Positions 1-64,000 of a stretch of 64,000 nt of DNA are shown piece by piece (position 1 is the first letter of the stretch; each line of letters starts with the position of its first letter). A model generated the notes under the pieces. That model searched no databases. It was not told the DNA's origin and saw nothing but the letters and a program-made list of their open reading frames with translations. Location: assembly GCA_903899015.1 (NCBI GenBank), contig CAIUHP010000043.1, positions 62,001 through 126,000 on the forward strand. The letters run 5' to 3'. The stretch is from an uncultured Armatimonadota bacterium. GTDB lineage: Bacteria; Armatimonadota; Fimbriimonadia; Fimbriimonadales; Fimbriimonadaceae. The translations under genes were made by a program, and so were the position numbers.

Positions 1-65
1 GAATATTTTTCATTTGCCTGTCGATTTTCAGGTTTCTCAATCGATTCATTTACGGAGGCAACCAA

Positions 66-413
66 ATGAAATACATGCTGCTTATTTATGATGCCGAGTC
101 GGTTTGGGAAACAATGTCCGAAGCAGACCGCGGCGCTGTTTTTGCCGAGTACGGAAAGTTCACCAACGAAATCGTGGAAGCCGGTAAATTTGTCGCCGGA
201 GCCCCGCTCAAGCCGATCGCGACCGCAACAAGTGTCCGAGTCAGAGACGGCGAAAGCTTTGTAACGGACGGACCTTTTGCTGAGACACACGAGCAACTTG
301 GTGGTTACTATATCGTTGACGCGGTCGATCTTGATGAAGCGCTATCCATCGCAGCAAGAATCCCATCCGCAAGGTTTGGAACCATCGAAGTGCGCCCTGT
401 TATGGAAATGTAG
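66..413 (+). CDS. YCII-related domain protein
   Basis: A 115-residue YciI/YCII-fold protein. The family signature DGPFAETHEQLGGYYIVDAVDLDEA (quoted in part: DGPFAETHEQLGGYYI at about residues 69-84) is typical of small DGPF-type proteins that often accompany ECF sigma factors, with no settled biochemical role. The start ATG follows GGAGG with an 8-nt gap, a strong ribosome site. It is transcribed towards the minus-strand catabolic cluster and ends about 47 bases before it. No sigma factor is visible beside it, but the window begins only 65 bases upstream. Family call is firm, function unknown. Confidence 0.85.
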   Translation: MKYMLLIYDAESVWETMSEADRGAVFAEYGKFTNEIVEAGKFVAGAPLKPIATATSVRVRDGESFVTDGPFAETHEQLGGYYIVDAVDLDEALSIAARIPSARFGTIEVRPVMEM

Positions 414-460
414 TTCATTTCCGGTTGTGGGAATGAACTTAGCTCCCACCGGAGTGGCGA

Positions 461-1468
461 TTAAATTTCCGCTAGAGAAACTACGCGATTCGATTCGTCA
501 AGGGATCGAATCGCGGCTTCAATCACCATCTGAGCGTCGAGCCCCTCTTGGCCCGACCCATTAATGTCTTCCGGTTTGGCATCCTCATGAATCTGCTGTA
601 AGAAACAGTGCAGCCTTTCCTTGAAAGTGTCTTCGAAGTCTCGAAACCCGCCAAACACCGGGTTTGCATAGACTCGCCTTTCCGCAGAATCGGCGGGATA
701 AAGGGTCGCTTCGCGCCACATTTCGTCCACAACGATCCGGCCCGCAACCCCAGCGACTTCGCATCGCTCCACGCTATGAGCCCGAGCGATGTCGTAGCTC
801 GAAGTCAGATGCCCCACCGCTCCGTTCGTGAACTTCACGTTGATGCTTGCGGTCGACCAAATATTTCGGCCCGAGGCAACTTTCGCAAAGCATTGAACCG
901 ACTCAATCGGCCCGCAAAACCAATTCATGATGTTTACGGAATGGGGGTTGAGCGCTTTTAGGTGGTAATTCCTCGATTCAAATTGCTCGGGACGCCCAAT
1001 CCACAGAGCCATATTGCAAAAGAGAATTTCACCAACCGCGCCATCATCCATCCACTTTTTGGCTGCATATGCCGCCGGTGTAAACCGGTGATTCATGTCG
1101 ATGCCAAAACAGACACCCGCCTGCTTGGCAGCCCTTACCATCTCACGGGCTTTGGAAATCTCGTTGCTAATTGGCTTTTCACAAAGAACGTGGCATCCAT
1201 GCGCCAAGGCTTGCATGGTCGGCTCATAGTGGTCACTGCTATATTCAAAGCCACCGGTCGCCACGCTGACTACGTCTGGATTGACCGCGTTCAGCATTTC
1301 GGATACCGATGAGAATGCAGGAACCCCGTACCTCTGGTGAGCTACCGACGCACGGTCCGGGCGGACATCGCAAACTCCAATCAGTTCCGCTAGAGGATCG
1401 GACTGGTAAATGCGGGAATGCAAGTTCCCGATATGTCCTAATCCGACCACTGCTACGCGAATGCTCAT
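461..1468 (-). CDS. Gfo/Idh/MocA family oxidoreductase
   Basis: A 335-residue NAD(P)-dependent dehydrogenase. The Rossmann motif VGLGHIGNLHS is at the N-terminus and the family motif CEKPISNE, carrying the catalytic-site Lys, is near residues 97-104. The C-terminal half is the expected alpha/beta substrate domain. Such enzymes oxidise sugars or inositols at a hydroxyl. It is the last gene of the minus-strand cluster, 4 bases after the stop of a second, paralogous Gfo/Idh/MocA gene, so the two are probably cotranslated and may act in sequence or as a heteromer. The substrate cannot be read from sequence; the context suggests a sugar or sugar acid. Confidence 0.9.
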   Translation of the reverse strand: MSIRVAVVGLGHIGNLHSRIYQSDPLAELIGVCDVRPDRASVAHQRYGVPAFSSVSEMLNAVNPDVVSVATGGFEYSSDHYEPTMQALAHGCHVLCEKPISNEISKAREMVRAAKQAGVCFGIDMNHRFTPAAYAAKKWMDDGAVGEILFCNMALWIGRPEQFESRNYHLKALNPHSVNIMNWFCGPIESVQCFAKVASGRNIWSTASINVKFTNGAVGHLTSSYDIARAHSVERCEVAGVAGRIVVDEMWREATLYPADSAERRVYANPVFGGFRDFEDTFKERLHCFLQQIHEDAKPEDINGSGQEGLDAQMVIEAAIRSLDESNRVVSLAEI

Positions 1469-1472
1469 ACGC

Positions 1473-2564
1473 TTAGATCTTCTCGGTTACTGGATTGCCG
1501 TGAATGGCAGGAAGTCGATGCGGTCGAACCACCGCGCCACCGTTCTCGTAGGATTCGATCACCGCAAAGATGTATTCCATCGTTGCAAGGGCATCTCTTC
1601 CCGAAGCGCGTATCTTTTCGTGGTGGACACCATTCGTAATGTCCTCTAAAAAGGCATGAATGCGATCTGGGAACGTCTGACCAAAATCGGTAATCCCGGT
1701 GTTCATCACTTCGGGAGCAGGCTTACCGTCTTTCGTTGGCGCACCCCAATACGTCAATTTCTCGACGCAATTCTCGATGCAGAACGTGCCTTTGCTTCCC
1801 GCAACCTCACAGCTCCACCAGCCACCAAGTCCCCAAACGGCATCGCCACGCTGGCTCAATAAGTAACCAACCGTATCGTCGGCAAACTTGACGTGGACAC
1901 TGTTAACGGAAAGAAGCAAATCGCCCTTGTTCTTTCGAAATCCGGGTTTGGTTGAGAATGTTTGAATGTGAGTGATATCCCCACAGAAGTACCGCATGAC
2001 GCTAAACGGATGGGTCAGAAACGCTTTCATGTGCGCGTAGGCCTGGTTGAATCGAGCGGTGCCCTTTCCACCATAAGTAAACTCCCCACCGTCAAACCCC
2101 ATCTTAAACATCATGTAGACGGTTTCGCCGATCATGTCTTCATCCATATACTGCTTAGCCCGAGCCGCAGTTTGAGTGAAGTAGTGGTTCAAATTACAGC
2201 CGAGACTGACTTTCTGAGCCCCCGCGAATCGAACCATTTCTCGACATTCGTCAATGTCGTTTGAGAGCGGCTTCTCGCAAAGCACATGCTTTCCAGCCGC
2301 GAGCGCTTCCATGGTTGGCTCATAGTGCCAACTACCCTGTTCGTAGCCACTGGTAGTGACGTCTACAATGTCAAGGTCTTCATGCGCAAGCATGTCTTGC
2401 ATCGAGTAGTAAGCCCGAACCTTATAACGTTCCGCGAATGAATCGGCTCGTTCCCTGTTGACGTCGCAAACAGCCGCAAGCGTGCCAAGCGGATCCTTTT
2501 CATAACTATCGGCATGGGCTTTGCCGATTCCACCCAAGCCCACCAAACCCACTCTAAGCGCCAT
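1473..2564 (-). CDS. Gfo/Idh/MocA family oxidoreductase
   Basis: About 363 residues from the chosen ATG at 2564, which follows GGAGGA with a good gap; a longer in-frame extension to 2627 has no such site. The N-terminal Rossmann motif is VGLGGIGKAHADSYEK, and CEKPLSND holds the conserved EKP. The start overlaps the end of the sulfatase-fold gene by 11 bases, indicating translational coupling. Paralogous to the next gene downstream but longer. Probably oxidises or epimerises a sugar derivative made by the hydrolase and the TIM-barrel enzyme encoded upstream; the exact substrate is unknown. Confidence 0.9.
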   Translation of the reverse strand: MALRVGLVGLGGIGKAHADSYEKDPLGTLAAVCDVNRERADSFAERYKVRAYYSMQDMLAHEDLDIVDVTTSGYEQGSWHYEPTMEALAAGKHVLCEKPLSNDIDECREMVRFAGAQKVSLGCNLNHYFTQTAARAKQYMDEDMIGETVYMMFKMGFDGGEFTYGGKGTARFNQAYAHMKAFLTHPFSVMRYFCGDITHIQTFSTKPGFRKNKGDLLLSVNSVHVKFADDTVGYLLSQRGDAVWGLGGWWSCEVAGSKGTFCIENCVEKLTYWGAPTKDGKPAPEVMNTGITDFGQTFPDRIHAFLEDITNGVHHEKIRASGRDALATMEYIFAVIESYENGGAVVRPHRLPAIHGNPVTEKI

Positions 2565-3975
2565 CTTTATCTTCCTCCGTCTGCAAAGCCTTAGCCTGTA
2601 GCCTTTGAGCCGCGCCTGGATCACCAATGTGAAGGGTGTTGTAGGCTTGCTCCGAACTCTCGAAATAGTCGATCCCTTCTGTACCGTGCCAACCTGGCTG
2701 ATTCAGAATTGGATTGGGCAATCCCGTTTCCTTCTCGCGCTTTGCGATCCAGGCATCCATTCGTGCGGTGAGGAACTCCACTACTCCTGGCTCATCTTGT
2801 GCCACGTTGTTAAGCTCTTCCGGATCTTGCAGGAGGTTGTAAAGTTCGACTGTCGGCTTGAAGTGAAAATCAGGTTCCAATGCCACGATCAGTTTCCATT
2901 CGGGAGTCCGCCAGCCATGCTTTCGCATCCAAGTGCACTCCGTGAAATAGAAATCCGGCTGATGAGTAAGTTCTTCGCCGAATGCCATTGGAATGAGACT
3001 TGCACCGTCAAATACCGTATCCGTTTCAATTTCAGCTAGCTCGAGTAACGTCGGTACAAGATCCATCATACGTGTAAATCCGCCAACCCGAGCGCCAGTT
3101 GGCACAAAGCCTGGGTAACGAATGATCAGAGGCACATGAAGGGTGTTGTCATAGGTGCCGTGGTGATCGAACCAGCAGTCATGCTCGTCTAGTGTTTCAC
3201 CATGATCGGCAGTCACGATAACGATCGTGTCATCTGAGATTCCAAGGGCATCGATCGCATTGAAGATCTGCTGAATACATGCGTCCATGTACGCAACCGC
3301 GCCGTCATACTGAGCGACTTCGTAAGCAGCATCGGTGATTCCTTCCGGCATCCAAGTTGCGAAGTAATCGCAAAATGGTTTGAACTCCATTGCGGCTTTC
3401 ATCGACGTATGAGCTGGATCGCACTCGTTGCCGTGATAGAAAAGTCGGTTGAAGGGAGGTGGCGGAAGATATGGACTGTGAGGGTCCATATGTCTTAGGA
3501 ATAGGAAGAAGGGCTCGTCTTCTGCCGCGAGTCGTTCGAGCTCCGGGATGGCGACTTCGTTTAGATTCTCGGCCTTGTGGGCGAAGCCGTCTGGACCTGG
3601 ATTCCAATTGGAGAAATCAATACAGGTGTCGAAGTTACGAACGGATGGGGATTGGAAGCCGATACATGTTGTGTTGTATCCGACATTCTTAAGCATCGTT
3701 TGAAGAGGAACAACTCCCTCTCTCATCTCTCCTTTATGGCGCAATGCAACAACCTGGGTGCTGAATGCATCCATGCCGGTAAGCATGTTCGCATAGGCGC
3801 TCGTGGTTGGGATGTGCGGGCTAAAGTGCCTTTCAAAGAGGGTTCCTTCTTCAGCGAACTTATCAATATGTGGCGTCGTGTTTCGGTGGTAACCGTAGGC
3901 GCTCATGTGGTCCGCTCGAAGCGAATCAATTCCAATCAAGACAATATTCGGCCGTTTTGTTTGCGACTGTTCCAT
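2554..3975 (-). CDS. Sulfatase-fold hydrolase with Thr at the nucleophile position
   Basis: A 473-residue alkaline-phosphatase/sulfatase superfamily protein. Metal-site motifs are intact: IGIDSLRADHMSAYG at residues 14-28 and TADHGETLDEHD in the middle. The formylglycine motif (Cys/Ser-x-Pro-x-Arg, ten residues before the Gly of LTG) is absent: aligned positions are Thr57, Ser59 and Tyr61 before LTG at 65-67. A classical sulfatase needs a Cys or Ser there, so this is either a Thr-nucleophile phospho-transferase/hydrolase (as in phosphoethanolamine transferases), an atypical sulfatase, or inactive. No signal peptide, so cytoplasmic. It lies 15 bases after the TIM-barrel gene and overlaps the next dehydrogenase. 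Confidence 0.85.
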   Translation of the reverse strand: MEQSQTKRPNIVLIGIDSLRADHMSAYGYHRNTTPHIDKFAEEGTLFERHFSPHIPTTSAYANMLTGMDAFSTQVVALRHKGEMREGVVPLQTMLKNVGYNTTCIGFQSPSVRNFDTCIDFSNWNPGPDGFAHKAENLNEVAIPELERLAAEDEPFFLFLRHMDPHSPYLPPPPFNRLFYHGNECDPAHTSMKAAMEFKPFCDYFATWMPEGITDAAYEVAQYDGAVAYMDACIQQIFNAIDALGISDDTIVIVTADHGETLDEHDCWFDHHGTYDNTLHVPLIIRYPGFVPTGARVGGFTRMMDLVPTLLELAEIETDTVFDGASLIPMAFGEELTHQPDFYFTECTWMRKHGWRTPEWKLIVALEPDFHFKPTVELYNLLQDPEELNNVAQDEPGVVEFLTARMDAWIAKREKETGLPNPILNQPGWHGTEGIDYFESSEQAYNTLHIGDPGAAQRLQAKALQTEEDKDGA

Positions 3976-3990
3976 TTTCTAACCTAACAC

Positions 3991-4788
3991 CTACCGGTTT
4001 CCGGCTGCCTGAAGGCAAGCCTGCATATGTCCTCGCGACTCGGCCGCGATGACACAACACTGTTCGAGAGCGTACTCTTTGGCTCCGATGATTTCGAGGT
4101 CCACCGGTCCCGCATAATTGTTTTCGGCAAGCACTCGGATATATCCGAGTAGATCGATATCGCCCCTACCATTGGCTTGCATCTCCGGTTTCCCGGGATT
4201 CTGCTGGGTTCCTTTGCAGTCTCGGATATGAACATGCTTCACGCGGGAAACGACCGCTTGCAACGCTTCGACCGGATTTTCGCCCGCTCGATGAATGTGG
4301 GACGGATCCATGTCAATTCCAAAGGATGGAAGGTTGATCGCGTCCATCACTTTCAGGGTCGTCTCAGTGTTGTAGATCGCCGCTCCAACGTGAGCTTTCA
4401 CGCACAGGGTGACTCCATATTTGCCCGCCATTTCAGCCAGATGACCCAGGCTGTCGATTGATTTCTGGAGAGACTCTTGGTCTCCCGTTGTCCCACCCGG
4501 GCCGCAGTTCACAATCGGAATTCCAATTTCTGCGGCTGCTTGGAAGGCGGCTTCCATTATCAAAACGTCTTGCGAAGGTTGCTCCATGGCAAGAAGTTCG
4601 AGACCGTAGGTTTGGGACAATCCTTTGATTTCTGGGACTAATTCTTGCCACCGATCAAGCATAAGATGCTCGCTCATGCCTCCGATTGCCGAGAGTTCCA
4701 CTCCGTCGTAACCAGCCATTGCGAGACAACGAAAAGCGGTGTCCATATCATAGCCACCGAAGAGAACCGTGTTTGCGCCTAGTTTCAT
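3991..4788 (-). CDS. Sugar phosphate isomerase/epimerase family protein (xylose isomerase-like TIM barrel)
   Basis: About 265 residues from ATG 4788 (MKLGANTVLFGG), 13 bases after the stop of the sulfotransferase gene; an extension to 4839 would overlap that gene by 38 bases and adds a non-family-like tail. The AP-endonuclease-2/xylose-isomerase fold is shown by the repeated strand ends VELSAIGG, NCGPGGTTG, VKAHVG, GIDMDPSHIHRAG and VKHVHIRDC, which supply the Glu, His and Asp metal ligands. Members isomerise, epimerise or dehydrate keto-sugars. In this operon it probably acts between hydrolase and dehydrogenase steps. Substrate unknown. Confidence 0.85.
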   Translation of the reverse strand: MKLGANTVLFGGYDMDTAFRCLAMAGYDGVELSAIGGMSEHLMLDRWQELVPEIKGLSQTYGLELLAMEQPSQDVLIMEAAFQAAAEIGIPIVNCGPGGTTGDQESLQKSIDSLGHLAEMAGKYGVTLCVKAHVGAAIYNTETTLKVMDAINLPSFGIDMDPSHIHRAGENPVEALQAVVSRVKHVHIRDCKGTQQNPGKPEMQANGRGDIDLLGYIRVLAENNYAGPVDLEIIGAKEYALEQCCVIAAESRGHMQACLQAAGNR

Positions 4789-4801
4789 TTGTGAGTTGCT
4801 T

Positions 4802-5509
4802 CTACTGCTGATATAATGCTTCTTTTGGGAAGAAGTCAAAGTCTACTGGGTTTGGAGCGAGCTTCCACCGACTAACCGCCTCCGGTTGAACGGGGATTCG
4901 AACAAGAGGGATATCGAGGAACGACTCAATCCGCCCTAAAGTCGCTTCCTGATCCATAACGAACTCTTCGAACCGAACGTCAATTCGGCGAGATGGTGAC
5001 GGAGTGGACCGCATCAACTCATATTGATATTGCCAACTTATCGCCCGACGCTCACTGAGATCTTCAGTTGGGTCATAAGGAATCCCGAAATCGGCTAGGT
5101 CATCGGTAAGGTGATCCGAAAGAATGCTATCTCGGGGATCACGGGTCCAGTAAATGTAGTAAATGTCAGGAAACATCCTGGCAATCCACGGCAAGATCAA
5201 AGTGGTTTCCGGCAGTTTCCACCCTCTATTTTCTTCTTTGCTTTCCAAAACAGAGGAAAGATACGATTCGACCAAACGAGTGAATGCTGGGTCGATCGGC
5301 ATCGTATGAAGATTGGAAAAATCCCAATTCAATCCACCTTTGTGGACTACGTGCTTCGCCATTACCCGGCAAGCTTCGTAGAGGTCGTCAGGCGGGATCA
5401 AGTCGCTTGATCCATTGAGTTGGGCACCCATATACACCCCACTTTCCGCGAGGGTTCGAGACATTGCGCGGGTCCCTGAGTGTCCACGACCGATGACGGT
5501 AACTAGCAT
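4802..5509 (-). CDS. Sulfotransferase family protein
   Basis: A 235-residue PAPS-dependent sulfotransferase-like protein. The N-terminal loop VIGRGHSGTRAMSRTL is the 5'-phosphosulfate binding loop, and WTRDPRDSILSDHL is the 3'-phosphate binding segment. It is shorter than most carbohydrate sulfotransferases. It sits directly upstream of the TIM-barrel and sulfatase-fold genes, which is odd for a purely catabolic operon: either it decorates a metabolite or glycan, or the fold has been recruited for another nucleotide-dependent role. The family is clear, the acceptor is not. Confidence 0.8.
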   Translation of the reverse strand: MLVTVIGRGHSGTRAMSRTLAESGVYMGAQLNGSSDLIPPDDLYEACRVMAKHVVHKGGLNWDFSNLHTMPIDPAFTRLVESYLSSVLESKEENRGWKLPETTLILPWIARMFPDIYYIYWTRDPRDSILSDHLTDDLADFGIPYDPTEDLSERRAISWQYQYELMRSTPSPSRRIDVRFEEFVMDQEATLGRIESFLDIPLVRIPVQPEAVSRWKLAPNPVDFDFFPKEALYQQ

Positions 5510-5652
5510 ATTTTCTCAACCGGATTAGATTGCTTCTGTGCACCCAATTCGATGCTTGTCCGTGATACCTTGAAAGCCACTTCGATAACCACCAATCACC
5601 CCACATTCGGCCTTTTCGATGAATACGAAATACGGCATTTTCTCAATGAGAT

Positions 5653-7380
5653 CTATCCCTCTCGTAGTGCCAACGGAACATCATCGCCTGTAAGCGCACT
5701 TTGTGCGCGGCGTTCCGCCCTTTCAAGTGCTTCGACGGGAGTCTTGAACCAAATTCCGACTGCGAGCACGGTTGCCGCCCCAATGAAAGCGAACCATGTA
5801 AAGGAAACTTGCCAACCCAAATGGAGACTCCAACTTGGATTCATCTTGCCTGGCAGGTCACCTAGAATGGAGGTTGCCATCAACCCAGCGATCAGCGAGA
5901 TGACATTGCCCCGGTCGGACCCGCGACTCTTGGTGAAAATTCCCAAAAGAAAGACACCCAACATCGGTCCCAGGATATAGCCTGCAATGCCCAGCACGAC
6001 CGGAATAATGCCGATATCCGGGTTGTTGACCTTTAAGAAGGCAAAGGCTCCTGCTACTAGAATCATGAGAACCGCAAAGACAACCGTAAATCCTCGGGCC
6101 GCCTTCAATATTTCATGCTCTCCATATCCGCGCTTTTTCGCAAAGAACGGAACATAAAAGTCGTTCGTAGCGCTGGTCGCAAGTGAATTCAAAGCAGCCG
6201 ACAACGACCCCATTGCAGTTGCAAAGACTCCTGCTAACACCACTCCACGAATGCCAACAGGCAGGACGTTGAGTATGTAAGCGCCAAAAACGTCTGCGTG
6301 TGATTTCGGCTGCAGGCTTGGGTTGAGTTTGTAAAAAGCCACCAAGAGAATGCCGATAAAAGTAAAGGTGGCCGCAATTGGAATGTCCATGAACGCTGCC
6401 GTCAACAAACTCCGCTTTGCTTTCTTCTGAGTTTCAGCCGTTAACAAACGCTGCGCCATGTCCTGATCAGTTCCGAAGGCGGCGATATTCATCGCTGTTG
6501 AAGCAATCAATGCTGAGATGAGGGTGTAGTCGTTGGTGACGATCTCCTTCACATAGTCCATAAAGCCCATAGGAAGTGATACTCCGGTTGCCGGAATCAA
6601 CTTTTGAGCAACCTGCCAGTCTTGAATACTTGCTTGATCAAATCCTGATACGAAATAGCCTTGAAGCGTGCTCATCTTTGGCACTAAATGAGCGAGCGCT
6701 CCGAAGCCACCAATATGATTGAGAAGCGTCACACATGCCACGAGTGCTGAGCCAAACATCAACCCTGCTTGTACTACGTCTGTCCAAATGACTGCTTTGA
6801 TGCCGCCCTTGACGGTGTAGATCCCCGTCAAGATGGAGAGTAGGACAATCGCAACGAGATACGGCAGGACATCGCTTACTGGCTTCTGTGACACGACGAC
6901 CGGGTCGCCTCCATTTTGGACAACCTGCCATGCAAGGACCATCACAATCGACGGAATGAATAACCGAGTGCCTGACGCGAGCGTCCGCATGATCAAGAAC
7001 AGGCCCGACACGAAGTTCTTAGTCGTCGGTCCAAACCGAATTTCTAGATAATCGTAAACCGTGTAAACCTTGTAGGTATAGAACGGCTTCAGGAACCATT
7101 GGGCTACGATCCATCGACCGATGATGACGCCAAAAGTGAGGAGAGCGTAGGCCAAGCTCTGCTTCTTAAACCCTTCCGTCGGTGCCCCCAAGAAAGTCGC
7201 CGCACTCGTTTCTGCGGCAATAATTGACGCCATTACTGCCCACCAGGGAATGCTCCGACCGCCTAGGGCAAAATCTCGAAGCGACTTCTCCCGTCGTCCC
7301 ATCACAAGCCCAATTGTCGAGATCACTGCAAAGTAAATCAGAACAATCCCACAATCCACGGCGAGGCCCATGGCGCTCAT
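5653..7380 (-). CDS. Sodium:solute symporter (SSS family)
   Basis: About 575 residues from ATG 7380 (MSAMGLAVDCGIVLIYF); the open frame continues upstream to 7467 but that stretch is polar, Arg-rich and unlikely to be translated. About 13-14 hydrophobic segments and family motifs such as GGRSIPWWAVMASIIAAETSA (shown in part: RSIPWWAVMASIIAAETSA) and LGPMLGVFLLGIFT identify a Na+/solute symporter of the SGLT/PutP type. It is the only transporter in the cluster, so it probably imports the sugar or sugar acid. Downstream of a palindromic repeat element that separates it from the dehydratase gene. Confidence 0.9.
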   Translation of the reverse strand: MSAMGLAVDCGIVLIYFAVISTIGLVMGRREKSLRDFALGGRSIPWWAVMASIIAAETSAATFLGAPTEGFKKQSLAYALLTFGVIIGRWIVAQWFLKPFYTYKVYTVYDYLEIRFGPTTKNFVSGLFLIMRTLASGTRLFIPSIVMVLAWQVVQNGGDPVVVSQKPVSDVLPYLVAIVLLSILTGIYTVKGGIKAVIWTDVVQAGLMFGSALVACVTLLNHIGGFGALAHLVPKMSTLQGYFVSGFDQASIQDWQVAQKLIPATGVSLPMGFMDYVKEIVTNDYTLISALIASTAMNIAAFGTDQDMAQRLLTAETQKKAKRSLLTAAFMDIPIAATFTFIGILLVAFYKLNPSLQPKSHADVFGAYILNVLPVGIRGVVLAGVFATAMGSLSAALNSLATSATNDFYVPFFAKKRGYGEHEILKAARGFTVVFAVLMILVAGAFAFLKVNNPDIGIIPVVLGIAGYILGPMLGVFLLGIFTKSRGSDRGNVISLIAGLMATSILGDLPGKMNPSWSLHLGWQVSFTWFAFIGAATVLAVGIWFKTPVEALERAERRAQSALTGDDVPLALREG

Positions 7381-7475
7381 TATAAATCTGCAGAGCAGAT
7401 TTGGGGCGCGAGAGCGCGGAGCGGTGGGCCCGGATCGGACTTGAAAACGAATCAACGCCGATGGCATCCTTTATC

Positions 7476-7593
7476 TGTAAACGGGAGCCCCTGTAGCTGG
7501 AGGTGGTTCGTGCCTCCGTTCCATATTGGAGACAGCTCCAAATCAGTAGGCGCAGGCAAAAACCACCTGCGGCTACAGTTGCTCCCGCTTACG
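7476..7593. repeat. MITE-like or REP-like palindromic element
   Basis: A nearly continuous palindrome of about 118 bases in the 280-base gap between the dehydratase and symporter genes. The left arm (from 7476) and right arm (to 7593, read in reverse) match through GTAA-CGGGAGC, CTGTAGC-G-AGGTGGTT and TGCCT-CG, with scattered mismatches over about 43 bases. The centre is a separate perfect hairpin: TTGGAG 7526-7531, loop ACAG, CTCCAA 7536-7541. No coding potential. Arms this long that are imperfect but matched are typical of non-autonomous mobile palindromes. It would fold in the cluster mRNA. Confidence 0.75.
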
Positions 7594-7659
7594 AATAGAG
7601 GAGACCATCGATATAGGTCCGATTTTCAAATCCAAAACTCTAATCCTAAGACTTAGTGC

Positions 7660-9543
7660 CTAGCCACAGAGCCTAGCTAGGATGGAATCGGTGTCATAAA
7701 CGCAGCCGCCCCAGAGGCCGCCGCTGGCGGTGACGAGAGCGGCCCATAGCCGGGTGTCGTCGGGGAGGTTGGGATCGGGAACGAGATCGTCGCGGGAAGG
7801 GCGATTGATGAAATCGGGATCGTCGATCACATTGATCGAGGCCATGGAGTTAACTCGGTCGATAGTGATTTCGATGATGTCACCGTCTCGGACTTTTCCA
7901 ATTGGGCCACCGGCAAGGGCTTCGGGGCCAATATGCCCTATGCAAGCCCCAGTGCTAATTCCCGAGAAACGCGCATCGGTAACGAGCGCGACTTCCTTCC
8001 CGAACGGAAGGAACTTCAGAGCGCTGGTGAGTTGGTAAGTCTCCTCCATTCCTGTTCCTAGCGGTCCACGGCAGGTCAAGACGATTACGTCGCCCGCGAC
8101 GATTGAGCCGTCTTTAATCGCGGCGATTGCGTCACGTTCCGTTACGAAGACTTTGGCTGGACCATGCTTCCTATAGACACCATCATCGTCAATGACGGTT
8201 GGATCGATTGACGTAGCCTTGATGACACTTCCTTCAGGAGCGATATTTCCAGTCGGGAAGCAAATCGTACTTGTCAATCCTTTCGCTTTTGCTCGATCAG
8301 GCGGGCAAATGACGTCATCAGGATCGACCCCATCCGATTCTAATAAAACTTGGCGTACACGTTGTCTTCTTTCCGAGTACTCCCATTCATCCAAGTTCTC
8401 ATTAACCGTCTTCCCGTTGACCGTTAAACAATCAACGTTTAAAACTCCCATTCGGCGTAGGTGAAGCATCACCTCGGGAATTCCCCCTGCCAAATACAGC
8501 CGAACGGTTGGATGGTTGGCTGGACCGTTGGGTAGAACATCTACCAGGCGTGGTACGGCTCGATTGATTCTCATCCAATCGTGAACCGTGGGACGACGGA
8601 GACCTGCCGCATGAGCGATCGCCGGGATATGAATGAGGAGGTTGGTCGAACCGCCACAAGCAGCATGAACGAGCATCGCATTCTCGATTGAATCATCAGT
8701 GAGAATGTCACTTCCGACAATTCCTTCGGCTTCCATTCCAAGAATCGACGCCGCTGTTCGGGTAGCAACATCCAACCAAATCTTTTGTCCGCTAGGTGCG
8801 AGCGCCGCGTGGGGAACTGTCATCCCGAGCGCTTCTGCTACCGCTTGAGCAGTCGCCGCAGTTCCGAAGAATTGACAACCTCCGCCGGGCGTGGCGCATG
8901 CCCGACATCCTGCTTCTGCCGCTTCCTTTAAAGTCATCAGACCGTGCGCAAATCGTGCTCCAATGCTCTGGATCTTGGCCGCGTCTTCCCCATGTTCGGG
9001 AGGAAGGGTCACGCCACCAGGAACGATTGCGCACGGAAGGCCCTTCATTCCCGCAAGCGCCATCATCATCGCTGGCAAACCCTTGTCACACGTAGCAACC
9101 CCGATTACGCCCTTTCGCGTTGGTAAAGACCGGATCAAACGACGCAACACAATCGCCGCGTCGTTGCGGTAGGGCAAGGAGTCGTACATGCCTGCAGTGC
9201 CTTGGGTTCTTCCATCGCAAGGATCAGACACGAAGCCAGCAAATGGAATCGCACCTTGCCGACTCAACTCTTCCGCACATTCGCGAACCATCAACCCGAC
9301 TTCCCAGTGCCCTGTGTGATATCCAAGAGCGATAGGCTTGCCATCTTGGTCCCTTAACCCTCCCATCGTCGAGAGAATGAGAACTTCCCTGCCTTTGACC
9401 TTGGCCGGGTCCCAACCCATTCCGGCATTCTGCGAGAGACCAAACAGATCGCCAGACGGCGCATGCAGAAGCATTTCCTCAGTTAAAGGAAGTTCCCCTT
9501 GTGGGCCTGGGGCTTTGGTAGCGATATCGTAGATCGAACTCAT
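7660..9543 (-). CDS. yjhG: D-xylonate dehydratase, YjhG/YagF family
   Basis: A 627-residue IlvD/Edd-family Fe-S dehydratase. The N-terminal pattern [19 protein letters not shown] and the internal [19 protein letters not shown] match the YjhG/YagF branch rather than IlvD or Edd. Three conserved Cys are visible in DPCDGRT, ATCDKG and GGGCQF, the expected cluster ligands. It converts a pentonate such as D-xylonate to the 2-keto-3-deoxy acid. It begins 11 bases after the FAH-fold gene, which would carry out the next dehydration, so both steps of non-phosphorylative pentose oxidation seem to be encoded together. Confidence 0.92.
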
Positions 9544-9554
9544 GATCGCTGGGG

Positions 9555-10379
9555 TTATCTTCCTTCGTCGGTAACTTCGTTGACTAAATGAACTTCACCA
9601 ACTTGAATCGAGACGATGTCCCCTGGCAGCAGCGTAAATTCGGCGGTTGGAACAATTCCCGTTCCAGTCATCAAAAACACTCCATTAGGGAATGCGGTTT
9701 CTCGAAAGAGATAATCAACCAAGTCTCTGAACGTCCGCTTCATTTGAGACGTATTCGCCTCGCCTGAAAAGACGACTTGCCCCTGTCTCACAATTGAAAT
9801 TTGAATGGGCAAGTTGACTAACTCTTCTTCCGCAGCAATGATAATGGTTGCCCCGACCGCGCACGACTGGTCGTAACTCTTTGCTTGAGGCAGATAGAGC
9901 GGGTTCTCCCCCTCAATACTTCGGCTGGAAACATCGTTGCCGGCGGTGTAGCCTATGATTTCACTGTGGCTATTGACGACCAGCGTTAATTCCGGTTCCG
10001 GAACATTCCAAGGACTATCCTTTCGAATCCTAATTTTCGCTCGGTGCCCAACTGTTCTCCATCCCAAGGTCTTAAAGAAGAGTTCGGGTCTGTCCGCTTC
10101 ATAAACTTTTGCATAGACGTCGGCCACGGTCGACTCGGCTTCACGTTCTACTCGGCTCCGAAGATAAGTTACACCGGCAGCCCAAACCTCTTGGGTCCCC
10201 TCAACCGGGGAAAGATAGTCTTCCGATTGCTCCGAACCTTGCGCTCTTTCCGTAAGCTCGTCGAGGATCTGAGCTCGTGAAAGTGACAATATCGAGTCCA
10301 GTTTCCAGGCGCTTGGCAAAGCATTATCGCCAAGAAACCACCGACTCTTTCCTCCGACCATTCTCCGAGATAGCTGCAT
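9555..10379 (-). CDS. Fumarylacetoacetate hydrolase family protein, probable 2-keto-3-deoxy-pentonate dehydratase
   Basis: A 274-residue FAH-fold protein, first gene of the cluster. [12 protein letters not shown], the acidic Mg site around PEPELTLVV, and [25 protein letters not shown] match the branch that includes Caulobacter XylX and related 2-keto-3-deoxy-sugar-acid dehydratases. With the adjacent D-xylonate dehydratase the likely product is alpha-ketoglutarate semialdehyde (Weimberg route). No semialdehyde dehydrogenase is in the window, so the route may finish elsewhere. The ATG at 10379 lies downstream of an inverted repeat that may be an operator. The biochemical role is inferred from context. 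Confidence 0.8.
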
Positions 10380-10473
10380 GGTAATTGCCTCGGTTCTACC
10401 CTCAATTGGTCGCGATCCGCACAGCCATTTCAGGTATCACCACCTATCCCAACCAATCGGGGCTACCTTTCAG

Positions 10474-10498
10474 GCAGCCATTATCCAGATATGGCTGC
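10474..10498. promoter_or_regulatory. Inverted repeat, possible operator of the sugar-acid cluster
   Basis: GCAGCCAT at 10474-10481 and ATGGCTGC at 10491-10498 form a perfect 8-base inverted repeat with a 9-base spacer. It lies about 95 bases upstream of the FAH-fold gene start and 87 bases upstream of the divergent SGNH gene. The arrangement suits a dimeric repressor. No regulator gene is in the cluster. Confidence 0.4.
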
Positions 10499-10584
10499 AT
10501 TCAGTTGAAGCGACATCCATTCCAAGGCAGAAGCAATAGCAAAGGTATAGTCTCGAAAACTCTTAACACCAAGCTGGGTTGCTT

Positions 10585-11568
10585 ATGGGAGACGTCTACC
10601 GCCGGAATGAATTAACAAACGAATGGGCCGCTGACGACCGCTCTCCGGTAGACAGACAAATCAGGGTCCGAACGATCTTGATGATCTCGACTTCGGCACT
10701 AGCCATCATCGGTCTTGCCGCAATTGTTCTCCTGCGACGAGAGCCAAGTGAACCATCCGTTGTCCCAACGGTCACCCATCGTTCGCATCAAAAGAAGATT
10801 GTCGATAAGCCGAGTGAGGTCAAGCCACCAATCTCCAAGGATCAAATTGGAGTCTTGCTCGGCGATAGCGTGATACGAGGCTTTGGCAGCGGACCAGTCT
10901 ACTACGACAACAATTCGCCCACATTCGATCGATCAGCCTATCGCTTCGTCGCGAGTATGGACAAGCCGATCGCATCTCTTGCCGGATACCAAGGAATTCA
11001 GACCTGGCTTAATCGAGGAGTAACCGGAAATACCTCCACGGGAACCCTCGCCCGATGGCAGAAGGATGTCGTAGAACGACTCGATCGAGGTTCGCAAAGG
11101 AAGCGACATCTTGTCCGTACTCTTCTCGTCAGTGCCGGCTTTAATGACATTGCAAAGGGCATTCAGAAGAACCGGCTCCGATCAGCCGAGGCAACCATGC
11201 GTAAAAACCTGTTGGCGATGGTAAAAAAAGCCCGGGCTCAAGGGATACAAATTGCCTTTCTAGAGATTCCCGATCCGACCGTAGCCCCGCTTGGCGAACG
11301 ATTTAGCACATTGGCCGGCACGCCCGTAATTCCGTTCTTCGAAGAACAAGCCTATGGAGAGGAGACCCATCGAGAATTTAATGAAGCCGTTCGGCGAACA
11401 CGCGCTTTCATGGAAAAGGGTCTCGAGTCAGCCGGTGCCAAGGTCATTGACTACGCGAGCTTCCTCCCTCCCCCTTACTTCTGGGATTCGCACCATCCAA
11501 GTATCCCTGGTTATGTTGAGTTAGGAAGACTGCTACGAGAACAGGACTCAGGCACAGCTATCCAGTAA
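10585..11568 (+). CDS. SGNH/GDSL hydrolase family protein, membrane anchored
   Basis: About 327 residues from ATG 10585 (a TTG two codons earlier is also possible). A single hydrophobic segment (TILMISTSALAIIGLAAIVLL, shown in part: LAIIGLAAIVLL) at about residues 32-50 anchors a periplasmic domain. SGNH blocks are visible: GVLLGDSVIRGFG with the catalytic Ser, SAGFNDIAKG as the Gly-x-Asn-Asp block, and DSHHPSIPGY as the Asp-x-x-His block. Such enzymes are esterases or lipases, often acting on acetylated glycans. Divergent from the sugar-acid cluster, so it may deacetylate an imported glycan; this is inference. The start site has no clear ribosome site. Confidence 0.75.
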   Translation: MGDVYRRNELTNEWAADDRSPVDRQIRVRTILMISTSALAIIGLAAIVLLRREPSEPSVVPTVTHRSHQKKIVDKPSEVKPPISKDQIGVLLGDSVIRGFGSGPVYYDNNSPTFDRSAYRFVASMDKPIASLAGYQGIQTWLNRGVTGNTSTGTLARWQKDVVERLDRGSQRKRHLVRTLLVSAGFNDIAKGIQKNRLRSAEATMRKNLLAMVKKARAQGIQIAFLEIPDPTVAPLGERFSTLAGTPVIPFFEEQAYGEETHREFNEAVRRTRAFMEKGLESAGAKVIDYASFLPPPYFWDSHHPSIPGYVELGRLLREQDSGTAIQ

Positions 11569-11637
11569 CGTTCAGGCACCTTGATTTGAGGTCAGTGCAA
11601 ACTCAAGCCGACGCTATGATTGGGTCGAACGCGGGCT

Positions 11638-13212
11638 CTACCCACACGAGCAAGAACCACCACCGCAGGCCTTTTTCAGAGTCAAGCGCTTTTCTATCGC
11701 GAGCGCAGTTGGCGTGATAGAGAGACCTCCCAGTGCGGTGCATCGTAATTCGCGTGGCATTTGTCGAGCGACTCTCTTGGCGGTCTCGATAACTTCATCG
11801 AGTGGGATAACTTGATCGAATCCTGCGAGCGCCATATTCGCACAACTCAGAGCGTTTGCGGCCGCCATCACGTTCTTCCCGAGACAAGGAGCTTCCACCC
11901 GGCTCGCAATTGGGTCACAGATAAGTCCGATCATGCTTTGCAATGCCATCGAAGCAGCCCCTACTGCCTGCTCAAGCGTGCCACCGGCTAGGGTTACAAG
12001 GGCACCGGCGGCCATCGCGGCTGCCGATCCACCTTCAGCTTGGCAACCTCCCACTTCAGCTGCGAACGTCCAGGCCGTAGCAATAAAGACTCCGATAAGT
12101 CCGCTCGCTAAGATAGCTCGGGCCATATCTTCTTCATCCAACCCCATCTCTTCTGCCATACCGATGACCGCTCCAGGGAGTGCGGCACAGGCTCCAGCAG
12201 TTGGCATTGCGACAATGACACCCATCGAGCTTTTCACTTCCATGAGTGCAGTCACGTAGAGGATGATTCGATTCAGGGCACCCGCACTTAGTAGTCGATT
12301 TTCAAGCATGAGCTTTTGAAAACCGCCCGACTGGAATCCAAGAACTCGATCGTCGTATTCCGTTCCGGCTAATCCTTGAGCAATCGAGTTACGAAGAATC
12401 CTGACGATCTCGACCATTTTGGTGAGCACTTCATCGTCACTCAGATTGCCTCGAGCTGCCTCGTACTCGACGGCCAGCCGCCAAAGGGGAATGTTGCTTC
12501 CACCATCAAATTCCAGCATCGAAGCGCAACTTGAAAACGGCACCGTGGTTGATTTGCTCGAATGAACGGGCAGGACCGGTGCGAGAAACTTAATCGACGA
12601 AAACTCTAGTGTTGCAGCCAGTTCATCGGCTAAGAATTGTTGGCCCTTCAGGTGAAGGAGGGATACTCCATTCGCCTCATAAACCTTGATTTGATCCGCT
12701 CCCGAATCTACGGCTAACTTCGACACGGCTACCGATTCGAAACTAGGAGCAAAAATGAGCGTTTCGAAATAGTCTCCAAAAATCGAAACGGGAAACCCAT
12801 CGATTTCTATCACTTCAATAATGCCCCCTCCAGTGGAGATTGCTTTCAAAAAGTGACTCTCTTGACCTTTCGCAACGGTTAGCCGGTAAGTATTCGGATG
12901 TGGGTCTCCGGCATCAACCGTTACTATTTGAATATCCGTCCCGAGTGCTTGGAGGATACGCATCGAATCTGGAAGTTTCTCATCAGCCGCGTCCCAGCCC
13001 ATGAGTCCACCGAAGAGTCCCATGTCCGAGCCTTGAGTGTCGTGCGTTGTAGGAAGCGATCCGTTACGGTCAAATTCCACCAGAACCGATTCCGGTGTTC
13101 CTCCAACCAGGTCGCGAGCAATCCGACCAATTCGCAAAGCTGCCGCACAATGGGAACTTGAAGCCCCCCGCATGACGGGTCCGATAACATCGTTGAAGAT
13201 ACTAACTACCAT
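11638..13212 (-). CDS. sdaA: L-serine ammonia-lyase, iron-sulfur dependent, single chain
   Basis: About 524 residues from ATG 13212 (MVVSIFNDVIGPVMRG), preceded by AAGGA; the TTG at 13236 is less likely. The beta domain (GPSSSH-like GASSSHCAAALRIGR) is at the N-terminus and the alpha domain follows, as in single-chain serine dehydratases. Fe-S ligand Cys lie in TAGACAALPG and GLICDPIASRVEAPCLGKN. It deaminates L-serine to pyruvate. The chain ends in a Cys/Gly tail, ACGGGSCSCG; in related enzymes the C-terminal Cys folds back to the cluster, though three Cys is more than usual. Monocistronic. Confidence 0.93.
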   Translation of the reverse strand: MVVSIFNDVIGPVMRGASSSHCAAALRIGRIARDLVGGTPESVLVEFDRNGSLPTTHDTQGSDMGLFGGLMGWDAADEKLPDSMRILQALGTDIQIVTVDAGDPHPNTYRLTVAKGQESHFLKAISTGGGIIEVIEIDGFPVSIFGDYFETLIFAPSFESVAVSKLAVDSGADQIKVYEANGVSLLHLKGQQFLADELAATLEFSSIKFLAPVLPVHSSKSTTVPFSSCASMLEFDGGSNIPLWRLAVEYEAARGNLSDDEVLTKMVEIVRILRNSIAQGLAGTEYDDRVLGFQSGGFQKLMLENRLLSAGALNRIILYVTALMEVKSSMGVIVAMPTAGACAALPGAVIGMAEEMGLDEEDMARAILASGLIGVFIATAWTFAAEVGGCQAEGGSAAAMAAGALVTLAGGTLEQAVGAASMALQSMIGLICDPIASRVEAPCLGKNVMAAANALSCANMALAGFDQVIPLDEVIETAKRVARQMPRELRCTALGGLSITPTALAIEKRLTLKKACGGGSCSCG

Positions 13213-13361
13213 GAGGTTCGCAATCCTTGGAGGCAAGGTTACCTGCGGTTTTGGATGCTCTTGCGCATCTCAGCAAACTGCGAAAGATTAGCCTCTCGCT
13301 CTCTCAATCTGATGATTAATTACGGAAACAAGCAGGCTTCCTGACCAACTGAATAAGCAAC

Positions 13362-13736
13362 TTACAGCCAGTCTTTCGATTTATAGCGGTCAATGCCCAC
13401 TTTCATTAAAAGTCGGATATCGGCTGCCATCTGGGGAGTGAGTGACTTGATGTTAAAGCAATTATCACCCTTCTGAATCCCTGCCAGTGAATGAGGAATT
13501 TTCTCGATCAAATCGGGATCAGTCTGAATGGGAGTGAAGTAGAACCCAACGATATTCTTCAATTCCCGAAGGCCAGCAAAATAGATGCCTTCCTGAAGTT
13601 TATCTTCGTATTCCAGAAGCTTTGTTGTGGACATGGAGTATTTCCCAGAAGAGGTCTCAACCTCAAACTGGGACGCAAACTCGTCCAAAAGATCCCTCAA
13701 TTGGGCAAACAGAATCGCGCGAGTATTGGCATCCAC
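13362..13736 (-). CDS. Conserved hypothetical protein
   Basis: A 124-residue protein from a GTG start. The central part (VGFYFTPIQTDPDLIEKIP, then IQKGDNCFNIKSL, then GIDRYKSKDWL at the end) is reminiscent of a small family of DUF1801-like or YdhG-like proteins with a CF-IK motif, but I am not certain of the family. No signal peptide or membrane segment; predicted soluble. It lies 31 bases downstream of the luciferase-like gene on the same strand, so the two may share a transcript. Function unknown. Confidence 0.6.
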   Translation of the reverse strand: MDANTRAILFAQLRDLLDEFASQFEVETSSGKYSMSTTKLLEYEDKLQEGIYFAGLRELKNIVGFYFTPIQTDPDLIEKIPHSLAGIQKGDNCFNIKSLTPQMAADIRLLMKVGIDRYKSKDWL

Positions 13737-13766
13737 CTTTGCAGGCTACCTTTTCGCGACCGAACC

Positions 13767-14774
13767 TCACCGCGTCAAGCGGGGTTGAACGCTCGCCAAC
13801 AGCACTAATGAACGTTTTCTAGCGTTCAAGTCATAGATTCGAGCAGTCGTAATGAGCTCATCAGCTTGAGTCTCTTCAAGAAGTTTCCTTAAACTAGTGG
13901 CAACGGTTTCTGGGTTTCCTACAAACGAGTATTTCAGGAGCCGTTGGACTTCAACTCGTTCCGCCTCATTCCACATCCCTTCCAACGAATCAATCGGAGG
14001 TTGCATCTGCGGACGGCGTCCCCTCAACAGTGCAAGAACTCCTTGTTGCGCCGAAGTAAAGAGTCGTTGTGCTTCTTCGTCGGTGTCCGCAACGATTACG
14101 TTGATCGCAACGATGCAGTAGGGCTTTGCCAAGTATTGAGAAGGTTGGAAATGCTGACGATATTGTTGCAATGCAGCCATTAAATGATCGGGAGCAAAAT
14201 GGGACGCAAATCCAAATGGAAGTCCCATTTGAGCTGCCAACATCGAACTGAATCCACTTGATCCCAGCAGCAAAACCGGAATTTCCAGCCCCTCCCCAGG
14301 AACAGCGTGAACAGCCTGGTTTGGTTGCGATGGAGCAAAATAGTTCAGCAGTTCTTTGACGTCATCTGGAAAAGTATCGACACCTCCCGTTTTGTCACGG
14401 CGAAGTGCACGTGCCGTCAGTATGTCGGTACCGGGAGCTCGACCAAGTCCCAAATCAATCCTGCCCGGATAAAGGCTTTCTAGCGTTCCAAATTGCTCTG
14501 CAATCACGAGTGGTGCATGGTTTGGAAGCATGATTCCGCCTGCCCCAACTCGAATGCGGGAAGTGGCACCCGCAACATATCCAATTGCAACAGATGTTGC
14601 GGCACTGGCGATGCCCTTCATGTTGTGGTGTTCAGCTAGCCAAAATCGCTTATAACCTAGCTGATCTGCAAGCTGAGCCAGCTCCTTGGATTCAAGTAGC
14701 GCTTGGGCCGGAAGATCTCCTTCGCGAACAAACGACAGATCCAGAACGGAAATCGGTACGGAATTCAAGTTCAT
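13767..14774 (-). CDS. LLM class flavin-dependent oxidoreductase (luciferase-like)
   Basis: About 335 residues from ATG 14774 ([19 protein letters not shown]). The block [18 protein letters not shown], the [21 protein letters not shown] segment (shown in part: [16 protein letters not shown]) and [17 protein letters not shown] place it in the MsnO8/YhbW-like branch of bacterial luciferase TIM barrels. These use FMNH2 and oxygen to hydroxylate or monooxygenate small molecules. No flavin reductase is next to it. Substrate unknown. It may share a transcript with the following small gene. Confidence 0.88.
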
Positions 14775-14948
14775 TCGAAACACACTGGTCAAATAGACCC
14801 GCAATTGCTATTATGGCCCGAGCCTGCAATGAATGGTTTTCGTCTAGTTCCATTAACAAACAGTTAAGAACATGCCTTAGACCGTGCAGCTTTAAGACTC
14901 CAGTCGCTACCCTTTTACGGCTCACGCATTTCGTGAGGAATTTGATTC

Positions 14949-16268
14949 ATGCCAAATAAAAACGCTCCAACCTCGAGGCCGAATTCCGAAGCCAATCCAT
15001 CAACCCAAGGTTGGCCGATGTGGACAGTGATCATGATGATCATCGGCTACGCTGGCTACTACCTTTGTCGATCTCACTTCAGTGTTGCTAAGCCACTCAT
15101 CCTTGATGAGTTCAAGCACAGTGGGGTCAATAAAGAAACCCTCGGAATCGTAGCCGCTTGGGGAACCTCGTTCTACGCGGTTGGCAAATTCATGTTTGGC
15201 TCCCTCGCCGACTTAGTTGGAGGACGCAGGATGTTCCTGCTCGGCATGGTGGGTGCGATTGTTTTCACGATCCTCTTTGGAGCTGGGGGACCTCCCTTTT
15301 TCATGATGGCTTGGATCGGGAATCGGTTCATCCAGTCATCCGGTTGGGTCGGGATGGTCAAGGTTACTTCGCGTTGGTTTAGCCACAACGTATATGGTCG
15401 GGTGATGGGATTCATCAGTTTGAGTTATCTGTTTGGTGACTTCCTGTCGAGACTCTTCATCAGTGAGCTGATCTCTTACAAGGTGGGTTGGCGCGGTATT
15501 TTCTACATCAGCGCAGCCGTGCTCGCCCTCATCCTGATTCCTACGTTTTTTGTCGTTCGGGACCGCCCGTCCGATCGTGGATTACCTGAACCACCCGAGA
15601 ACCCAGAATCAGTGTTCACTCCTGCTGAGCAAGAAGAATCCCACGTTAAGCTCAAGGATCTGCTGATTCCTCTACTCACTTCTCCCACTTTTTGGGTTGT
15701 TTGTATTCTGTCGTTTGGATTTACCTTTATGCGTGAGACCTTCAACGACTGGACTCCGACTTATCTCCACGAAGCAACGGGAATGAGTTCAGAAGCGGCT
15801 GGTCGGGCAAGTTCACTCTTTCCTCTCTTTGGCGGATTAAGTGTGATTGCGGTCGGATTCCTCAGTGACCGCATCGGTCGGTCGGGCCGTGCTTTGATGA
15901 TTGCAGCTGGGCTGCTGGTCGGAATGGTTGGCCTTCTATTGCTTTCCAGCGGTGGTCTCAAAGGGCAAACCGGCATCGTTGTGGCGTTGGTTGCCGCAAT
16001 TGGATTCGTCCTAATCGGTCCCTATTCCTTGCTCGCAGGAGCCATCTCCCTTGGGTTTGGCGGCAAGAAAGGTAGTGCGACGGCGGCTGGTTGGATCGAC
16101 GGCGTCGGCTACGTCGGCGGAATTCTATCGGGCAAGCTTATCGGCTCTATCGCGGAACATCAGGGTTGGGATCCAGCCTTCAAGGTGTTGGCCCTAACGG
16201 CTGGACTGTCCTGTGCGGTCTGCATGCTCTATTGGGTTCAAGAACGACGTCGACCGGTGTTGGCTTAG
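14949..16268 (+). CDS. MFS transporter, organophosphate:phosphate antiporter (OPA) type
   Basis: A 439-residue carrier with 12 predicted hydrophobic segments. The first segment IIGYAGYYLCRSHFSVAKP, with its YYLCR-like motif, and GWVGMVKVTSRWF are typical of the GlpT/UhpC/PgtP branch, which exchanges phosphate for organophosphates. Its stop overlaps by four bases the stop of the converging phosphonatase-like gene, and an FAD oxidoreductase of the phosphonate-linked type follows. I infer import of an organophosphonate or its product, unusual because phosphonate uptake is usually by PhnCDE ABC systems. Confidence 0.85.
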   Translation: MPNKNAPTSRPNSEANPSTQGWPMWTVIMMIIGYAGYYLCRSHFSVAKPLILDEFKHSGVNKETLGIVAAWGTSFYAVGKFMFGSLADLVGGRRMFLLGMVGAIVFTILFGAGGPPFFMMAWIGNRFIQSSGWVGMVKVTSRWFSHNVYGRVMGFISLSYLFGDFLSRLFISELISYKVGWRGIFYISAAVLALILIPTFFVVRDRPSDRGLPEPPENPESVFTPAEQEESHVKLKDLLIPLLTSPTFWVVCILSFGFTFMRETFNDWTPTYLHEATGMSSEAAGRASSLFPLFGGLSVIAVGFLSDRIGRSGRALMIAAGLLVGMVGLLLLSSGGLKGQTGIVVALVAAIGFVLIGPYSLLAGAISLGFGGKKGSATAAGWIDGVGYVGGILSGKLIGSIAEHQGWDPAFKVLALTAGLSCAVCMLYWVQERRRPVLA

Positions 16269-16936
16269 TCTAAAAGGGCAGGGAGATCGCGGATGGAATG
16301 GATGAGATGAGTGTGAGGATGAGGAGACAAGAGGTCTTCGCTGTGTGTTCCACTCGTAACACCTACAACCATGCCACACCCTGCCGCGGTTCCTTCAATC
16401 ATGTCCGACGGGGTATCTCCAACCTTGATAACTTGAGACGCGTCTTCGACACCAAACTCGTTCATCAATTTATAGATCATGTCTGGAAATGGGCGACCTT
16501 GGGCGACTTCATCGCTGGTAACCGAACTGTCAATCACAGCATCGTCCCAACCCAATCTCTTCAGCAGTACATCAACGATCGCTCGATCAAATCCCGTATC
16601 CAAAGCGACGGAAATTCCCATGCCACGGAGCTGCTGCAGAACATCACGAGCTCCATCGACTTCCTTTACCGATGGATCATTGGCGTAGTAATGAATCATT
16701 CGAGCCTGAAAATCCATATGGATGGAGTTAATACGACCTTCAGTCGCCCGAAGGTCTGCCGATTCGAGGAGGTACCGAATGGCTAACGGCTTAGGAATAC
16801 CCATCACGGAATTAACGGTTTCGGCTTTCCAGGGCACCTCATCAGCCGTAAGTGCCGCTTTAAGCGAGCCTCCCACGCCATCTGGATCTTCAACCGTGGT
16901 CCCTGCAATATCAAATACAGCAAGCCGAAAGTTCAT
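16265..16936 (-). CDS. Phosphonatase-like HAD hydrolase (TIGR03351-like)
   Basis: A 223-residue HAD hydrolase. FDIAGTTVED puts the nucleophile Asp at residue 9 in the AGTT context typical of phosphonoacetaldehyde hydrolase relatives; VMGIPKPLAIRYLL carries a cap-domain Lys at residue 49 where PhnX forms its Schiff base; KVGDTPSDMIEGTAAGCGMVVGV (shown in part: KVGDTPSDMIEGTAAG) is the last HAD motif. It probably cleaves a C-P bond or dephosphorylates a phosphonate-derived aldehyde. Flanked by the OPA carrier and a TIGR03364-like FAD oxidase, the known genomic partner of this branch. Confidence 0.82.
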   Translation of the reverse strand: MNFRLAVFDIAGTTVEDPDGVGGSLKAALTADEVPWKAETVNSVMGIPKPLAIRYLLESADLRATEGRINSIHMDFQARMIHYYANDPSVKEVDGARDVLQQLRGMGISVALDTGFDRAIVDVLLKRLGWDDAVIDSSVTSDEVAQGRPFPDMIYKLMNEFGVEDASQVIKVGDTPSDMIEGTAAGCGMVVGVTSGTHSEDLLSPHPHTHLIHSIRDLPALLD

Positions 16937-16992
16937 CGCAGGATATTGGCATACGAATCATCTTTGTTGGGTCCGAATCACTTTCGTTTAAC

Positions 16993-18129
16993 ATGAATCC
17001 TCGAAAACACACAGATATTGCGATCATTGGTGCCGGAATATTAGGTCTCGCCCATGCCTATCACTTTGCTCGAGCGGGCCTGAAGGTGTCCGTTTTTGAG
17101 CGGAGTCAACTGGCGGTTGGTGCCTCCGTCCGTAACTTCGGAATGGTATGGCCGGTTGGGCAACCGCCAGGAGAAATGCGTGACATTGCGCTGAGGAGTC
17201 GAGAGGTATGGCTAGACGTACTGAGTCAAGCAGGAATCTGGCACCAACAATGCGGATCCTTGCACCTTGCCTATCACGAAGATGAAATGGGGGTCTTGGA
17301 AGAATTCTTTGGGATGAGTTCAGAATTCGGCTATGAATGCCAACTCATTCAAGCTGCTGAAGTCCTCGAAAAGAGCTCGGTCGTAAAAAAGCAAAACTTG
17401 ATGGGTGGTCTTTGGAGTCCGTCAGAACTTTGCGTATTCCCCCGCCAAGTCATTCGAGACTTGCCAGCCTATCTCCAAACGCTTGGAGTCGACTTCCACT
17501 TTGCGACCGCCGTTTCCGATGTCAGAACGGGCATGCTTCAAGCGGGAGAACACGAAGTCAGCGCGGATCGAATCGTTTTGTGTACCGGCGACGATTTTGC
17601 ATCGCTCTTCCCTGCTCAATTTCGAAACCTAGGTATGACTCGATCCAAATTGCAGATGATGCGAATGAAGCATCGCAATAGAGACTTCAAGATTGGGCCC
17701 CACCTTTGCGCGGGATTGACGTTGGGACATTATTCCAATTTCAAAGTCTGCAATCGCTTGCCAGCGCTCTTGAAGCGCTATCGAGACGACTGGCCCGACC
17801 AAGTGCAATGGGGAATTCACCTACTCGTGAGCCAGCACGAAGACGGCTGCTTGACGGTTGGAGATTCGCACGAATACGGACTAAGTGTTGACCCATTTCT
17901 CAGACAAGAAATCGATCAATTCATCTTAGACTACTTGTCGACATTCCTCGACACAAGCGAATTAAACGTAGTCGAGCGATGGTACGGGGTCTATTCCAAG
18001 CATCCCGAGAAGGCTTACGTTGCTGAAGAAATCATGGACAAAGTACATGTCGTCACCGGCGTTGGTGGTGCAGGAATGACGTTATCTTTTGGACTTGCCG
18101 AGCGACAAGCCAAAAGAATTATGAGTTAA
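16993..18129 (+). CDS. FAD-dependent oxidoreductase, TIGR03364-like (aminophosphonate oxidation)
   Basis: A 378-residue DAO-fold flavoprotein. The dinucleotide motif IIGAGILGLAHAYHFARAG is at residues 11-29, and the C-terminal VTGVGGAGMTLSFGLAE closes the FAD site. The order next to a phosphonatase-like HAD is the hallmark of TIGR03364 proteins, proposed to deaminate an aminophosphonate such as 1-hydroxy-2-aminoethylphosphonate. It is divergent from the HAD gene with a 56-base gap, so both could share a control region. The last four bases overlap the stop of the converging antiporter gene. Confidence 0.82.
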   Translation: MNPRKHTDIAIIGAGILGLAHAYHFARAGLKVSVFERSQLAVGASVRNFGMVWPVGQPPGEMRDIALRSREVWLDVLSQAGIWHQQCGSLHLAYHEDEMGVLEEFFGMSSEFGYECQLIQAAEVLEKSSVVKKQNLMGGLWSPSELCVFPRQVIRDLPAYLQTLGVDFHFATAVSDVRTGMLQAGEHEVSADRIVLCTGDDFASLFPAQFRNLGMTRSKLQMMRMKHRNRDFKIGPHLCAGLTLGHYSNFKVCNRLPALLKRYRDDWPDQVQWGIHLLVSQHEDGCLTVGDSHEYGLSVDPFLRQEIDQFILDYLSTFLDTSELNVVERWYGVYSKHPEKAYVAEEIMDKVHVVTGVGGAGMTLSFGLAERQAKRIMS

Positions 18130-19328
18130 CTCTTCGCCTCGGCGGCATTGAGTTGAGGGCCAACGAGTCCAAGTTTCTTAAGGAGTGGCGACAGCGTGAG
18201 ACCTTGGACAATAACGGAAAATGCAACCACTCCAAACGTCAAGTCCAGTATCTCCTGACGAAGAGGCATGCCAATGGGGAGGCCCAGGGCCAGGGCCAAC
18301 GCGAGCGCACCCCTAAGACCACCCCAAACCAAGATATGTTGAGACTTGAATGGAATTCTCTGCTTGCTCCAATTGAAGAGCGCACATGTGAAGTAAACCG
18401 AGAAGCTCCTACCGAGCAGCGTCAAGACAATCAAAACGCATGCCGGTCCCAAAATTGAAAGAAGCGGTCGATCGGCGACTCTCAATCCGATGAGCAAAAA
18501 TACCAGTGAATTTGCAACGAAGGCGACGTACTCCCAAAAAGAATCAACCGCTTCACGACCTCGATCCTCGGAACTTACAAAGGAAGTGACATTTCCAAGA
18601 ATGAGACCCGCCGTCATGGTCGCCAACACACCCGACATGTGAAATCTTTCGGCAACAAGAAAAGACGCAAAGGCAGCTAGAGATGAGAACGTGATCTCTG
18701 CAAGATGATCTCTGGCACGACCGGAGAGGAAGACGGCAGCCGTGCCGATCGCCCCTCCAATCGCAATCCCACCCGCAACAGTAACGATGAAATCCCTGGC
18801 GACTGCGATCGGAGTGACAGCATTACCGTTGACAATCGCGAGGACAATTGCGAAAAGCACGGCCGCGGTTCCATCATTAAGCAGGCTTTCCGCTTCAACG
18901 AGCAACTTCAATCGCTCAGGAACATTGGTGCTCTTGAAAGTCGCGATGACTGAAACAGGATCAGTGGCGGATATCAGAACTGCCAAGATCAGGGCCGTAT
19001 TGAAAGACCAACCGAGGATGGAATAGAGCCCTGCGCTCACGATTGCGACCGAAAGCAAAACGCCAAGCGTCGCCAAAACACCAATAACCGCCAAGTTCTT
19101 CTTGAGCTCAGTCCACGGAATTTGGAAAGCAGCTTCAAAAACAAGAGGGGGCAACAAGGCAGAAAAGATGAGTTCCTTCGTGATCGGAAAGTCCGGAACA
19201 CGCGGTAGAAAGCCGAGTACAAACCCCGTGATCGTTAAGCCGACTGTATATGGAACTTTGAATCGCCGGCAAACCATCGAGACGAGGGCAGCCACGAATA
19301 ACAGAATTCCAACTTCATTTACTCCCAT
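18126..19328 (-). CDS. Cation:proton antiporter, CPA1/NhaP family
   Basis: A 400-residue integral membrane protein with about 11-12 hydrophobic segments. ISATDPVSVIATFKSTNVPERL (shown in part: ISATDPVSVIATFKS) contains the ATDP motif of CPA1 Na+/H+ antiporters, followed by LLVEAESLLNDGTAAVLF, whose LLVEAESLLNDG is the family signature. It ends in a short polar tail without a regulatory domain. It exchanges Na+ or K+ for protons across the inner membrane. Single gene; its stop overlaps the stop of the converging FAD oxidase gene. Confidence 0.92.
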   Translation of the reverse strand: MGVNEVGILLFVAALVSMVCRRFKVPYTVGLTITGFVLGFLPRVPDFPITKELIFSALLPPLVFEAAFQIPWTELKKNLAVIGVLATLGVLLSVAIVSAGLYSILGWSFNTALILAVLISATDPVSVIATFKSTNVPERLKLLVEAESLLNDGTAAVLFAIVLAIVNGNAVTPIAVARDFIVTVAGGIAIGGAIGTAAVFLSGRARDHLAEITFSSLAAFASFLVAERFHMSGVLATMTAGLILGNVTSFVSSEDRGREAVDSFWEYVAFVANSLVFLLIGLRVADRPLLSILGPACVLIVLTLLGRSFSVYFTCALFNWSKQRIPFKSQHILVWGGLRGALALALALGLPIGMPLRQEILDLTFGVVAFSVIVQGLTLSPLLKKLGLVGPQLNAAEAKS

Positions 19329-19378
19329 CTCATAGGCCCAATCCGACGAATCCAGTGAACCGACCGAACACCTTTATG

Positions 19379-20077
19379 TTATGGCATAGCGGAGCCAGTT
19401 GGACAGGTTGCTTTGATCGGGCAACCCACACAATCTGGAACCGACGATCGACAAAAGGTTTGTCCATGCCTCCTAAGGAGTTGGTAGCCCTGTTGCAGCA
19501 GTTCATAGTCTAAAGGCAATTCTGGAACGACTGAGAGACGAACTGAACGATAGCTCGTGGAGTAGCTCTTTGATTCTTCTCCAAAACCAAGCCTCAACAA
19601 GACCCTCATTCCATTGGAATCCAGTGCTAGTACAGGGTAACGCTCTGAGAACAGCAGGATCTTCTCCGCCCCCGGCAGCCCGATCATCGGAAACTTCTGA
19701 AGCTCTTTGAGCGCTCGTTTTGGAGTGAGATTAAGGATTCGATCGAGATCTCCTTCATATTCCGAGATCGCGACCTGCGATGTTTCAACTAACCTCTCTG
19801 CTCTCAATTCAGGGGCGATCTTGCTTCCAAACCGGGTGCATGCCAACAGGATCTCGGGAGAGGCGCTTAGAATAGCTTCGGGCGTCAAACCAACTTGATT
19901 TTCCAGATTCCGAAGGGCTGCCAAGCGGTGAGCGTCATCCGTGAGATAGGCCACCATCTCCCAAACGATCTGCTCAAAAACCCCCTTCGTTGGGACAAAC
20001 GTGATGCGGCCATAGTGAAGTTCTAGCGCTCGCAGCAAATTTCCTAAGCGTGAGTTGGGCCAGTGCAATAAGTCCAC
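19379..20077 (-). CDS. HhH-GPD base excision glycosylase with [4Fe-4S] loop (endonuclease III-like)
   Basis: A 232-residue DNA glycosylase-fold protein. The helix-hairpin-helix LPMIGLPGAEKI-like segment (MIGLPGAEKIL), the catalytic Asp in VLALDSNGMRVL and the C-terminal ligand spacing C-x6-C-x2-C-x5-C (CRSSVPDCVGCPIKATC) identify it. Compared with endonuclease III (LPGVGRK), the hairpin here is one residue shorter and the Lys used for beta-lyase chemistry is not clearly in register, so it may be a monofunctional glycosylase. The GTG start follows TAGAAT by 6 bases and may be leaderless. Confidence 0.8.
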   Translation of the reverse strand: MDLLHWPNSRLGNLLRALELHYGRITFVPTKGVFEQIVWEMVAYLTDDAHRLAALRNLENQVGLTPEAILSASPEILLACTRFGSKIAPELRAERLVETSQVAISEYEGDLDRILNLTPKRALKELQKFPMIGLPGAEKILLFSERYPVLALDSNGMRVLLRLGFGEESKSYSTSYRSVRLSVVPELPLDYELLQQGYQLLRRHGQTFCRSSVPDCVGCPIKATCPTGSAMP

Positions 20078-20203
20078 GTACCCATTCTATCAACGTGTAA
20101 TTGCGAGGTTGATAAGTCTATTGGCTCAATCATTGAAAGATTCCCCCAATTGGGATGATAATCGATTGAGCGTAAGGCGAATCGCCCGATCTCATCCAAC
20201 AAC

Positions 20204-21244
20204 ATGCAGGTACTGGAAGCTCTCGAAATTCCGTCGGAAGACCTCGTAAAGACGGCGACCATTCTCGTCATTGACGATCTACCCGCCAATGTACGACTTC
20301 TCGCGCAAATTCTCAAAAATGCCGGATTTCGAAACGTTTCTTTCACCAGCGATCCGCGTGAAGGAATGAGGATCTACGAAGAGCTTAAGCCTGACCTTTT
20401 GTTGCTTGATCTCAACATGCCTCACCTAGATGGATTTGAGGTGATGAAGCGGGTTAAAGCTAAGCACTCTTCAACTCACGTCAAGACGATTGTTCTTACA
20501 GCCGATTCAGATCCGAAGACAAAGCATCGAGCTCTTAAGCAAGGTGCAAGAGATTTTCTTACCAAGCCATTTGACGAATTAGAAGTCCTGCTCCGTATCA
20601 ATAACCTTCTTCAGACTCACTTTTACGGACTGATGCTTGAGGCGAAAGTGCGAGAGCGCACTCGCGACCTAATGAAGGCTCAGCGTGAAACGTTGCAGAG
20701 GCTTTCTCTGGCGGCAGATTATCGAGATGATAATACCGGCGCCCATACCCGAAGGGTCGGCCGGACAAGCGGACTGATTGCCGATGCTTTGGGCGAGGCC
20801 CAAGAATTTGTAGGTCTCATTATTGAAGCAGCGTCTCTCCACGATATCGGCAAAATTGGTATCTCAGACCTCATTCTTCTCAAGCCGGGCAAGCTAACGG
20901 AAGAAGAATTCAATACGATGAAACGGCACACCGACATCGGCGCCAGCATCCTTTCCGGAAGTTCATCGCCAGTCCTTCAGTTAGCCGAAGAGATCGCCCG
21001 ATATCACCACGAATTTTGGAATGGAAACGGTTATGCCGGTGTCTCCAAAGAAGCCATTCCTCTGTCTGGACGAATAGTAGCGGTTGCTGACTTTTTTGAT
21101 GCTCTGACCCACGAACGACCTTATAAGGAAGCGTGGCCAGTCGAGGTTGCGGTTCAAGCGGTCGAAGAGCGAAGCGGGTCGCAATTTGATCCAAAAGTTG
21201 TTGAAGCCTTCATGACCTTGAATCATGAAGAATTAATCCACTAA
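20204..21244 (+). CDS. Response regulator with HD-GYP domain (c-di-GMP phosphodiesterase)
   Basis: A 346-residue two-domain protein. REC domain at about residues 18-135 with acidic Asp24/Asp25, phosphoacceptor Asp69 in LLLLDLNMP and Lys121. A helical linker leads to an HD-GYP domain with HD at 213-214 (SLHDIGKIG) and [12 protein letters not shown] at about 269-280. The third residue of the GYP motif is Ala rather than Pro. Such proteins hydrolyse cyclic di-GMP under control of a kinase. A large hybrid histidine kinase gene lies 197 bases downstream on the same strand, a plausible partner. Confidence 0.92.
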
Positions 21245-21441
21245 ACTCAATTCGAACTGCACTTGTTTTTAAATGGGGCAATTGGCATCCCTTTGCCTCA
21301 TTCCATTGGGCATAAAAACCACAGTTGGGCAGCTAAGCCGAGAGATAGGATATTCAATCTCATGGGACGCGAAGTTTGCTGACTCGAATTCATGAAACTT
21401 GGCATCTATCACACCGCTCTAAGAATTGGGTCGAATAGTTC

Positions 21442-24255
21442 ATGCGCAAGAAGGATCAGCAGGCAGAAGATAAGGATCCGCGAGGACACAGTACTGAGTG
21501 CCAGATTGATTCCCCTATTGAACCGCCTCGGGATACGAAGAGCAATATTGAGAGTCGTATCTCAGCCCTAAGTCGAGCCATAAAAGGAATCACTTGGGTG
21601 GAATTGCCGTCAGGACAATTTACCGAGATTTCAGGATGGCGCGAAATAACCGGTCACCCCGATGAAGAGATAGATCAGCACTGCTGGATCCAGGTGGTCC
21701 ACCCTGACGACCTAGCAGAATTTCGGTCCAAGCGGCATCAAGCGATCCAAGACCATTCAATCTTCGAAGCAACATTCCGAATCCATGTCATCCATCAAGG
21801 CTATCGCTGGTTCAAGGCTAGGGCAGTACCTGTCTTCAATGCTGATCTCTCGGTTAAAGAGTGGGTTGGGCTCTGCGAAGACATACACAACGCAAAAATA
21901 GCTGAAAGAGACCGTGATCGATTCTTTAGCGCAGGTCTTGATCTCATGGTCATCGCTGGCTTCGATCGCTGGTTCAAGCGAATCAGCCCTCAGTGGGTGC
22001 AGACACTTGGGTGGTCTGAAGATCAGCTACTCTCCCACCCCATGGATTACTTCCTCCATCCTGATGATCGGCATCGAACGGCTGAGCAAAGCAGGCTAGT
22101 ACAAGCCGGTGCCCCATGTCGAGACTTTGAAAATCGCTTTCGAACGATAGACGGAAGCTATCGTTGGCTATCTTGGTCAGTAACCACAGTTCCCGAAGAG
22201 CAAGTCGTTTACGGTGCGGCAACCGACATCACGGAACGGAAGGAGTCGGAAGAAGCACTTCGACTAAGTGAGCAACGTTATCGTCACACCTTTGAAAACA
22301 TCGCGGTGGGAATCGTTCATGTTGGATTGGACGGACGCATGCTTCAATTCAACGAAGCGATGTGTGGGATCTTGGGTTACTCGCGAGAAGAGCTCATCCT
22401 CTTAAAGTTTAATGATTTCACCCACCCAGATGATATAGAAAAAAGCTGGGAAGCCATCAGAAATCTAACTTCAGGTGAGATTGACCAAACGAGCTTAGAA
22501 AAACGTTACATTAGAAAGAACGATTCAATCGTTTGGGTTCATTTATCGATAAGCCTTCAGCGTGACACTGAAGACAACCCGTTGAACTTTATTACAATCG
22601 TTGAGGACATCACTGCTCGTAAGACCGCCGAACTGGCGCTCATCGAGAGCCAAGATCATTACCAATTCATGTTTTCCACAAACCCGCAAATGCCTTGGAA
22701 TGCGGACGCTGACGGGAACATGAGTGACTTCTCTGACCGATGGTTGCAAGTAACCGGCATTACTCGAGAAGAATCGGCTGGTACAGGTTGGATGAAGGTT
22801 TTGCATCCAGACGATCTTCCTGCCATGGTCGAAGCATGGCGTCATTCAACTCGAACCGGCGAAGCCTACGATATCGAGCATCGGGCGATGACAAGCGATG
22901 GAACCTATCGCTGGATGAGATCGCGAGCCGTCGCAAGAAAGGACTCTAGCGGCAAAGTCATCCGATGGTATGGCAGCACCGAGGATATTGAAAAGCAAAA
23001 GCACGTCGAGGCAAACCTTGAGCGTTTAGTCGATGAGCGAACAGCCGAGCTCAATGCGGCGAACATCGCCCTTAGATCAGCTCGCGACGAAGCCCTTGCG
23101 GCATCGAAAACCAAATCGGAGTTCTTGGCTAACATGAGCCACGAAATTCGAACCCCAATGAACGGCGTGATTGGTCTGACCTCGCTTCTGCTTGAAAAGA
23201 ACCTTGATCCAGAAGCTCACGAAATGGTCAAGACAATATCAGCAAGTGGCGAAACCTTACTGCGGGTCATTGACGATATTCTGGACCTGTCCAGGATCGA
23301 AGCAGCGAAGCTGGAAATAGAGACCGCTCCCACTAACATCCATCAACTTGCGTCCGACATCGTCTCGCTCTTCCAGGGTCACGCTCAAGCTAAGAACGTG
23401 GACTTGGTGTGTAAGTCTCCTCAACGACCGGTGCCAATCGTCTTAGCAGATGCCGTCCGCCTCCGTCAAATCCTCTCGAACTTACTGGCTAACGGGGTCA
23501 AATTCACTGAAAGAGGTGAAGTCTCTCTGAACTGGGATTGGAGGGAAACTGACAGCGGCGTGAACGTTGAATTCAAGGTTACCGATACAGGTGCGGGTAT
23601 TCCTGAAAATCGATTAGACGCAGTTTTCGAAAGCTTTACCCAAGCAGATGGTTCGACCCAACGACGCTATGGCGGCACGGGTTTAGGACTCACTATTTCG
23701 AAGCGGTTAGTTGAGCTAATGGGAGGTAGCATCTCCGTGAAAAGTACGGTCGGTATTGGCACGACATTCGAAGTAAATCTCATGTTTGCGCCGTGTCTCG
23801 ATGACCATCACAGTGAAAGTGGGGCGCCGGTAACAGAAGCAGGTAGTGAGGGTTCACTTCCGCTCAACGTTCTTTTAGCCGAAGATAACGTCGTAAACGT
23901 TTTGGTTGCCTCCCAAATGCTCGAGCACTGTGGATGCACGGTCGAAGTTGCCGAGAATGGCTTGCGAGCCATTGCAATGGCCGCCTCCGGGAAATTCGAT
24001 TTGATCTTAATGGATGTTCAAATGCCTGTTTGCGACGGACTAGAAGCTACGAGGATGATCCGCCTGGCTGAAATACGAGAATCCAAACCAAAAATCCGGA
24101 TCGTAGCGTTGACCGCAAACGCCATGAGTGGAGATCGTCAAGAGTGTTTTAATGCCGGCATGGACGGATTTCTTGCAAAACCCATCCCTGTGTCTGCTCT
24201 CAATGCCGTTTTAGCTGAGGTGCGAAAGGCAAAGGTCAACTCACTTCAAAACTAG
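21442..24255 (+). CDS. Hybrid sensor histidine kinase with four PAS domains and a receiver
   Basis: A 937-residue cytoplasmic sensor, no signal peptide or membrane segment seen. Four PAS domains run at about residues 35-153, 158-272, 275-398 and 400-520; three repeat the W(I/M)-x-V-HPDD pattern and end in DIT-R-type PAC motifs. A coiled linker is followed by HisKA (phosphorylated His567 in MSHEIRTPMNG), the HATPase domain (NLLANGVKFT, DTGAGIPE, GGTGLGL) and a C-terminal REC with Asp858 in LILMDVQMP. It probably senses a cytosolic or redox signal and feeds the upstream HD-GYP regulator. Confidence 0.92.
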   Translation: MRKKDQQAEDKDPRGHSTECQIDSPIEPPRDTKSNIESRISALSRAIKGITWVELPSGQFTEISGWREITGHPDEEIDQHCWIQVVHPDDLAEFRSKRHQAIQDHSIFEATFRIHVIHQGYRWFKARAVPVFNADLSVKEWVGLCEDIHNAKIAERDRDRFFSAGLDLMVIAGFDRWFKRISPQWVQTLGWSEDQLLSHPMDYFLHPDDRHRTAEQSRLVQAGAPCRDFENRFRTIDGSYRWLSWSVTTVPEEQVVYGAATDITERKESEEALRLSEQRYRHTFENIAVGIVHVGLDGRMLQFNEAMCGILGYSREELILLKFNDFTHPDDIEKSWEAIRNLTSGEIDQTSLEKRYIRKNDSIVWVHLSISLQRDTEDNPLNFITIVEDITARKTAELALIESQDHYQFMFSTNPQMPWNADADGNMSDFSDRWLQVTGITREESAGTGWMKVLHPDDLPAMVEAWRHSTRTGEAYDIEHRAMTSDGTYRWMRSRAVARKDSSGKVIRWYGSTEDIEKQKHVEANLERLVDERTAELNAANIALRSARDEALAASKTKSEFLANMSHEIRTPMNGVIGLTSLLLEKNLDPEAHEMVKTISASGETLLRVIDDILDLSRIEAAKLEIETAPTNIHQLASDIVSLFQGHAQAKNVDLVCKSPQRPVPIVLADAVRLRQILSNLLANGVKFTERGEVSLNWDWRETDSGVNVEFKVTDTGAGIPENRLDAVFESFTQADGSTQRRYGGTGLGLTISKRLVELMGGSISVKSTVGIGTTFEVNLMFAPCLDDHHSESGAPVTEAGSEGSLPLNVLLAEDNVVNVLVASQMLEHCGCTVEVAENGLRAIAMAASGKFDLILMDVQMPVCDGLEATRMIRLAEIRESKPKIRIVALTANAMSGDRQECFNAGMDGFLAKPIPVSALNAVLAEVRKAKVNSLQN

Positions 24256-24326
24256 CTTCGCGACCGTTCCGCACATAAGAGTAACGCCCCCCTGAGGGTA
24301 TCGTCCTTTGACTTGGTGGACATCAA

Positions 24327-25820
24327 ATGATTGTTTTGGGCTTGGCGCTGATGTTGGCCGGCGGCTTTCATCCATTTCATCGAATGGACGATTCAGCGCG
24401 AGTCAAGACCCTAAAAGAGTTCGTACTCGCTCTCAACACGAAAGAGACTGGCAAGATGGAGACCTTTCTCCACGAACAATTCCATGCTCGAGATGAATCC
24501 CAAACCGCGACGACGGCTCGTGCAAATCGGTTTCTGGAACTAGCTAGCTTGGGTGCGCCGTTTTCGATCGATGCCATTCTTGTTGACGAGCCCAAGCAGT
24601 GCATCGCTCGGATTAAGTCTTCTGACGGTCCAGAATTCGAACTCAAGGTCGTTTTCGGGCAAGGTTTACCGTATCGCGCGACCTCCATCTATATGGGTGG
24701 ACTTGGCAGCCAAACAGAGGCTCCACCAAAACGCTACACGGATTGGAAAGATCTCAGAGACCTGCTCAAACAAGTTCAGCAGGACACAAAGGTTCCCGCC
24801 CTTAGCCTAGTGCTGCTGCACGATGGGCATCAACAAGCCGTCGTTGTGGGTAATCGTGAGATGAGTAGCGCTGACCCAGCAAAACTCACGGATACCTGGC
24901 TGCTTGGCTCAATTACAAAGTCGATGACGGCCACGATGATTGCCCTTTTAGTGGATCGTGGCGTTATTCGCTGGGACACAACGGTGGGTCAGGTGTTTCC
25001 CAACTACGAGATGAATTCGACTTACCGCAGCGTAACGATCCTCCAGTTGCTCCAACACCGGGCCGGTATCCCACAAGATCTTTATGTCAATCCAAGTTTC
25101 TTGAAAAAAGCCGCGGGTACGGAAACCGACTTAGTGAAAGTTCGTGAGCATTACGCGCAGTTCACCCTCGCTCGTGACCCGATCTTTTCTCCGGGCGAAA
25201 AGATGCGTTATTCCAATGCCGGTTATTCGCTTGCTGCCCACATGGCAGAAACTCTCGCAAAGAAGCCTTATGAACAGTTGATGTCCGAATTACTATTTCG
25301 GCCGCTGAGGATGCGCTCTGCTCGCTTTGGAATTCCTGGCCAACCTGGAAATCCAGGATCGGCTGGGCATATTATGGGCTACTCGTATTCAAGGTCAGGG
25401 TTGCAGCCTAACATCTTAAGTGATCCGAGAATTGCAGGCATCCAAGCGGCGGCCGGAGCAGGACTTAGCATGACGATTGAGGATCTGATGAACTTTGTTC
25501 GCTTCCACCTTGAAGGCCGTCGTGGACACGTGAAGCTCATGAGCAAGGCAAATTTCGACGTGCTGCATCGCCCAGGAAGTCTAGGGGTCGGAGAAAGCAC
25601 ATATGCCTGTGGATGGTTGACCACAACTGGCTACACGCGGGAACCCTTTGAAGGACACAACGGCTCCGATGGAACGTTTCGAGCAGATATGGCGATCTGG
25701 CCCGAACGCAACTTAGCGATCGTTGCAATCGCAAACGCCGGTACCACCCGCGAGCCCGCTCCAACCCTTCAGGCAATTGGTGCCGTTTACGAGCGAATCG
25801 ACTCTCAAGGCAAGAAATAG
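24327..25820 (+). CDS. Serine hydrolase, class C beta-lactamase family
   Basis: A 497-residue protein with a short hydrophobic N-terminus (MIVLGLALMLAGG) suggesting export. An unassigned region (about residues 25-125, DUF3887-like in size) precedes a beta-lactamase-fold domain with the catalytic tetrad Ser195-Ile-Thr-Lys198 (LLGSITKSM), the YSNAGYSLA motif and a terminal HNGSDGTFRA that replaces KTG. Such enzymes are peptidases or esterases; calling it an antibiotic resistance enzyme would not be justified. A GGTGG-type ribosome site precedes the ATG. Single gene. Confidence 0.87.
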   Translation: MIVLGLALMLAGGFHPFHRMDDSARVKTLKEFVLALNTKETGKMETFLHEQFHARDESQTATTARANRFLELASLGAPFSIDAILVDEPKQCIARIKSSDGPEFELKVVFGQGLPYRATSIYMGGLGSQTEAPPKRYTDWKDLRDLLKQVQQDTKVPALSLVLLHDGHQQAVVVGNREMSSADPAKLTDTWLLGSITKSMTATMIALLVDRGVIRWDTTVGQVFPNYEMNSTYRSVTILQLLQHRAGIPQDLYVNPSFLKKAAGTETDLVKVREHYAQFTLARDPIFSPGEKMRYSNAGYSLAAHMAETLAKKPYEQLMSELLFRPLRMRSARFGIPGQPGNPGSAGHIMGYSYSRSGLQPNILSDPRIAGIQAAAGAGLSMTIEDLMNFVRFHLEGRRGHVKLMSKANFDVLHRPGSLGVGESTYACGWLTTTGYTREPFEGHNGSDGTFRADMAIWPERNLAIVAIANAGTTREPAPTLQAIGAVYERIDSQGKK

Positions 25821-25847
25821 GTCTGAACTTGGAAGATCAGCGAAAGC

Positions 25848-26696
25848 CTATTCGTGCCTAGAGAGTCGGTCGTGCTCTTCGGTGTCAATCAGTTCCACAA
25901 CCGGAGTGCCATCTTTCTCAACCCAAGTCCCGCATCGCTCTGCCATCGGGCTGACGCCTAATTCGACGAGGCTGCCGTCCATGCGATAAACCGGATGGTA
26001 GAACTGCCCTACTTGCTCTGATTCACCGGTCACATAGTGCCCAATCAATGATCTTCGGAAACGGTCTTGAGTCGAATTTGGGAAGCTCCCGTGGACCAGT
26101 GACCCGTTAAAGAAAAGGACATCACCGCGCTTCATGATCACCGGCACAGCCGCCATTTCCTCGGGTAACTGAACCGTCACATCGGTGAAGCTTTGGGACG
26201 TGTCCGCCTTCACAGTGCATAACATCGGCAGGTCTTGAGTTCCGGGCACAACTTGAAGGCATCCATTCTCTTCATCACAATCATCGAGTGCCATCCAAGC
26301 CGCCATACAAGTTCCCGGTTGCGCTCTGAGATAGAAATTATCTTGATGAAGGGCTTGCCCGCGAGCTCCCGCAGGTTTGAAATAAAGCATGGTTTGGACC
26401 ATCAATGGGCTCTGACCCAGAATCTCAACCATCACGCGATCAATGCGAGAATCGATTGCCCACTCCATAGAAGTCGAGTCCCAACGATGCATGTGGATCA
26501 TTCGAGGAAATCGCTTCAAGGGATCTTGTGACGCGGGATCCACTCCTGAGAAATCGCCTGGACGCTCCTCCTTTCGAAGCTCCATGTAGTGCTCAATGAG
26601 ACGATCGCACTCGTCGGCGGAAAAGAGCCCTCGCTCGACATAAAATCCGTTCTGAGCAAATTCGCTGGCTGCGTCAGTTCTAGTTTGGGTAGGCAT
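25848..26696 (-). CDS. Phytanoyl-CoA dioxygenase (PhyH) family protein
   Basis: A 282-residue Fe(II)/2-oxoglutarate oxygenase. The metal ligands are His117 and Asp119 in ALHQDNFYL and His202 in GSLVHGSFPN; the Arg cluster near 212-215 (RFRR) would bind 2-oxoglutarate. Bacterial members hydroxylate small molecules such as ectoine or natural product precursors; the substrate cannot be told here. It lies about 37 bases downstream of the converging serine hydrolase and 115 bases from mtnA on the same strand. Confidence 0.88.
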   Translation of the reverse strand: MPTQTRTDAASEFAQNGFYVERGLFSADECDRLIEHYMELRKEERPGDFSGVDPASQDPLKRFPRMIHMHRWDSTSMEWAIDSRIDRVMVEILGQSPLMVQTMLYFKPAGARGQALHQDNFYLRAQPGTCMAAWMALDDCDEENGCLQVVPGTQDLPMLCTVKADTSQSFTDVTVQLPEEMAAVPVIMKRGDVLFFNGSLVHGSFPNSTQDRFRRSLIGHYVTGESEQVGQFYHPVYRMDGSLVELGVSPMAERCGTWVEKDGTPVVELIDTEEHDRLSRHE

Positions 26697-26811
26697 CTTT
26701 GCTTTCTCGTTCGTGGTCTCGATGAGGCTTCACCGTCGATCTCCTTCTTACCACGTAACTACATATCCGTTGCCCGCATCTTTTTGGAGATTACGGACAA
26801 CGTTTTAGGAT

Positions 26812-27774
26812 TCAGAAAGAGTAGGGAGCTCGATAAACTCCATCCTCGGTAATGATTGCCGCAATGAGGTCGCCTGGCGTGACATCAAAGGCCGGGTTGA
26901 AAACTTGAGTTCCTTCTGGCCCAACTGCAACATCTTCAATATGCGTGAGTTCTTTGGCATCCCTTTCTTCGATTGGAATGAGGTCTCCATTTGCGAGAGA
27001 GGAGTCGAAAGTCGAAGTCGGTGCGGCAATGTAAAATGGAATCCCGTGATGCTTGGCCTGCACCGCCAACGCATAAGTTCCAATCTTGTTTGCTGAGTCA
27101 CCATTGGCAGCGATTCGGTCGGCCCCCGCAATCACACAGTCGACTTTGCCCGCGCGCATGAGTGACGCAGCGACACTGTCGGCAATGCTGTGAAAAGGAA
27201 TGCCTTCTTTGATCAGTTCATAAGCCGTTAGGCGAAGACCTTGTTGGCGAGGTCGAGTTTCACAGGTGTAGACATGGATGTTTTTGCCGGCTGCATGGGC
27301 TGTCCGGATCACGCCAAGTGCGGTGCCATGACCGGCAGTTGCTAGCGCACCCGTATTACAGATCGTAAGAATATTAAATCCTTCTCCGATGAGTTCGGCC
27401 CCATGCCTCCCAATGGAATAGTTCATGTCGAGATCCTCTTCCTCAATCAATTTAGCTTCCGCGAGGACAGATTCGAAATTCCAATCCGGAAGTCGCCCGA
27501 TCCGATCGATTGCCCAAAAAAGGTTGACCGCAGTCGGTCTTGAAGCTGCCAATTCAGCCGATGCCTGCTCTTTCGATACGGAATGCTTCGCGGCTAGTGC
27601 AAGCCCATAAGCGGCTGCCACACCAATTGCGGGAGCGCCCCGAACTGCCATTGTCTTAATGGCTTCAACGACATCGGTATAAGTCGTCAACTCAAGCCAA
27701 ACCTCTTGATTTGGCAATATGCGCTGGTCGAGCATGAGCAGAATGTCTTGCTCCCATTTCATTGGGCGAATCAT
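26812..27774 (-). CDS. mtnA: S-methyl-5-thioribose-1-phosphate isomerase
   Basis: A 320-residue eIF2B-like aldose-ketose isomerase. MAVRGAPAIGVAAAYG is the N-terminal phosphate loop, ICNTGALATAGHGTALGVIR holds the catalytic Cys, ETRPRQQGLRLTAYEL the sugar contacts, and IAGADRIAANGDSANKIGTY (shown in part: IAGADRIAANGD) the catalytic Asp. It acts in methionine salvage, converting methylthioribose-1-phosphate to methylthioribulose-1-phosphate. No other salvage gene is adjacent. The ATG lies 6 bases after TACCCT and has no clear ribosome site; a perfect 11-base inverted repeat sits just upstream. Confidence 0.95.
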   Translation of the reverse strand: MIRPMKWEQDILLMLDQRILPNQEVWLELTTYTDVVEAIKTMAVRGAPAIGVAAAYGLALAAKHSVSKEQASAELAASRPTAVNLFWAIDRIGRLPDWNFESVLAEAKLIEEEDLDMNYSIGRHGAELIGEGFNILTICNTGALATAGHGTALGVIRTAHAAGKNIHVYTCETRPRQQGLRLTAYELIKEGIPFHSIADSVAASLMRAGKVDCVIAGADRIAANGDSANKIGTYALAVQAKHHGIPFYIAAPTSTFDSSLANGDLIPIEERDAKELTHIEDVAVGPEGTQVFNPAFDVTPGDLIAAIITEDGVYRAPYSF

Positions 27775-27788
27775 TCCACTAGGGTACC

Positions 27789-27828
27789 GTTACGAGCCTC
27801 GATCTGTAGCCTGGTTAAGGCTCGTAAC
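27789..27828. promoter_or_regulatory. Perfect 11-base inverted repeat in the mtnA leader
   Basis: GTTACGAGCCT at 27789-27799 pairs with AGGCTCGTAAC at 27818-27828 across an 18-base loop. It begins 15 bases past the stop of the PhoPQ-type gene and ends about 15 bases before the mtnA ATG. There is no T-run, so it is not a standard terminator. It may be an operator or an mRNA structure. Confidence 0.5.
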
Positions 27829-27842
27829 GACAGCGAGATTGG

Positions 27843-29120
27843 CTAAGGAAGTTTCTTGAAAACCTGAGTCGGACAGCAAAGACTGAACTGTCTCAAACCC
27901 ACTTGATATCGAGCTTCCGCGAACAAAGCCGTATTCTTCGATGACGAAATTGGCACGATTATTTTCGGCGAAGCCTTACCGGGTTTTGCACCCTCGACCG
28001 ACAAGGTTCCTGCCACCTTATATTTGGATTTTCTAAAATCTAAATCATCTGACTCAGCTACCCAAACCGAAAGTTTGACTAGCGCAGGCCCATCGGTTGA
28101 GAAACCTACTTGAACGCCGCGCTTGTCGCCACTCATCTCTGAAATCTGCCAACTCTGCTTGGGCATCTTAAAATCGCCCGCAATTGATCGAGCGAAAGCA
28201 CCGATCGATTCAATAGCCTCGATTTTGTTGCCGAGATCGTGACCAGCATTTGGAACGGTTACTGCCCACTTCGGTTGCTTAAGGTCGTTCCAATATTGAC
28301 TAAGTGCGTCAACGGTCCAATAAGGATCGTTGGCACCTTTAACGATCAGAGTGGGAATCTTGATGTTCGTACGATAGGAGAATGGATCGACGATCTGCCC
28401 TAGTCTTTGCCCAGCTTTCGTTTGTAGTTTTGCCTGTAGACCTCGTCGCGTATAGTCTTGAATTTCTTCCGAGTAGGTTCCCCACGAATCAAGTTGGTGC
28501 TTCATTTGCTTCGGCACGTTCAGATTGTCGATGACCATCGGAGCTATCCCCTTCACTCGGCGATCTCTTGAAGCCCCGACAAACCAAGTCGTCCATCCGC
28601 GCTTGCTGGCACCGGTTACTACAAAGTGGTGAATAGGGTTGCTCGATGACTTTGTCAGAGCTTCTACCGCATCCATGGCCCGAATTGCACTTTTGGCCAT
28701 TGGAAACAGCAAGGGCCAAGAGGCATCGCCCGTTGAAAGATACTTTTCAAAGGTGTGGGCAATAAGATCGTCCTCTTTCATGCCGTAAAGTGGCTGGTTG
28801 GGGATATCAAAGAGCATGGCCGTTGGCATTCCAGTAGCTTCAGTAATCAGTGAGAGATCGAGGTAATCGCCAGGGCGAGGACCGTCACCCGTGATGAAGA
28901 GAATTGCCGTTCCCTTGGTTTGCAACTTAGTCGGCTGACGCATCAAAATCGTGTGCTTCCAAGGATGACCCTGCCACGTTTGGCTAATCATTTCAACTTC
29001 ACCTTTCGCTTGATTTCGATAACTGAACGTAAAAGAGGAATCTTTTAGTGCCAGATAATCGTAAAGCTCATGGGGAGCAGTGACTTGGTTCAAGGCGATT
29101 GCGACCAGAAAACTAAGCAT
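27843..29120 (-). CDS. PhoPQ-activated pathogenicity-related (PqaA) family protein
   Basis: A 425-residue exported alpha/beta hydrolase-like protein with signal peptide MLSFLVAIALNQVTA. VTGASKRGWTTWFVGASRDRRVKGI (shown in part: TGASKRGWTTWFVGAS) carries the nucleophile-elbow-like G-x-S-x-G variant, and the long SWGTYSEEIQDYTRRGLQ segment is typical of PF10142. Despite the name, the family is widespread in environmental bacteria and Dictyostelium and has no proven substrate. AGGA precedes the ATG. Runs towards mtnA on the same strand with a 68-base gap. Confidence 0.88.
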   Translation of the reverse strand: MLSFLVAIALNQVTAPHELYDYLALKDSSFTFSYRNQAKGEVEMISQTWQGHPWKHTILMRQPTKLQTKGTAILFITGDGPRPGDYLDLSLITEATGMPTAMLFDIPNQPLYGMKEDDLIAHTFEKYLSTGDASWPLLFPMAKSAIRAMDAVEALTKSSSNPIHHFVVTGASKRGWTTWFVGASRDRRVKGIAPMVIDNLNVPKQMKHQLDSWGTYSEEIQDYTRRGLQAKLQTKAGQRLGQIVDPFSYRTNIKIPTLIVKGANDPYWTVDALSQYWNDLKQPKWAVTVPNAGHDLGNKIEAIESIGAFARSIAGDFKMPKQSWQISEMSGDKRGVQVGFSTDGPALVKLSVWVAESDDLDFRKSKYKVAGTLSVEGAKPGKASPKIIVPISSSKNTALFAEARYQVGLRQFSLCCPTQVFKKLP

Positions 29121-29223
29121 AGTCAGCTTCCTTGTACCTTATGCGCGTTAAAACTTTGCACTCAAAATAGTGCGTGAACGTACTGAAAGGGCTATCCCGT
29201 CGTGTCTCTTAACAACGGACACC

Positions 29224-29252
29224 TTGACACTGACAGTTAAAGGTGCGAGAAT
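29224..29252 (+). promoter_or_regulatory. Probable sigma-70 promoter of the stalk-domain protein
   Basis: TTGACA at 29224-29229 and GAGAAT at 29247-29252 are separated by 17 bases, an exact -35 box with a 4/6 -10 box. The start would lie near 29259, about 42 bases before the ATG at 29301, leaving room for the GGGGG-containing ribosome site. This gene is therefore one of the few here with a classical leader. Confidence 0.55.
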
Positions 29253-29300
29253 AGGGGTCGTCTCGTCATCTGCGACGAGTCTGCCGGGGGCAATTACGAT

Positions 29301-30740
29301 ATGGACATGACGAGTAAAACAATCCGCAAGATGTGCGTGCTTGCAGGAATTGCAGCTTTAGGGGTTTCAGCCCAAGCAATTTCGCTTGATGCGCGCATCA
29401 TGATCGATCGGGCACTAAACAGTCCGACACTTACAGTTCGGTATTCGGGAGCTCACACTGCTCTCGTGGAGCTACAGGTTAACGGCGTCAGCCTCGGCAC
29501 TCGTTCGGTGACCGCCAGCAAAGACTCTGGAGAGACCAACTTCACCCTTAATCTTTCTGACTTGAAGGATGGAGACAACGAAGTTGAAATTCGATTGTTC
29601 GACCGAACCGGAAAGCTTGTTGGCAGCGATCGAACCAATATCTCGACCGACCAAAGCAACCAAGGCCCAGTATTCCTAACCTCTCCAAAGGTCGGAGCAA
29701 CGGTACGCGGTCCAGTTGAAGTCAAGCTTGGTTTCGGTAAGGAACTTAAGAATTCATACGTCAGCTTCTTTGTCGACAACAACTTCAAGAAGATGTCCAA
29801 CTATCCTCCTTACACTTACGTGTGGGACACGGCTCGCGAAACAAATGGCTGGCACGTGGTTGAGGCTTGGGCGATCGACGAAGCAAGCACGACATACAAG
29901 AGCAAGCAGACTCGAGTCTTCATCGACAATCCAAGTGGTCGAACCGAGCGAAACAACGTTTCCACCGACATCACACCAACTGCCCCTACGATTCGAGGCG
30001 GAACGGTATCCGGAGACTCTGAAGTTCGAAATGTTGCTCAAGGCGGAACAGCCAAGGCAAGTTCTTCAGTTGGCGGCAAAGCTCCTCATCTAACAGCTTC
30101 ACTCTCATCGAACCCAATCCACTCAAGCATTGCTGGTTCAGCTACGGATATCAAGCCGGCTCCTGCGGGACGAACCATCATGACTGATGTTCGATCGTTC
30201 ACTCCGACAGGCAAGAGATTGGTCGCTACCAACTTTGGCAACAAAGGCGAGATCATGATCACGATGAGCAAAGTGCTCACCCCAACAGCTACCCAAAAGC
30301 TTCCTAAGACAGATGTCTTGAACAGCTTTAACTCAGCTGCTCGAATGGTCAGCATTACTCGTGGCCAACGCGTTCCGAACCTCGGAGCGTTTGCCATCGA
30401 ACTGAACTCACAATTTGTTAAGTTCGATGTTCAGCCAAGAGTAGATAACGGTGTTCCGATGACTCCATTCCGCTATCTCATCGAGAAGGATGGCGGCAAA
30501 GTTAACTGGCAGAACATGACCAAGACGGTCACCGCTACTGCAGATGGTAAGTCCATGACGATTCAGATCGGCGACAAGAACGCCAAGGTCAACAACCTTT
30601 CGGTTTCGATGGAAGTAACTCCTTACATCGACCGAGGTCGAACAATCGTTCCTCTTAGCTTCATCCACGAAGCGTTGAACGTAGACGTTCAATTTGATAA
30701 GGAAACCGGTCACGTCCTGATCACTTCGATCAAGAAGTAA
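29301..30740 (+). CDS. Secreted stalk-domain protein (Ig-like domain plus copper amine oxidase N-terminal-like domain)
   Basis: A 479-residue exported protein; signal peptide around residues 5-27 ending in SAQA. Residues about 30-115 look like a beta-sandwich, and GPVFLTSPKVGATVRGPVEV to FIDNPSG (about 130-215) is a bacterial Ig-like domain (VYVDN/WDT pattern). A Ser/Thr/Gly-rich linker leads to a C-terminal PF07833-type domain (about 355-479: NGVPMTPFRYLIEKDGG, DRGRTIVPLSFIHEALNVDV). Such proteins are cell-surface or envelope structural parts. Probably abundant, with a strong promoter and a strong terminator. Confidence 0.82.
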   Translation: MDMTSKTIRKMCVLAGIAALGVSAQAISLDARIMIDRALNSPTLTVRYSGAHTALVELQVNGVSLGTRSVTASKDSGETNFTLNLSDLKDGDNEVEIRLFDRTGKLVGSDRTNISTDQSNQGPVFLTSPKVGATVRGPVEVKLGFGKELKNSYVSFFVDNNFKKMSNYPPYTYVWDTARETNGWHVVEAWAIDEASTTYKSKQTRVFIDNPSGRTERNNVSTDITPTAPTIRGGTVSGDSEVRNVAQGGTAKASSSVGGKAPHLTASLSSNPIHSSIAGSATDIKPAPAGRTIMTDVRSFTPTGKRLVATNFGNKGEIMITMSKVLTPTATQKLPKTDVLNSFNSAARMVSITRGQRVPNLGAFAIELNSQFVKFDVQPRVDNGVPMTPFRYLIEKDGGKVNWQNMTKTVTATADGKSMTIQIGDKNAKVNNLSVSMEVTPYIDRGRTIVPLSFIHEALNVDVQFDKETGHVLITSIKK

Positions 30741-30761
30741 TCCTCCTCCCCCGGAGGCTCA

Positions 30762-30803
30762 AAAACCCTAGCGAAGGAATCTTCGCTAGGGTTTTGTTTT
30801 TTT
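30762..30803. terminator. Bidirectional rho-independent terminator
   Basis: A perfect 15-base stem (30762-30776 with 30781-30795; AAAACCCTAGCGAAG) and a GAAT loop, followed by GTTTTTTT. Flanking A residues on the left give a T-run on the other strand as well. It separates the stalk-domain gene from the converging DapA-family gene. Confidence 0.93.
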
Positions 30804-30852
30804 GAATAACTGGGTGGGATCCTTTGCTAGAAGCGCGACAAGTCGGGTTGTC

Positions 30853-31728
30853 CTATCGGTACAGTTGCCTAACTTTGGCCAGCGCCAAAGCAACTTGTTC
30901 GCCAGCCAAGGATTCAAGGGGCAATCGAACGTCAGCAGACGGCAATACTCCCAGTTCATGAAGAATGAGCTTGTTGGCTGCCGGTTGCTTGCACGAGCGA
31001 ATCTCTTTAAGAGCAGGCATGATGAGTTCGTGCTTCGTTTCGGCCGACTCGCGATTGCGCGGCCATTCACTAACAATCTGACTCAGCCATCCAGGAACCA
31101 GGTTCGCGGCTCCGCTGATCGTTCCAGTCCATCCGGCTGCTAGCGCCCTGACGAGTAATGTTTCGTCACCCACGAACAGGGACTTAGTCGAGCCGCTCAG
31201 TGCATCGGCGTAGCTTGCAAGGTTATCGGCGTTGCCGCTGCTATCTTTAAGTCCAACCATCCGATCATGCTTGGATAGCCGGTGCATCAATTCGGGCGTC
31301 AGAGTGATGCCAGTCCGCTGCGGGAAGTTATAGATCAATACCCCTACCGGAGACTTATCCAGAACAGCTTCGAACCAGCGTGCAATCCCCTCTTCCGAAA
31401 CATCTCGAAAGTATCCCGGCGGCATCAATAAGACGCCCTTCGCTCCCGCTGCGCCGGTCTGCTTGCAGAGCCAAACCGCTTCATCGAGACTGGGAGTCGC
31501 TACTCCCAAAATCACATCGAGACCTTCGGCTAAGGCAACCGAGGTCTTAACGAGATCTCGCTTCTCAACCGCGCTGAGTGACGGACCTTCGCCATTTGTT
31601 CCTGCCAGCACGACCCCCTTGCAGCCACCGGCCCTAAACCAAGCGGTCAATTTGGCAACTGCCGCATAGTCAATTCCACCTTTCGCGTCGAAAGGTGTAA
31701 CGCTCGCCGGATATACGCCGGCGATCAT
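30853..31728 (-). CDS. Dihydrodipicolinate synthase (DapA) family aldolase/lyase
   Basis: A 291-residue class I aldolase TIM barrel. The pyruvate-binding GTNGEG is at residues 43-48, the conserved Tyr at 133 (YNFPQRTG), and the Schiff-base Lys at 161 (GLKDSSGN). It condenses or cleaves a 2-keto acid; true DapA cannot be told from other family members. The ATG overlaps the fumarylacetoacetase stop as ATGA (31725-31728), and that gene in turn overlaps an unknown protein, so all three are one translation unit. A role in the aromatic pathway instead of lysine synthesis is possible. Confidence 0.88.
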   Translation of the reverse strand: MIAGVYPASVTPFDAKGGIDYAAVAKLTAWFRAGGCKGVVLAGTNGEGPSLSAVEKRDLVKTSVALAEGLDVILGVATPSLDEAVWLCKQTGAAGAKGVLLMPPGYFRDVSEEGIARWFEAVLDKSPVGVLIYNFPQRTGITLTPELMHRLSKHDRMVGLKDSSGNADNLASYADALSGSTKSLFVGDETLLVRALAAGWTGTISGAANLVPGWLSQIVSEWPRNRESAETKHELIMPALKEIRSCKQPAANKLILHELGVLPSADVRLPLESLAGEQVALALAKVRQLYR

Positions 31729-32981
31729 AGAGCTGGAAGCACCTGGTTTGTAAGTGTGCCAAATCCAACAACGTAGCCCTTTCCTTGGCAGTAGCCTGTG
31801 ATACTAACCACATCACCATCTTCCAAGAATCTTCGCTCCTCACCTGTTTCAGTCATGACGAGCGGCTTTGAACCTCGCCAAGCGAGTTCAAGCATCGAAC
31901 CAAACGTTCCCTCTTCGGTACCGCTGATCGTTCCCGTTGCGTAAAGATCTCCTGGTTCGGTGGGAGTTCCGTTGCTTGTCTGGTGGGCTAATTGTTGAGC
32001 GAAGCTCCAATAGAGTTCGTTAGCATTTGTACGCGAGACCACCTGAGGAGCCTTCATTTTTTCCGTTTGAATGGAAACCTCTAGCATGATATTGAAGTGG
32101 CTAGCTCGCTTCGTAGACAAATAAGGCAATGGGCTAGGATCTTGAACCGGGCCCCTCACTCGGAAAGGCTCTAGAGCGTCCATCGTAACCATCCAGGGAC
32201 TTACTGATGTCGCAAAGCTCTTGGCCAAAAATGGTCCAAGCGGTTGGTATTCCCATCGCTGAACGTCTCGCGCTGACCAGTCATTGACAAGGGCAACACC
32301 GAAGATATGGTCTTCTGCTTCCTCGATTGGAATGGTTTCCCCGAATTCGTTTCCGTCTGACAAGAAGAATCCAAGTTCAAGTTCAAAATCCAGTTCCCGG
32401 GTCGGACCGTATTCGGGAGTATCTGAATCAGCCGCTTTTGTTTGCCCCTTCGGACGAAAAATGGGCAGATCCGAAGGAATGACACTCGATGCTCGTCCGT
32501 TATAGCCAACCGGTAGGTGCCGATAATTCGGCAAAAGAGGTGCCATATCTGGGCGAAACATACGGCCAACATTACTTGCGTGATTGATCCCTGAATAGAA
32601 GTCGACAAAGGCTGGGATCTCCATTGGCAGTGCCATTGGAAGTTCGGTGTAGGGGATGAGGAGTGATTTCTTCAGCTTCGAATTATCTCGTACTTTCGGA
32701 TTCCCCTCTCGAAACAAGTCAAACAATGCTTTTCGTAGTTCGGAACAACCACTCTTGCCTAGCTCCATATACCCCTCGGCTTCGGCCAACTCCTCAAAGG
32801 GCAGCAAGCCCTCCTCAATAAAGCCGACGATGTCGACAAGGTAGTCGCCAATTCTAGAGACTAGAAGTACGCTGTCATCGCCCGTTTCTGCAATTCCAAA
32901 AGGGAGATTTTGGATCGGGAAATGGCTTCCAACCGGAACATTGACCCAACTCTTGGAGTTGGGTGAAACGACAAAACTCAT
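31725..32981 (-). CDS. fahA: Fumarylacetoacetase
   Basis: A 418-residue enzyme of full eukaryote-like length. The N-terminal SH3-like domain (PNSKSWVNVPVGSHFPIQNLPFGI, in part: PNSKSWVNVPVGSHFPIQNL), the metal-site segment DFYSGINHASNVGRMFR, LDFELELGFFLSDGNEFGE and the PFLAKSFATSVSPWMVTMDAL (in part: PFLAKSFATSVSPWMV) motif are all those of tyrosine-degradation fumarylacetoacetase. It splits fumarylacetoacetate to fumarate and acetoacetate. Middle gene of a three-gene unit with ATGA overlaps at both ends (32978-32981 and 31725-31728). No homogentisate dioxygenase is in the window. Confidence 0.94.
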   Translation of the reverse strand: MSFVVSPNSKSWVNVPVGSHFPIQNLPFGIAETGDDSVLLVSRIGDYLVDIVGFIEEGLLPFEELAEAEGYMELGKSGCSELRKALFDLFREGNPKVRDNSKLKKSLLIPYTELPMALPMEIPAFVDFYSGINHASNVGRMFRPDMAPLLPNYRHLPVGYNGRASSVIPSDLPIFRPKGQTKAADSDTPEYGPTRELDFELELGFFLSDGNEFGETIPIEEAEDHIFGVALVNDWSARDVQRWEYQPLGPFLAKSFATSVSPWMVTMDALEPFRVRGPVQDPSPLPYLSTKRASHFNIMLEVSIQTEKMKAPQVVSRTNANELYWSFAQQLAHQTSNGTPTEPGDLYATGTISGTEEGTFGSMLELAWRGSKPLVMTETGEERRFLEDGDVVSITGYCQGKGYVVGFGTLTNQVLPAL

Positions 32982-33886
32982 CTGGCAACTCCTAGAAGTC
33001 CCATTTTCGCGAGCCCCTCTAGAGGCTCGTCGATGGAACAGGTTCCAATGCCTACAAAAATGTTTCGGACGTCTTCGATGTCATCCAACGATATTTTGTG
33101 GCCCTTCCAACTCATGCCGCCATCGTCAAACGACCAGTGCCGCGTGTCGTCATCGCGAAGAATCTCGGCGATTTCCTTTCGCGAGAAATCATGAGTGTAT
33201 GCCATCGCGCTCCCAGCGAGCGCGTTGAGAAATCCATGCATCTGAGCACCAATCGATTCATCGTAGTACGGCAATGGATGGTGAAGTCCAGCCGTTAGCT
33301 TGAAAGGGATGTCGAGAGTCGCGGTTGAATAGAGGAATCCTGCCAACGCATCTAGACTAGGGATGGCAGTCGGATCTAAGCCCCCCGTACGAGCCTTAGC
33401 TCCTAACCATTCGGTCGTTGCGATGATGGCAAGCGAATCATCCATGCCATCGGTTAATGGAATTTCCACGAAGACATCAATCTCGTTGAACGCCTTTAAG
33501 TCCCGCGTACATGCGTCAACAAGGTCATGAGATGGGACTCGAATTTCGTAAGCTTCCAGGGCAACGGATTCACCAAGTGTTTCGATAAGATCAGTCATCG
33601 CACCGGCATCGCTCTCAAGCGCCGTTTGCCACTCGTCGTAATTACGGGATGCTTGCCCAATAACCGTGACCGGAATCTCAGGAGTAACCGGGCGTTGTTC
33701 AATCACTTTGATGAGTTCCTCTAGTCGGTCGGAGGAAATAACAAATCTTCCAACCATCCAGTCATTAGGACCCTCAATCAAATGAATGTAATTCTCTAGC
33801 GCTTTCGCCATGTCAAGACGGGCAGGAGGAAATAAACCTGCATAGTCAAAAGTGCTCTCGAAGAGACCCTTAAGTGAGTCAACCAT
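32978..33886 (-). CDS. Conserved hypothetical protein coupled to fumarylacetoacetase
   Basis: A 302-residue soluble protein that I do not recognise as a named family. It starts SLKGLFESTFDYAGLFPPARLDM and contains periodic hydrophobic strands, a His/Asp-rich middle (LTAGLHHPLPYYDE) and a C-terminal EPLEGLAKMGLLGVAR. The LTAGLHHP stretch suggests a metal or phosphate site in a TIM-barrel-like fold, which is only inference. It is first in the operon and overlaps fahA by ATGA, pointing to a role in aromatic amino acid breakdown. The ATG lies 5 bases after TACTGT, with no ribosome site, suggesting a leaderless operon. Confidence 0.75.
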   Translation of the reverse strand: MVDSLKGLFESTFDYAGLFPPARLDMAKALENYIHLIEGPNDWMVGRFVISSDRLEELIKVIEQRPVTPEIPVTVIGQASRNYDEWQTALESDAGAMTDLIETLGESVALEAYEIRVPSHDLVDACTRDLKAFNEIDVFVEIPLTDGMDDSLAIIATTEWLGAKARTGGLDPTAIPSLDALAGFLYSTATLDIPFKLTAGLHHPLPYYDESIGAQMHGFLNALAGSAMAYTHDFSRKEIAEILRDDDTRHWSFDDGGMSWKGHKISLDDIEDVRNIFVGIGTCSIDEPLEGLAKMGLLGVAR

Positions 33887-34081
33887 AGATGACAGTATTC
33901 CACGCCTAACCCATCCCTACAGCACTCTCAGGCTCGGAAGTTTTGAAGTTAGGTCATATGAAAGCGCTAGCCCTAACACAAAGGAGTGACATCTCCAAAT
34001 TTGGACCAGGAATTTAACAAAGGTATCATAAAGGTGGAGCCTATTGGGCGTACGATGTGGTGCCCACTCCACGGAACCACC

Positions 34082-34657
34082 ATGGCCAAGATGAAAGTAT
34101 TAATTGCAGACGACGATCCGATCATTCGATTGGACCTGAAACAAATGCTCGAAAACCTCGGATACGAGGTCGTAGCAGAAGCTGGCGACGGACAGCAAGC
34201 CGTTGACCTTGCACGAACAACCAATCCAGACGTTTGCATCCTCGACGTTAAAATGCCGGTTATGGATGGCATCGAAGCGGTCACATTCATCACCGATGAA
34301 AACATCGCACCCACAATCCTGCTTACCGCTTATTCCGATAAAGAATTAGTCGACCGTGCGAAGAGTGCTGGCGTTTTCGCCTATCTCGTGAAGCCGTTCA
34401 AACCAAGCGACCTGCCTCCATCCATTGAAGTTGCCCGGAGCCGATTTGAGCAGAATATCCAGCTCAATAAGGAAGTCGGTAACTTGCAAGAGCGACTCGA
34501 GGCTCGAAAGCTCGTTGACCGAGCGAAAGGCATCCTCATGGATGAGCACAAGCTTCCTGAATCAGAAGCCTATCGCCGCATTCAAGTTCAGTCGATGAAT
34601 CTTCGAAAGACCATGCGAGAAGTTGCGGAAGCAATCATTCTCGCCAAGTCCATCTAG
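34082..34657 (+). CDS. Response regulator with ANTAR RNA-binding domain
   Basis: About 191 residues from ATG 34082 (MAKMKVLIADDDPIIR), preceded by GGAA; the frame is open to 33986 but that part is not family-like. REC domain with DDD near residues 10-12, phosphoacceptor in CILDVKMP and LVKPF. A coiled helix (FEQNIQLNKEVGNLQERLEAR, in part: NKEVGNLQERLEARK) links to a C-terminal ANTAR domain (VDRAKGILMDEHKLPESEAYRRIQ, in part: DRAKGILMDEHKLPESEAY), which binds dual stem-loops in leader RNAs to prevent termination. No kinase gene is adjacent. Confidence 0.93.
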   Translation: MAKMKVLIADDDPIIRLDLKQMLENLGYEVVAEAGDGQQAVDLARTTNPDVCILDVKMPVMDGIEAVTFITDENIAPTILLTAYSDKELVDRAKSAGVFAYLVKPFKPSDLPPSIEVARSRFEQNIQLNKEVGNLQERLEARKLVDRAKGILMDEHKLPESEAYRRIQVQSMNLRKTMREVAEAIILAKSI

Positions 34658-34681
34658 TCATTCCCAACCGATCAGCCATGC

Positions 34682-34687
34682 TATAAA
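34682..34687 (+). promoter_or_regulatory. -10-like TATAAA directly before the HIT gene
   Basis: TATAAA ends 6 bases before the ATG at 34694, so transcription would begin at or next to the start codon. There is no Shine-Dalgarno sequence. One of several such arrangements in the window. Confidence 0.5.
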
Positions 34688-34693
34688 GAAGTC

Positions 34694-35191
34694 ATGGCTG
34701 ATATTCTTTGGGCTCCTTGGCGGATGACCTATATTGAAAAGTCGTCTTCAGACAATCCTGGAGGCGACATTTTTGTAGATTTACCTGCTGAGCAGGATGA
34801 TGCGAAGAATTTCATCCTTTTCCGGGGGACGCATGCCTTTGTGATGCTCAACGCATTTCCCTATTCCGGAGGCCATATCCTTGTTGCTCCTTACCGACAA
34901 GTTCCCGATCTAGAGGGCCTGAACGACTCAGAACTTCTTGAGATCAACCAACTTCTGGCGAAGTCCGTTCGGTGGTTAAAGGGCTCCCATCGACCCGACG
35001 GCTTTAATATCGGAATCAACTTGGGAAAGGCGGCAGGAGCAGGAATTCCTGTTCACATTCATTGGCATATCGTTCCGCGTTGGAATGGAGACACCAACTT
35101 CATGACAACTGTCGGCGATGTTCGAGTGATTCCTCAGTCCCTCGAAGACTGCTATGCGAAGGTCAGTCAGGAGATTGCTCTTGACGCTTGA
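34694..35191 (+). CDS. HIT family nucleotide hydrolase/transferase
   Basis: A 165-residue histidine-triad protein. The active-site triad HIHWHIVPRWNGD and the NIGINLGKAAGAGIPVHIH nucleotide loop (in part: NIGINLGKAAGAGIP) are those of the Ap4A phosphorylase/HIT branch that includes mycobacterial-type HIT proteins. It hydrolyses or phosphorolyses dinucleoside polyphosphates or AMP conjugates. It overlaps the uracil-DNA glycosylase gene downstream, so it is the first of a two-gene unit. The ATG appears leaderless. Confidence 0.92.
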   Translation: MADILWAPWRMTYIEKSSSDNPGGDIFVDLPAEQDDAKNFILFRGTHAFVMLNAFPYSGGHILVAPYRQVPDLEGLNDSELLEINQLLAKSVRWLKGSHRPDGFNIGINLGKAAGAGIPVHIHWHIVPRWNGDTNFMTTVGDVRVIPQSLEDCYAKVSQEIALDA

Positions 35192-35792
35192 CGAGCTACG
35201 ATTGCAAGCCTCGACTTGTGAAGGCTGTTCGCTTTCCGAGCGCAGGACAAACGTAGTTTTCGGAGAAGGAAATCCGCTTTCACCGCTTGTCCTTATTGGT
35301 GAGGGCCCTGGAGACAACGAAGACAAATTAGGTCGCCCCTTTGTCGGTCGGGCGGGCCAGCTACTGGACAAGGCAATTATCGATGCGGGACTCCAGCGAT
35401 CGCAGGTTTATATAACGAATACCGTCAAATGCCGAGCTGCCGATTGGAGTAGCGGCAAGCCCGTGAATAGGGCCCCGACTGAAGTCGAGGTCACAGCTTG
35501 CAGACGATGGTTGGAGCCCCAAATTGCGATCCTCAAACCCAAAGTGATTTTGTGTATTGGTGCGCCCAGTGCTAAGAACCTAATCAAGAAGAATTTTTTG
35601 ATCACACGTGAACGAGGGATCTATTTCCCTTGCGAGTTTGCGCGCACGGCTATAGCAACTCTCCATCCTTCCTATATTCTTCGTGAGGCGAACAAAGGTG
35701 GGGATGGTGGATATTCACTTCTCGTCAGCGACATACGACGCGCCTACGAAGCGGCACTCAAACTTGCTGAAAAGGATGCAGAAACTCAGTAG
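35181..35792 (+). CDS. Uracil-DNA glycosylase, family 4/5 with Fe-S cluster
   Basis: About 203 residues from TTG 35181, which follows AGGAG by 7 bases; an ATG at 35154 would extend it by nine residues without a ribosome site. The cluster ligands are CEGC near the N-terminus, KCRAADW and TACRRWL. Motif A is GEGPGDNEDKLGRPFVGRAGQLL (in part: GEGPGDNEDKLGRPFVGRAG) and motif B LHPSYILR. It excises uracil from DNA. It overlaps the HIT gene by about 11 bases, so the two are coupled. Confidence 0.9.
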   Translation: MTLDELRLQASTCEGCSLSERRTNVVFGEGNPLSPLVLIGEGPGDNEDKLGRPFVGRAGQLLDKAIIDAGLQRSQVYITNTVKCRAADWSSGKPVNRAPTEVEVTACRRWLEPQIAILKPKVILCIGAPSAKNLIKKNFLITRERGIYFPCEFARTAIATLHPSYILREANKGGDGGYSLLVSDIRRAYEAALKLAEKDAETQ

Positions 35793-35875
35793 ACGATCAC
35801 TTCCATGGATCTCAAAAGAGTTTGATTGTCGTAAGAAAACCTAGCCTTTTACGTTTTCGCCTAAAATAAACACCT

Positions 35876-38218
35876 ATGTTCTCCCGACGCCTTGCTTGGG
35901 TTTTGCCATTGCTTGTAACGAGCGGCTCTTCGTTCGCTCAAACCAGACCTCATAATTTCGATCTGCTCGATGTGAAGTGGCACGTTGACCTAAAAACGTA
36001 TGAGGAGACTCAAGTTCTCAACGGCGACGTTCAAAATACTCTGACCGTCCTACGCGACCCAGCAAAAGTGTCCTTCGACTGCGCCAAGCTCACCGTTCAG
36101 AAAGTAAATGTTGACGGCAAACCAGCCAAGTTCACGGTTGCCAATGAGATGATCACCGTCCAGTTGCCAGCGGGCACGAAGAGCGGTCAAACGGTCAAAG
36201 TCCATGTCTTCTACACCGGTCAGCCAGAAGCCGGTCTGTACTTGATTCCAGGATCGCGAGCATTTCCTGCCCACACCAATGTGATGTACACCCAAGGGGA
36301 AATGGTCGATAACCGATACTGGCTTCCCACTTGGGATTATCCGGATGATAAAGCGACCAGTGAAGGGTTTATTGAAGTCGGCAAGGGTGAGAGGGCCATT
36401 AGTAACGGCAAACTCGTAGAAGTCACGAGTAAGGCTGATCGTGACATTTTTCACTGGAAGATGGATCAGGCCCATGCAACTTATCTCATCTCAATTGTTG
36501 CGGGCAAATATGATGAAGGCAAGAGCTTTTGGGGAAGCATGCCTGTTAACTACTACACTCCTGAAGGTCTTCTCGACTGGGGAGAGGTTTCATTTGGCGG
36601 CACTGAAAAGATAATTGATTTCTACAGCCGGCTCACTCACTTCAAGTACCCCTATGCCAAGTTCGTCCAAAGCGCCGTGCCGGACTACATGTTCGGCGGA
36701 ATGGAGAACATTACTGCTGTTACTCAGACGATTACTGCACTTCATCCAAAGTCCGTTGACGAGGTCCAAGACTCCACTGGGTTGGTGGCTCACGAATTGG
36801 CGCACCAATGGTTTGGAGACACCATCACGTGTAACGGCTGGAGTGACGCATGGCTGAACGAAGGCTTCGCGACATTCCTTCCTAACTTTTGGGAGCGAGA
36901 AAAACACGGAGACGAGGCATACAGCTTAGGTCGATATGGTTGCTTCCAGGGAGGACTCGGAGCTCATCAGGGTTCAAACCGCCCCGTCGTTTGGAAAGGA
37001 TATAAGGACGCTCTGGACATGTTCAACGGCTTTATCTATCCAGGTGGAGCATCACGCATGTTTATGCTGATGGACCAAGTCGGTGAGCAGAAATTCTGGA
37101 AAGCGATTGGCGAGTATCTCAACGAGCGCAAGTTCACTTCCCTTGACACCCCCATGTTCTTTGAGAGCATGTCTCGATCACTCGGTATGGACCTAACTGC
37201 TTTCATGAAGCAGTGGTTCTACACCCCAGCCGCACCTAACTTAACCGTTACGAAACGAGCCACAAAGTTGGTGGTGAGCCAGCCCGAACCATACTTTGAC
37301 TTGAACCTAGATGTTTGGGTCCTCAATGGAGATGCCTGGGTTCAAAAGAAAATGCACTTGACCGGCGCTGAGGCGTCCGTTGAACTTGGCGATCTAGCCG
37401 ATAAGCCTGCTTTGGTTGACCCACGATGTTTCGTGATGGCTAATATCGCCAACAACATCCCGTTCAAGACCAGTGAACTTGCGAGTCTCTTCCATCACGC
37501 GCCAAATGCGGGAGAACAAGCACGTATTGTGGATAGCATGATGGGAACTCTTACCCCTGAAGAATGGCTCGATTTTGCCAAGACCGTAAAGTCGCCCGCC
37601 CTATTGAGTCGCGTAATAGGCCACCTTTCCACAGGGGCAGAGGCATTCCTCATTGATGTAACGCATCATTCTGATCGTGGAGTAGCCAACACCGCTATCG
37701 AAGCTCTGAGCAGGCAAGGTCGCTCTGACGCGATTATCAGTCGGCTCCAAGAAGTGGCAGCCAATGACCCAGATGACGTCCTCAAACAGAACGCAACGAG
37801 AATTCTGCTCGACTTTACCGGCGATGCCACCCTTCTTCAAAAGTGCCAAACAACGGATGGATTCCGCGACGGTTATCGGCAGATTGCTTTGCAATGGTTG
37901 AATCGAAACAAACCCGATGTTGCCCGTGAGCAATGCCTTGCACAGTTGGCTCACCCAACTGCCGAACCGACTCGTGTCACCGCGATCAACATGTTAGGCG
38001 GGCTGAAAGATAAGCCAGGGGAAATTCGAGTCTATAAGGCCCTTCTGGGAGTCTTGAAGGAAACATCCTTCGGCGCTCGCGTAAGTGCGATCAATTCGCT
38101 TGCCGCATACGGAGATCCCGCTGCCATTGACTATATCAAGCCATTCACCACAAATAGCTTGGTCTTCTTCAGACAAACGTCAACGAACGCAATCAGCCAA
38201 CTCAGTCGCGGAAAGTAA
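35876..38218 (+). CDS. M1 family metallo-aminopeptidase with C-terminal HEAT-like repeats
   Basis: A 780-residue exported peptidase; signal peptide residues 1-21 (LLVTSGSSFAQ). The N-terminal beta domain precedes the catalytic domain with GGMEN (exopeptidase motif) and the zinc site His306-Glu-x-x-His310 and Glu329 (18-residue spacing), as in M1 aminopeptidases. After about residue 560 the chain carries helical repeats of HEAT type in place of the usual ERAP-like domain. It trims N-terminal residues in the periplasm. TAAAAT ends 8 bases before the ATG, with no ribosome site. Confidence 0.92.
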   Translation: MFSRRLAWVLPLLVTSGSSFAQTRPHNFDLLDVKWHVDLKTYEETQVLNGDVQNTLTVLRDPAKVSFDCAKLTVQKVNVDGKPAKFTVANEMITVQLPAGTKSGQTVKVHVFYTGQPEAGLYLIPGSRAFPAHTNVMYTQGEMVDNRYWLPTWDYPDDKATSEGFIEVGKGERAISNGKLVEVTSKADRDIFHWKMDQAHATYLISIVAGKYDEGKSFWGSMPVNYYTPEGLLDWGEVSFGGTEKIIDFYSRLTHFKYPYAKFVQSAVPDYMFGGMENITAVTQTITALHPKSVDEVQDSTGLVAHELAHQWFGDTITCNGWSDAWLNEGFATFLPNFWEREKHGDEAYSLGRYGCFQGGLGAHQGSNRPVVWKGYKDALDMFNGFIYPGGASRMFMLMDQVGEQKFWKAIGEYLNERKFTSLDTPMFFESMSRSLGMDLTAFMKQWFYTPAAPNLTVTKRATKLVVSQPEPYFDLNLDVWVLNGDAWVQKKMHLTGAEASVELGDLADKPALVDPRCFVMANIANNIPFKTSELASLFHHAPNAGEQARIVDSMMGTLTPEEWLDFAKTVKSPALLSRVIGHLSTGAEAFLIDVTHHSDRGVANTAIEALSRQGRSDAIISRLQEVAANDPDDVLKQNATRILLDFTGDATLLQKCQTTDGFRDGYRQIALQWLNRNKPDVAREQCLAQLAHPTAEPTRVTAINMLGGLKDKPGEIRVYKALLGVLKETSFGARVSAINSLAAYGDPAAIDYIKPFTTNSLVFFRQTSTNAISQLSRGK

Positions 38219-38220
38219 AC

Positions 38221-39333
38221 CTAAACCGTCGTCCAGGCTCGGTAGAAATGCTCCCGAGCTTGGATAGCCCGCTTCACCGAATCTGTTCCCACAGCGTTCA
38301 GATGGCCCATTTTCCTGCCTGCCTTTGCATCGATCTTCCCATACCAATGAAAGAAAACTTCGGGAACTGAAATCGCATCCTGAATTGCTTGAACGTGATT
38401 CCCTGAAGGCAACTTTCCTAGAAGGTTTGCCATGCATGTTTCTCGTCCGTGCGGAGGGACCGTGGGCCAACCCATTACGAGGCGAACATGCTGTTCAAAC
38501 TGGCTGACTCCACCCCAATCAAGCGTGTAATGCCCGGTGTTGTGAGGACGTGGAGCAATCTCGTTAATTTGGAAGGATCCGTCTGAGAGTTCGAACATTT
38601 CAACTCCGTAAAGCCCCTTGCCGTCGATAGCTTCAACCGCCGCGATCGCAACCGCAGAGGCATCGACGCCCGCTGGAAACACCAAATCGCAAACGTGGTC
38701 CGTTTGGACAGTTTCCATTGTAGGGAAACAACCTACCGAATCGGAATCGGCATAAACCATGACCGCGATTTCGCGCTTAAAGGGTACAAATTGCTCTGCT
38801 AGCCAACCGCCTTGTGACCAGGTAGGTTTGAGCTTCATCAAGTCCTCAAGAGTCTTGGCATAGTAAGTGCCCTTTCCGTCATAACCACCAAATCTGACCT
38901 TGAGAACCATCGGGAACCCAATCTCCGCGATCGCCTGTTCGCCGTCGCCGCTCAGTTCCACTGCATTGGGAGATGGAACACCCGCCTTCATCATGGCTAT
39001 TCGCTGTCGCAACTTGTCTTGGATCAGGTGAAGCGAGTGGAGTCCAGGAACAATGATCTTTTCGGGCACCTTCGCCAGTTCGCACGCTTTCTGAATGTCA
39101 TCGACCAAGATAAATTCGTTTTCAAGCGTCACGTGGTCACAAGCTCGAAGCACCTCGGCGATCTTCTCAACGTCTTTCAGTTCTCCACGAATGCTTGGCG
39201 CGATTTGGGAAGCAGGAGATTCCAGAGAAGGATCAAGTGACAAGCACTTCAATCCCGCTCTTTGACCAGCCTGAATAGACATTCGGGCCAACTGGCCTCC
39301 TCCGAGAAAACCGATATCGTAGCGAAGCGACAT
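38221..39333 (-). CDS. purK: 5-(carboxyamino)imidazole ribonucleotide synthase
   Basis: About 370 residues from ATG 39333 (MSLRYDIGFLGGGQLARM), which lies 7 bases after TACCCT; the upstream frame to 39414 is not family-like. The ATP-grasp domain has FGGYDGKGTYYAKTLED, ENEFILVDD and the terminal EIAPRPHNTGHYTLD block typical of PurK. It converts AIR, ATP and bicarbonate to N5-CAIR in purine synthesis. The partner purE is not adjacent. It converges on the M1 peptidase gene with only two bases between the stops. Confidence 0.94.
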   Translation of the reverse strand: MSLRYDIGFLGGGQLARMSIQAGQRAGLKCLSLDPSLESPASQIAPSIRGELKDVEKIAEVLRACDHVTLENEFILVDDIQKACELAKVPEKIIVPGLHSLHLIQDKLRQRIAMMKAGVPSPNAVELSGDGEQAIAEIGFPMVLKVRFGGYDGKGTYYAKTLEDLMKLKPTWSQGGWLAEQFVPFKREIAVMVYADSDSVGCFPTMETVQTDHVCDLVFPAGVDASAVAIAAVEAIDGKGLYGVEMFELSDGSFQINEIAPRPHNTGHYTLDWGGVSQFEQHVRLVMGWPTVPPHGRETCMANLLGKLPSGNHVQAIQDAISVPEVFFHWYGKIDAKAGRKMGHLNAVGTDSVKRAIQAREHFYRAWTTV

Positions 39334-39508
39334 TAGCCAAAGGGTACCGCCCCAATACAAGAAACCTAGAAGTGTAAGAGCGAAGTTGGCGGGATTCTCG
39401 TCGCCAAGAAGCATGTATTTCCGCTAGTTCTTATTAGTTTCGGTGTTAAACGCGCCATTACTCGTGTTTCCGTCTCATTCAGGGGCCCTAGCGTGGTAAA
39501 AAGCCTAC

Positions 39509-40273
39509 ATGCTCCTTGAAGGCAAAAAAGGTCTCGTTCTAAATGTTCTCAACAAGAACTCCATCGGCTGGGCCATCGCCGATGCTGCTAACTTAGCCGG
39601 TGCCACAGTCGGAATCGGTGCTCAGAACGATCGACTACTCGACGGCGTCACGAAACTCATTGAAGGTCGCGAGCGATTTGATCCGTTTACGATCGACTTT
39701 AGTGACGATGCTCAATTTGACCTACTGGCCGAGCAAGTCAAAGAGAAGTACGGCAAGATCGATTTTATCGTTCACAGCGTTGGATACGCACCGAAAGAAG
39801 CACTCAACGGTCGGTTTATCGAAACGACGCTTGCTGACTTTCAAACTGCAATGTCGATCAGCGCTTTTTCACTCGGACGCCTTTGCCAGGCCCTTGAGCC
39901 GCTCATGAACGAAGATGGTAGCGTACTGACTTTGAGCTACCTTGGAAGCACACGTGCGGTAAAGAACTACAACGTCATGGGTGTTTGCAAAGCGGCCCTA
40001 GAAGCCACGGTTCGATATCTTGCAGTTGAGCTCGGCGAAAAGGGAATTCGAGTCAATACGCTCTCTCCGGGACCAGTCAACACCGTTTCTGGACGTGGCG
40101 TTAACGGTCTTACAGATATGATCAAGAGTGTCCACGAGCGTGCACCGCTCAAGCGACCATACGGCCAGACAGAAGTTGCCGGATCAGCGGTCTATCTTCT
40201 AAGCGATCTCAGCAAAGGTGTAACCGGTCAGATCATTTTCATCGATTCCGGATTCACAATTCTCGGCGTCTAA
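39509..40273 (+). CDS. fabI: Enoyl-[acyl-carrier-protein] reductase (NADH), FabI type
   Basis: A 254-residue short-chain reductase of the FabI branch. The cofactor loop GLVLNVLNKNSIGWAIADA has the Ser-Ile-Gly-Trp of FabI, and catalytic residues appear as SYLGSTRAVKNYNVMGVCK (Tyr, then Tyr-x6-Lys). The C-terminus has GQTEVAGSAVYLLSDLS and a final IDSGFTILGV. It carries out the last reduction in fatty acid elongation. The glutamate formimidoyltransferase gene starts at the base after its stop. No Shine-Dalgarno sequence is evident. Confidence 0.95.
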   Translation: MLLEGKKGLVLNVLNKNSIGWAIADAANLAGATVGIGAQNDRLLDGVTKLIEGRERFDPFTIDFSDDAQFDLLAEQVKEKYGKIDFIVHSVGYAPKEALNGRFIETTLADFQTAMSISAFSLGRLCQALEPLMNEDGSVLTLSYLGSTRAVKNYNVMGVCKAALEATVRYLAVELGEKGIRVNTLSPGPVNTVSGRGVNGLTDMIKSVHERAPLKRPYGQTEVAGSAVYLLSDLSKGVTGQIIFIDSGFTILGV

Positions 40274-41143
40274 ATGCGGCTCCTTACAGTACCGAACTGG
40301 TCGTTCGGGCGGAATGCGATTCTTCTGAGAGAGTTTCAGAGAGTCCTAAGCCGCCCGGACATCCAAGTTCATTATTGCCAAGGAGACGTAGACCACAATC
40401 GCACGGTGACTGCATTTAGTGGTGAGCCAAACGTGCTTATTCAAACGCTGCTGAACCTATGCGGTCTCGCGTTTGATACAATCGATCTAAATCACCATAT
40501 GGGGGTTCATCCGCGCATTGGGGCCCTTGACGTTTGCCCCATTGTTCCGCTATCGAACAGTCAGGTTGAGTTCATGGAAGCGAGCGCATTGGCTGAACGC
40601 TTCTCAGCGAGCCTTGCGGGCCAATTTGGGATTCCCGTGTTTCTCTACGAAAGGTCAGAACGTGGCCGCCATGAAGCCGACCTACCTTCGTTGCGCAAGG
40701 GCGGATTTGGTGGACTCGCGAATAAAATATTGCGGCCCGATTTTGGGCCCGAGCTCGCCCATCCGAATTTGGGGGTATCGATCGTCGGCGTCCGAGATTT
40801 CCTCATCGCCATGAATGTCGATCTTGCCACGGAAGATTTGACGGTCGCAAAGCAGTTCGCAAAGAGAATCCGCTCTTTTCGAGCCGACGGCGACCCTCGA
40901 TTCTTAGGGGTTCGTTCATTGGGATTCCAGCTTGCTTCAAGACACCTCGTTCAAGTCAGCATCAATATGACGCTCCCTGACATCACACGGGTCGATCCCA
41001 TTGTCGAGTGGATCATGCAAGAGGCATCCCGTCTCCGAATTAAGATTGCCAATACTGAGTTGGTGGGTGTGATCCGAGACATCGACGTTCCCACCGCTTC
41101 CCGCCTACCCATCCGTGAGCCACAGATTGTAACGTTTGGCTAG
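40274..41143 (+). CDS. Glutamate formimidoyltransferase
   Basis: A 289-residue formiminotransferase domain protein. VPNWSFGRNA, GDVDHNRTVTAF and NHHMGVHPRIGALDVCPIVPL (in part: MGVHPRIGALDVCP) are the folate-binding motifs of FTCD N-terminal and bacterial enzymes. It moves the formimino group from N-formiminoglutamate to tetrahydrofolate in histidine breakdown. No cyclodeaminase domain is present. Placed immediately after fabI, so cotranscribed with fatty acid synthesis rather than with hut genes, which are not visible here. Confidence 0.93.
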   Translation: MRLLTVPNWSFGRNAILLREFQRVLSRPDIQVHYCQGDVDHNRTVTAFSGEPNVLIQTLLNLCGLAFDTIDLNHHMGVHPRIGALDVCPIVPLSNSQVEFMEASALAERFSASLAGQFGIPVFLYERSERGRHEADLPSLRKGGFGGLANKILRPDFGPELAHPNLGVSIVGVRDFLIAMNVDLATEDLTVAKQFAKRIRSFRADGDPRFLGVRSLGFQLASRHLVQVSINMTLPDITRVDPIVEWIMQEASRLRIKIANTELVGVIRDIDVPTASRLPIREPQIVTFG

Positions 41144-41190
41144 AAAAAAGCCCGGACAAGTCATTAACTGGTCCGAGCCTTTCTTATGAG
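41143..41190. terminator. Imperfect terminator between converging genes
   Basis: AAAGCCCGGAC on the left and GTCCGAGCCTTT on the right pair with a bulge, flanked by an A-run on the left and TTTCTT on the right. It could stop both the formimidoyltransferase transcript and the opposite binding-protein transcript. Confidence 0.6.
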
Positions 41191-41199
41191 CAGCACGCC

Positions 41200-42204
41200 T
41201 TACTTGGCTAAGTTTGGATTTTCGGCAAGATACTTGTCCGCATTTTCCTTCGTGACAAGTTCGGTTGGAAGGACAACTTTCTTGTCCTTAGGCATGTTGC
41301 CCTTGATGATGTCAGCTGCGATTTGAAGCCCTTTCGGACCTGGATCAGGGTAGCGGAACGTCGCGTCAAGCTTGCCAGCTTTGATCATGTCAATGACTTC
41401 TTTCTGGCATCCGTCGATCCCTACAAAAAGTGGTTTAACTTTGGGCTTGTTCGCGAAGTGATCATATGCCTGAAAGGCTCCGATCGCCATTTCGTCGTTG
41501 TGGGCATATACCGCGTCAAATGGCTCACCTTTCTGAAGGTACGACTCCATGTAGTTCTGGGCGGCTTGTCGTTGGAATTTACAATCGTCTCCGAGCACCA
41601 CTTTAATGCCTGGATATTTTTTGAACGTCTCCATCGCTCCATTTTTCCGGTCAGTGGCCGCGTCAACATTGCTGATGCCTTGGATCATAAGCACGGTGCC
41701 CTTACCTTTTAATTGCTTGGCAATGAATTCGCCCGCTTGTCGACCAATTTCTACATTGTCGCCGCCAACGTGAACCGTGTATTTGTCGCCAGGAATGCCC
41801 CGATCGAGGAGGATAACCGGCACCTTTGCATCAAATGCCTTTTCAACCTCTTTTTGAACGGCAATGGTGACCGGACTCACTAAGAGCACTTTCGGTGACC
41901 GAACCATGAACGTGGAGATCACGCCCATCTGCTTATTAGCATCGTCTTCGCCTGGTTGCTCTTCGAAGTTGAATTCAGCTTTGTGCTTTTCAGCTTCCGC
42001 TTTAATTTCGGCGTCAAATTGCTGTCGCCAAGGATCAGTGCTGTTTGCTTGCGCGAATGCGACGAGCGGAAGATTGTCAGTCGAAGCAGTTGCCGACGAA
42101 GTAGGTCCAGCAGTTGACGCTGAACTAGCCCCCTTGTCGTCGCTGCCGCAGCCTACGAGTGCCCATGCCGCTACTGCGGCAATTGATAAGAGTCCCAACT
42201 TCAT
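41200..42204 (-). CDS. Sugar ABC transporter substrate-binding lipoprotein (ribose type)
   Basis: A 334-residue periplasmic-binding protein of family 1 (RbsB-like). The N-terminus MKLGLLSIAAVAAWALVGCG is a lipoprotein signal peptide with lipobox LVGC, followed by a Ser/Ala/Thr linker. The body shows the typical LVAFAQANSTDPWRQQFDAEI start (in part: VAFAQANSTDPWRQQFD), VILLDRGIPGDKYTVHVGGDN and HNDEMAIGAF. It binds a monosaccharide or related ligand for the permease encoded just upstream, four bases away. No ATPase gene is present beside them. Confidence 0.9.
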   Translation of the reverse strand: MKLGLLSIAAVAAWALVGCGSDDKGASSASTAGPTSSATASTDNLPLVAFAQANSTDPWRQQFDAEIKAEAEKHKAEFNFEEQPGEDDANKQMGVISTFMVRSPKVLLVSPVTIAVQKEVEKAFDAKVPVILLDRGIPGDKYTVHVGGDNVEIGRQAGEFIAKQLKGKGTVLMIQGISNVDAATDRKNGAMETFKKYPGIKVVLGDDCKFQRQAAQNYMESYLQKGEPFDAVYAHNDEMAIGAFQAYDHFANKPKVKPLFVGIDGCQKEVIDMIKAGKLDATFRYPDPGPKGLQIAADIIKGNMPKDKKVVLPTELVTKENADKYLAENPNLAK

Positions 42205-42208
42205 CGTC

Positions 42209-43192
42209 CTAAACCCTCCGTCCCAAGTTCTGTAAATAAACAGCTAAAAGGATGATGACTCCCTTCCAGCCCTGCCCAACGTAATAGCTGACGCTATCCA
42301 AAATCAAGAACACGTTAAGGCACACGATAAAGAGTGCACCAACAAATGTTCCTAAAACATTACCGTACCCGCCAACGAGCGCGGTTCCACCCACCACGGC
42401 CGCAGTAATTGCGTCCAATTCATATCCCATTCCCGCACTGGGTTGACCGTTCGAGTTACGGGCTGTAAAGAGCACGGCCGCGACCGCGATACAGAATCCA
42501 TTGATGGCGAATGCCCCAATTCGAACCCGGTTGACAGGAACTCCTGCGTACCTCGCAGCCTCGGTATTGCCTCCGATCGCATAGACCCGGCGGCCAAATA
42601 CCGTCTTAGCCAAAACGAGAGCTCCCAACAAAGTCGTGACAAAAAGAATCCATCCTGCAATCGGGATTCCTAGCCATGGCGACTCAAAAACGGTGATTTG
42701 ATCATTCAAACCAGAGATATTGGCGTTGTTGGTGTAGATGTACGCAATTCCCCGAAGGCTGACCATTCCTGCCAAAGTCACCACAAACGGTTGAAGCTTC
42801 GTATAACCAATAACCGCTCCCAGCACGCCACCAATGAATGTTCCTAAAACAAGGACATAGGCGATCGTTACCGGTGTCGAAGTTCCTTTTACAAGCCAAG
42901 TTGCGACCACGCAGTTCAGGAGCCCTAGAAGCGATCCTGCGCTGAGATCGATTCCACCCGTGAGAATCACGAAGGTTGCTCCGATCGCCAAAATGCCCGG
43001 TACCGCAAGCTGGCTCATGATATTGCTCAGGTTGGGCAACGTATAAAACGTGGAGTGAAAGATTGCCCCAGGCTGTCCCGTATGGGGTGATTTCCACAAA
43101 GCCACCACCAGCAAGATTATCAGGCCAACAAGGCCCTGATATTTCTGAATAATCGGCAGCCACTTTTGAAAGGTCGTGGTGCCTGCACTCAT
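42209..43192 (-). CDS. Sugar ABC transporter permease (RbsC type)
   Basis: About 327 residues from ATG 43192 (MSAGTTTFQKW), preceded by AAGGGG; a longer frame reaches 43282 but is less likely. Eight to ten hydrophobic segments and ILTGGIDLSAGSLLGLLNCV (in part: LTGGIDLSAGSLLGLLN) with AVVGGTALVGGYGNVLGTFVGAL (in part: VVGGTALVGGYGNVLGT) are the classic BPD_transp_2 sugar permease motifs. It is first of a two-gene unit with the binding protein. The usual RbsA ATPase is missing from the window, so it must be encoded elsewhere or shared. Confidence 0.92.
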   Translation of the reverse strand: MSAGTTTFQKWLPIIQKYQGLVGLIILLVVALWKSPHTGQPGAIFHSTFYTLPNLSNIMSQLAVPGILAIGATFVILTGGIDLSAGSLLGLLNCVVATWLVKGTSTPVTIAYVLVLGTFIGGVLGAVIGYTKLQPFVVTLAGMVSLRGIAYIYTNNANISGLNDQITVFESPWLGIPIAGWILFVTTLLGALVLAKTVFGRRVYAIGGNTEAARYAGVPVNRVRIGAFAINGFCIAVAAVLFTARNSNGQPSAGMGYELDAITAAVVGGTALVGGYGNVLGTFVGALFIVCLNVFLILDSVSYYVGQGWKGVIILLAVYLQNLGRRV

Positions 43193-43442
43193 AAAACGGG
43201 GGCCCCTTCGTAAAACGAAAGGAACAGCATTGAACAATTGGATCGGTGAAAAACCTTCATGAGTAGCTTCATCGCTCGTCAAACTCTATTCGAATTCGGC
43301 AGAGATTTTTAACTTGATCCTTCATACCTCAACCGCTCAGATACTCTTCAGGAATTGTTCTGACGCGAACCCCGACTTTCTTGTGTTTAGTTCTCCATCA
43401 AGAGGGTATGTTCCTGCCAAGACCCGCGGGAATATTAGATCA

Positions 43443-45446
43443 ATGAAGATGATAAGTACTGCCTTGATCGCCATTGCTAGCTCATGTGTGATGGCGCAAG
43501 AGGTTAGCGTAAAAACGCTTTTACCTCAGATGACGGACCTTACGTTTCTGACCCACCGACCTCAACCGGTCTTCAAGATGGCTCAAGCGAGTAGCTATGA
43601 TCGGAGATCGAATCCAGGCCCCAACAGTGACCCGTTTGCCAACGGGGATGCAGGCAATTTTGTCCGAATCGAAGACGGTGCAAAAGGCAAAGAGTTTGTA
43701 ATGGCCGATCTCAAGGGTCCTGGCTCAGTGGTCCGTTTGTGGTCTGCCAACCCTAGTGGCACCATTCGCTTCTATTTTGACGGCGAGGCCAAACCTAGAA
43801 TCGAAGCAAAAATGAGCGAGTTCCTCACCGGAAAAACGGAAGGGCTTGGAGAACCATTTGGCTACACGGCATCTTCTGGTGCAGACGTATACTTCCCTTT
43901 CCCATACTCAAAGAGCCTTAAGATAACGGCAGGCGAGTCGAACGGAGAAAGCCCGAAATCGCTTTACTACCACGTCGGATTCCGAACTTACGATCCTTCG
44001 ACAAAGGTGAAAACATTCACCTGGGCGGACCTCACCGCAAACAAAAAGCTCATGGAGACGATTGGGCAAGGTCTGCTGCACCCGGCTAACGATACCGGCA
44101 TCAAGAACTTATTCCGAGGAACTCTGGAATCTCGCAAGACGCTCACGACTTCTTACCAGGCCCAAATCAGTTCCGCTATTCGGACTTTGCAAGTAAAGGT
44201 CCCTGTACCGACACCTGACGACGCGAAAGCAATGACGTGGGAAGATCCGCGACAACTTCATAACATCCTTAGGAATATCGTGTTGCGGATTCAATTCGAT
44301 GGCGAGCAATGCGTCTCTGTCCCGTTGGGAGATTTCTTCGGTTCAGCCCCAGGTCTCAATCCGTATGAGAATTTGCCGATGACGGTGTCGCCTGACGGTT
44401 CGATGGCCTGTCGGTTCGTGATGCCTTTTGAGAAGAGCGCGATTATCTCAGTCCAAAATTTAGGACCTGATGTTCCCTTCTTGATGAACGCTTCCATCAA
44501 GCCCTTCCCCTGGGGACCTCACACTTACCACTTCCACGCTCAATGGCTTGGCGAAAAAAGCCACACTCGCCCGTTCCATGAAATGCCGTTCCTCGACGTT
44601 AACGGCGAAGGCTTCTTCGTGGGTACCAACCTACATGTAGCTAGCCCAGCACCAGACTGGTGGGGCGAGGGTGACGAGAAGGCCTATGTGGATGGCGAAT
44701 CATTTCCCAGCACGTTTGGTACCGGCTCCGAAGACTATTACGGTTATGCATGGGGAAGTCCGGACCTATTCACGCGTCCATATCATGCTCAGACTCGATG
44801 TGACGGCCCGGGAAGTCTTGGCCACACAAGTTTGAATCGGTGGCAGGTCTTCGATCCAATCTCCTACACCAGCTCGATGAAATTCACGCTCGAAATGTGG
44901 CACTGGGCCGACTGCATTGCGACCTTCGTTCACACAACCTACTGGTACTCAAAGCCCGGAGGAACGCCTACCGCTGAAATCGAGGAGCGCCTCCTCCTCC
45001 CACCAAAAATTGATGGTATCAAACCCATTGAAGGTGCCATCGAAGGTGAGGGCCTAAAAATCAAATCTGTCAGTGGCGGAAAGGCCGAAGCTCAAGATGG
45101 TTTCTGGCAAATCTCTGCCGGAAAGCAGTTGTGGTGGCAAGAACCAAAAACGGGTGACAAACTGATCCTCGAAGTTCCGATCGCAGAAGCAGGAACCTAT
45201 GAAGTGTTCGGCAATTTTTGCCACGCGAGGGACTATGGCATTCACAAGATGACACTTAATGGGCAAGCTATCGATCCGGTCGATTTCTACGGAACCGGGC
45301 TCGAGTGGAAGAAGCAGTCTCTCGGGACCTTCACTCTGCCCAAAGGCACGGTCACATTGGAAGTTGAATGTATGGGTCACCATAAAGACGCTGATCCAAA
45401 GAACATGTTCGGCTTAGACTACTTAATCCTTTCCAAGAAGCAGTGA
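43443..45446 (+). CDS. DUF2961/GH172 family glycoside hydrolase-like protein
   Basis: About 667 residues from ATG 43443 (MKMISTALIAIASSCVMAQ), a signal peptide; the upstream frame has no ribosome site. LKGPGSVVRLWSANPSGTIRFYFDGE (in part: LKGPGSVVRLWSANPSGTIR) and GTEDYYG-type GTGSEDYYGYAWGSP are the DUF2961 hallmarks; characterised relatives form GH172 (fructo- and arabinofuranosidases acting as trimers). A C-terminal domain after about residue 540 looks like a carbohydrate-binding beta-sandwich. Divergent from the sugar ABC permease, so secreted hydrolysis followed by uptake is plausible. The sugar is unknown. Confidence 0.88.
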   Translation: MKMISTALIAIASSCVMAQEVSVKTLLPQMTDLTFLTHRPQPVFKMAQASSYDRRSNPGPNSDPFANGDAGNFVRIEDGAKGKEFVMADLKGPGSVVRLWSANPSGTIRFYFDGEAKPRIEAKMSEFLTGKTEGLGEPFGYTASSGADVYFPFPYSKSLKITAGESNGESPKSLYYHVGFRTYDPSTKVKTFTWADLTANKKLMETIGQGLLHPANDTGIKNLFRGTLESRKTLTTSYQAQISSAIRTLQVKVPVPTPDDAKAMTWEDPRQLHNILRNIVLRIQFDGEQCVSVPLGDFFGSAPGLNPYENLPMTVSPDGSMACRFVMPFEKSAIISVQNLGPDVPFLMNASIKPFPWGPHTYHFHAQWLGEKSHTRPFHEMPFLDVNGEGFFVGTNLHVASPAPDWWGEGDEKAYVDGESFPSTFGTGSEDYYGYAWGSPDLFTRPYHAQTRCDGPGSLGHTSLNRWQVFDPISYTSSMKFTLEMWHWADCIATFVHTTYWYSKPGGTPTAEIEERLLLPPKIDGIKPIEGAIEGEGLKIKSVSGGKAEAQDGFWQISAGKQLWWQEPKTGDKLILEVPIAEAGTYEVFGNFCHARDYGIHKMTLNGQAIDPVDFYGTGLEWKKQSLGTFTLPKGTVTLEVECMGHHKDADPKNMFGLDYLILSKKQ

Positions 45447-45456
45447 ATCGATAAAC

Positions 45457-45497
45457 GAGGCCCCTGCCCTTCATTTTGAAGGACAGGGGCCTCTTTT
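45457..45497. terminator. Rho-independent terminator after the GH172-like gene
   Basis: A 16-base stem with one mismatch (from GAGGCCCCTG at 45457 to CAGGGGCCTC ending at 45493) and an ATTTT loop, followed by TTTT. It sits between the converging GH172-like and subtilisin genes and may serve both strands. Confidence 0.9.
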
Positions 45498-45524
45498 ATG
45501 TCAGTGACCGTGCTCTCTCAATCG

Positions 45525-46727
45525 TCATTTAGGACCCGGTCCGGCGCTAAACGAGTTAACGAGCTTCGTGTAATCAATTAAGCCCCCGAGCCTGCCTAGA
45601 TACCGTGGAGGTAGGCGCAATATGGAAGTTCGATTCGCAATGACCGCATCTTTCAGGTTGCTTACGTTCGTGGGATTGCCGTGCCTCAAACCATCCGCGA
45701 CCGCTGCGGCAACCACCGGAGAGGCAAAGGACGTCCCCGACCAAACCGCTAACGAGCCGTCCCAGAACTGGCTCGCAAACCCAATTGCAGGTGCCGAAAT
45801 GGCGCATGACGTGTGCCAATTACTAAACCAAGCCTTTCGATTCACCGCGTCGAGACCACCTACGCAGATGACATCCCCAAATTTTGCAGGATAGCAAGCG
45901 GCACTTTGTCCATTGTTTCCAATCGGAGCAACCACGAGTAAATTGTTCTCGGTACACCAATCAATCACGTCGCTGAGGGCGGGAACTTCGAGCAGGGTTC
46001 CAAGCGAGACGTTCGCGACCTCGGCACCTGAAGTCACTGCAAAAGCCAGTCCCTTTATCACTCGCCATCCCGTTGCACTGCCATCAGAATCGGCAACGCG
46101 GGCTACCACAAGGTGAACTTGTGGAGCGACTTGGTCGACAATCCCGGCGATCATCGTGCCATGGCCGACGGCCTCGTCCACAATGCCGTTCCCATTTGAA
46201 TCCGTACCTTGTGGGATGTCATAGGCCGGTTGATCTGGCTCAACCGCGTTCATTGAAGCGTCAACCTTGGCCCACAGAGTCGTTTGTTTGGGTGCAAGAC
46301 CGGTATCCAAAATCGCGAGTTTAACCGTCCGGCCTGAGGAAAGCGATAACGTTTTGTTCCAATTAATCTGGCGAAGCAGATTCTTATTGATCGTTTGCAG
46401 GGTAGACCGACTTCCCACTGCAGGAAGCCCTCCACCTTTTGTGGGCTTACCCTTGGATTCATCTTCCGGCGAAACGACATCGCAGTCATCTTCTAACCAA
46501 ACGATTGACGGATCATGTTTCAAATTCCCGAGAGTGCGCTCGTCGGTAGCGGCATAGAGAGCAAACGGGGCCCCCGACGTGGAATCTTGAAGTGTTAAAC
46601 CGTATTTGGTAGCGATCTGTGCAGGATTGGTGCCCGGAGTAACACGACAGATGATGCTCGTCTGGGCACTGGCAAACCCAGCGGCCAAAACACCAAAGAC
46701 GAGAGTTAGCCTAATGACATTTTTCAT
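45525..46727 (-). CDS. S8 family serine peptidase (subtilisin-like), exported
   Basis: About 400 residues from ATG 46727 (MKNVIRLTLVFGVLAAGFASAQ), a clear signal peptide. An inhibitor-I9-like prodomain (CRVTPGTNPAQIATKYGLTL to VWLEDDCDVV) precedes the protease. The triad is Asp141 (LAILDTGL), His189 (GHGTMIAG) and Ser333 (GTSFASPVVAA), the oxyanion Asn lying in PIGNNGQSAA. Last gene of the sigma/anti-sigma/CHAT operon: its ATG overlaps the CHAT stop as ATGA (46724-46727). Predicted periplasmic or secreted, unlike the cytosolic CHAT protein. Its substrate is unknown. Confidence 0.92.
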   Translation of the reverse strand: MKNVIRLTLVFGVLAAGFASAQTSIICRVTPGTNPAQIATKYGLTLQDSTSGAPFALYAATDERTLGNLKHDPSIVWLEDDCDVVSPEDESKGKPTKGGGLPAVGSRSTLQTINKNLLRQINWNKTLSLSSGRTVKLAILDTGLAPKQTTLWAKVDASMNAVEPDQPAYDIPQGTDSNGNGIVDEAVGHGTMIAGIVDQVAPQVHLVVARVADSDGSATGWRVIKGLAFAVTSGAEVANVSLGTLLEVPALSDVIDWCTENNLLVVAPIGNNGQSAACYPAKFGDVICVGGLDAVNRKAWFSNWHTSCAISAPAIGFASQFWDGSLAVWSGTSFASPVVAAAVADGLRHGNPTNVSNLKDAVIANRTSILRLPPRYLGRLGGLIDYTKLVNSFSAGPGPK

Positions 46728-49357
46728 GAACAGTAACCTGCATAGAGAAGCGGAAAAGCCCAATAATACGGGTGGCTTCTCCATTGTCGTACTGAATCTC
46801 GGCCTTGCCGTAGCGATTCATTGATATTTGCGCTGAGATCGAATGCTCGATAGAACGCTGAGAAGAATTTCATGGCCGCCTCGTCATCGAGTGGCCATGC
46901 ACTTCCAACAACGTAACCTGCACCGCAAGCGAGAAATGCCCGTACTAAGCCATCTGGCTCTAAGCGATTCAATCCTGAGAGTCGAGCCGTATCACATCCG
47001 GAAAGTGTCACCAGTTCCGCCCGTAGACCAGATCGCGCGATCTCAGCCGCAAGAACCGGGCCATCGGTGAAATCAAGCGACGAGAACATAGGGTGGTTCG
47101 GTCGATAGCGTGAGTGAGAGATAACATGAAGGACCGAAACGTCGACTGCTCCCAAGACTTCACACACATCCTTTGCCGATCGACAGATGATTGCGTTGGG
47201 ATAGATTTTCAAGAATTCGTCGGCCTCTTCACTGGCTCTTGGAAGATCATCATGCTCCGCAACCCAGATCATTGCCGGCTTCGCGCGATCCATGGATAGC
47301 TTCCCACGCAGTCCCGGATGCAACCGGATTTCGAGGTCTCTTTGCTCCCCAATGGCCTCTAAGCAAGCAAGCCATGGTACGCGCCAAAGTTGTCCGTCTG
47401 GACAGATTCCGATCGTTCCGGTACCACCGATAACCCTTCTCAGAAGTGTCTTTCCCAGGCCTTTCAGTCCGTCCATTGCGAGCGTAGGTGGACTATTGGG
47501 ATCGGCAAGAGGAGCAACAATATCAAAATTCAACCAATCGAGGGTGCGTTCTAAATCCATCTCACCCAATGGAATTTGGTCGAGCGATCCATCGTGTAGG
47601 ATCCGAATGCAAGAAGGGTCTGCGATGAATAGGTAGGTGTCGCTTTGAATAGGTCGAGGCTGAGGTGATCCATTGTTGAAGGACATCAACGAGTGAGTTT
47701 CTTCTAGCCAAATTCGTTGAAGGTGATCAATATTTCGGTTTGTCGCGACACTTCTTCGGCTTCCTTCCATTCCTAAAGATGGCCGTCCCTGGTTCAGTTC
47801 CTCTCGAATTCGAGACAGGCGAGATAGGTCTCGTCCTGGTGTCCGAACTCTTTGACTCAGTAGAACTTCGTCAAGAAGAGTTACCGAGCGAGTCTGAAGG
47901 ATGACTTGAGTCGCTTCGGTAATTCGGCTCTCGGTTGGTCGCGCGAGCAGTTCATCCAAATAGCTTCGAATGGCAGCTTGCTTGTCTACAAAAAAACTCA
48001 GGCGCCCTGATACCGACGAAGTACGCGCTTGATCGGCGAGAATGGCGCTAAACATTTTTCGGTATGTCCGTAGTCGTAGTCCACCTTCTTGTCGACGAGC
48101 CAGTTCAGCTAGCGCCCGCCAAAGGTTCTGCACCAAACCTTGACTACGAATCATTCGAATGGCCTGCATGAGGTCCTCGATGGGACCACCATTCTCTGCA
48201 GAAATGAGCAAAGCCCGGCTGAGGTGATACGGATTGCAGACCTGTCTCGCCAAGGTGAGAGAAGACTTCAAATGCTTCGAAGCTGATTCTAAACCGAGTT
48301 TAAACTCCAAATTGGCCAGTTCCATTTCCGTCGCCGCATGCCACGGCAAATTACCAATAGAGCGATATCGCCGGGATGCAGAACGCCAGTGCCGCCGAGC
48401 CTCTTCGAGCCGCCCCGTGGCAGAAATCGCTTGCCCAATTCCATATTGCAGATGCGCTCGGTGCAGTTCCGATACATGAACGCCTAATGCTTCCGCTTCA
48501 CGATAAGCGTCAGCCGCCTCCATGAAGAGATTCATCGCACTCAACGCATCGCCAAGATACTCAAGCACCCTAGCCATTTCAATTGGCTCTTGCTCGTGGT
48601 GATGTTTGAGAACTAACAGGTCTGCGACTGCAAGGTCTACGTCACCACTCAGTATGTGAGTGTAGGCAACATTGCCTTTCGCAATATCACTCAGTAACCT
48701 GCTTCCAAGTTGTTCTGCCTCGTCACTAGCTAGTTGAGCTTGCTTACGAGCCTCCACAGGATCGCCACCAAACAACTGACTTGTCGAAAGGGCCACTCGA
48801 CTGGACGAGGCGTCAGCTGCGAACCCATTCTCATTAAGAATATCAGCTAAACCTGCCAATTCGTGCGACGCTTCCCGGTATCGATCCTGCTGCATGAGCG
48901 CGTAGCCAACGTTGAGTCGGGCTCGGGCAGCGAGTCCCGGCTGGGGCAGTCTACTCAGGCCCTTTGCGATTCGATTGCCCAGCGAAACTGCTTCATCTAC
49001 TTTGCCCGCGCGTGCAAGCCCGTCAATCGCACCGATTTGAAAGGCAAGCTTATCCACGGGGTTCGTAGCGCTTGCGCCTGCAAGTTGAAAAGCCTCCGCG
49101 CTAGCGGACCACTTTCCAGACATGCGAGTGATGATTCCAAGCGATCGGTATCCGAGTGCTGCATCGTCACCATATCGAACGATCCACTTTGCGGCGCTCG
49201 ATAGTTTCGTGAGTGACGAATGATCTTCGACAAATAGCCGATAGACCTCATCGAAGAATGCCTTGCTGAGTCCTGGAGTCTCCTTCATTTGAGCCAGGAG
49301 TTTTGGAGCCTGAGCCGGCGACTGGACAATTCTTTCGATGACTTCAGATACTGTCAT
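46724..49357 (-). CDS. TPR-CHAT caspase-like protease
   Basis: An 877-residue protein without signal peptide. Residues about 1-420 are helical pairs of TPR type (repeated A-x-LG-Y/A-L patterns), then a linker, and the C-terminal CHAT domain (about 560-877). The caspase-like dyad is His748 in VLHVISHSRYRP and Cys788 in LVTLSGCDTARL, followed by GAGYVVGSAWPLDDEAA. CHAT proteases cleave partner proteins when their TPR domain senses a trigger. It overlaps the anti-sigma-like gene by 14 bases upstream and the subtilisin gene by 4 downstream, so all are translated together. A cleavage target among the operon products is likely, but this is inference. Confidence 0.92.
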   Translation of the reverse strand: MTVSEVIERIVQSPAQAPKLLAQMKETPGLSKAFFDEVYRLFVEDHSSLTKLSSAAKWIVRYGDDAALGYRSLGIITRMSGKWSASAEAFQLAGASATNPVDKLAFQIGAIDGLARAGKVDEAVSLGNRIAKGLSRLPQPGLAARARLNVGYALMQQDRYREASHELAGLADILNENGFAADASSSRVALSTSQLFGGDPVEARKQAQLASDEAEQLGSRLLSDIAKGNVAYTHILSGDVDLAVADLLVLKHHHEQEPIEMARVLEYLGDALSAMNLFMEAADAYREAEALGVHVSELHRAHLQYGIGQAISATGRLEEARRHWRSASRRYRSIGNLPWHAATEMELANLEFKLGLESASKHLKSSLTLARQVCNPYHLSRALLISAENGGPIEDLMQAIRMIRSQGLVQNLWRALAELARRQEGGLRLRTYRKMFSAILADQARTSSVSGRLSFFVDKQAAIRSYLDELLARPTESRITEATQVILQTRSVTLLDEVLLSQRVRTPGRDLSRLSRIREELNQGRPSLGMEGSRRSVATNRNIDHLQRIWLEETHSLMSFNNGSPQPRPIQSDTYLFIADPSCIRILHDGSLDQIPLGEMDLERTLDWLNFDIVAPLADPNSPPTLAMDGLKGLGKTLLRRVIGGTGTIGICPDGQLWRVPWLACLEAIGEQRDLEIRLHPGLRGKLSMDRAKPAMIWVAEHDDLPRASEEADEFLKIYPNAIICRSAKDVCEVLGAVDVSVLHVISHSRYRPNHPMFSSLDFTDGPVLAAEIARSGLRAELVTLSGCDTARLSGLNRLEPDGLVRAFLACGAGYVVGSAWPLDDEAAMKFFSAFYRAFDLSANINESLRQGRDSVRQWRSHPYYWAFPLLYAGYCS

Positions 49358-49877
49358 CTCGGATCAAGCGGTTCATTGGCGGAACTTGAAGAATCGTGTC
49401 CATCGAAACTAACTCGAAAGCTGTTTCAGATAGATCCTTTGCCGAAAATTGGAAACGTGGTCCCGATATCGTCACATTCGGTTGCCCTTCCATCTCCCAA
49501 TCACTTGACGGAAACTGGCCCATGATATTCCAGCCAGTGTCGGTTGGAGTCGCCATAAGCCGAAGGGATAATTCGTCCGTTCCGACGACTATTTGGAATT
49601 CATCAACGGGGCCTCGAGCAGGAGCGATTCCTCGCAACTGCAATCGATGACAAGTAAATATCTTCCGCGTTTCAGGCATTAGAGCTTTCGCTGCGCTGAT
49701 CCATTCACTAGGAGCGGTAAACCATTCTTGATGAGCCCTGGCTACGATCATTTTCAAATCGTTCACGATAATTAAACAGCTTTGGCAACTGTTGACGTGG
49801 GCGACAGTTGCTGCATCCGCAGTGCCATCCGCCATATCGGCAAGGCTGTCTCGAAACTGGTTGCAAGCATCCTTCAT
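49344..49877 (-). CDS. Zinc-finger anti-sigma-like protein (zf-HC2)
   Basis: About 177 residues from ATG 49877 (a GTG at 49904 is also possible). The N-terminus has the ZAS pattern: Cys5, His27, Cys31 and Cys34 (CNQFRDSLADM, then HVNSCQSC), as in zinc-binding anti-sigma factors that hold ECF sigma factors. No transmembrane segment follows, so it is a soluble, cytosolic regulator. The C-terminal 110 residues (PVDEFQIVVGTDELSLRLMA to LIRDDSI) form a beta-rich domain I do not recognise. Between the sigma gene and the CHAT protease gene, it is the best candidate for a CHAT-cleaved switch. Confidence 0.75.
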   Translation of the reverse strand: MKDACNQFRDSLADMADGTADAATVAHVNSCQSCLIIVNDLKMIVARAHQEWFTAPSEWISAAKALMPETRKIFTCHRLQLRGIAPARGPVDEFQIVVGTDELSLRLMATPTDTGWNIMGQFPSSDWEMEGQPNVTISGPRFQFSAKDLSETAFELVSMDTILQVPPMNRLIRDDSI

Positions 49878-49916
49878 GGTCAATCGAAAAGAGTCTGGAC
49901 TCACTTGGTTTGATAC

Positions 49917-50498
49917 TTAAATTTCGAAAAAAGATTCTTTTTTCAAAAGGACACGGAGTTTCTCTAAACAGCGAGCTCGAGTTGGGCCGATTGCTCCAAC
50001 CGGTATTCCCAGCGACTCGCTCACTTCGGAGTAGTTTTTTTCGCCTTCGAAGTACAGCGCTTCAAGTAGCTTTCGGCAGCGTTCATCTATTTTTGCAACC
50101 ATCGAGCGGAGAATGGCAGATTGGTTGGCTTCGATTGCAGAATTCTCGGCGCATGTTTCTTCCTTTGCAACCAACTCATCAAGCGTAATTCCGGCCGACT
50201 CCATATCTGATGTTCGACCTCTGATCCTTCGAACTCTCAGCGCCTCCCTACTTGCGGTAGTCCCGATCCATTTGGGTAAGGCAGCGGCTGACTCAATTCG
50301 GTCGATCGAGTTGAGCAGGCTTTGAAACGTTGCCAGGAAGACATCTTCGGCATCGTCCCGCTCAAGTCCGTGTCGGCGGGCGATGGAATAAACCATCGAT
50401 TGGAAGTTGTCGACCAATCGAGACCATGCTCGGGCATCCTTAGACTTGCATTTCTCCAGCAGTCGGGATAGTTCCGACGGATTCCAGGGAGTCTGCAT
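49917..50498 (-). CDS. RNA polymerase sigma factor, ECF (sigma-70) family
   Basis: A 193-residue group IV sigma factor. Region 2 is FQSMVYSIARRHGLERDDAEDVFLATFQSLL (in part: GLERDDAEDVFLATFQSLL) and region 4 is KLLEALYFEGEKNYSEVSESLGIPVGAIGPTRARCLEKL (in part: NYSEVSESLGIPVGAIGPTR). Opens a four-gene operon with a zf-HC2 protein, a TPR-CHAT protease and a subtilisin; the next gene starts within 12-39 bases. It would direct expression of a small regulon, perhaps including its own operon and the divergent lipoprotein gene 207 bases away. Confidence 0.93.
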   Translation of the reverse strand: MQTPWNPSELSRLLEKCKSKDARAWSRLVDNFQSMVYSIARRHGLERDDAEDVFLATFQSLLNSIDRIESAAALPKWIGTTASREALRVRRIRGRTSDMESAGITLDELVAKEETCAENSAIEANQSAILRSMVAKIDERCRKLLEALYFEGEKNYSEVSESLGIPVGAIGPTRARCLEKLRVLLKKESFFEI

Positions 50499-50705
50499 CG
50501 CGTAGTTGAGCTTACCTTTGGAGAAGCAGCGACAAACTGAGGCACGTCCGGAGTTGGCTAAGCTAGCGCATTAACACGCATACATCAATTTTTGTGACCA
50601 CAGCAGCTTGGCTCTATAGACCAAAAGACCCAGGAAAGTTGATTTCAGACTTTTTTCATCGGGCGATGTATTTGGCAACGAGTTGTCTGACTCCTACCTA
50701 TCGCT

Positions 50706-52091
50706 ATGAACACAACCATTAAGGCGAGCCTCCTAGTAGCAGCTCTTGCCATCGCAGTCGGATGCGGAGGCGGAGGAGCCAGCGGAGGAGCCGGAACTCC
50801 AGCCGGTCAACATGTCGGTTTCTTTGTCACTTCAAACGCCGGCCCTTTCGCGCATGTTTGGGTCAATGTCAAGCAGGTCAGTTTGACAAGTGCCTCGGGC
50901 AACGTCACCCTATTAAAGAGTTCTGCTGGCAAACCAGTTGATCTCTCAAGCCTTAACAAAGCCGGAAAGCAACTTTTCGCAGCACTAGGTGTTGGAAATA
51001 TTCCGCAACGTTCCTATTCGCAAGTTCAAGTTACAGTTGATAACAACGTTTCGGTCTTCCCAACCGGAGCGACCCATGGAACAGCCGGATCGTTTGTAGG
51101 TGCAACCGGTGCACTCAAGACCATTACGTTCCCAACCAATTCGACCGGAACTCAGCCCATCATTGCAAAATTTGACCTGAGCAAGTGGTCAATGGCTGGT
51201 AGCCAGGTAACCGCTTCTGCTCAGGACGATAGCGGATCACAAGTCGATTCGACGAGCCAGGAGCCGGAAGATTTTGAAGGCTCGGTGAGCAACTTATCGG
51301 GTACCGCGCCGACCCTAGCTTTTGATATTTCGGGTGACGGAAATACAACTCATGTAACGACCGACGCAACCACGACAATTGCAAATTCAGATGGTTCACC
51401 TAATCCGGTCTTAACGAACAACTCCAGAGTAGACATCGTAGGCACACTCGATTCAACAACACTGATTCTTGCCGCATCAAGCATCAGGATTCACGTTGGA
51501 AATAGCCACCAGCCAAACCGGCTTGTCGGTACAGTGGCAAGTGCCACCTCGGATGCCCTTGTCATCAACATCAGCGGATGCGAAGGCATTTTGCCAAGTA
51601 ACTCGACCGCAAATATTGCCACCACTTCGACGACAACTTACTTGGATGGGCACGGACTGAGCCTCACGCAAGCCCAATTCTTCACAGCAGCCGCTGTAGG
51701 AACGAGAATTGACGCGCAAGGTACCTACGACCAATCATCAAATACCCTTACCGCAACGACTCTTAGCATTCGTAAAGAAGGCGAGGGCGGAGATGGCGGC
51801 AGTGGTGGTGGAGGCGGCAACGACCAAGAAGCCCAAGTTCAAGGCGGCGTGGCATCGGTCGATGTTGCCAACTCTGCGATCGTCATGACCATCAGCGAAT
51901 ACGAGGGAGTTCTCCTTTCAAAGGGAGCAAGTCTTAACATCGCCACAACTTCCAGCACGGTCTTCAATGGAGTAACTCTAGCGACAATCACATCGGGAAT
52001 GAACCTTGAGGTTCGTGGAACGTATGCCAACAATGTCTTAACCGCAACCGAGGTCAAGCTTAACGGAGACGGGCACGGGGGAGGAGGCTAG
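50706..52091 (+). CDS. Putative lipoprotein with DUF4382-like and DUF5666-like domains
   Basis: A 461-residue exported lipoprotein: MNTTIKASLLVAALAIAVGC is a signal peptide with lipobox AVGC, followed by a Gly-rich linker. Residues about 38-165 (VWVNVKQVSLTSASGNVTLL, PVDLSSLNKAGKQLFAALGVG) resemble DUF4382. Then come three copies of a beta-rich DUF5666-like unit (FEGSVSNL, LVGTVASATSDALVINISGCEG, VQGGVASVDVANSAIVMTISEYEG) and a Gly-rich tail. Function unknown; probably surface adhesion or structure. Divergent from the sigma factor gene, so a candidate target of it. Confidence 0.75.
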   Translation: MNTTIKASLLVAALAIAVGCGGGGASGGAGTPAGQHVGFFVTSNAGPFAHVWVNVKQVSLTSASGNVTLLKSSAGKPVDLSSLNKAGKQLFAALGVGNIPQRSYSQVQVTVDNNVSVFPTGATHGTAGSFVGATGALKTITFPTNSTGTQPIIAKFDLSKWSMAGSQVTASAQDDSGSQVDSTSQEPEDFEGSVSNLSGTAPTLAFDISGDGNTTHVTTDATTTIANSDGSPNPVLTNNSRVDIVGTLDSTTLILAASSIRIHVGNSHQPNRLVGTVASATSDALVINISGCEGILPSNSTANIATTSTTTYLDGHGLSLTQAQFFTAAAVGTRIDAQGTYDQSSNTLTATTLSIRKEGEGGDGGSGGGGGNDQEAQVQGGVASVDVANSAIVMTISEYEGVLLSKGASLNIATTSSTVFNGVTLATITSGMNLEVRGTYANNVLTATEVKLNGDGHGGGG

Positions 52092-52132
52092 GCTAGCCTT
52101 TAGGTCGGTCCTAACTGCCGGCACTCAACCAC

Positions 52133-52175
52133 AAATAAGAAAGGCCACGGATTCGTCCGTGGCCTTTCTTATTTT
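52133..52175. terminator. Bidirectional rho-independent terminator
   Basis: A perfect 19-base stem (AAATAAGAAAGGCCACGGA from 52133 with its complement to 52174) around a TTCG tetraloop. The A-rich left flank and T-rich right flank suit termination of both the lipoprotein transcript and the opposite Fe-S carrier transcript. Confidence 0.93.
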
Positions 52176-52245
52176 GCTTTGGTCAAGCTTTACCTAAGGG
52201 AATCTACTCTATCGCAGATCCAGCAACTTACTAGCTTGGAGCAGC

Positions 52246-52641
52246 CTACTTGCTGCCGCAGCCACAACCGCCGCCGCCACATCCACAGCCGCCGCCAGAG
52301 GATTCCCCCTCACCTTGGAAGGAAGATCCACAACCACAACTAGACGTTGCGTTTGGATTCTCGATCTTAAAACCGCCTCCAAGAACTTCATCAACGTAGT
52401 CCACCGTTGAACCACTCATATAGCTGAGGCTCAGAGGATCGACATAGAGTTTCAAGCCCTCTTGCTCAAAAACGCTGTCGCCTTCTTCGGGCACTCCGTC
52501 ATCAAGTGCCATTCCGTAGGACAGGCCTGAACAGCCGCCTCCTGAAACCCACACTCGAAGAGCCGCATCCGTGTTCTCTTGCTTCATGAGATCGCGCAGC
52601 TCAGTTACTGCTCGTTCGCTCAGAGTAATCATGACTATCAT
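52246..52641 (-). CDS. erpA: A-type iron-sulfur carrier (IscA/ErpA family) with extended Cys/Gly tail
   Basis: A 131-residue HesB/IscA-fold protein. The three conserved Cys lie in VSGGGCSGLSYGM and SSCGCGSSF. Family members normally end a few residues after GCGSSF; here a further ~20 residues follow, rich in Gly and Cys (GGGCGCGGGGCGCGSK at the very end), giving four extra Cys. It passes Fe-S clusters to apo-proteins. The tail could bind metal or cluster. Two in-frame ATGs (52641, 52632) are possible starts. erpA versus iscA cannot be told with certainty. Monocistronic. Confidence 0.88.
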   Translation of the reverse strand: MIVMITLSERAVTELRDLMKQENTDAALRVWVSGGGCSGLSYGMALDDGVPEEGDSVFEQEGLKLYVDPLSLSYMSGSTVDYVDEVLGGGFKIENPNATSSCGCGSSFQGEGESSGGGCGCGGGGCGCGSK

Positions 52642-52710
52642 TATGACTTCTAATCTAGAAAAGACCCAATTGCCTTTCTGATGAGAGTTTTTGGGAAATG
52701 ATGTTTGTCA

Positions 52711-52745
52711 CAAAAAAGCCGCAGCAAGCAAGCGCCTGCTGCGGC
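52711..52745 (-). terminator. Rho-independent terminator of the porin gene
   Basis: GCCGCAGCA at 52718-52726 pairs perfectly with TGCTGCGGC at 52737-52745 around a 10-base loop. On the minus strand it is followed by TTTTTTG. It lies 16 bases past the porin stop. Confidence 0.85.
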
Positions 52746-52760
52746 AATGAGAATCAAGCT

Positions 52761-53885
52761 CTAGAACTTGAGTACATGGGACAAGCTAAGAGTGGTTCGG
52801 TTGTCCGATCCTCCCGCCTTGTCTGAATTGAACACGTTGAGGTTTGACTTGTCAACTCGAAGCTCGAGACGGAATAGAGCATCCTTAGTAAGAGAATAAT
52901 CCAAGTTGGTCGTGAATGAGTTGTAGCGAGCCGATGCACCGGTACCTCGTAGGCCGTCGGTGTCTGAGAATGTCTCGTATCTCACGGCACCATTCAAATT
53001 GGAAGCGAGGTTAACCGTTACGTACCCAGCGATACCGCTCCAGTGACCGCCCGCAGACCCATCGAAACCTTTGGCATCTGTGTAGTCTGCATTCAAAGCC
53101 AGCTTAATTTTCGGAGTCAATTGGTGCGTAATAACCAAGTCGCCAAAGTTAATTCCGCGAGCTCCTGGTGAGGTGAAACCGATACCGCTAACACCGCCAC
53201 TTCCTTCCTGACCACCGTAATAGTTTGCTGTGATCGCGGTCTTATCAGTCGGGTTATAGCCGAGACTTGCTCCGTAGCTGAGACCACCGTTTGAATCTTC
53301 AACCTCGTTCCAACCGTTTACGAGATAGAGGCTACCAGTAAGGTTCTTACCTATTGGAGTGGTGCCACGAAAACCAGTGTGATAAATCATCTGGCCGAGG
53401 GTGTACAGGAACGATCGTGAGTAGTTGTCATTCGTAGAACTATCTACCCCCTCATAACCCATCGTGCTCAGGAACTTACCGAAATCGATGGATGCAGAGC
53501 TCTTGGGCACCGCGTAGGTGACGTAAAGCTGCTGGATTTCCTTGGTTGAGTTGGGTCCGCCTGGCTCATTGAAAGCAATGATGTCTGCGTTTTTTCCAAC
53601 CACAAAACTTGCGGTGATTCCGAATGGATTCTTGGCAGTTGCTTTTCTGGAAACATCTACCTGTAAGACGGCTAGTCCGAACTGATTATTCTTTACATCG
53701 AACTGCCTAAGGTTCGTACCCATCAACGTTGGTGGCTTTCCGAAATCATATGAATAATAGAAATCCAGATGACCATTATAGGACCATGCTGGAGCGTCGT
53801 CCGCAGCGTGAGCCGCGGCGGTGATGCCGACAATACCCGCGAGCAGCGAAGATCGCAGTAAGTTAGGATGGGATAAATTTTTCAT
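52761..53885 (-). CDS. Outer membrane porin, BBP2/OmpL-like
   Basis: A 374-residue beta-barrel protein with signal peptide residues 1-27 (GIVGITAAAHA). YNGHLDFYYSYDFGKPP, FGLAVLQVDVSRKA and many alternating hydrophobic strands (about 14-16) match putative beta-barrel porin-2. The C-terminal residue is Phe (LSHVLKF), the assembly signal for Gram-negative outer membranes, so the host is a diderm. It provides passive uptake of small solutes. Its promoter lies in the long gap upstream, shared with the divergent ammonium transporter genes. A strong terminator follows. Confidence 0.88.
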   Translation of the reverse strand: MKNLSHPNLLRSSLLAGIVGITAAAHAADDAPAWSYNGHLDFYYSYDFGKPPTLMGTNLRQFDVKNNQFGLAVLQVDVSRKATAKNPFGITASFVVGKNADIIAFNEPGGPNSTKEIQQLYVTYAVPKSSASIDFGKFLSTMGYEGVDSSTNDNYSRSFLYTLGQMIYHTGFRGTTPIGKNLTGSLYLVNGWNEVEDSNGGLSYGASLGYNPTDKTAITANYYGGQEGSGGVSGIGFTSPGARGINFGDLVITHQLTPKIKLALNADYTDAKGFDGSAGGHWSGIAGYVTVNLASNLNGAVRYETFSDTDGLRGTGASARYNSFTTNLDYSLTKDALFRLELRVDKSNLNVFNSDKAGGSDNRTTLSLSHVLKF

Positions 53886-54427
53886 AACAATTGGCCCAGT
53901 TCGCCTGGGAAACGCGAGGATTATATGAACAACCTCTAGCGATAGTGATGAGTTTTTGGTTTTCTGGTTTGTGTTGCGAAATTTACGACAAATTGAAATA
54001 TTTCAAGTAATTCTTTGGAATTTCGTGTTATCCGTGCGTGCGGAAATTTCGGTTCGCGACCAGTTGTTTATGCCATTGCGATTTCGACTATCAATCTAGA
54101 CTTGTCAATGAAACGTGTCCTCTGTCATCGGATCAGACTTTTTGGGAAAGGCACGTGGTTCTCTAACCGCCTGACTGTTTTACAAGGCCTTGCCCTAAAT
54201 TCCGCATAAAGTGCCACCTTTGCGCCTAAAGAAAAAATAAAACTTGCGAAAATCAACGGCTTAACATACAATGTCCCCCAACCGCAAGGGCGCGGCCAAA
54301 TCTATCTCGATCCGGAGGGACCAGTGGAGAGGCTTCGCCTTCTTACCCATTTGCATTTTCGTTTCGCCGATGTTGGCGTCATGTCATTTGAGCGCGTTTC
54401 TGCGCGCGGTTGTTGTGGAGGTTGTTG
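53886..54427. other. Long intergenic region between porin and ammonium transporter genes
   Basis: About 540 bases without a convincing gene. It must hold the promoters of the porin (minus) and the nitrogen module (plus). There are AT-rich stretches (54220-54245), a GC-rich structured-looking stretch at 54280-54330 with pairing potential, and a short GCGCG-TTTCTG-CGCGC hairpin near 54393. Two short frames (54015-54209, 54271-54456) have no ribosome site. I see no recognised riboswitch. Confidence 0.5.
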
Positions 54428-54640
54428 TTGCTGACATCCTCACGTCTGAACTTTAAGCAGGCTCAACATTTCCTAATCCTTTGCTGGGCTTTCATGTCCG
54501 TTGTTGCTGTCAGTGCAAGTGTTCACGCAAGTCGTGAAAACACCGATCAGAAGTCGAATTCCGTTCGATCTCCATTTGGCACTCAGGTCGCTACGTTAAC
54601 GACCAGTTCCTATTTCTCACTCCTGGAGGTTTCTAAGTGA
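54428..54640 (+). CDS. Small putative secreted peptide coupled to amtB
   Basis: A possible 70-residue protein from TTG 54428, 6 bases after GGAGG (54417-54421). The N-terminus has a charged start (SSRLNFK), a hydrophobic core (FLILCWAFMSVVAVSAS) and a VHA-S type cleavage site, giving a mature peptide of about 38 polar, Ser/Thr-rich residues. Its TGA overlaps the GTG of amtB as GTGA, a layout of translational coupling. Against it: a sigma-54-like promoter lies inside the frame, and codon evidence on so short a frame is weak. No homologue is known to me. Confidence 0.4.
   Translation: MLTSSRLNFKQAQHFLILCWAFMSVVAVSASVHASRENTDQKSNSVRSPFGTQVATLTTSSYFSLLEVSK
54577..54592 (+). promoter_or_regulatory. 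Sigma-54-like promoter of amtB-glnK
   Basis: TGGCAC at 54577-54582, five bases, then TCGCT at 54588-54592 match the -24/-12 consensus TGGCAC-N5-TTGCW with one mismatch; the GG and GC dinucleotides have the required 10-base spacing. Transcription would begin near 54603, about 35 bases before the amtB start. Nitrogen-controlled sigma-54 expression of amtB-glnK is common. No sigma-54 or NtrC gene is in the window. Confidence 0.45.
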
Positions 54641-56199
54641 ACGCAGTCCGAACTCTTCTTCGCTATAAAGAGCGAAATGAGCGCACGTCTCCCAAACGCG
54701 CTCTAACCACCGCTGAAAAGTGGAAACTTTGTATCACACTCTTCACCGGAAAAATGATCGGCCTTGGCCTTGTCCTTGCCGGTATTGCTTTCTTTACGGG
54801 ATTATTCTCACCGGCTCATGCTGCCGATACTTTCACTCCGCATGAGACGAACATGATGAACGCCATCAATACGGCGTGGACTCTTGTCGCTGCATTCCTC
54901 GTCTTTGGCATGCAGGCAGGATTCGTCTTCCTAGAAGCAGGCTTTGCTCGACAGAAGGAGACCGTCAACGTTTTGATGGAGTGTATTTTCGACACCTGTC
55001 TTTGCGGCATCCTCTTCTGGGCAATCGGCTATGCATTCATGTTTAGCCACGGCAATGGATTCATTGGAACTCACTGGTTCTTCCTCAATGGTGCGCCCGA
55101 TACCTATGAAGCAACCGGCATTCCAATCCTCGCTCATTGGATTTTTCAGTTCGCTTTCGCTGACACCTGCTCCACCATTACCTCTGGTGCCATGATCGGC
55201 CGAACCGGATTCCGTGGCGACATTCTGTACAGCATCGGTGTTACCGGTTTCATCTATCCAATCATTGGCCACTGGGCATGGGGTCCAGACGGATTCCTTG
55301 TAACAATGGGTTCGGATAAGAACTTCCTTCCAACCCTAGGTCAAGGATTCCGAGACTTCGCCGGTTCGACCGTTGTTCATACAATTGGAGGTGCGGTCTC
55401 ACTCGCCGGCGCGATTGTGCTTGGACCAAGACTTGGAAGAATATTTGCTCGTGACGACAAAGCCAGAGGCGGAATGCCTGCTCCGCATAACTTGACAATA
55501 GCCGCAGTTGGTGGCTTCATCCTGTGGTTTGGCTGGTACGGATTCAACCCTGGTAGCTCGTTATCCGCAATGGATATGCAGGGAATTGGACGAATCTCAG
55601 CAAACACAACCCTCGCCGCTTGCGCTGGTGGCATGATGGCGATGACGGTTGCTTTCTTCTTTGGCAACACTAAGGGCAAATTCGACCTTGGCTATTCCGT
55701 CAACGGCATGCTTGCCGGTCTCGTTGCAATCACCTGCCCATGCTATTGGGTCAGCCCACTCGGTTCGATTCTGATCGGATTTGTAGCTGGAATAATTGTC
55801 TACATCGGTGTCAACTTCTTAGAATGGTGCCGCATCGACGACCCTGTCGGAGCAGTCTCCGTTCACGGTTTCTGCGGAATCTGGGGAACTTGGGCATTGG
55901 GACTCTTCGCTACCGGTCAATTTGGGGCGTCCGGTCCCACCGGAGCGGACAATTCAGCGACAGCAGTTGTGAAAGGACTGTTTTACGGCGGAGGAATGGA
56001 CGTTCTCAAGGCTCAGGTTATTGGAAATGGAATCATTACTCTCGCGACCTTCTTCATCGCATTCACTATGATGTGGGTTATCCGAAAGCTTCCACATCCT
56101 TGGAACCTCCGCGTTCAGCAAGAAGGCGAACTTGGCCAAGGTGGTCTGGACGTCTTCGAACACGGAATCGAGGCTTACCCGCCCCAGTCTGCATACTAA
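54637..56199 (+). CDS. amtB: Ammonium transporter
   Basis: A 520-residue Amt/Rh channel from GTG 54637, which follows TGGAGG by 7 bases. A long basic N-region (about 40 residues) precedes a signal-peptide-like segment ending SPAHA, then 11 membrane segments starting NTAWTLVAAFLVFGMQAGF (in part). The pore His residues are in VVHTIGGAVSLAG and VHGFCGIWGTWALG. It conducts ammonium across the inner membrane and is blocked by its PII partner, encoded 18 bases downstream. The long N-region is unusual; an internal ATG at 54754 is possible but lacks a ribosome site. Confidence 0.96.
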   Translation: MNAVRTLLRYKERNERTSPKRALTTAEKWKLCITLFTGKMIGLGLVLAGIAFFTGLFSPAHAADTFTPHETNMMNAINTAWTLVAAFLVFGMQAGFVFLEAGFARQKETVNVLMECIFDTCLCGILFWAIGYAFMFSHGNGFIGTHWFFLNGAPDTYEATGIPILAHWIFQFAFADTCSTITSGAMIGRTGFRGDILYSIGVTGFIYPIIGHWAWGPDGFLVTMGSDKNFLPTLGQGFRDFAGSTVVHTIGGAVSLAGAIVLGPRLGRIFARDDKARGGMPAPHNLTIAAVGGFILWFGWYGFNPGSSLSAMDMQGIGRISANTTLAACAGGMMAMTVAFFFGNTKGKFDLGYSVNGMLAGLVAITCPCYWVSPLGSILIGFVAGIIVYIGVNFLEWCRIDDPVGAVSVHGFCGIWGTWALGLFATGQFGASGPTGADNSATAVVKGLFYGGGMDVLKAQVIGNGIITLATFFIAFTMMWVIRKLPHPWNLRVQQEGELGQGGLDVFEHGIEAYPPQSAY

Positions 56200-56217
56200 A
56201 GGACAACAGAGACAACC

Positions 56218-56559
56218 ATGTACAAGATCGAAGCAATCATTCGCCCTCACCGCCTAGAAGCGGTGAGAGACGCGCTCAAAGAGCATGATCTCATCGCAGT
56301 CACCGTCAGTGACTGCCGCGGTGCCGGACGGCAATCCGCCCCAACTCACACGTTCCGTGGTTCGCAATATTCTTCGGGTCTCGAAATCCGAATGCGAGTG
56401 GAAGTATTCGTCAACGATGCCCACCTAGAAGAAGCAGTGAATGCTATTCAAGCGGCCGCTATGACAGGTGAAGTCGGAGACGGAAAGATCTTGGTCTTTA
56501 AGGCCGAGCAAGCCGTCAGAATTCGCACCAATGAGCGTGGCGAATCCGCAATCAGCTAA
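56218..56559 (+). CDS. glnK: Nitrogen regulatory protein P-II
   Basis: A 113-residue PII trimer subunit. Tyr51, the uridylylation site, is present in RGSQYSSG; TGEVGDGKI at 83-91 is the ATP/2-oxoglutarate signature. The T-loop (GRQSAPTHTFRGSQYSSG) departs from the usual enterobacterial form, lacking the PKxK segment after Tyr51 (GLEIRMR instead). It reads 2-oxoglutarate and ADP/ATP and docks on AmtB. It begins 18 bases after amtB, in the same transcript, and is followed by a strong terminator. Confidence 0.96.
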   Translation: MYKIEAIIRPHRLEAVRDALKEHDLIAVTVSDCRGAGRQSAPTHTFRGSQYSSGLEIRMRVEVFVNDAHLEEAVNAIQAAAMTGEVGDGKILVFKAEQAVRIRTNERGESAIS

Positions 56560-56574
56560 TTCAACACTAGCTCG

Positions 56575-56630
56575 GAGAGGAGGAGACAAGGGGGCAAAGT
56601 TGCCGCCTTTCTCCTCCTCTCTCGTTTTAT
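56575..56630 (+). terminator. Rho-independent terminator of amtB-glnK
   Basis: GAGAGGAGGAG (56575-56585) pairs with CTCCTCCTCTC (56611-56621), with further pairing of AAGG/CCTT and GGCA/TGCC inside; TCGTTTTAT follows. A long, stable hairpin 15 bases past the glnK stop. Confidence 0.9.
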
Positions 56631-56786
56631 AATCCACACCACTACATATAGAGGCGAAAGGTTTCACCTCACAAACGTTATGTAAACGAGGCTTTAAGGC
56701 GTCATTCCGATGGTTAACACAGCATCTATTGAGTGTTAGGGCTTGAAGACTGGCGGGAAAGCTTCACAATCGGGAGAATAGTATAA

Positions 56787-57035
56787 GTGCCGTATGTTGT
56801 AACTGAACCGTGTATCGGAGTCAAGGATAAGTCCTGCATGACCGTCTGTCCTGTGGACTGCATCTATGAAGCCGACGATCAGGTGTATATCAACCCTGAC
56901 GAATGTATCGATTGCGGACTCTGCGAGCCAGAATGCCCAGTCAACGCGATCTTCGTTGACACTGACGTTCCACCAAACTGGAAGAACTTTATCGAGAAGA
57001 ACGCAATCGAAGCAAAGAAACTCGCCGAAAAATAG
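56787..57035 (+). CDS. fdxA: Ferredoxin, 7Fe (3Fe-4S/4Fe-4S) type
   Basis: An 82-residue bacterial ferredoxin from GTG. The N-terminal cluster motif CIGVKDKSCMTVCPVDCIY (C-x7-C-x3-C) and the second motif ECIDCGLCEPECPVNAIF give the ligand spacing of FdxA-type seven-iron ferredoxins, plus a typical PNWKNFIEKNAIEAKKLAE tail. It carries electrons for unspecified reductases. Single gene; a perfect hairpin and the GbsR-type regulator lie downstream. Confidence 0.92.
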   Translation: MPYVVTEPCIGVKDKSCMTVCPVDCIYEADDQVYINPDECIDCGLCEPECPVNAIFVDTDVPPNWKNFIEKNAIEAKKLAEK

Positions 57036-57070
57036 GCGATCAACCCGCGTTCTCGTTAGGATAAGCTAGT

Positions 57071-57096
57071 CGAAGCGAAAGTGTTCTTTCGCTTCG
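57071..57096. promoter_or_regulatory. Perfect 11-base hairpin before the GbsR-like regulator
   Basis: CGAAGCGAAAG at 57071-57081, loop TGTT, CTTTCGCTTCG at 57086-57096: a perfect inverted repeat ending 11 bases before the ATG at 57108 and 35 bases after the ferredoxin stop. No T-run follows, so it is not a classical terminator. It may be an operator for autoregulation or a leader structure. Confidence 0.6.
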
Positions 57097-57107
57097 GTTG
57101 GCTATTA

Positions 57108-57689
57108 ATGGATGAAATTTTATTGGATGCTGCTGAAGACGCATGCCCGAGGCCTGACGTAGAGCCAAAATCGAATCTCCAGAGGGCTCAAGACCAATTC
57201 ATTCTTGAATGGGGTCGGATGAGTAGCAGTTGGGGCATCAATCGCACGATGGCCCAGATTCACGCTTTGCTTTTTGTCAGCGGCGTGCCCCTTGAAGTTA
57301 ACGAGATCATGGATCGGCTACAAATCAGCCGAGGTAATGCCAGCATGAACCTCCGAGAGTTGATGGACTGGGGCGTCGTGCGACGTTTCCGCCAGCCTGG
57401 CGACCGCAAAGATACTTACATCAGTGAGACCGATCCCTTTCAAATGTTCGTTCGCATCGTAAAAGAGCGCAAACGAAGAGAAATTGACCCGACTAACGAC
57501 GCTATTCGCGAAGTCATTACGAAGCTCCCAGAGAGCGACCCCGACGAGGCCGTACAAATTCTGAGAGCGCGGTTACAAGCTTTAATCGAGATTTTCGATC
57601 TGATTGACGCAGCTTACAAACAGGTCTTCAGTAACGATATCTCTCTGGACGAATTGCGCGACCTGTTCCACGGTGCCACTGGCGGCTAA
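57108..57689 (+). CDS. GbsR/MarR family transcriptional regulator
   Basis: About 193 residues from ATG 57108 (MDEILLDAAED); a GTG at 57081 would place the start inside a hairpin. The winged helix is INRTMAQIHALLFVSGVPLEVNEIMDRLQISRGNASMNLRELMDWGVV (in part: LEVNEIMDRLQISRGNASMN), the GbsR type. A helical C-terminal domain would mediate dimerisation and ligand binding. The target is unknown; the hairpin in its leader suggests autoregulation. Its last bases overlap the stop of the converging nadA gene (CTAA). Confidence 0.85.
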   Translation: MDEILLDAAEDACPRPDVEPKSNLQRAQDQFILEWGRMSSSWGINRTMAQIHALLFVSGVPLEVNEIMDRLQISRGNASMNLRELMDWGVVRRFRQPGDRKDTYISETDPFQMFVRIVKERKRREIDPTNDAIREVITKLPESDPDEAVQILRARLQALIEIFDLIDAAYKQVFSNDISLDELRDLFHGATGG

Positions 57690-58783
57690 GCGCAAACTGT
57701 AAGCATTCTTTGAAGCGAGAGTCGAGCGAAGTCTTTGATCTTCGTAGGCACGATCACCTGGTTGACCACTTCTCCCTTGACCAATCCTTCCAGCACCCAA
57801 CATAGGAAACTAGGGTGAATGCGATACATGGTTGAGCAAGGACATATCTGAGGATCCAAACAGAAAATCGTCTTATCCGGGTGCTCTTGAGCTAACCGAT
57901 TAACTAGGTTGATTTCAGTACCCACCGCCCAAATCGATCCGGCAGGTGCCTTCTCAATTGTCTGGATGATATATTCCGTCGAGCCATTGAAGTCACTCGC
58001 CTCCACCACATCCAGAGGGCACTCGGGATGGACGAGGATATTCACTCCTGGGTTTTCAGATCGAGCTTTTTCAACGAGTTCAAGGGTGAAACGCTGATGC
58101 ACCGAGCAATGGCCTTTCCACAAAATAAACTTGGCTGCCTTTAGCTGCTCGGGGGTATTTCCACCCATCGGTTTGAATGGGTCCCAAACACACATTTGAG
58201 TTTCCGCGTCGTATCCAAGCTTCACACCGGTATTGCGACCAAGATGTTGGTCTGGGAAGAAGAGCACCTTCTCACCTTGTTCGAGCGCCCATCTCACAGC
58301 AGTTGGTGCATTCGTCGAAGTGCAGACCGTACCTCCGTGTTCACCAACAAAAGCTTTTAGGTTCGCGGCTGAATTGATGTAGGTCACAGGCACAACACTC
58401 ATATCTGTTCCCAGCACCTTTTCAAGATCGCGCCAGCAATTTTTGACCTGAAACGCGTTCGCCATGTCTGCCATGGAACATCCAGCAGCAAGGTTGGGCA
58501 AGATCACGATCTGGTTATCAGGCGTTAAAATATCGGCGCTTTCAGCCATGAAGTGGACGCCACAGAAAACAATGAATTCAGCTTCTGGTCGTTTGGTCGC
58601 ATCCTTCGCGAGCTTATAGCTGTCTCCGCGAAAATCGGAATGCTTGATGATTTCGTCGCGCTGGTAATGGTGACCGAGAATCACGAGTCGCGAGCCGAGG
58701 GCCTTGCGAGCCGCTTCAATTCTAATGTCCGCCTCTTCCATCGAGAGGTCGGCATACTCATGCGGGAGTGGTGCCTGATACAT
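57686..58783 (-). CDS. nadA: Quinolinate synthase
   Basis: About 365 residues from ATG 58783, 6 bases after AGGA; a GTG at 58819 is less likely. Three cluster Cys are seen in VFCGVHFMAESADIL, WKGHCSVHQRF and ICPCSTMYRIHP. HHYQRDE near the N-terminus binds dihydroxyacetone phosphate. It condenses iminoaspartate and DHAP to quinolinate, the first committed step of NAD synthesis. No nadB or nadC is adjacent. Single gene converging on the GbsR-type regulator. Confidence 0.95.
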   Translation of the reverse strand: MYQAPLPHEYADLSMEEADIRIEAARKALGSRLVILGHHYQRDEIIKHSDFRGDSYKLAKDATKRPEAEFIVFCGVHFMAESADILTPDNQIVILPNLAAGCSMADMANAFQVKNCWRDLEKVLGTDMSVVPVTYINSAANLKAFVGEHGGTVCTSTNAPTAVRWALEQGEKVLFFPDQHLGRNTGVKLGYDAETQMCVWDPFKPMGGNTPEQLKAAKFILWKGHCSVHQRFTLELVEKARSENPGVNILVHPECPLDVVEASDFNGSTEYIIQTIEKAPAGSIWAVGTEINLVNRLAQEHPDKTIFCLDPQICPCSTMYRIHPSFLCWVLEGLVKGEVVNQVIVPTKIKDFARLSLQRMLTVCA

Positions 58784-58954
58784 AAATTTCCTGGTCGTTT
58801 CCAACCGATAGACCGACACAGTCCTTACGGACGGGGATGTTGTGATGGCCTTAACTTATTATACGCAGATGGCGAGTTTCGGATCTCGCGACCCTACCAT
58901 CCGGAGGACTATTCCAAACGCATCTGAGGTTGAAGCAAGGTAACCTAGCGCAAC

Positions 58955-60139
58955 ATGACAACACTTACCGGGCTGGACGTCTTAATCCGGGAAGACTTCT
59001 TACGATTGAACGGCAAATCGATTGGCTTGGTTTGTAACCAAGCTTCGGTATCGCACGATTACCGTCATGTCCTCGAAATCCTACTGGCCAAACATCAAGG
59101 TGGGCACCTTCAATTAAAGGCCGTTTTTGGCCCCCAGCACGGGCTGTTTGGCCACACTCAAGACAATATGATCGAGTGGGAGGCGGATGATTTTCGACGT
59201 CAACCATTTGCCACTTACAGCCTATACGGTCAACACCGTGAGCCGACACCCGAAATGCTCAAGGAGTTAGATGTCCTTGTGATTGACCTGCAAGACGTCG
59301 GGGCACGCTACTACACGTTCATCTGGACCACAGCCCTTTGCATCAAGGCATGTGCCGCAGCCGGGATTCCTGTCATGATCCTCGACCGTCCCAACCCGAT
59401 CAACGGCATCCAAGTAGAAGGGACCTTGCTGGATCCGGAATTCGCAAGTTTTGTTGGGCTCTATCCACTTCCGATACGGCATGGTCTTACCTTTGGCGAA
59501 ATCGCCAAATACCTTCAGTCCAAGTTCTTTCCAACCGCCGACCTTTCGGTGATCCAAATGGAAGGTTGGGATCGATCCGCATACTTGGACCAAACTGACG
59601 CTCCTTGGGCGATCCCGTCCCCCAATATGCCGACCGTCGATACTGCGGTGGTCTATCCAGGTGGCTGCCTCATCGAAGGAACGAACTTAAGTGAAGGGCG
59701 CGGAACCACTCGTCCATTTGAGATTATTGGCGCTCCCTATCTCGACGGTTGGAAACTCGCCGAGCGACTCAATTCGCGCGCCCTTCCCGGCGTCACGTTT
59801 AGAGCGCTTCAATTCGAACCAACGTTTAATAAGTTCGCAGGAACCCTTTGTGAAGGCGTATTCCTTCATGTGACCGACCGGGCTGCCTTTCAGCCAGTCT
59901 TAACTTTTGTCGGGCTACTTCAAGACGTGCTTAGCCTCGCTCCCGGTCAATTCAACTGGAATCCGCCTCCTTACGAGTACGAGTATCTCAAACTTCCGAT
60001 CGATATTCTGAACGGCAACATGTGGCTCCGAGAGGCGATTGAGAAGCAAGTTCCCCTCAATGAGATTCGCGATCGATTCCAAGAAGAGTGTCGTTCCTTT
60101 GAGTCGGTTCGGAGAGAATCTCTCCTTTATCCCTACTAA
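58955..60139 (+). CDS. DUF1343/NamZ family (GH171) exo-beta-N-acetylmuramidase-like protein
   Basis: A 394-residue protein. GLVCNQASVS, FGPQHGLFGHTQDN, DLQDVGARYYTFIWT and EGTNLSEGRGTTRPFE match DUF1343, whose characterised Bacillus member NamZ removes terminal MurNAc from muropeptide glycans. No signal peptide is visible, so it may act in the cytoplasm on recycled wall fragments, in contrast with the secreted Bacillus enzyme. TAACCT lies 8 bases before the ATG. Single gene; no muramic acid recycling genes adjacent. Confidence 0.9.
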   Translation: MTTLTGLDVLIREDFLRLNGKSIGLVCNQASVSHDYRHVLEILLAKHQGGHLQLKAVFGPQHGLFGHTQDNMIEWEADDFRRQPFATYSLYGQHREPTPEMLKELDVLVIDLQDVGARYYTFIWTTALCIKACAAAGIPVMILDRPNPINGIQVEGTLLDPEFASFVGLYPLPIRHGLTFGEIAKYLQSKFFPTADLSVIQMEGWDRSAYLDQTDAPWAIPSPNMPTVDTAVVYPGGCLIEGTNLSEGRGTTRPFEIIGAPYLDGWKLAERLNSRALPGVTFRALQFEPTFNKFAGTLCEGVFLHVTDRAAFQPVLTFVGLLQDVLSLAPGQFNWNPPPYEYEYLKLPIDILNGNMWLREAIEKQVPLNEIRDRFQEECRSFESVRRESLLYPY

Positions 60140-60198
60140 AGAGAAAATCAAGCATAAGGATAGGCTCAGGAAATGAGGGTTTTAGCGGTTGCCTAACC

Positions 60199-60204
60199 TA
60201 TAAT
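60199..60204 (+). promoter_or_regulatory. -10 box TATAAT just before the c-di-AMP receptor gene
   Basis: A perfect TATAAT ends 7 bases before the GTG at 60212, which would place the transcript start at the start codon. No Shine-Dalgarno sequence fits. It would drive the receptor gene and holB. Confidence 0.65.
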
Positions 60205-60211
60205 AAGGTTC

Positions 60212-60541
60212 GTGAAGCTCGCAGTATGCATCGTACATAACCGGGATAAGGGCCGCGTAACCGACGAACTCGTCAAGGCGGGTTTTAAGTTCACGGTCAT
60301 TGGATCGACCGGTGGTTTTTTGAGGGAAGGAAATACCACCTACCTCATTGGTGTCGAAGAAGCAGAACTGCCCGCTCTCCAAAAGGTGATTGCTCAGAAC
60401 TCCCAAAGTCGTGAGCAATTAGTTAATGTGATGCCATTTGAAGCCGCTCCTCCCGGTGCATTTATTCCTAGTCCCGTGAAGGTGCCGGTTGGTGGCGCAG
60501 TTATGTTTGTGATGAATGTTGAGCAGTTCAACCGCTTCTAA
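60212..60541 (+). CDS. darA: Cyclic-di-AMP receptor (DarA/PstA, PF06153)
   Basis: A 109-residue PII-like protein from GTG. KLAVCIVHNRDKGRVTDELVKAGFKFTVIGSTGGFLREGNTT (in part: LVKAGFKFTVIGSTGGFLR) and the C-terminal VKVPVGGAVMFVMNVEQFNRF (in part: VPVGGAVMFVMNVEQF) match the trimeric c-di-AMP receptors of Firmicutes. It binds c-di-AMP; its partner is not known in most organisms. It overlaps holB by 26 bases, the same order as in Firmicutes (yaaQ near holB), a striking conservation. Confidence 0.93.
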   Translation: MKLAVCIVHNRDKGRVTDELVKAGFKFTVIGSTGGFLREGNTTYLIGVEEAELPALQKVIAQNSQSREQLVNVMPFEAAPPGAFIPSPVKVPVGGAVMFVMNVEQFNRF

Positions 60542-61481
60542 GCTCGACTCGTTGGTGGGACTTGCCACCGCGAAGCATCTCGTTCGGCGTTTGGCCCAAG
60601 ATGACCACGGTGTTCACGCACTGCTTCTTTATGGTTCCATAGGAACCGGAAAAGACGTATTGGCTAATCTCCTCACGGAACTTTGGGTTTGCACCAACAT
60701 TTCTGATGAAGGAGCAGACGGAACTTGCCGCGCCTGTGCGGCATTAGGTCGTGGCAATAGCCCTGATGTCCTTCACATTGTTCCGGCTGGCAGGAGCGCG
60801 ATCATCCCCGTACTGGCGATCACAAACGACAAGATCAGGGATGAGGATCCTCCAGTTCCTCTCCTTAACTTCTTCCGGACGCCACCGATGTTTGCAAGGC
60901 ATAAGGTTGCGATCATTCACGATGCACACCGAATGAATCATCGGGCCGCGAATGCGCTCCTGAAGACACTTGAAGAACCGCACCCACACGCAAAGATCAT
61001 CCTGACCACCGACTCAGTGGGTAGCTTGCTCCCAACAATCATTTCGAGGTGCCTGGCAGCCGCATGTGAAGCACCAAGTGAAGAAGAGTTGAGACAGGCA
61101 TTCCCAAATGCGACTCCTGATCAGATCAGACTGTCCGAAGGCACTCCTGGCCGTATTCGCAATATTGAAGAGCGTCAAGCCGCCTACGACCGGTTACTTG
61201 CCTTTGCTCGCTCACTCCCAAATCGGAAGAAAGGAGAAGCCCTCGTCGCAACGGAAGAATTCCTGTCCATCTCAGAACAATTTAAAGCCAATGCGGACAC
61301 GACTGCCCGGGCTGCCCAAGCGGCCGCTCTGGATTCGTTAGCGACTTTTTTTGCTCGTGAGCCAGGTATTCCTCCGCATTGGACTCACTTAATTATCGAG
61401 TCGCACCGGCGCATATTAGGCAATGGGCAGGCAGGCATCGTTTACGACGCCCTTTTTACTGCAATGCTCGGTTCTCGATAG
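60516..61481 (+). CDS. holB: DNA polymerase III subunit delta'
   Basis: A 321-residue AAA+ clamp-loader subunit. The Walker A-type loop is LLYGSIGTGKDVLA, followed by three Cys of the zinc module (WVCTNISDEGADGTCRACA) and the sensor-like NHRAANALLKTLEEPHPHAKI with SRC arginine-finger motif (TIISRCLA). It helps load the sliding clamp during replication. Its start lies inside darA, so translation is coupled to the c-di-AMP receptor. It converges on the MFS-HEAT gene. Confidence 0.93.
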   Translation: MLSSSTASKLDSLVGLATAKHLVRRLAQDDHGVHALLLYGSIGTGKDVLANLLTELWVCTNISDEGADGTCRACAALGRGNSPDVLHIVPAGRSAIIPVLAITNDKIRDEDPPVPLLNFFRTPPMFARHKVAIIHDAHRMNHRAANALLKTLEEPHPHAKIILTTDSVGSLLPTIISRCLAAACEAPSEEELRQAFPNATPDQIRLSEGTPGRIRNIEERQAAYDRLLAFARSLPNRKKGEALVATEEFLSISEQFKANADTTARAAQAAALDSLATFFAREPGIPPHWTHLIIESHRRILGNGQAGIVYDALFTAMLGSR

Positions 61482-61504
61482 GCCTATTGTCATAGGCCTG
61501 CTCC

Positions 61505-63826
61505 TCATTTTTTGACGAGTGCACATGCCGCGATCAAGAACAGCTCATCAACCGGTTGTTCCACCAGCGGATTCAACCATTCGTATCCGGTTGCCTTTTC
61601 CAGCGCAGCCAAGGCACTCCCTTCATTTCCGCCTGCATACCTTTCAAGGGCTACTCGAACGCGCGGGTTACTTCGAGCCAGCGGTTTCAAAATTTCCATG
61701 AGAGCCGTGTCTCGATCCATGCCTTCTCTTAAAATCAATCGATAGGCATCCTGCTCAACACCCAACAAACTGGCGACTCCTAGGAGACACCTTCTTCGAG
61801 TGATGATTGAGTCGCAAGTCTGAGCCTCTTTGAGAATCAGAGGGAGGTCTGAAATTGTTCCAACAACCCCTAAGGCGTACGCCAATTCGCTTGAAGCCTC
61901 GTCGTTAAAATCAGTCACTGCTTGGCGAAGGTGTGGCCCCGCACTCATGATACGAAGTTCGGCCGCGGCTTCTGCAGCGGCGATTCGAACACTTGGCCAA
62001 GGATCATGGAGAGCGTCGCAGATGACAGAATCCGAGTTATGCGAACCTAACCACCGCAATGCTTGTAGTGCTGAACGACGCAAATCGGGATCATTTGGAT
62101 CCGCCGCCGCCCGATTCAGCGCATGGGTAGCAAAGTCAGAACTGGGGTCCGCAATTCGACCCAGAGCATTCGCAGCCGCCCGTCGAAGAAATGGACGAGG
62201 ACTTTCAAGCGTCTTCACAAGCGCAGGAATGGCATGAGGATCACCCAAGATACCGAGCGCCCAAATTGTTTCCTCTTCCAGAAGATCTGGATGATCTTCG
62301 ATTTGGTGGATGAGTTCACTAGTTGCTCTCGGGTCCCTCAGCCGAGCGAGGGCCGAAGCAGCTTGACGACGAACTCTGGGAAGTGGGTCGTGTAAGGCCT
62401 TGATAATCTCGTCGGAAGCAAGGGCCGTGCCTTCTGCTCCAACACTCTCAATTGCGTGCTCTCGCACGCTTGCATCTGAGGTTCGACTCAATTCGCGCAT
62501 CGCGCGATAGCCTCTCGGCGTGATGGTTCGCAGGTCCCGCCATGTGGTCTTTACTCCGCTTGCCCCTTCTTCTTGGACTTGAAGCAGGACAATAACAGTG
62601 ACAATGCGCATGAGTGCGCCAACGACAAAGACTGTTTTGTAAGCGACTTCAGGAATCTCGTGCGCTCGCAGGGCTGCCATTAGGAAGGCACCCAAGAGCG
62701 GCGAGATACCACCCATGATCGCTGTCACTGTCATTCCTGAGCCAATATAGTTGGCTCGATCACGCACGTTTGCCGTCGTCAACATGATGTTGAACTGGCA
62801 AATATTGATGCCGCTCCAGGCGATCCCCATGAAAAAGCTCGTTGTGAGCAAAATCCATTCGTTATAGGCGGTTCGACCAGGAACGCAAAAAACCCATGGT
62901 AGCGGATTAAGCGCGAGAGCAAGCCCGGCGATGATTAGTGCGGGTTTATTCCCATACTTGTCTGAGAGAAATCCCCAGAATTTTGCAGACAGTACTTGGC
63001 CTACCGCTTGCACGGTCGTTGCGCCGACTAAAACGACGAAACTAAGCGATAGTGTCTCGCGACCAAATGCGAAGTAGAAGTTTCCCGCAAACGTCTGCCC
63101 CATCGTCGCGACACCCAGAAAGAGAAGAACGCCGCGGAATTGCTTGTCGCCGAATGGAGCACCTATCGCAAGAATGCCATCCTTCAAGCCTTGTCGAATT
63201 GGATTTTCGCGAGGAAGATCTTGCATCCGAGAAAAGGCAATAAAACTAATTACGGAGAACCCAATTCCGATGGCGTAGATCAGAGCAAATCCGACGTCAG
63301 GATTTCCACCCGTTCGAATCATGTCTAGGACAAATGCACCCAGAATTCCAACCGTGGCACCCACCGCAGTCAAAACCGCGTTTCTACGACTGAAATAGAA
63401 TCCAATCGAATTGGCTGGGACCATCTCCGCTAGCCAATCGTTGTAGATCGGATTGACCATCATGGACGACACCGACGCAATCAGGACGCAAGCCGTAAGC
63501 AGAGTTAATTTGGCCGCGTTCGGGATGTGAAGGAAAGGCAGTATGACGAGTGGGACATACATAACCCTCCAAATCAAGCCTCCCGGCAAAACATATCGTT
63601 TGTAAGAGGGAAAACTGCGTCCCCAAATTGCACCTGGAATCTGAAGAATTCCAACCAGGTTTGGAATCGCGGTTAGTAAGCCAATCCAGAGGTCCGAACC
63701 CCCAAGCCTCTGGACGAATCCGACGAGGAAAGCTCCGGTCACGAGTGTGCCAAATGCCGTCGCAAAAGCGCCGTCGGCATTTGCCAACCGAAGACTCCTT
63801 AGATTTTCAAGGCGATTGACTGCCAC
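61505..63826 (-). CDS. MFS transporter fused to C-terminal HEAT repeats
   Basis: A 773-residue protein from GTG. Residues about 15-410 make 11-12 membrane segments of major facilitator type (LVGFVQRLGGSDLWIGLLTA, FWGFLSDKYGNKPALIIAG). After a linker, about residues 440-740 form HEAT/PBS-lyase-like repeats (IIKALHDPLPRVRRQAASALARLRD, in part: DPLPRVRRQAASALARLRD; RPFLRRAAANALGRIAD; DPWPSVRIAAAEAAAELR). The fusion places a protein-interaction solenoid in the cytoplasm. Substrate and partner unknown. Weak ribosome site; the 174 bases upstream to the window end show no gene. Confidence 0.85.
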   Translation of the reverse strand: MAVNRLENLRSLRLANADGAFATAFGTLVTGAFLVGFVQRLGGSDLWIGLLTAIPNLVGILQIPGAIWGRSFPSYKRYVLPGGLIWRVMYVPLVILPFLHIPNAAKLTLLTACVLIASVSSMMVNPIYNDWLAEMVPANSIGFYFSRRNAVLTAVGATVGILGAFVLDMIRTGGNPDVGFALIYAIGIGFSVISFIAFSRMQDLPRENPIRQGLKDGILAIGAPFGDKQFRGVLLFLGVATMGQTFAGNFYFAFGRETLSLSFVVLVGATTVQAVGQVLSAKFWGFLSDKYGNKPALIIAGLALALNPLPWVFCVPGRTAYNEWILLTTSFFMGIAWSGINICQFNIMLTTANVRDRANYIGSGMTVTAIMGGISPLLGAFLMAALRAHEIPEVAYKTVFVVGALMRIVTVIVLLQVQEEGASGVKTTWRDLRTITPRGYRAMRELSRTSDASVREHAIESVGAEGTALASDEIIKALHDPLPRVRRQAASALARLRDPRATSELIHQIEDHPDLLEEETIWALGILGDPHAIPALVKTLESPRPFLRRAAANALGRIADPSSDFATHALNRAAADPNDPDLRRSALQALRWLGSHNSDSVICDALHDPWPSVRIAAAEAAAELRIMSAGPHLRQAVTDFNDEASSELAYALGVVGTISDLPLILKEAQTCDSIITRRRCLLGVASLLGVEQDAYRLILREGMDRDTALMEILKPLARSNPRVRVALERYAGGNEGSALAALEKATGYEWLNPLVEQPVDELFLIAACALVKK

Positions 63827-64000
63827 GTGATTAGGGAGATTGTGACACTTTGTCTAAGGATCTAGGGGCAGAAACGTGATCTTCCCGACGAACGTTTAAT
63901 ACTCAAACGAACATTTCTGCTCGGCATTCCCAAGTCATATTTCAGAATCCTGAGCCCAGACCACATTGTAATATAGACGGGTGACCTCCCTTATATGCGT

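Follow-up and report, generated by a model that had tools for sequence, protein, structure and literature searches.

Can a bacterial sigma factor be placed under the control of a cytosolic caspase-like protease outside any CRISPR context, and if so, where would that protease cut? The question is raised by a minus-strand operon in the window (the whole stretch of 64,000 nucleotides analyzed here), in which genes for a sigma factor (SIG), a small soluble protein (ASF), a TPR-CHAT protease (CHAT) and a subtilisin (S8) follow one another (Table 1). An earlier note, made from the sequence, had envisioned these genes as a proteolytic relay in which CHAT cleaves the soluble protein to release the sigma factor. 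All four open reading frames were confirmed in the window, as were the coordinates, the named residues, the 14-base overlap between ASF and CHAT and the ATGA overlap between CHAT and S8 that the note had reported; its assignment of SIG to the ECF type is borne out by the TIGR02937 match. ASF starts at the ATG at 49877, with the GTG at 49904 as an alternative, and S8 at the ATG at 46727 (the S8 catalytic triad is D160/H208/S352 in the numbering of the longer reading frame). Downstream of S8, a GC-rich hairpin can be read in the window sequence.

Table 1. Features of the operon and its divergent neighbor (positions are those of the window)
Feature	Position	Strand	Evidence and remarks
S8, exported subtilisin-family protease, 400 aa, triad D141/H189/S333	45525..46727	-	PF00082 1.4e-23; signal peptide
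CHAT, TPR-CHAT caspase-like protease, 877 aa, dyad H748/C788, S1 Asp D825	46724..49357	-	PF12770 8e-26; TPR_12 2.6e-8
ASF, putative anti-sigma adaptor, 177 aa from ATG	49344..49877	-	zinc-finger-like helical N-terminus, flexible linker with R88, C-terminal beta-domain
Arg88 codon of ASF, predicted CHAT cut site (A-R/G, cut after R)	49614..49616	-	62/62 orthologs; model segment 84-88 with pLDDT <50
Two-box motif AAGAG-N17-TGATACT, SIG/ASF junction, antisense to SIG	49889..49917	+	one mismatch to consensus
SIG, ECF-type sigma-70 factor (regions 2 and 4)	49917..50498	-	TIGR02937 5.3e-19; Sigma70_r2 5.6e-7; conserved first gene
Divergent gene, predicted secreted protein or lipoprotein with DUF4382	50706..52091	+	PF14321 1.1e-7

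A conserved four-gene module

Loss of the gene order in relatives had been named beforehand as a possible refutation of the relay, and the order proved to be conserved. A whole-genome search of the same taxonomic class yielded 28 further CHAT orthologs with scores well above the rest. Counting the window, the class set comprises 29 loci, all from Armatimonadota and Fimbriimonadaceae among them; 26 are testable, the remaining three being truncated by contig ends, and the order SIG-ASF-CHAT-S8 is present in all 26 (at L057, ASF was located manually, adjoining CHAT). Distances in the trees of the four genes correlate at 0.55-0.77, exceeding all 999 permutations, with a contribution from species relatedness. 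The invariable order, the co-varying trees and the conservation of both the CHAT dyad and the S8 triad indicate more than a chance arrangement: SIG-ASF-CHAT-S8 is a conserved module.

Variants of this arrangement are found farther afield. A second subfamily (L061-L068) has the order SIG-CHAT-ASF-S8, and other classes of Armatimonadota carry the same module, in some cases with additional genes or an oppositely oriented SIG. The same four parts occur in shuffled order in Actinomycetota, a phylum for which a comparable setting of sigma, CHAT, subtilase and carboxypeptidase-like genes has been published as group ECF54; there, a sample from the class of Actinomadura gave SIG, S8 and CHAT together at a minimum of 12 of 20 loci, with 11 readable adaptors. 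Loci from other phyla (L108-L123), compared with the SIG, ASF and S8 profiles, returned one weak SIG match (L118, E 0.002), and the module was not found there. At L187, L189 and L191-L195, CHAT adjoins one or two subtilisin genes with no SIG or ASF detected; a CHAT-subtilisin pair may exist independently.

A CHAT protease with separase-like features

The CHAT domain scores 91.6 bits against PF12770, for which the curated cut-off is 24, and the reading of the third gene as a TPR-CHAT protease with a His748/Cys788 dyad holds. Both residues are kept in 76 of 76 family members, so the protease is probably active. In the C-terminal profile, C788, E800-P801-x-G803, W821 and D825 align with the separase catalytic Cys, its EPsG motif, its Trp and the Asp four residues on. 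Separase cuts after ExxR, with D2151 reading the P1 Arg, while the Craspase TPR-CHAT protein has K670 at this position (PMC9729208). The candidate S1 residue D825 is kept in all 75 family members in which it was compared (55/55 within the phylum). Its equivalent is also found in 24 of 25 CHAT proteins unlinked to the module, a set partly gathered with a pattern containing that Asp. As evidence specific to the module, D825 was therefore downgraded: being general among CHAT proteins, it looks like an ancestral trait permitting cleavage at Arg, not a special adaptation.

Matches of the CHAT structural model include human separase (2.4e-13), Csx29 (2.6e-13) and DdvA, an anti-sigma factor from Myxococcus (1.7e-11). 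Sequence matches of the TPR part in the PDB were generic TPR or PPR proteins only and were set aside.

The adaptor and its invariant arginine

The second gene product had been described as a zf-HC2 protein. The residues C5, H27, C31 and C34 are indeed present and a membrane segment is absent, and this Cys/His pattern is the basis of the label; a search of Pfam and NCBIfam gave no trusted match. The metal ligands are found in 24 of 51 ASF orthologs, and the pattern in none of the Actinomycetota adaptors read. With so partial a distribution, the zinc finger was rejected as the defining conserved feature of the inhibitor, and since it is missing from about half of the adaptors, an anti-sigma role of the N-terminus is not proven for these. 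Common to all aligned orthologs is instead a core consisting of an 'AP...AK.LMP' helix, a linker with one invariant Arg and a beta-domain, the last being the best-conserved part in the alignment. Among orthologs from other classes, the N-terminus matches zf-HC2 weakly (E 0.001-0.013; 16-19.6 bits, curated cut-off 22.2), as does the C-terminus CarboxypepD_reg (E 0.004-0.0086, under the curated cut-off).

An AlphaFold model of ASF (ten sequences; pLDDT 82, pTM 0.53) places helices at residues 2-82 and a beta-sandwich at 94-165. No fold could be matched securely to the beta-domain (best Foldseek E 0.18; VIA Z 7.1 to CrdA), which leaves the carboxypeptidase-like assignment to the weak HMM matches and is no demonstration of a new fold.

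Between these two folded parts lies the only internal stretch of ASF with pLDDT below 50, residues 84-88, which holds R88; this residue probably sits in a flexible linker, as judged from the model. R88 is the sole invariant column among 51 aligned adaptors (the runner-up columns reach 44) and stays invariant when the 11 Actinomycetota adaptors are added (62/62; next best column 55/62). Its neighbors are usually small or aliphatic, in the context G/x-A/V-R-G/S/A, and all 11 Actinomycetota adaptors read V-R-S/G/A/D at the same position. When every Arg was masked as X before alignment, the column was still recovered in 46 of the 51 sequences, the five misses lying one or a few columns away; after the same masking in the alignment of 62, the single column is no longer recovered, which means that the alignment at this point depends in part on the Arg. 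In 25 realignments with shuffled linker residues, the count was at most 36.

Two-box motif at SIG

A motif with the consensus AAGAG-N17-TGATACA occurs in sense directly upstream of SIG or in antisense directly before ASF, and across 598 kb of loci scanned at up to one mismatch, nearly all matches fall at those two places. A gap of 17 gives 22 matches, other gaps 0-5 and the reversed motif 3. Four loci from other classes also carry the motif at or near the SIG/ASF junction. The spacing resembles that of an ECF promoter, the recurrence at two sites suggests local autoregulation, and the antisense copy, which other classes have too, would, read as a promoter, drive RNA back through SIG. Exact matches number 24 in 113 whole genomes, nine of them at the module locus; those outside the locus are at background level, and no wider regulon can be called from them.

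The motif was seen in the window and at L037, L055, L057, L058 and other loci, some of which have both copies facing inward across SIG. At L037, L041, L053, L054, L055 and L057, TGATACA(C/A)T is separated from the start codon of SIG by only about 8-15 nt, near enough that the SIG mRNA may be nearly leaderless.

Cellular location of the subtilisin

The description of S8 as a subtilisin with the triad Asp141/His189/Ser333 and a signal peptide is upheld by its PF00082 match and by a triad conserved throughout the module loci. Its proposed action in the envelope fares differently between lineages. By a hydropathy check, the N-terminus of S8 resembles a signal peptide in nearly every member of the class, in line with export in the window lineage, but the same check found no signal peptide in the linked S8 proteins of Actinomycetota (L176-L190). 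The role of S8 is thus not simply one in the envelope, and its cellular place appears to have changed within the module.

Comparison with known systems

The earlier note had drawn its parallel with Craspase, in which Csx29 cleaves the sigma inhibitor Csx30 (PMC10028731). The kinds of parts are indeed the same, but the nearest published context is a neighborhood of the ECF54 type. Genes for CHAT, subtilase and carboxypeptidase-like proteins lie beside ECF54 sigma genes, and proteolytic control has been proposed for this group (PMC8999054, citing Casas-Pastor 2021 and Huang 2015); in the literature searched, the context is listed without a tested mechanism. All three kinds of neighbor are found here, the carboxypeptidase-like one through sub-threshold HMM matches, and the likeness is one of gene neighborhood, compared by the published description. 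ECF54 is described without an anti-sigma factor, whereas the module has a putative adaptor with an invariant Arg, a predicted cut and a partly distributed zinc-finger pattern (24/51, and none in the Actinomycetota adaptors read).

Craspase (Csx29-Csx30-CASP-sigma) shares with the module a TPR-CHAT protease, a soluble sigma inhibitor (putative here) and an ECF-type sigma factor, and its cleavage reaction relieves inhibition (PMC10028731). It differs in having gRAMP, an S1 Lys and non-conserved sites, where the module has an S1 Asp, one invariant Arg and a subtilisin. For RAMP proteins, the statement that no CRISPR or gRAMP gene is in view can be extended from the window to the whole source genome, in which PF03787 found no gRAMP, Cas7-11 or other RAMP-family protein; control genomes give matches. 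The module is, therefore, not Craspase.

Other likenesses are structural or contextual. Separase (clan CD, Peptidase_C50) likewise joins TPR-like repeats to a caspase-like domain with a Cys/His dyad and aligned EP-x-G and W-x3-D, and it cuts at a P1 Arg, as predicted for ASF; unlike it, the CHAT protein here is bacterial, operon-encoded and without securin or cohesin, and ASF lacks the P4 Glu of ExxR. DdvA of Myxococcus (PDB 8rot, 8rw5) also puts a CHAT domain in the service of sigma-factor control, but as one membrane anti-sigma protein, whereas the module divides CHAT and the adaptor between two soluble proteins. ZAS or zf-HC2 anti-sigma factors share the HxxxCxxC pattern of the ASF N-terminus; over half of the ASF orthologs lack the ligands, however, and ASF has an added carboxypeptidase-regulatory-like beta-domain and no membrane segment. 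In EACC2-caspase systems (Kaur 2021, PMC8195603), ECF sigma genes again adjoin caspase-fold proteins, but their partner domains, EACC2 and DUF1822, were not found in the module.

A proposed switch and its alternatives

The soluble protein encoded beside the ECF sigma factor is likely to be the CHAT substrate. What the computation shows is which genes are present and in what order, that the catalytic residues are conserved, that one Arg of ASF never varies and sits in a probable flexible linker, and that CHAT has an Asp aligned with the separase S1 Asp. A cytosolic protease-controlled sigma switch, in which CHAT would cut ASF after R88 and thereby free SIG, is the reading we favor over its rivals, at about even odds. 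At rest, the N-terminal helices of ASF (probably zinc-bound in the window species) would keep SIG inactive, as synteny and the zf-HC2-like sequence suggest. A signal reaching the TPR domain of CHAT would activate the His748/Cys788 protease, which, with D825 in its S1 pocket, is predicted from sequence and model to cut ASF after Arg88 in the flexible linker. The halves of ASF would then part or be degraded, and freed SIG would transcribe its targets, which the DNA motif suggests probably include its own locus; in the window lineage, exported S8 and the divergently encoded secreted protein may be a co-regulated extracytoplasmic output. Once cleaved, the inhibitor of Craspase no longer functions, possibly because it is degraded further (PMC10028731), and by analogy ASF could be inactivated in the same way. 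A conserved cut site is not demanded by that precedent, because Craspase orthologs cut non-conserved sites (PMC11106740).

Several alternatives deserve weighing against cleavage after R88. CHAT might dock at the Arg segment and regulate without cutting, through a conformational switch, or the Arg might contact SIG or RNA polymerase; invariance of a single residue would suit a binding hot-spot equally well, and DdvA provides an example of a CHAT-containing anti-sigma factor. The dyad, intact in every family member, and the position of the Arg in a predicted flexible segment, followed by small residues, argue for a protease that cuts, and the non-cutting reading seems unlikely, if worth serious attention. 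Cleavage could also occur with sigma release as a secondary effect, the liberated beta-domain being the active signal or effector. Such a role would fit this domain being the best-conserved part of ASF, and the fate and role of Csx30 fragments in Craspase are unsettled (PMC10028731); the adaptor, however, always adjoins the sigma gene wherever the four genes are readable, and the beta-domain resembles no known family of effectors, making this quite improbable.

About as hard to favor, and given slightly less weight, is a proteolytic cascade in which the subtilisin is activated by CHAT or itself cleaves ASF, with sigma control only indirect. S8 belongs to the module throughout, and the Actinomycetota enzymes lacking a signal peptide could meet CHAT in the cytosol, but in the window lineage S8 is exported and would have to act before export to encounter ASF or CHAT in the cytosol. 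Descent as a remnant of Craspase (type III-E CRISPR) can practically be dismissed. The parts are of the same kinds (TPR-CHAT, sigma inhibitor, sigma factor) and Csx29 is among the top fold matches of CHAT, yet the RAMP protein is absent from a genome that is 99.9% complete, CHAT keeps an S1 Asp where Craspase has Lys, and an S8 partner is regularly present; absence of the RAMP protein led to rejection of this reading.

The predicted cleavage of ASF after R88 invites a broader view, which we hold tentatively and with less than even confidence: that CRISPR-free switches of this kind form a widespread family in bacterial signaling, each with a separase-like CHAT protease that cleaves a dedicated sigma-factor adaptor after a universal Arg. 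On this view, Craspase would have branched off from an older way of releasing sigma factors when CRISPR captured it. To our knowledge, sigma release by CHAT proteolysis has been shown experimentally in type III-E CRISPR systems only, and these were likewise the only systems for which the literature searched reports such experiments. No description of the adaptor, its Arg or its cleavage was found in that search, outside of which the primary ECF classification papers lay. ASF with its invariant Arg is likely to be the missing piece of the ECF54-type context. The Arg gives a cut prediction at the level of a single residue, for what would be a relative of the Craspase switch that works without CRISPR. 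If true, one chemistry would connect ECF54-type regulation with Craspase and with eukaryotic separase, and the module would supply a compact pair of protease and substrate whose site is defined.

Divergent and neighboring genes

Divergent genes for predicted secreted proteins lie upstream of SIG at many orthologous loci. The DUF4382 protein is found in the window and one relative, and its gene is a possible co-regulated output. A small secreted family of about 125 aa, without a Pfam match, is encoded divergently at 13 loci (L035, L036, L037, L041, L045, L050-L055, L057 and L059) and is possibly an output of the module or a substrate of S8. At L061-L068, this place is taken by a gene for another secreted protein, about 310 aa long and again without a Pfam match. 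Farther along the window, positions 52246-52641 on the minus strand encode an Fe-S_biosyn (IscA-like) protein whose C-terminus forms an unusual tail rich in Gly and Cys.
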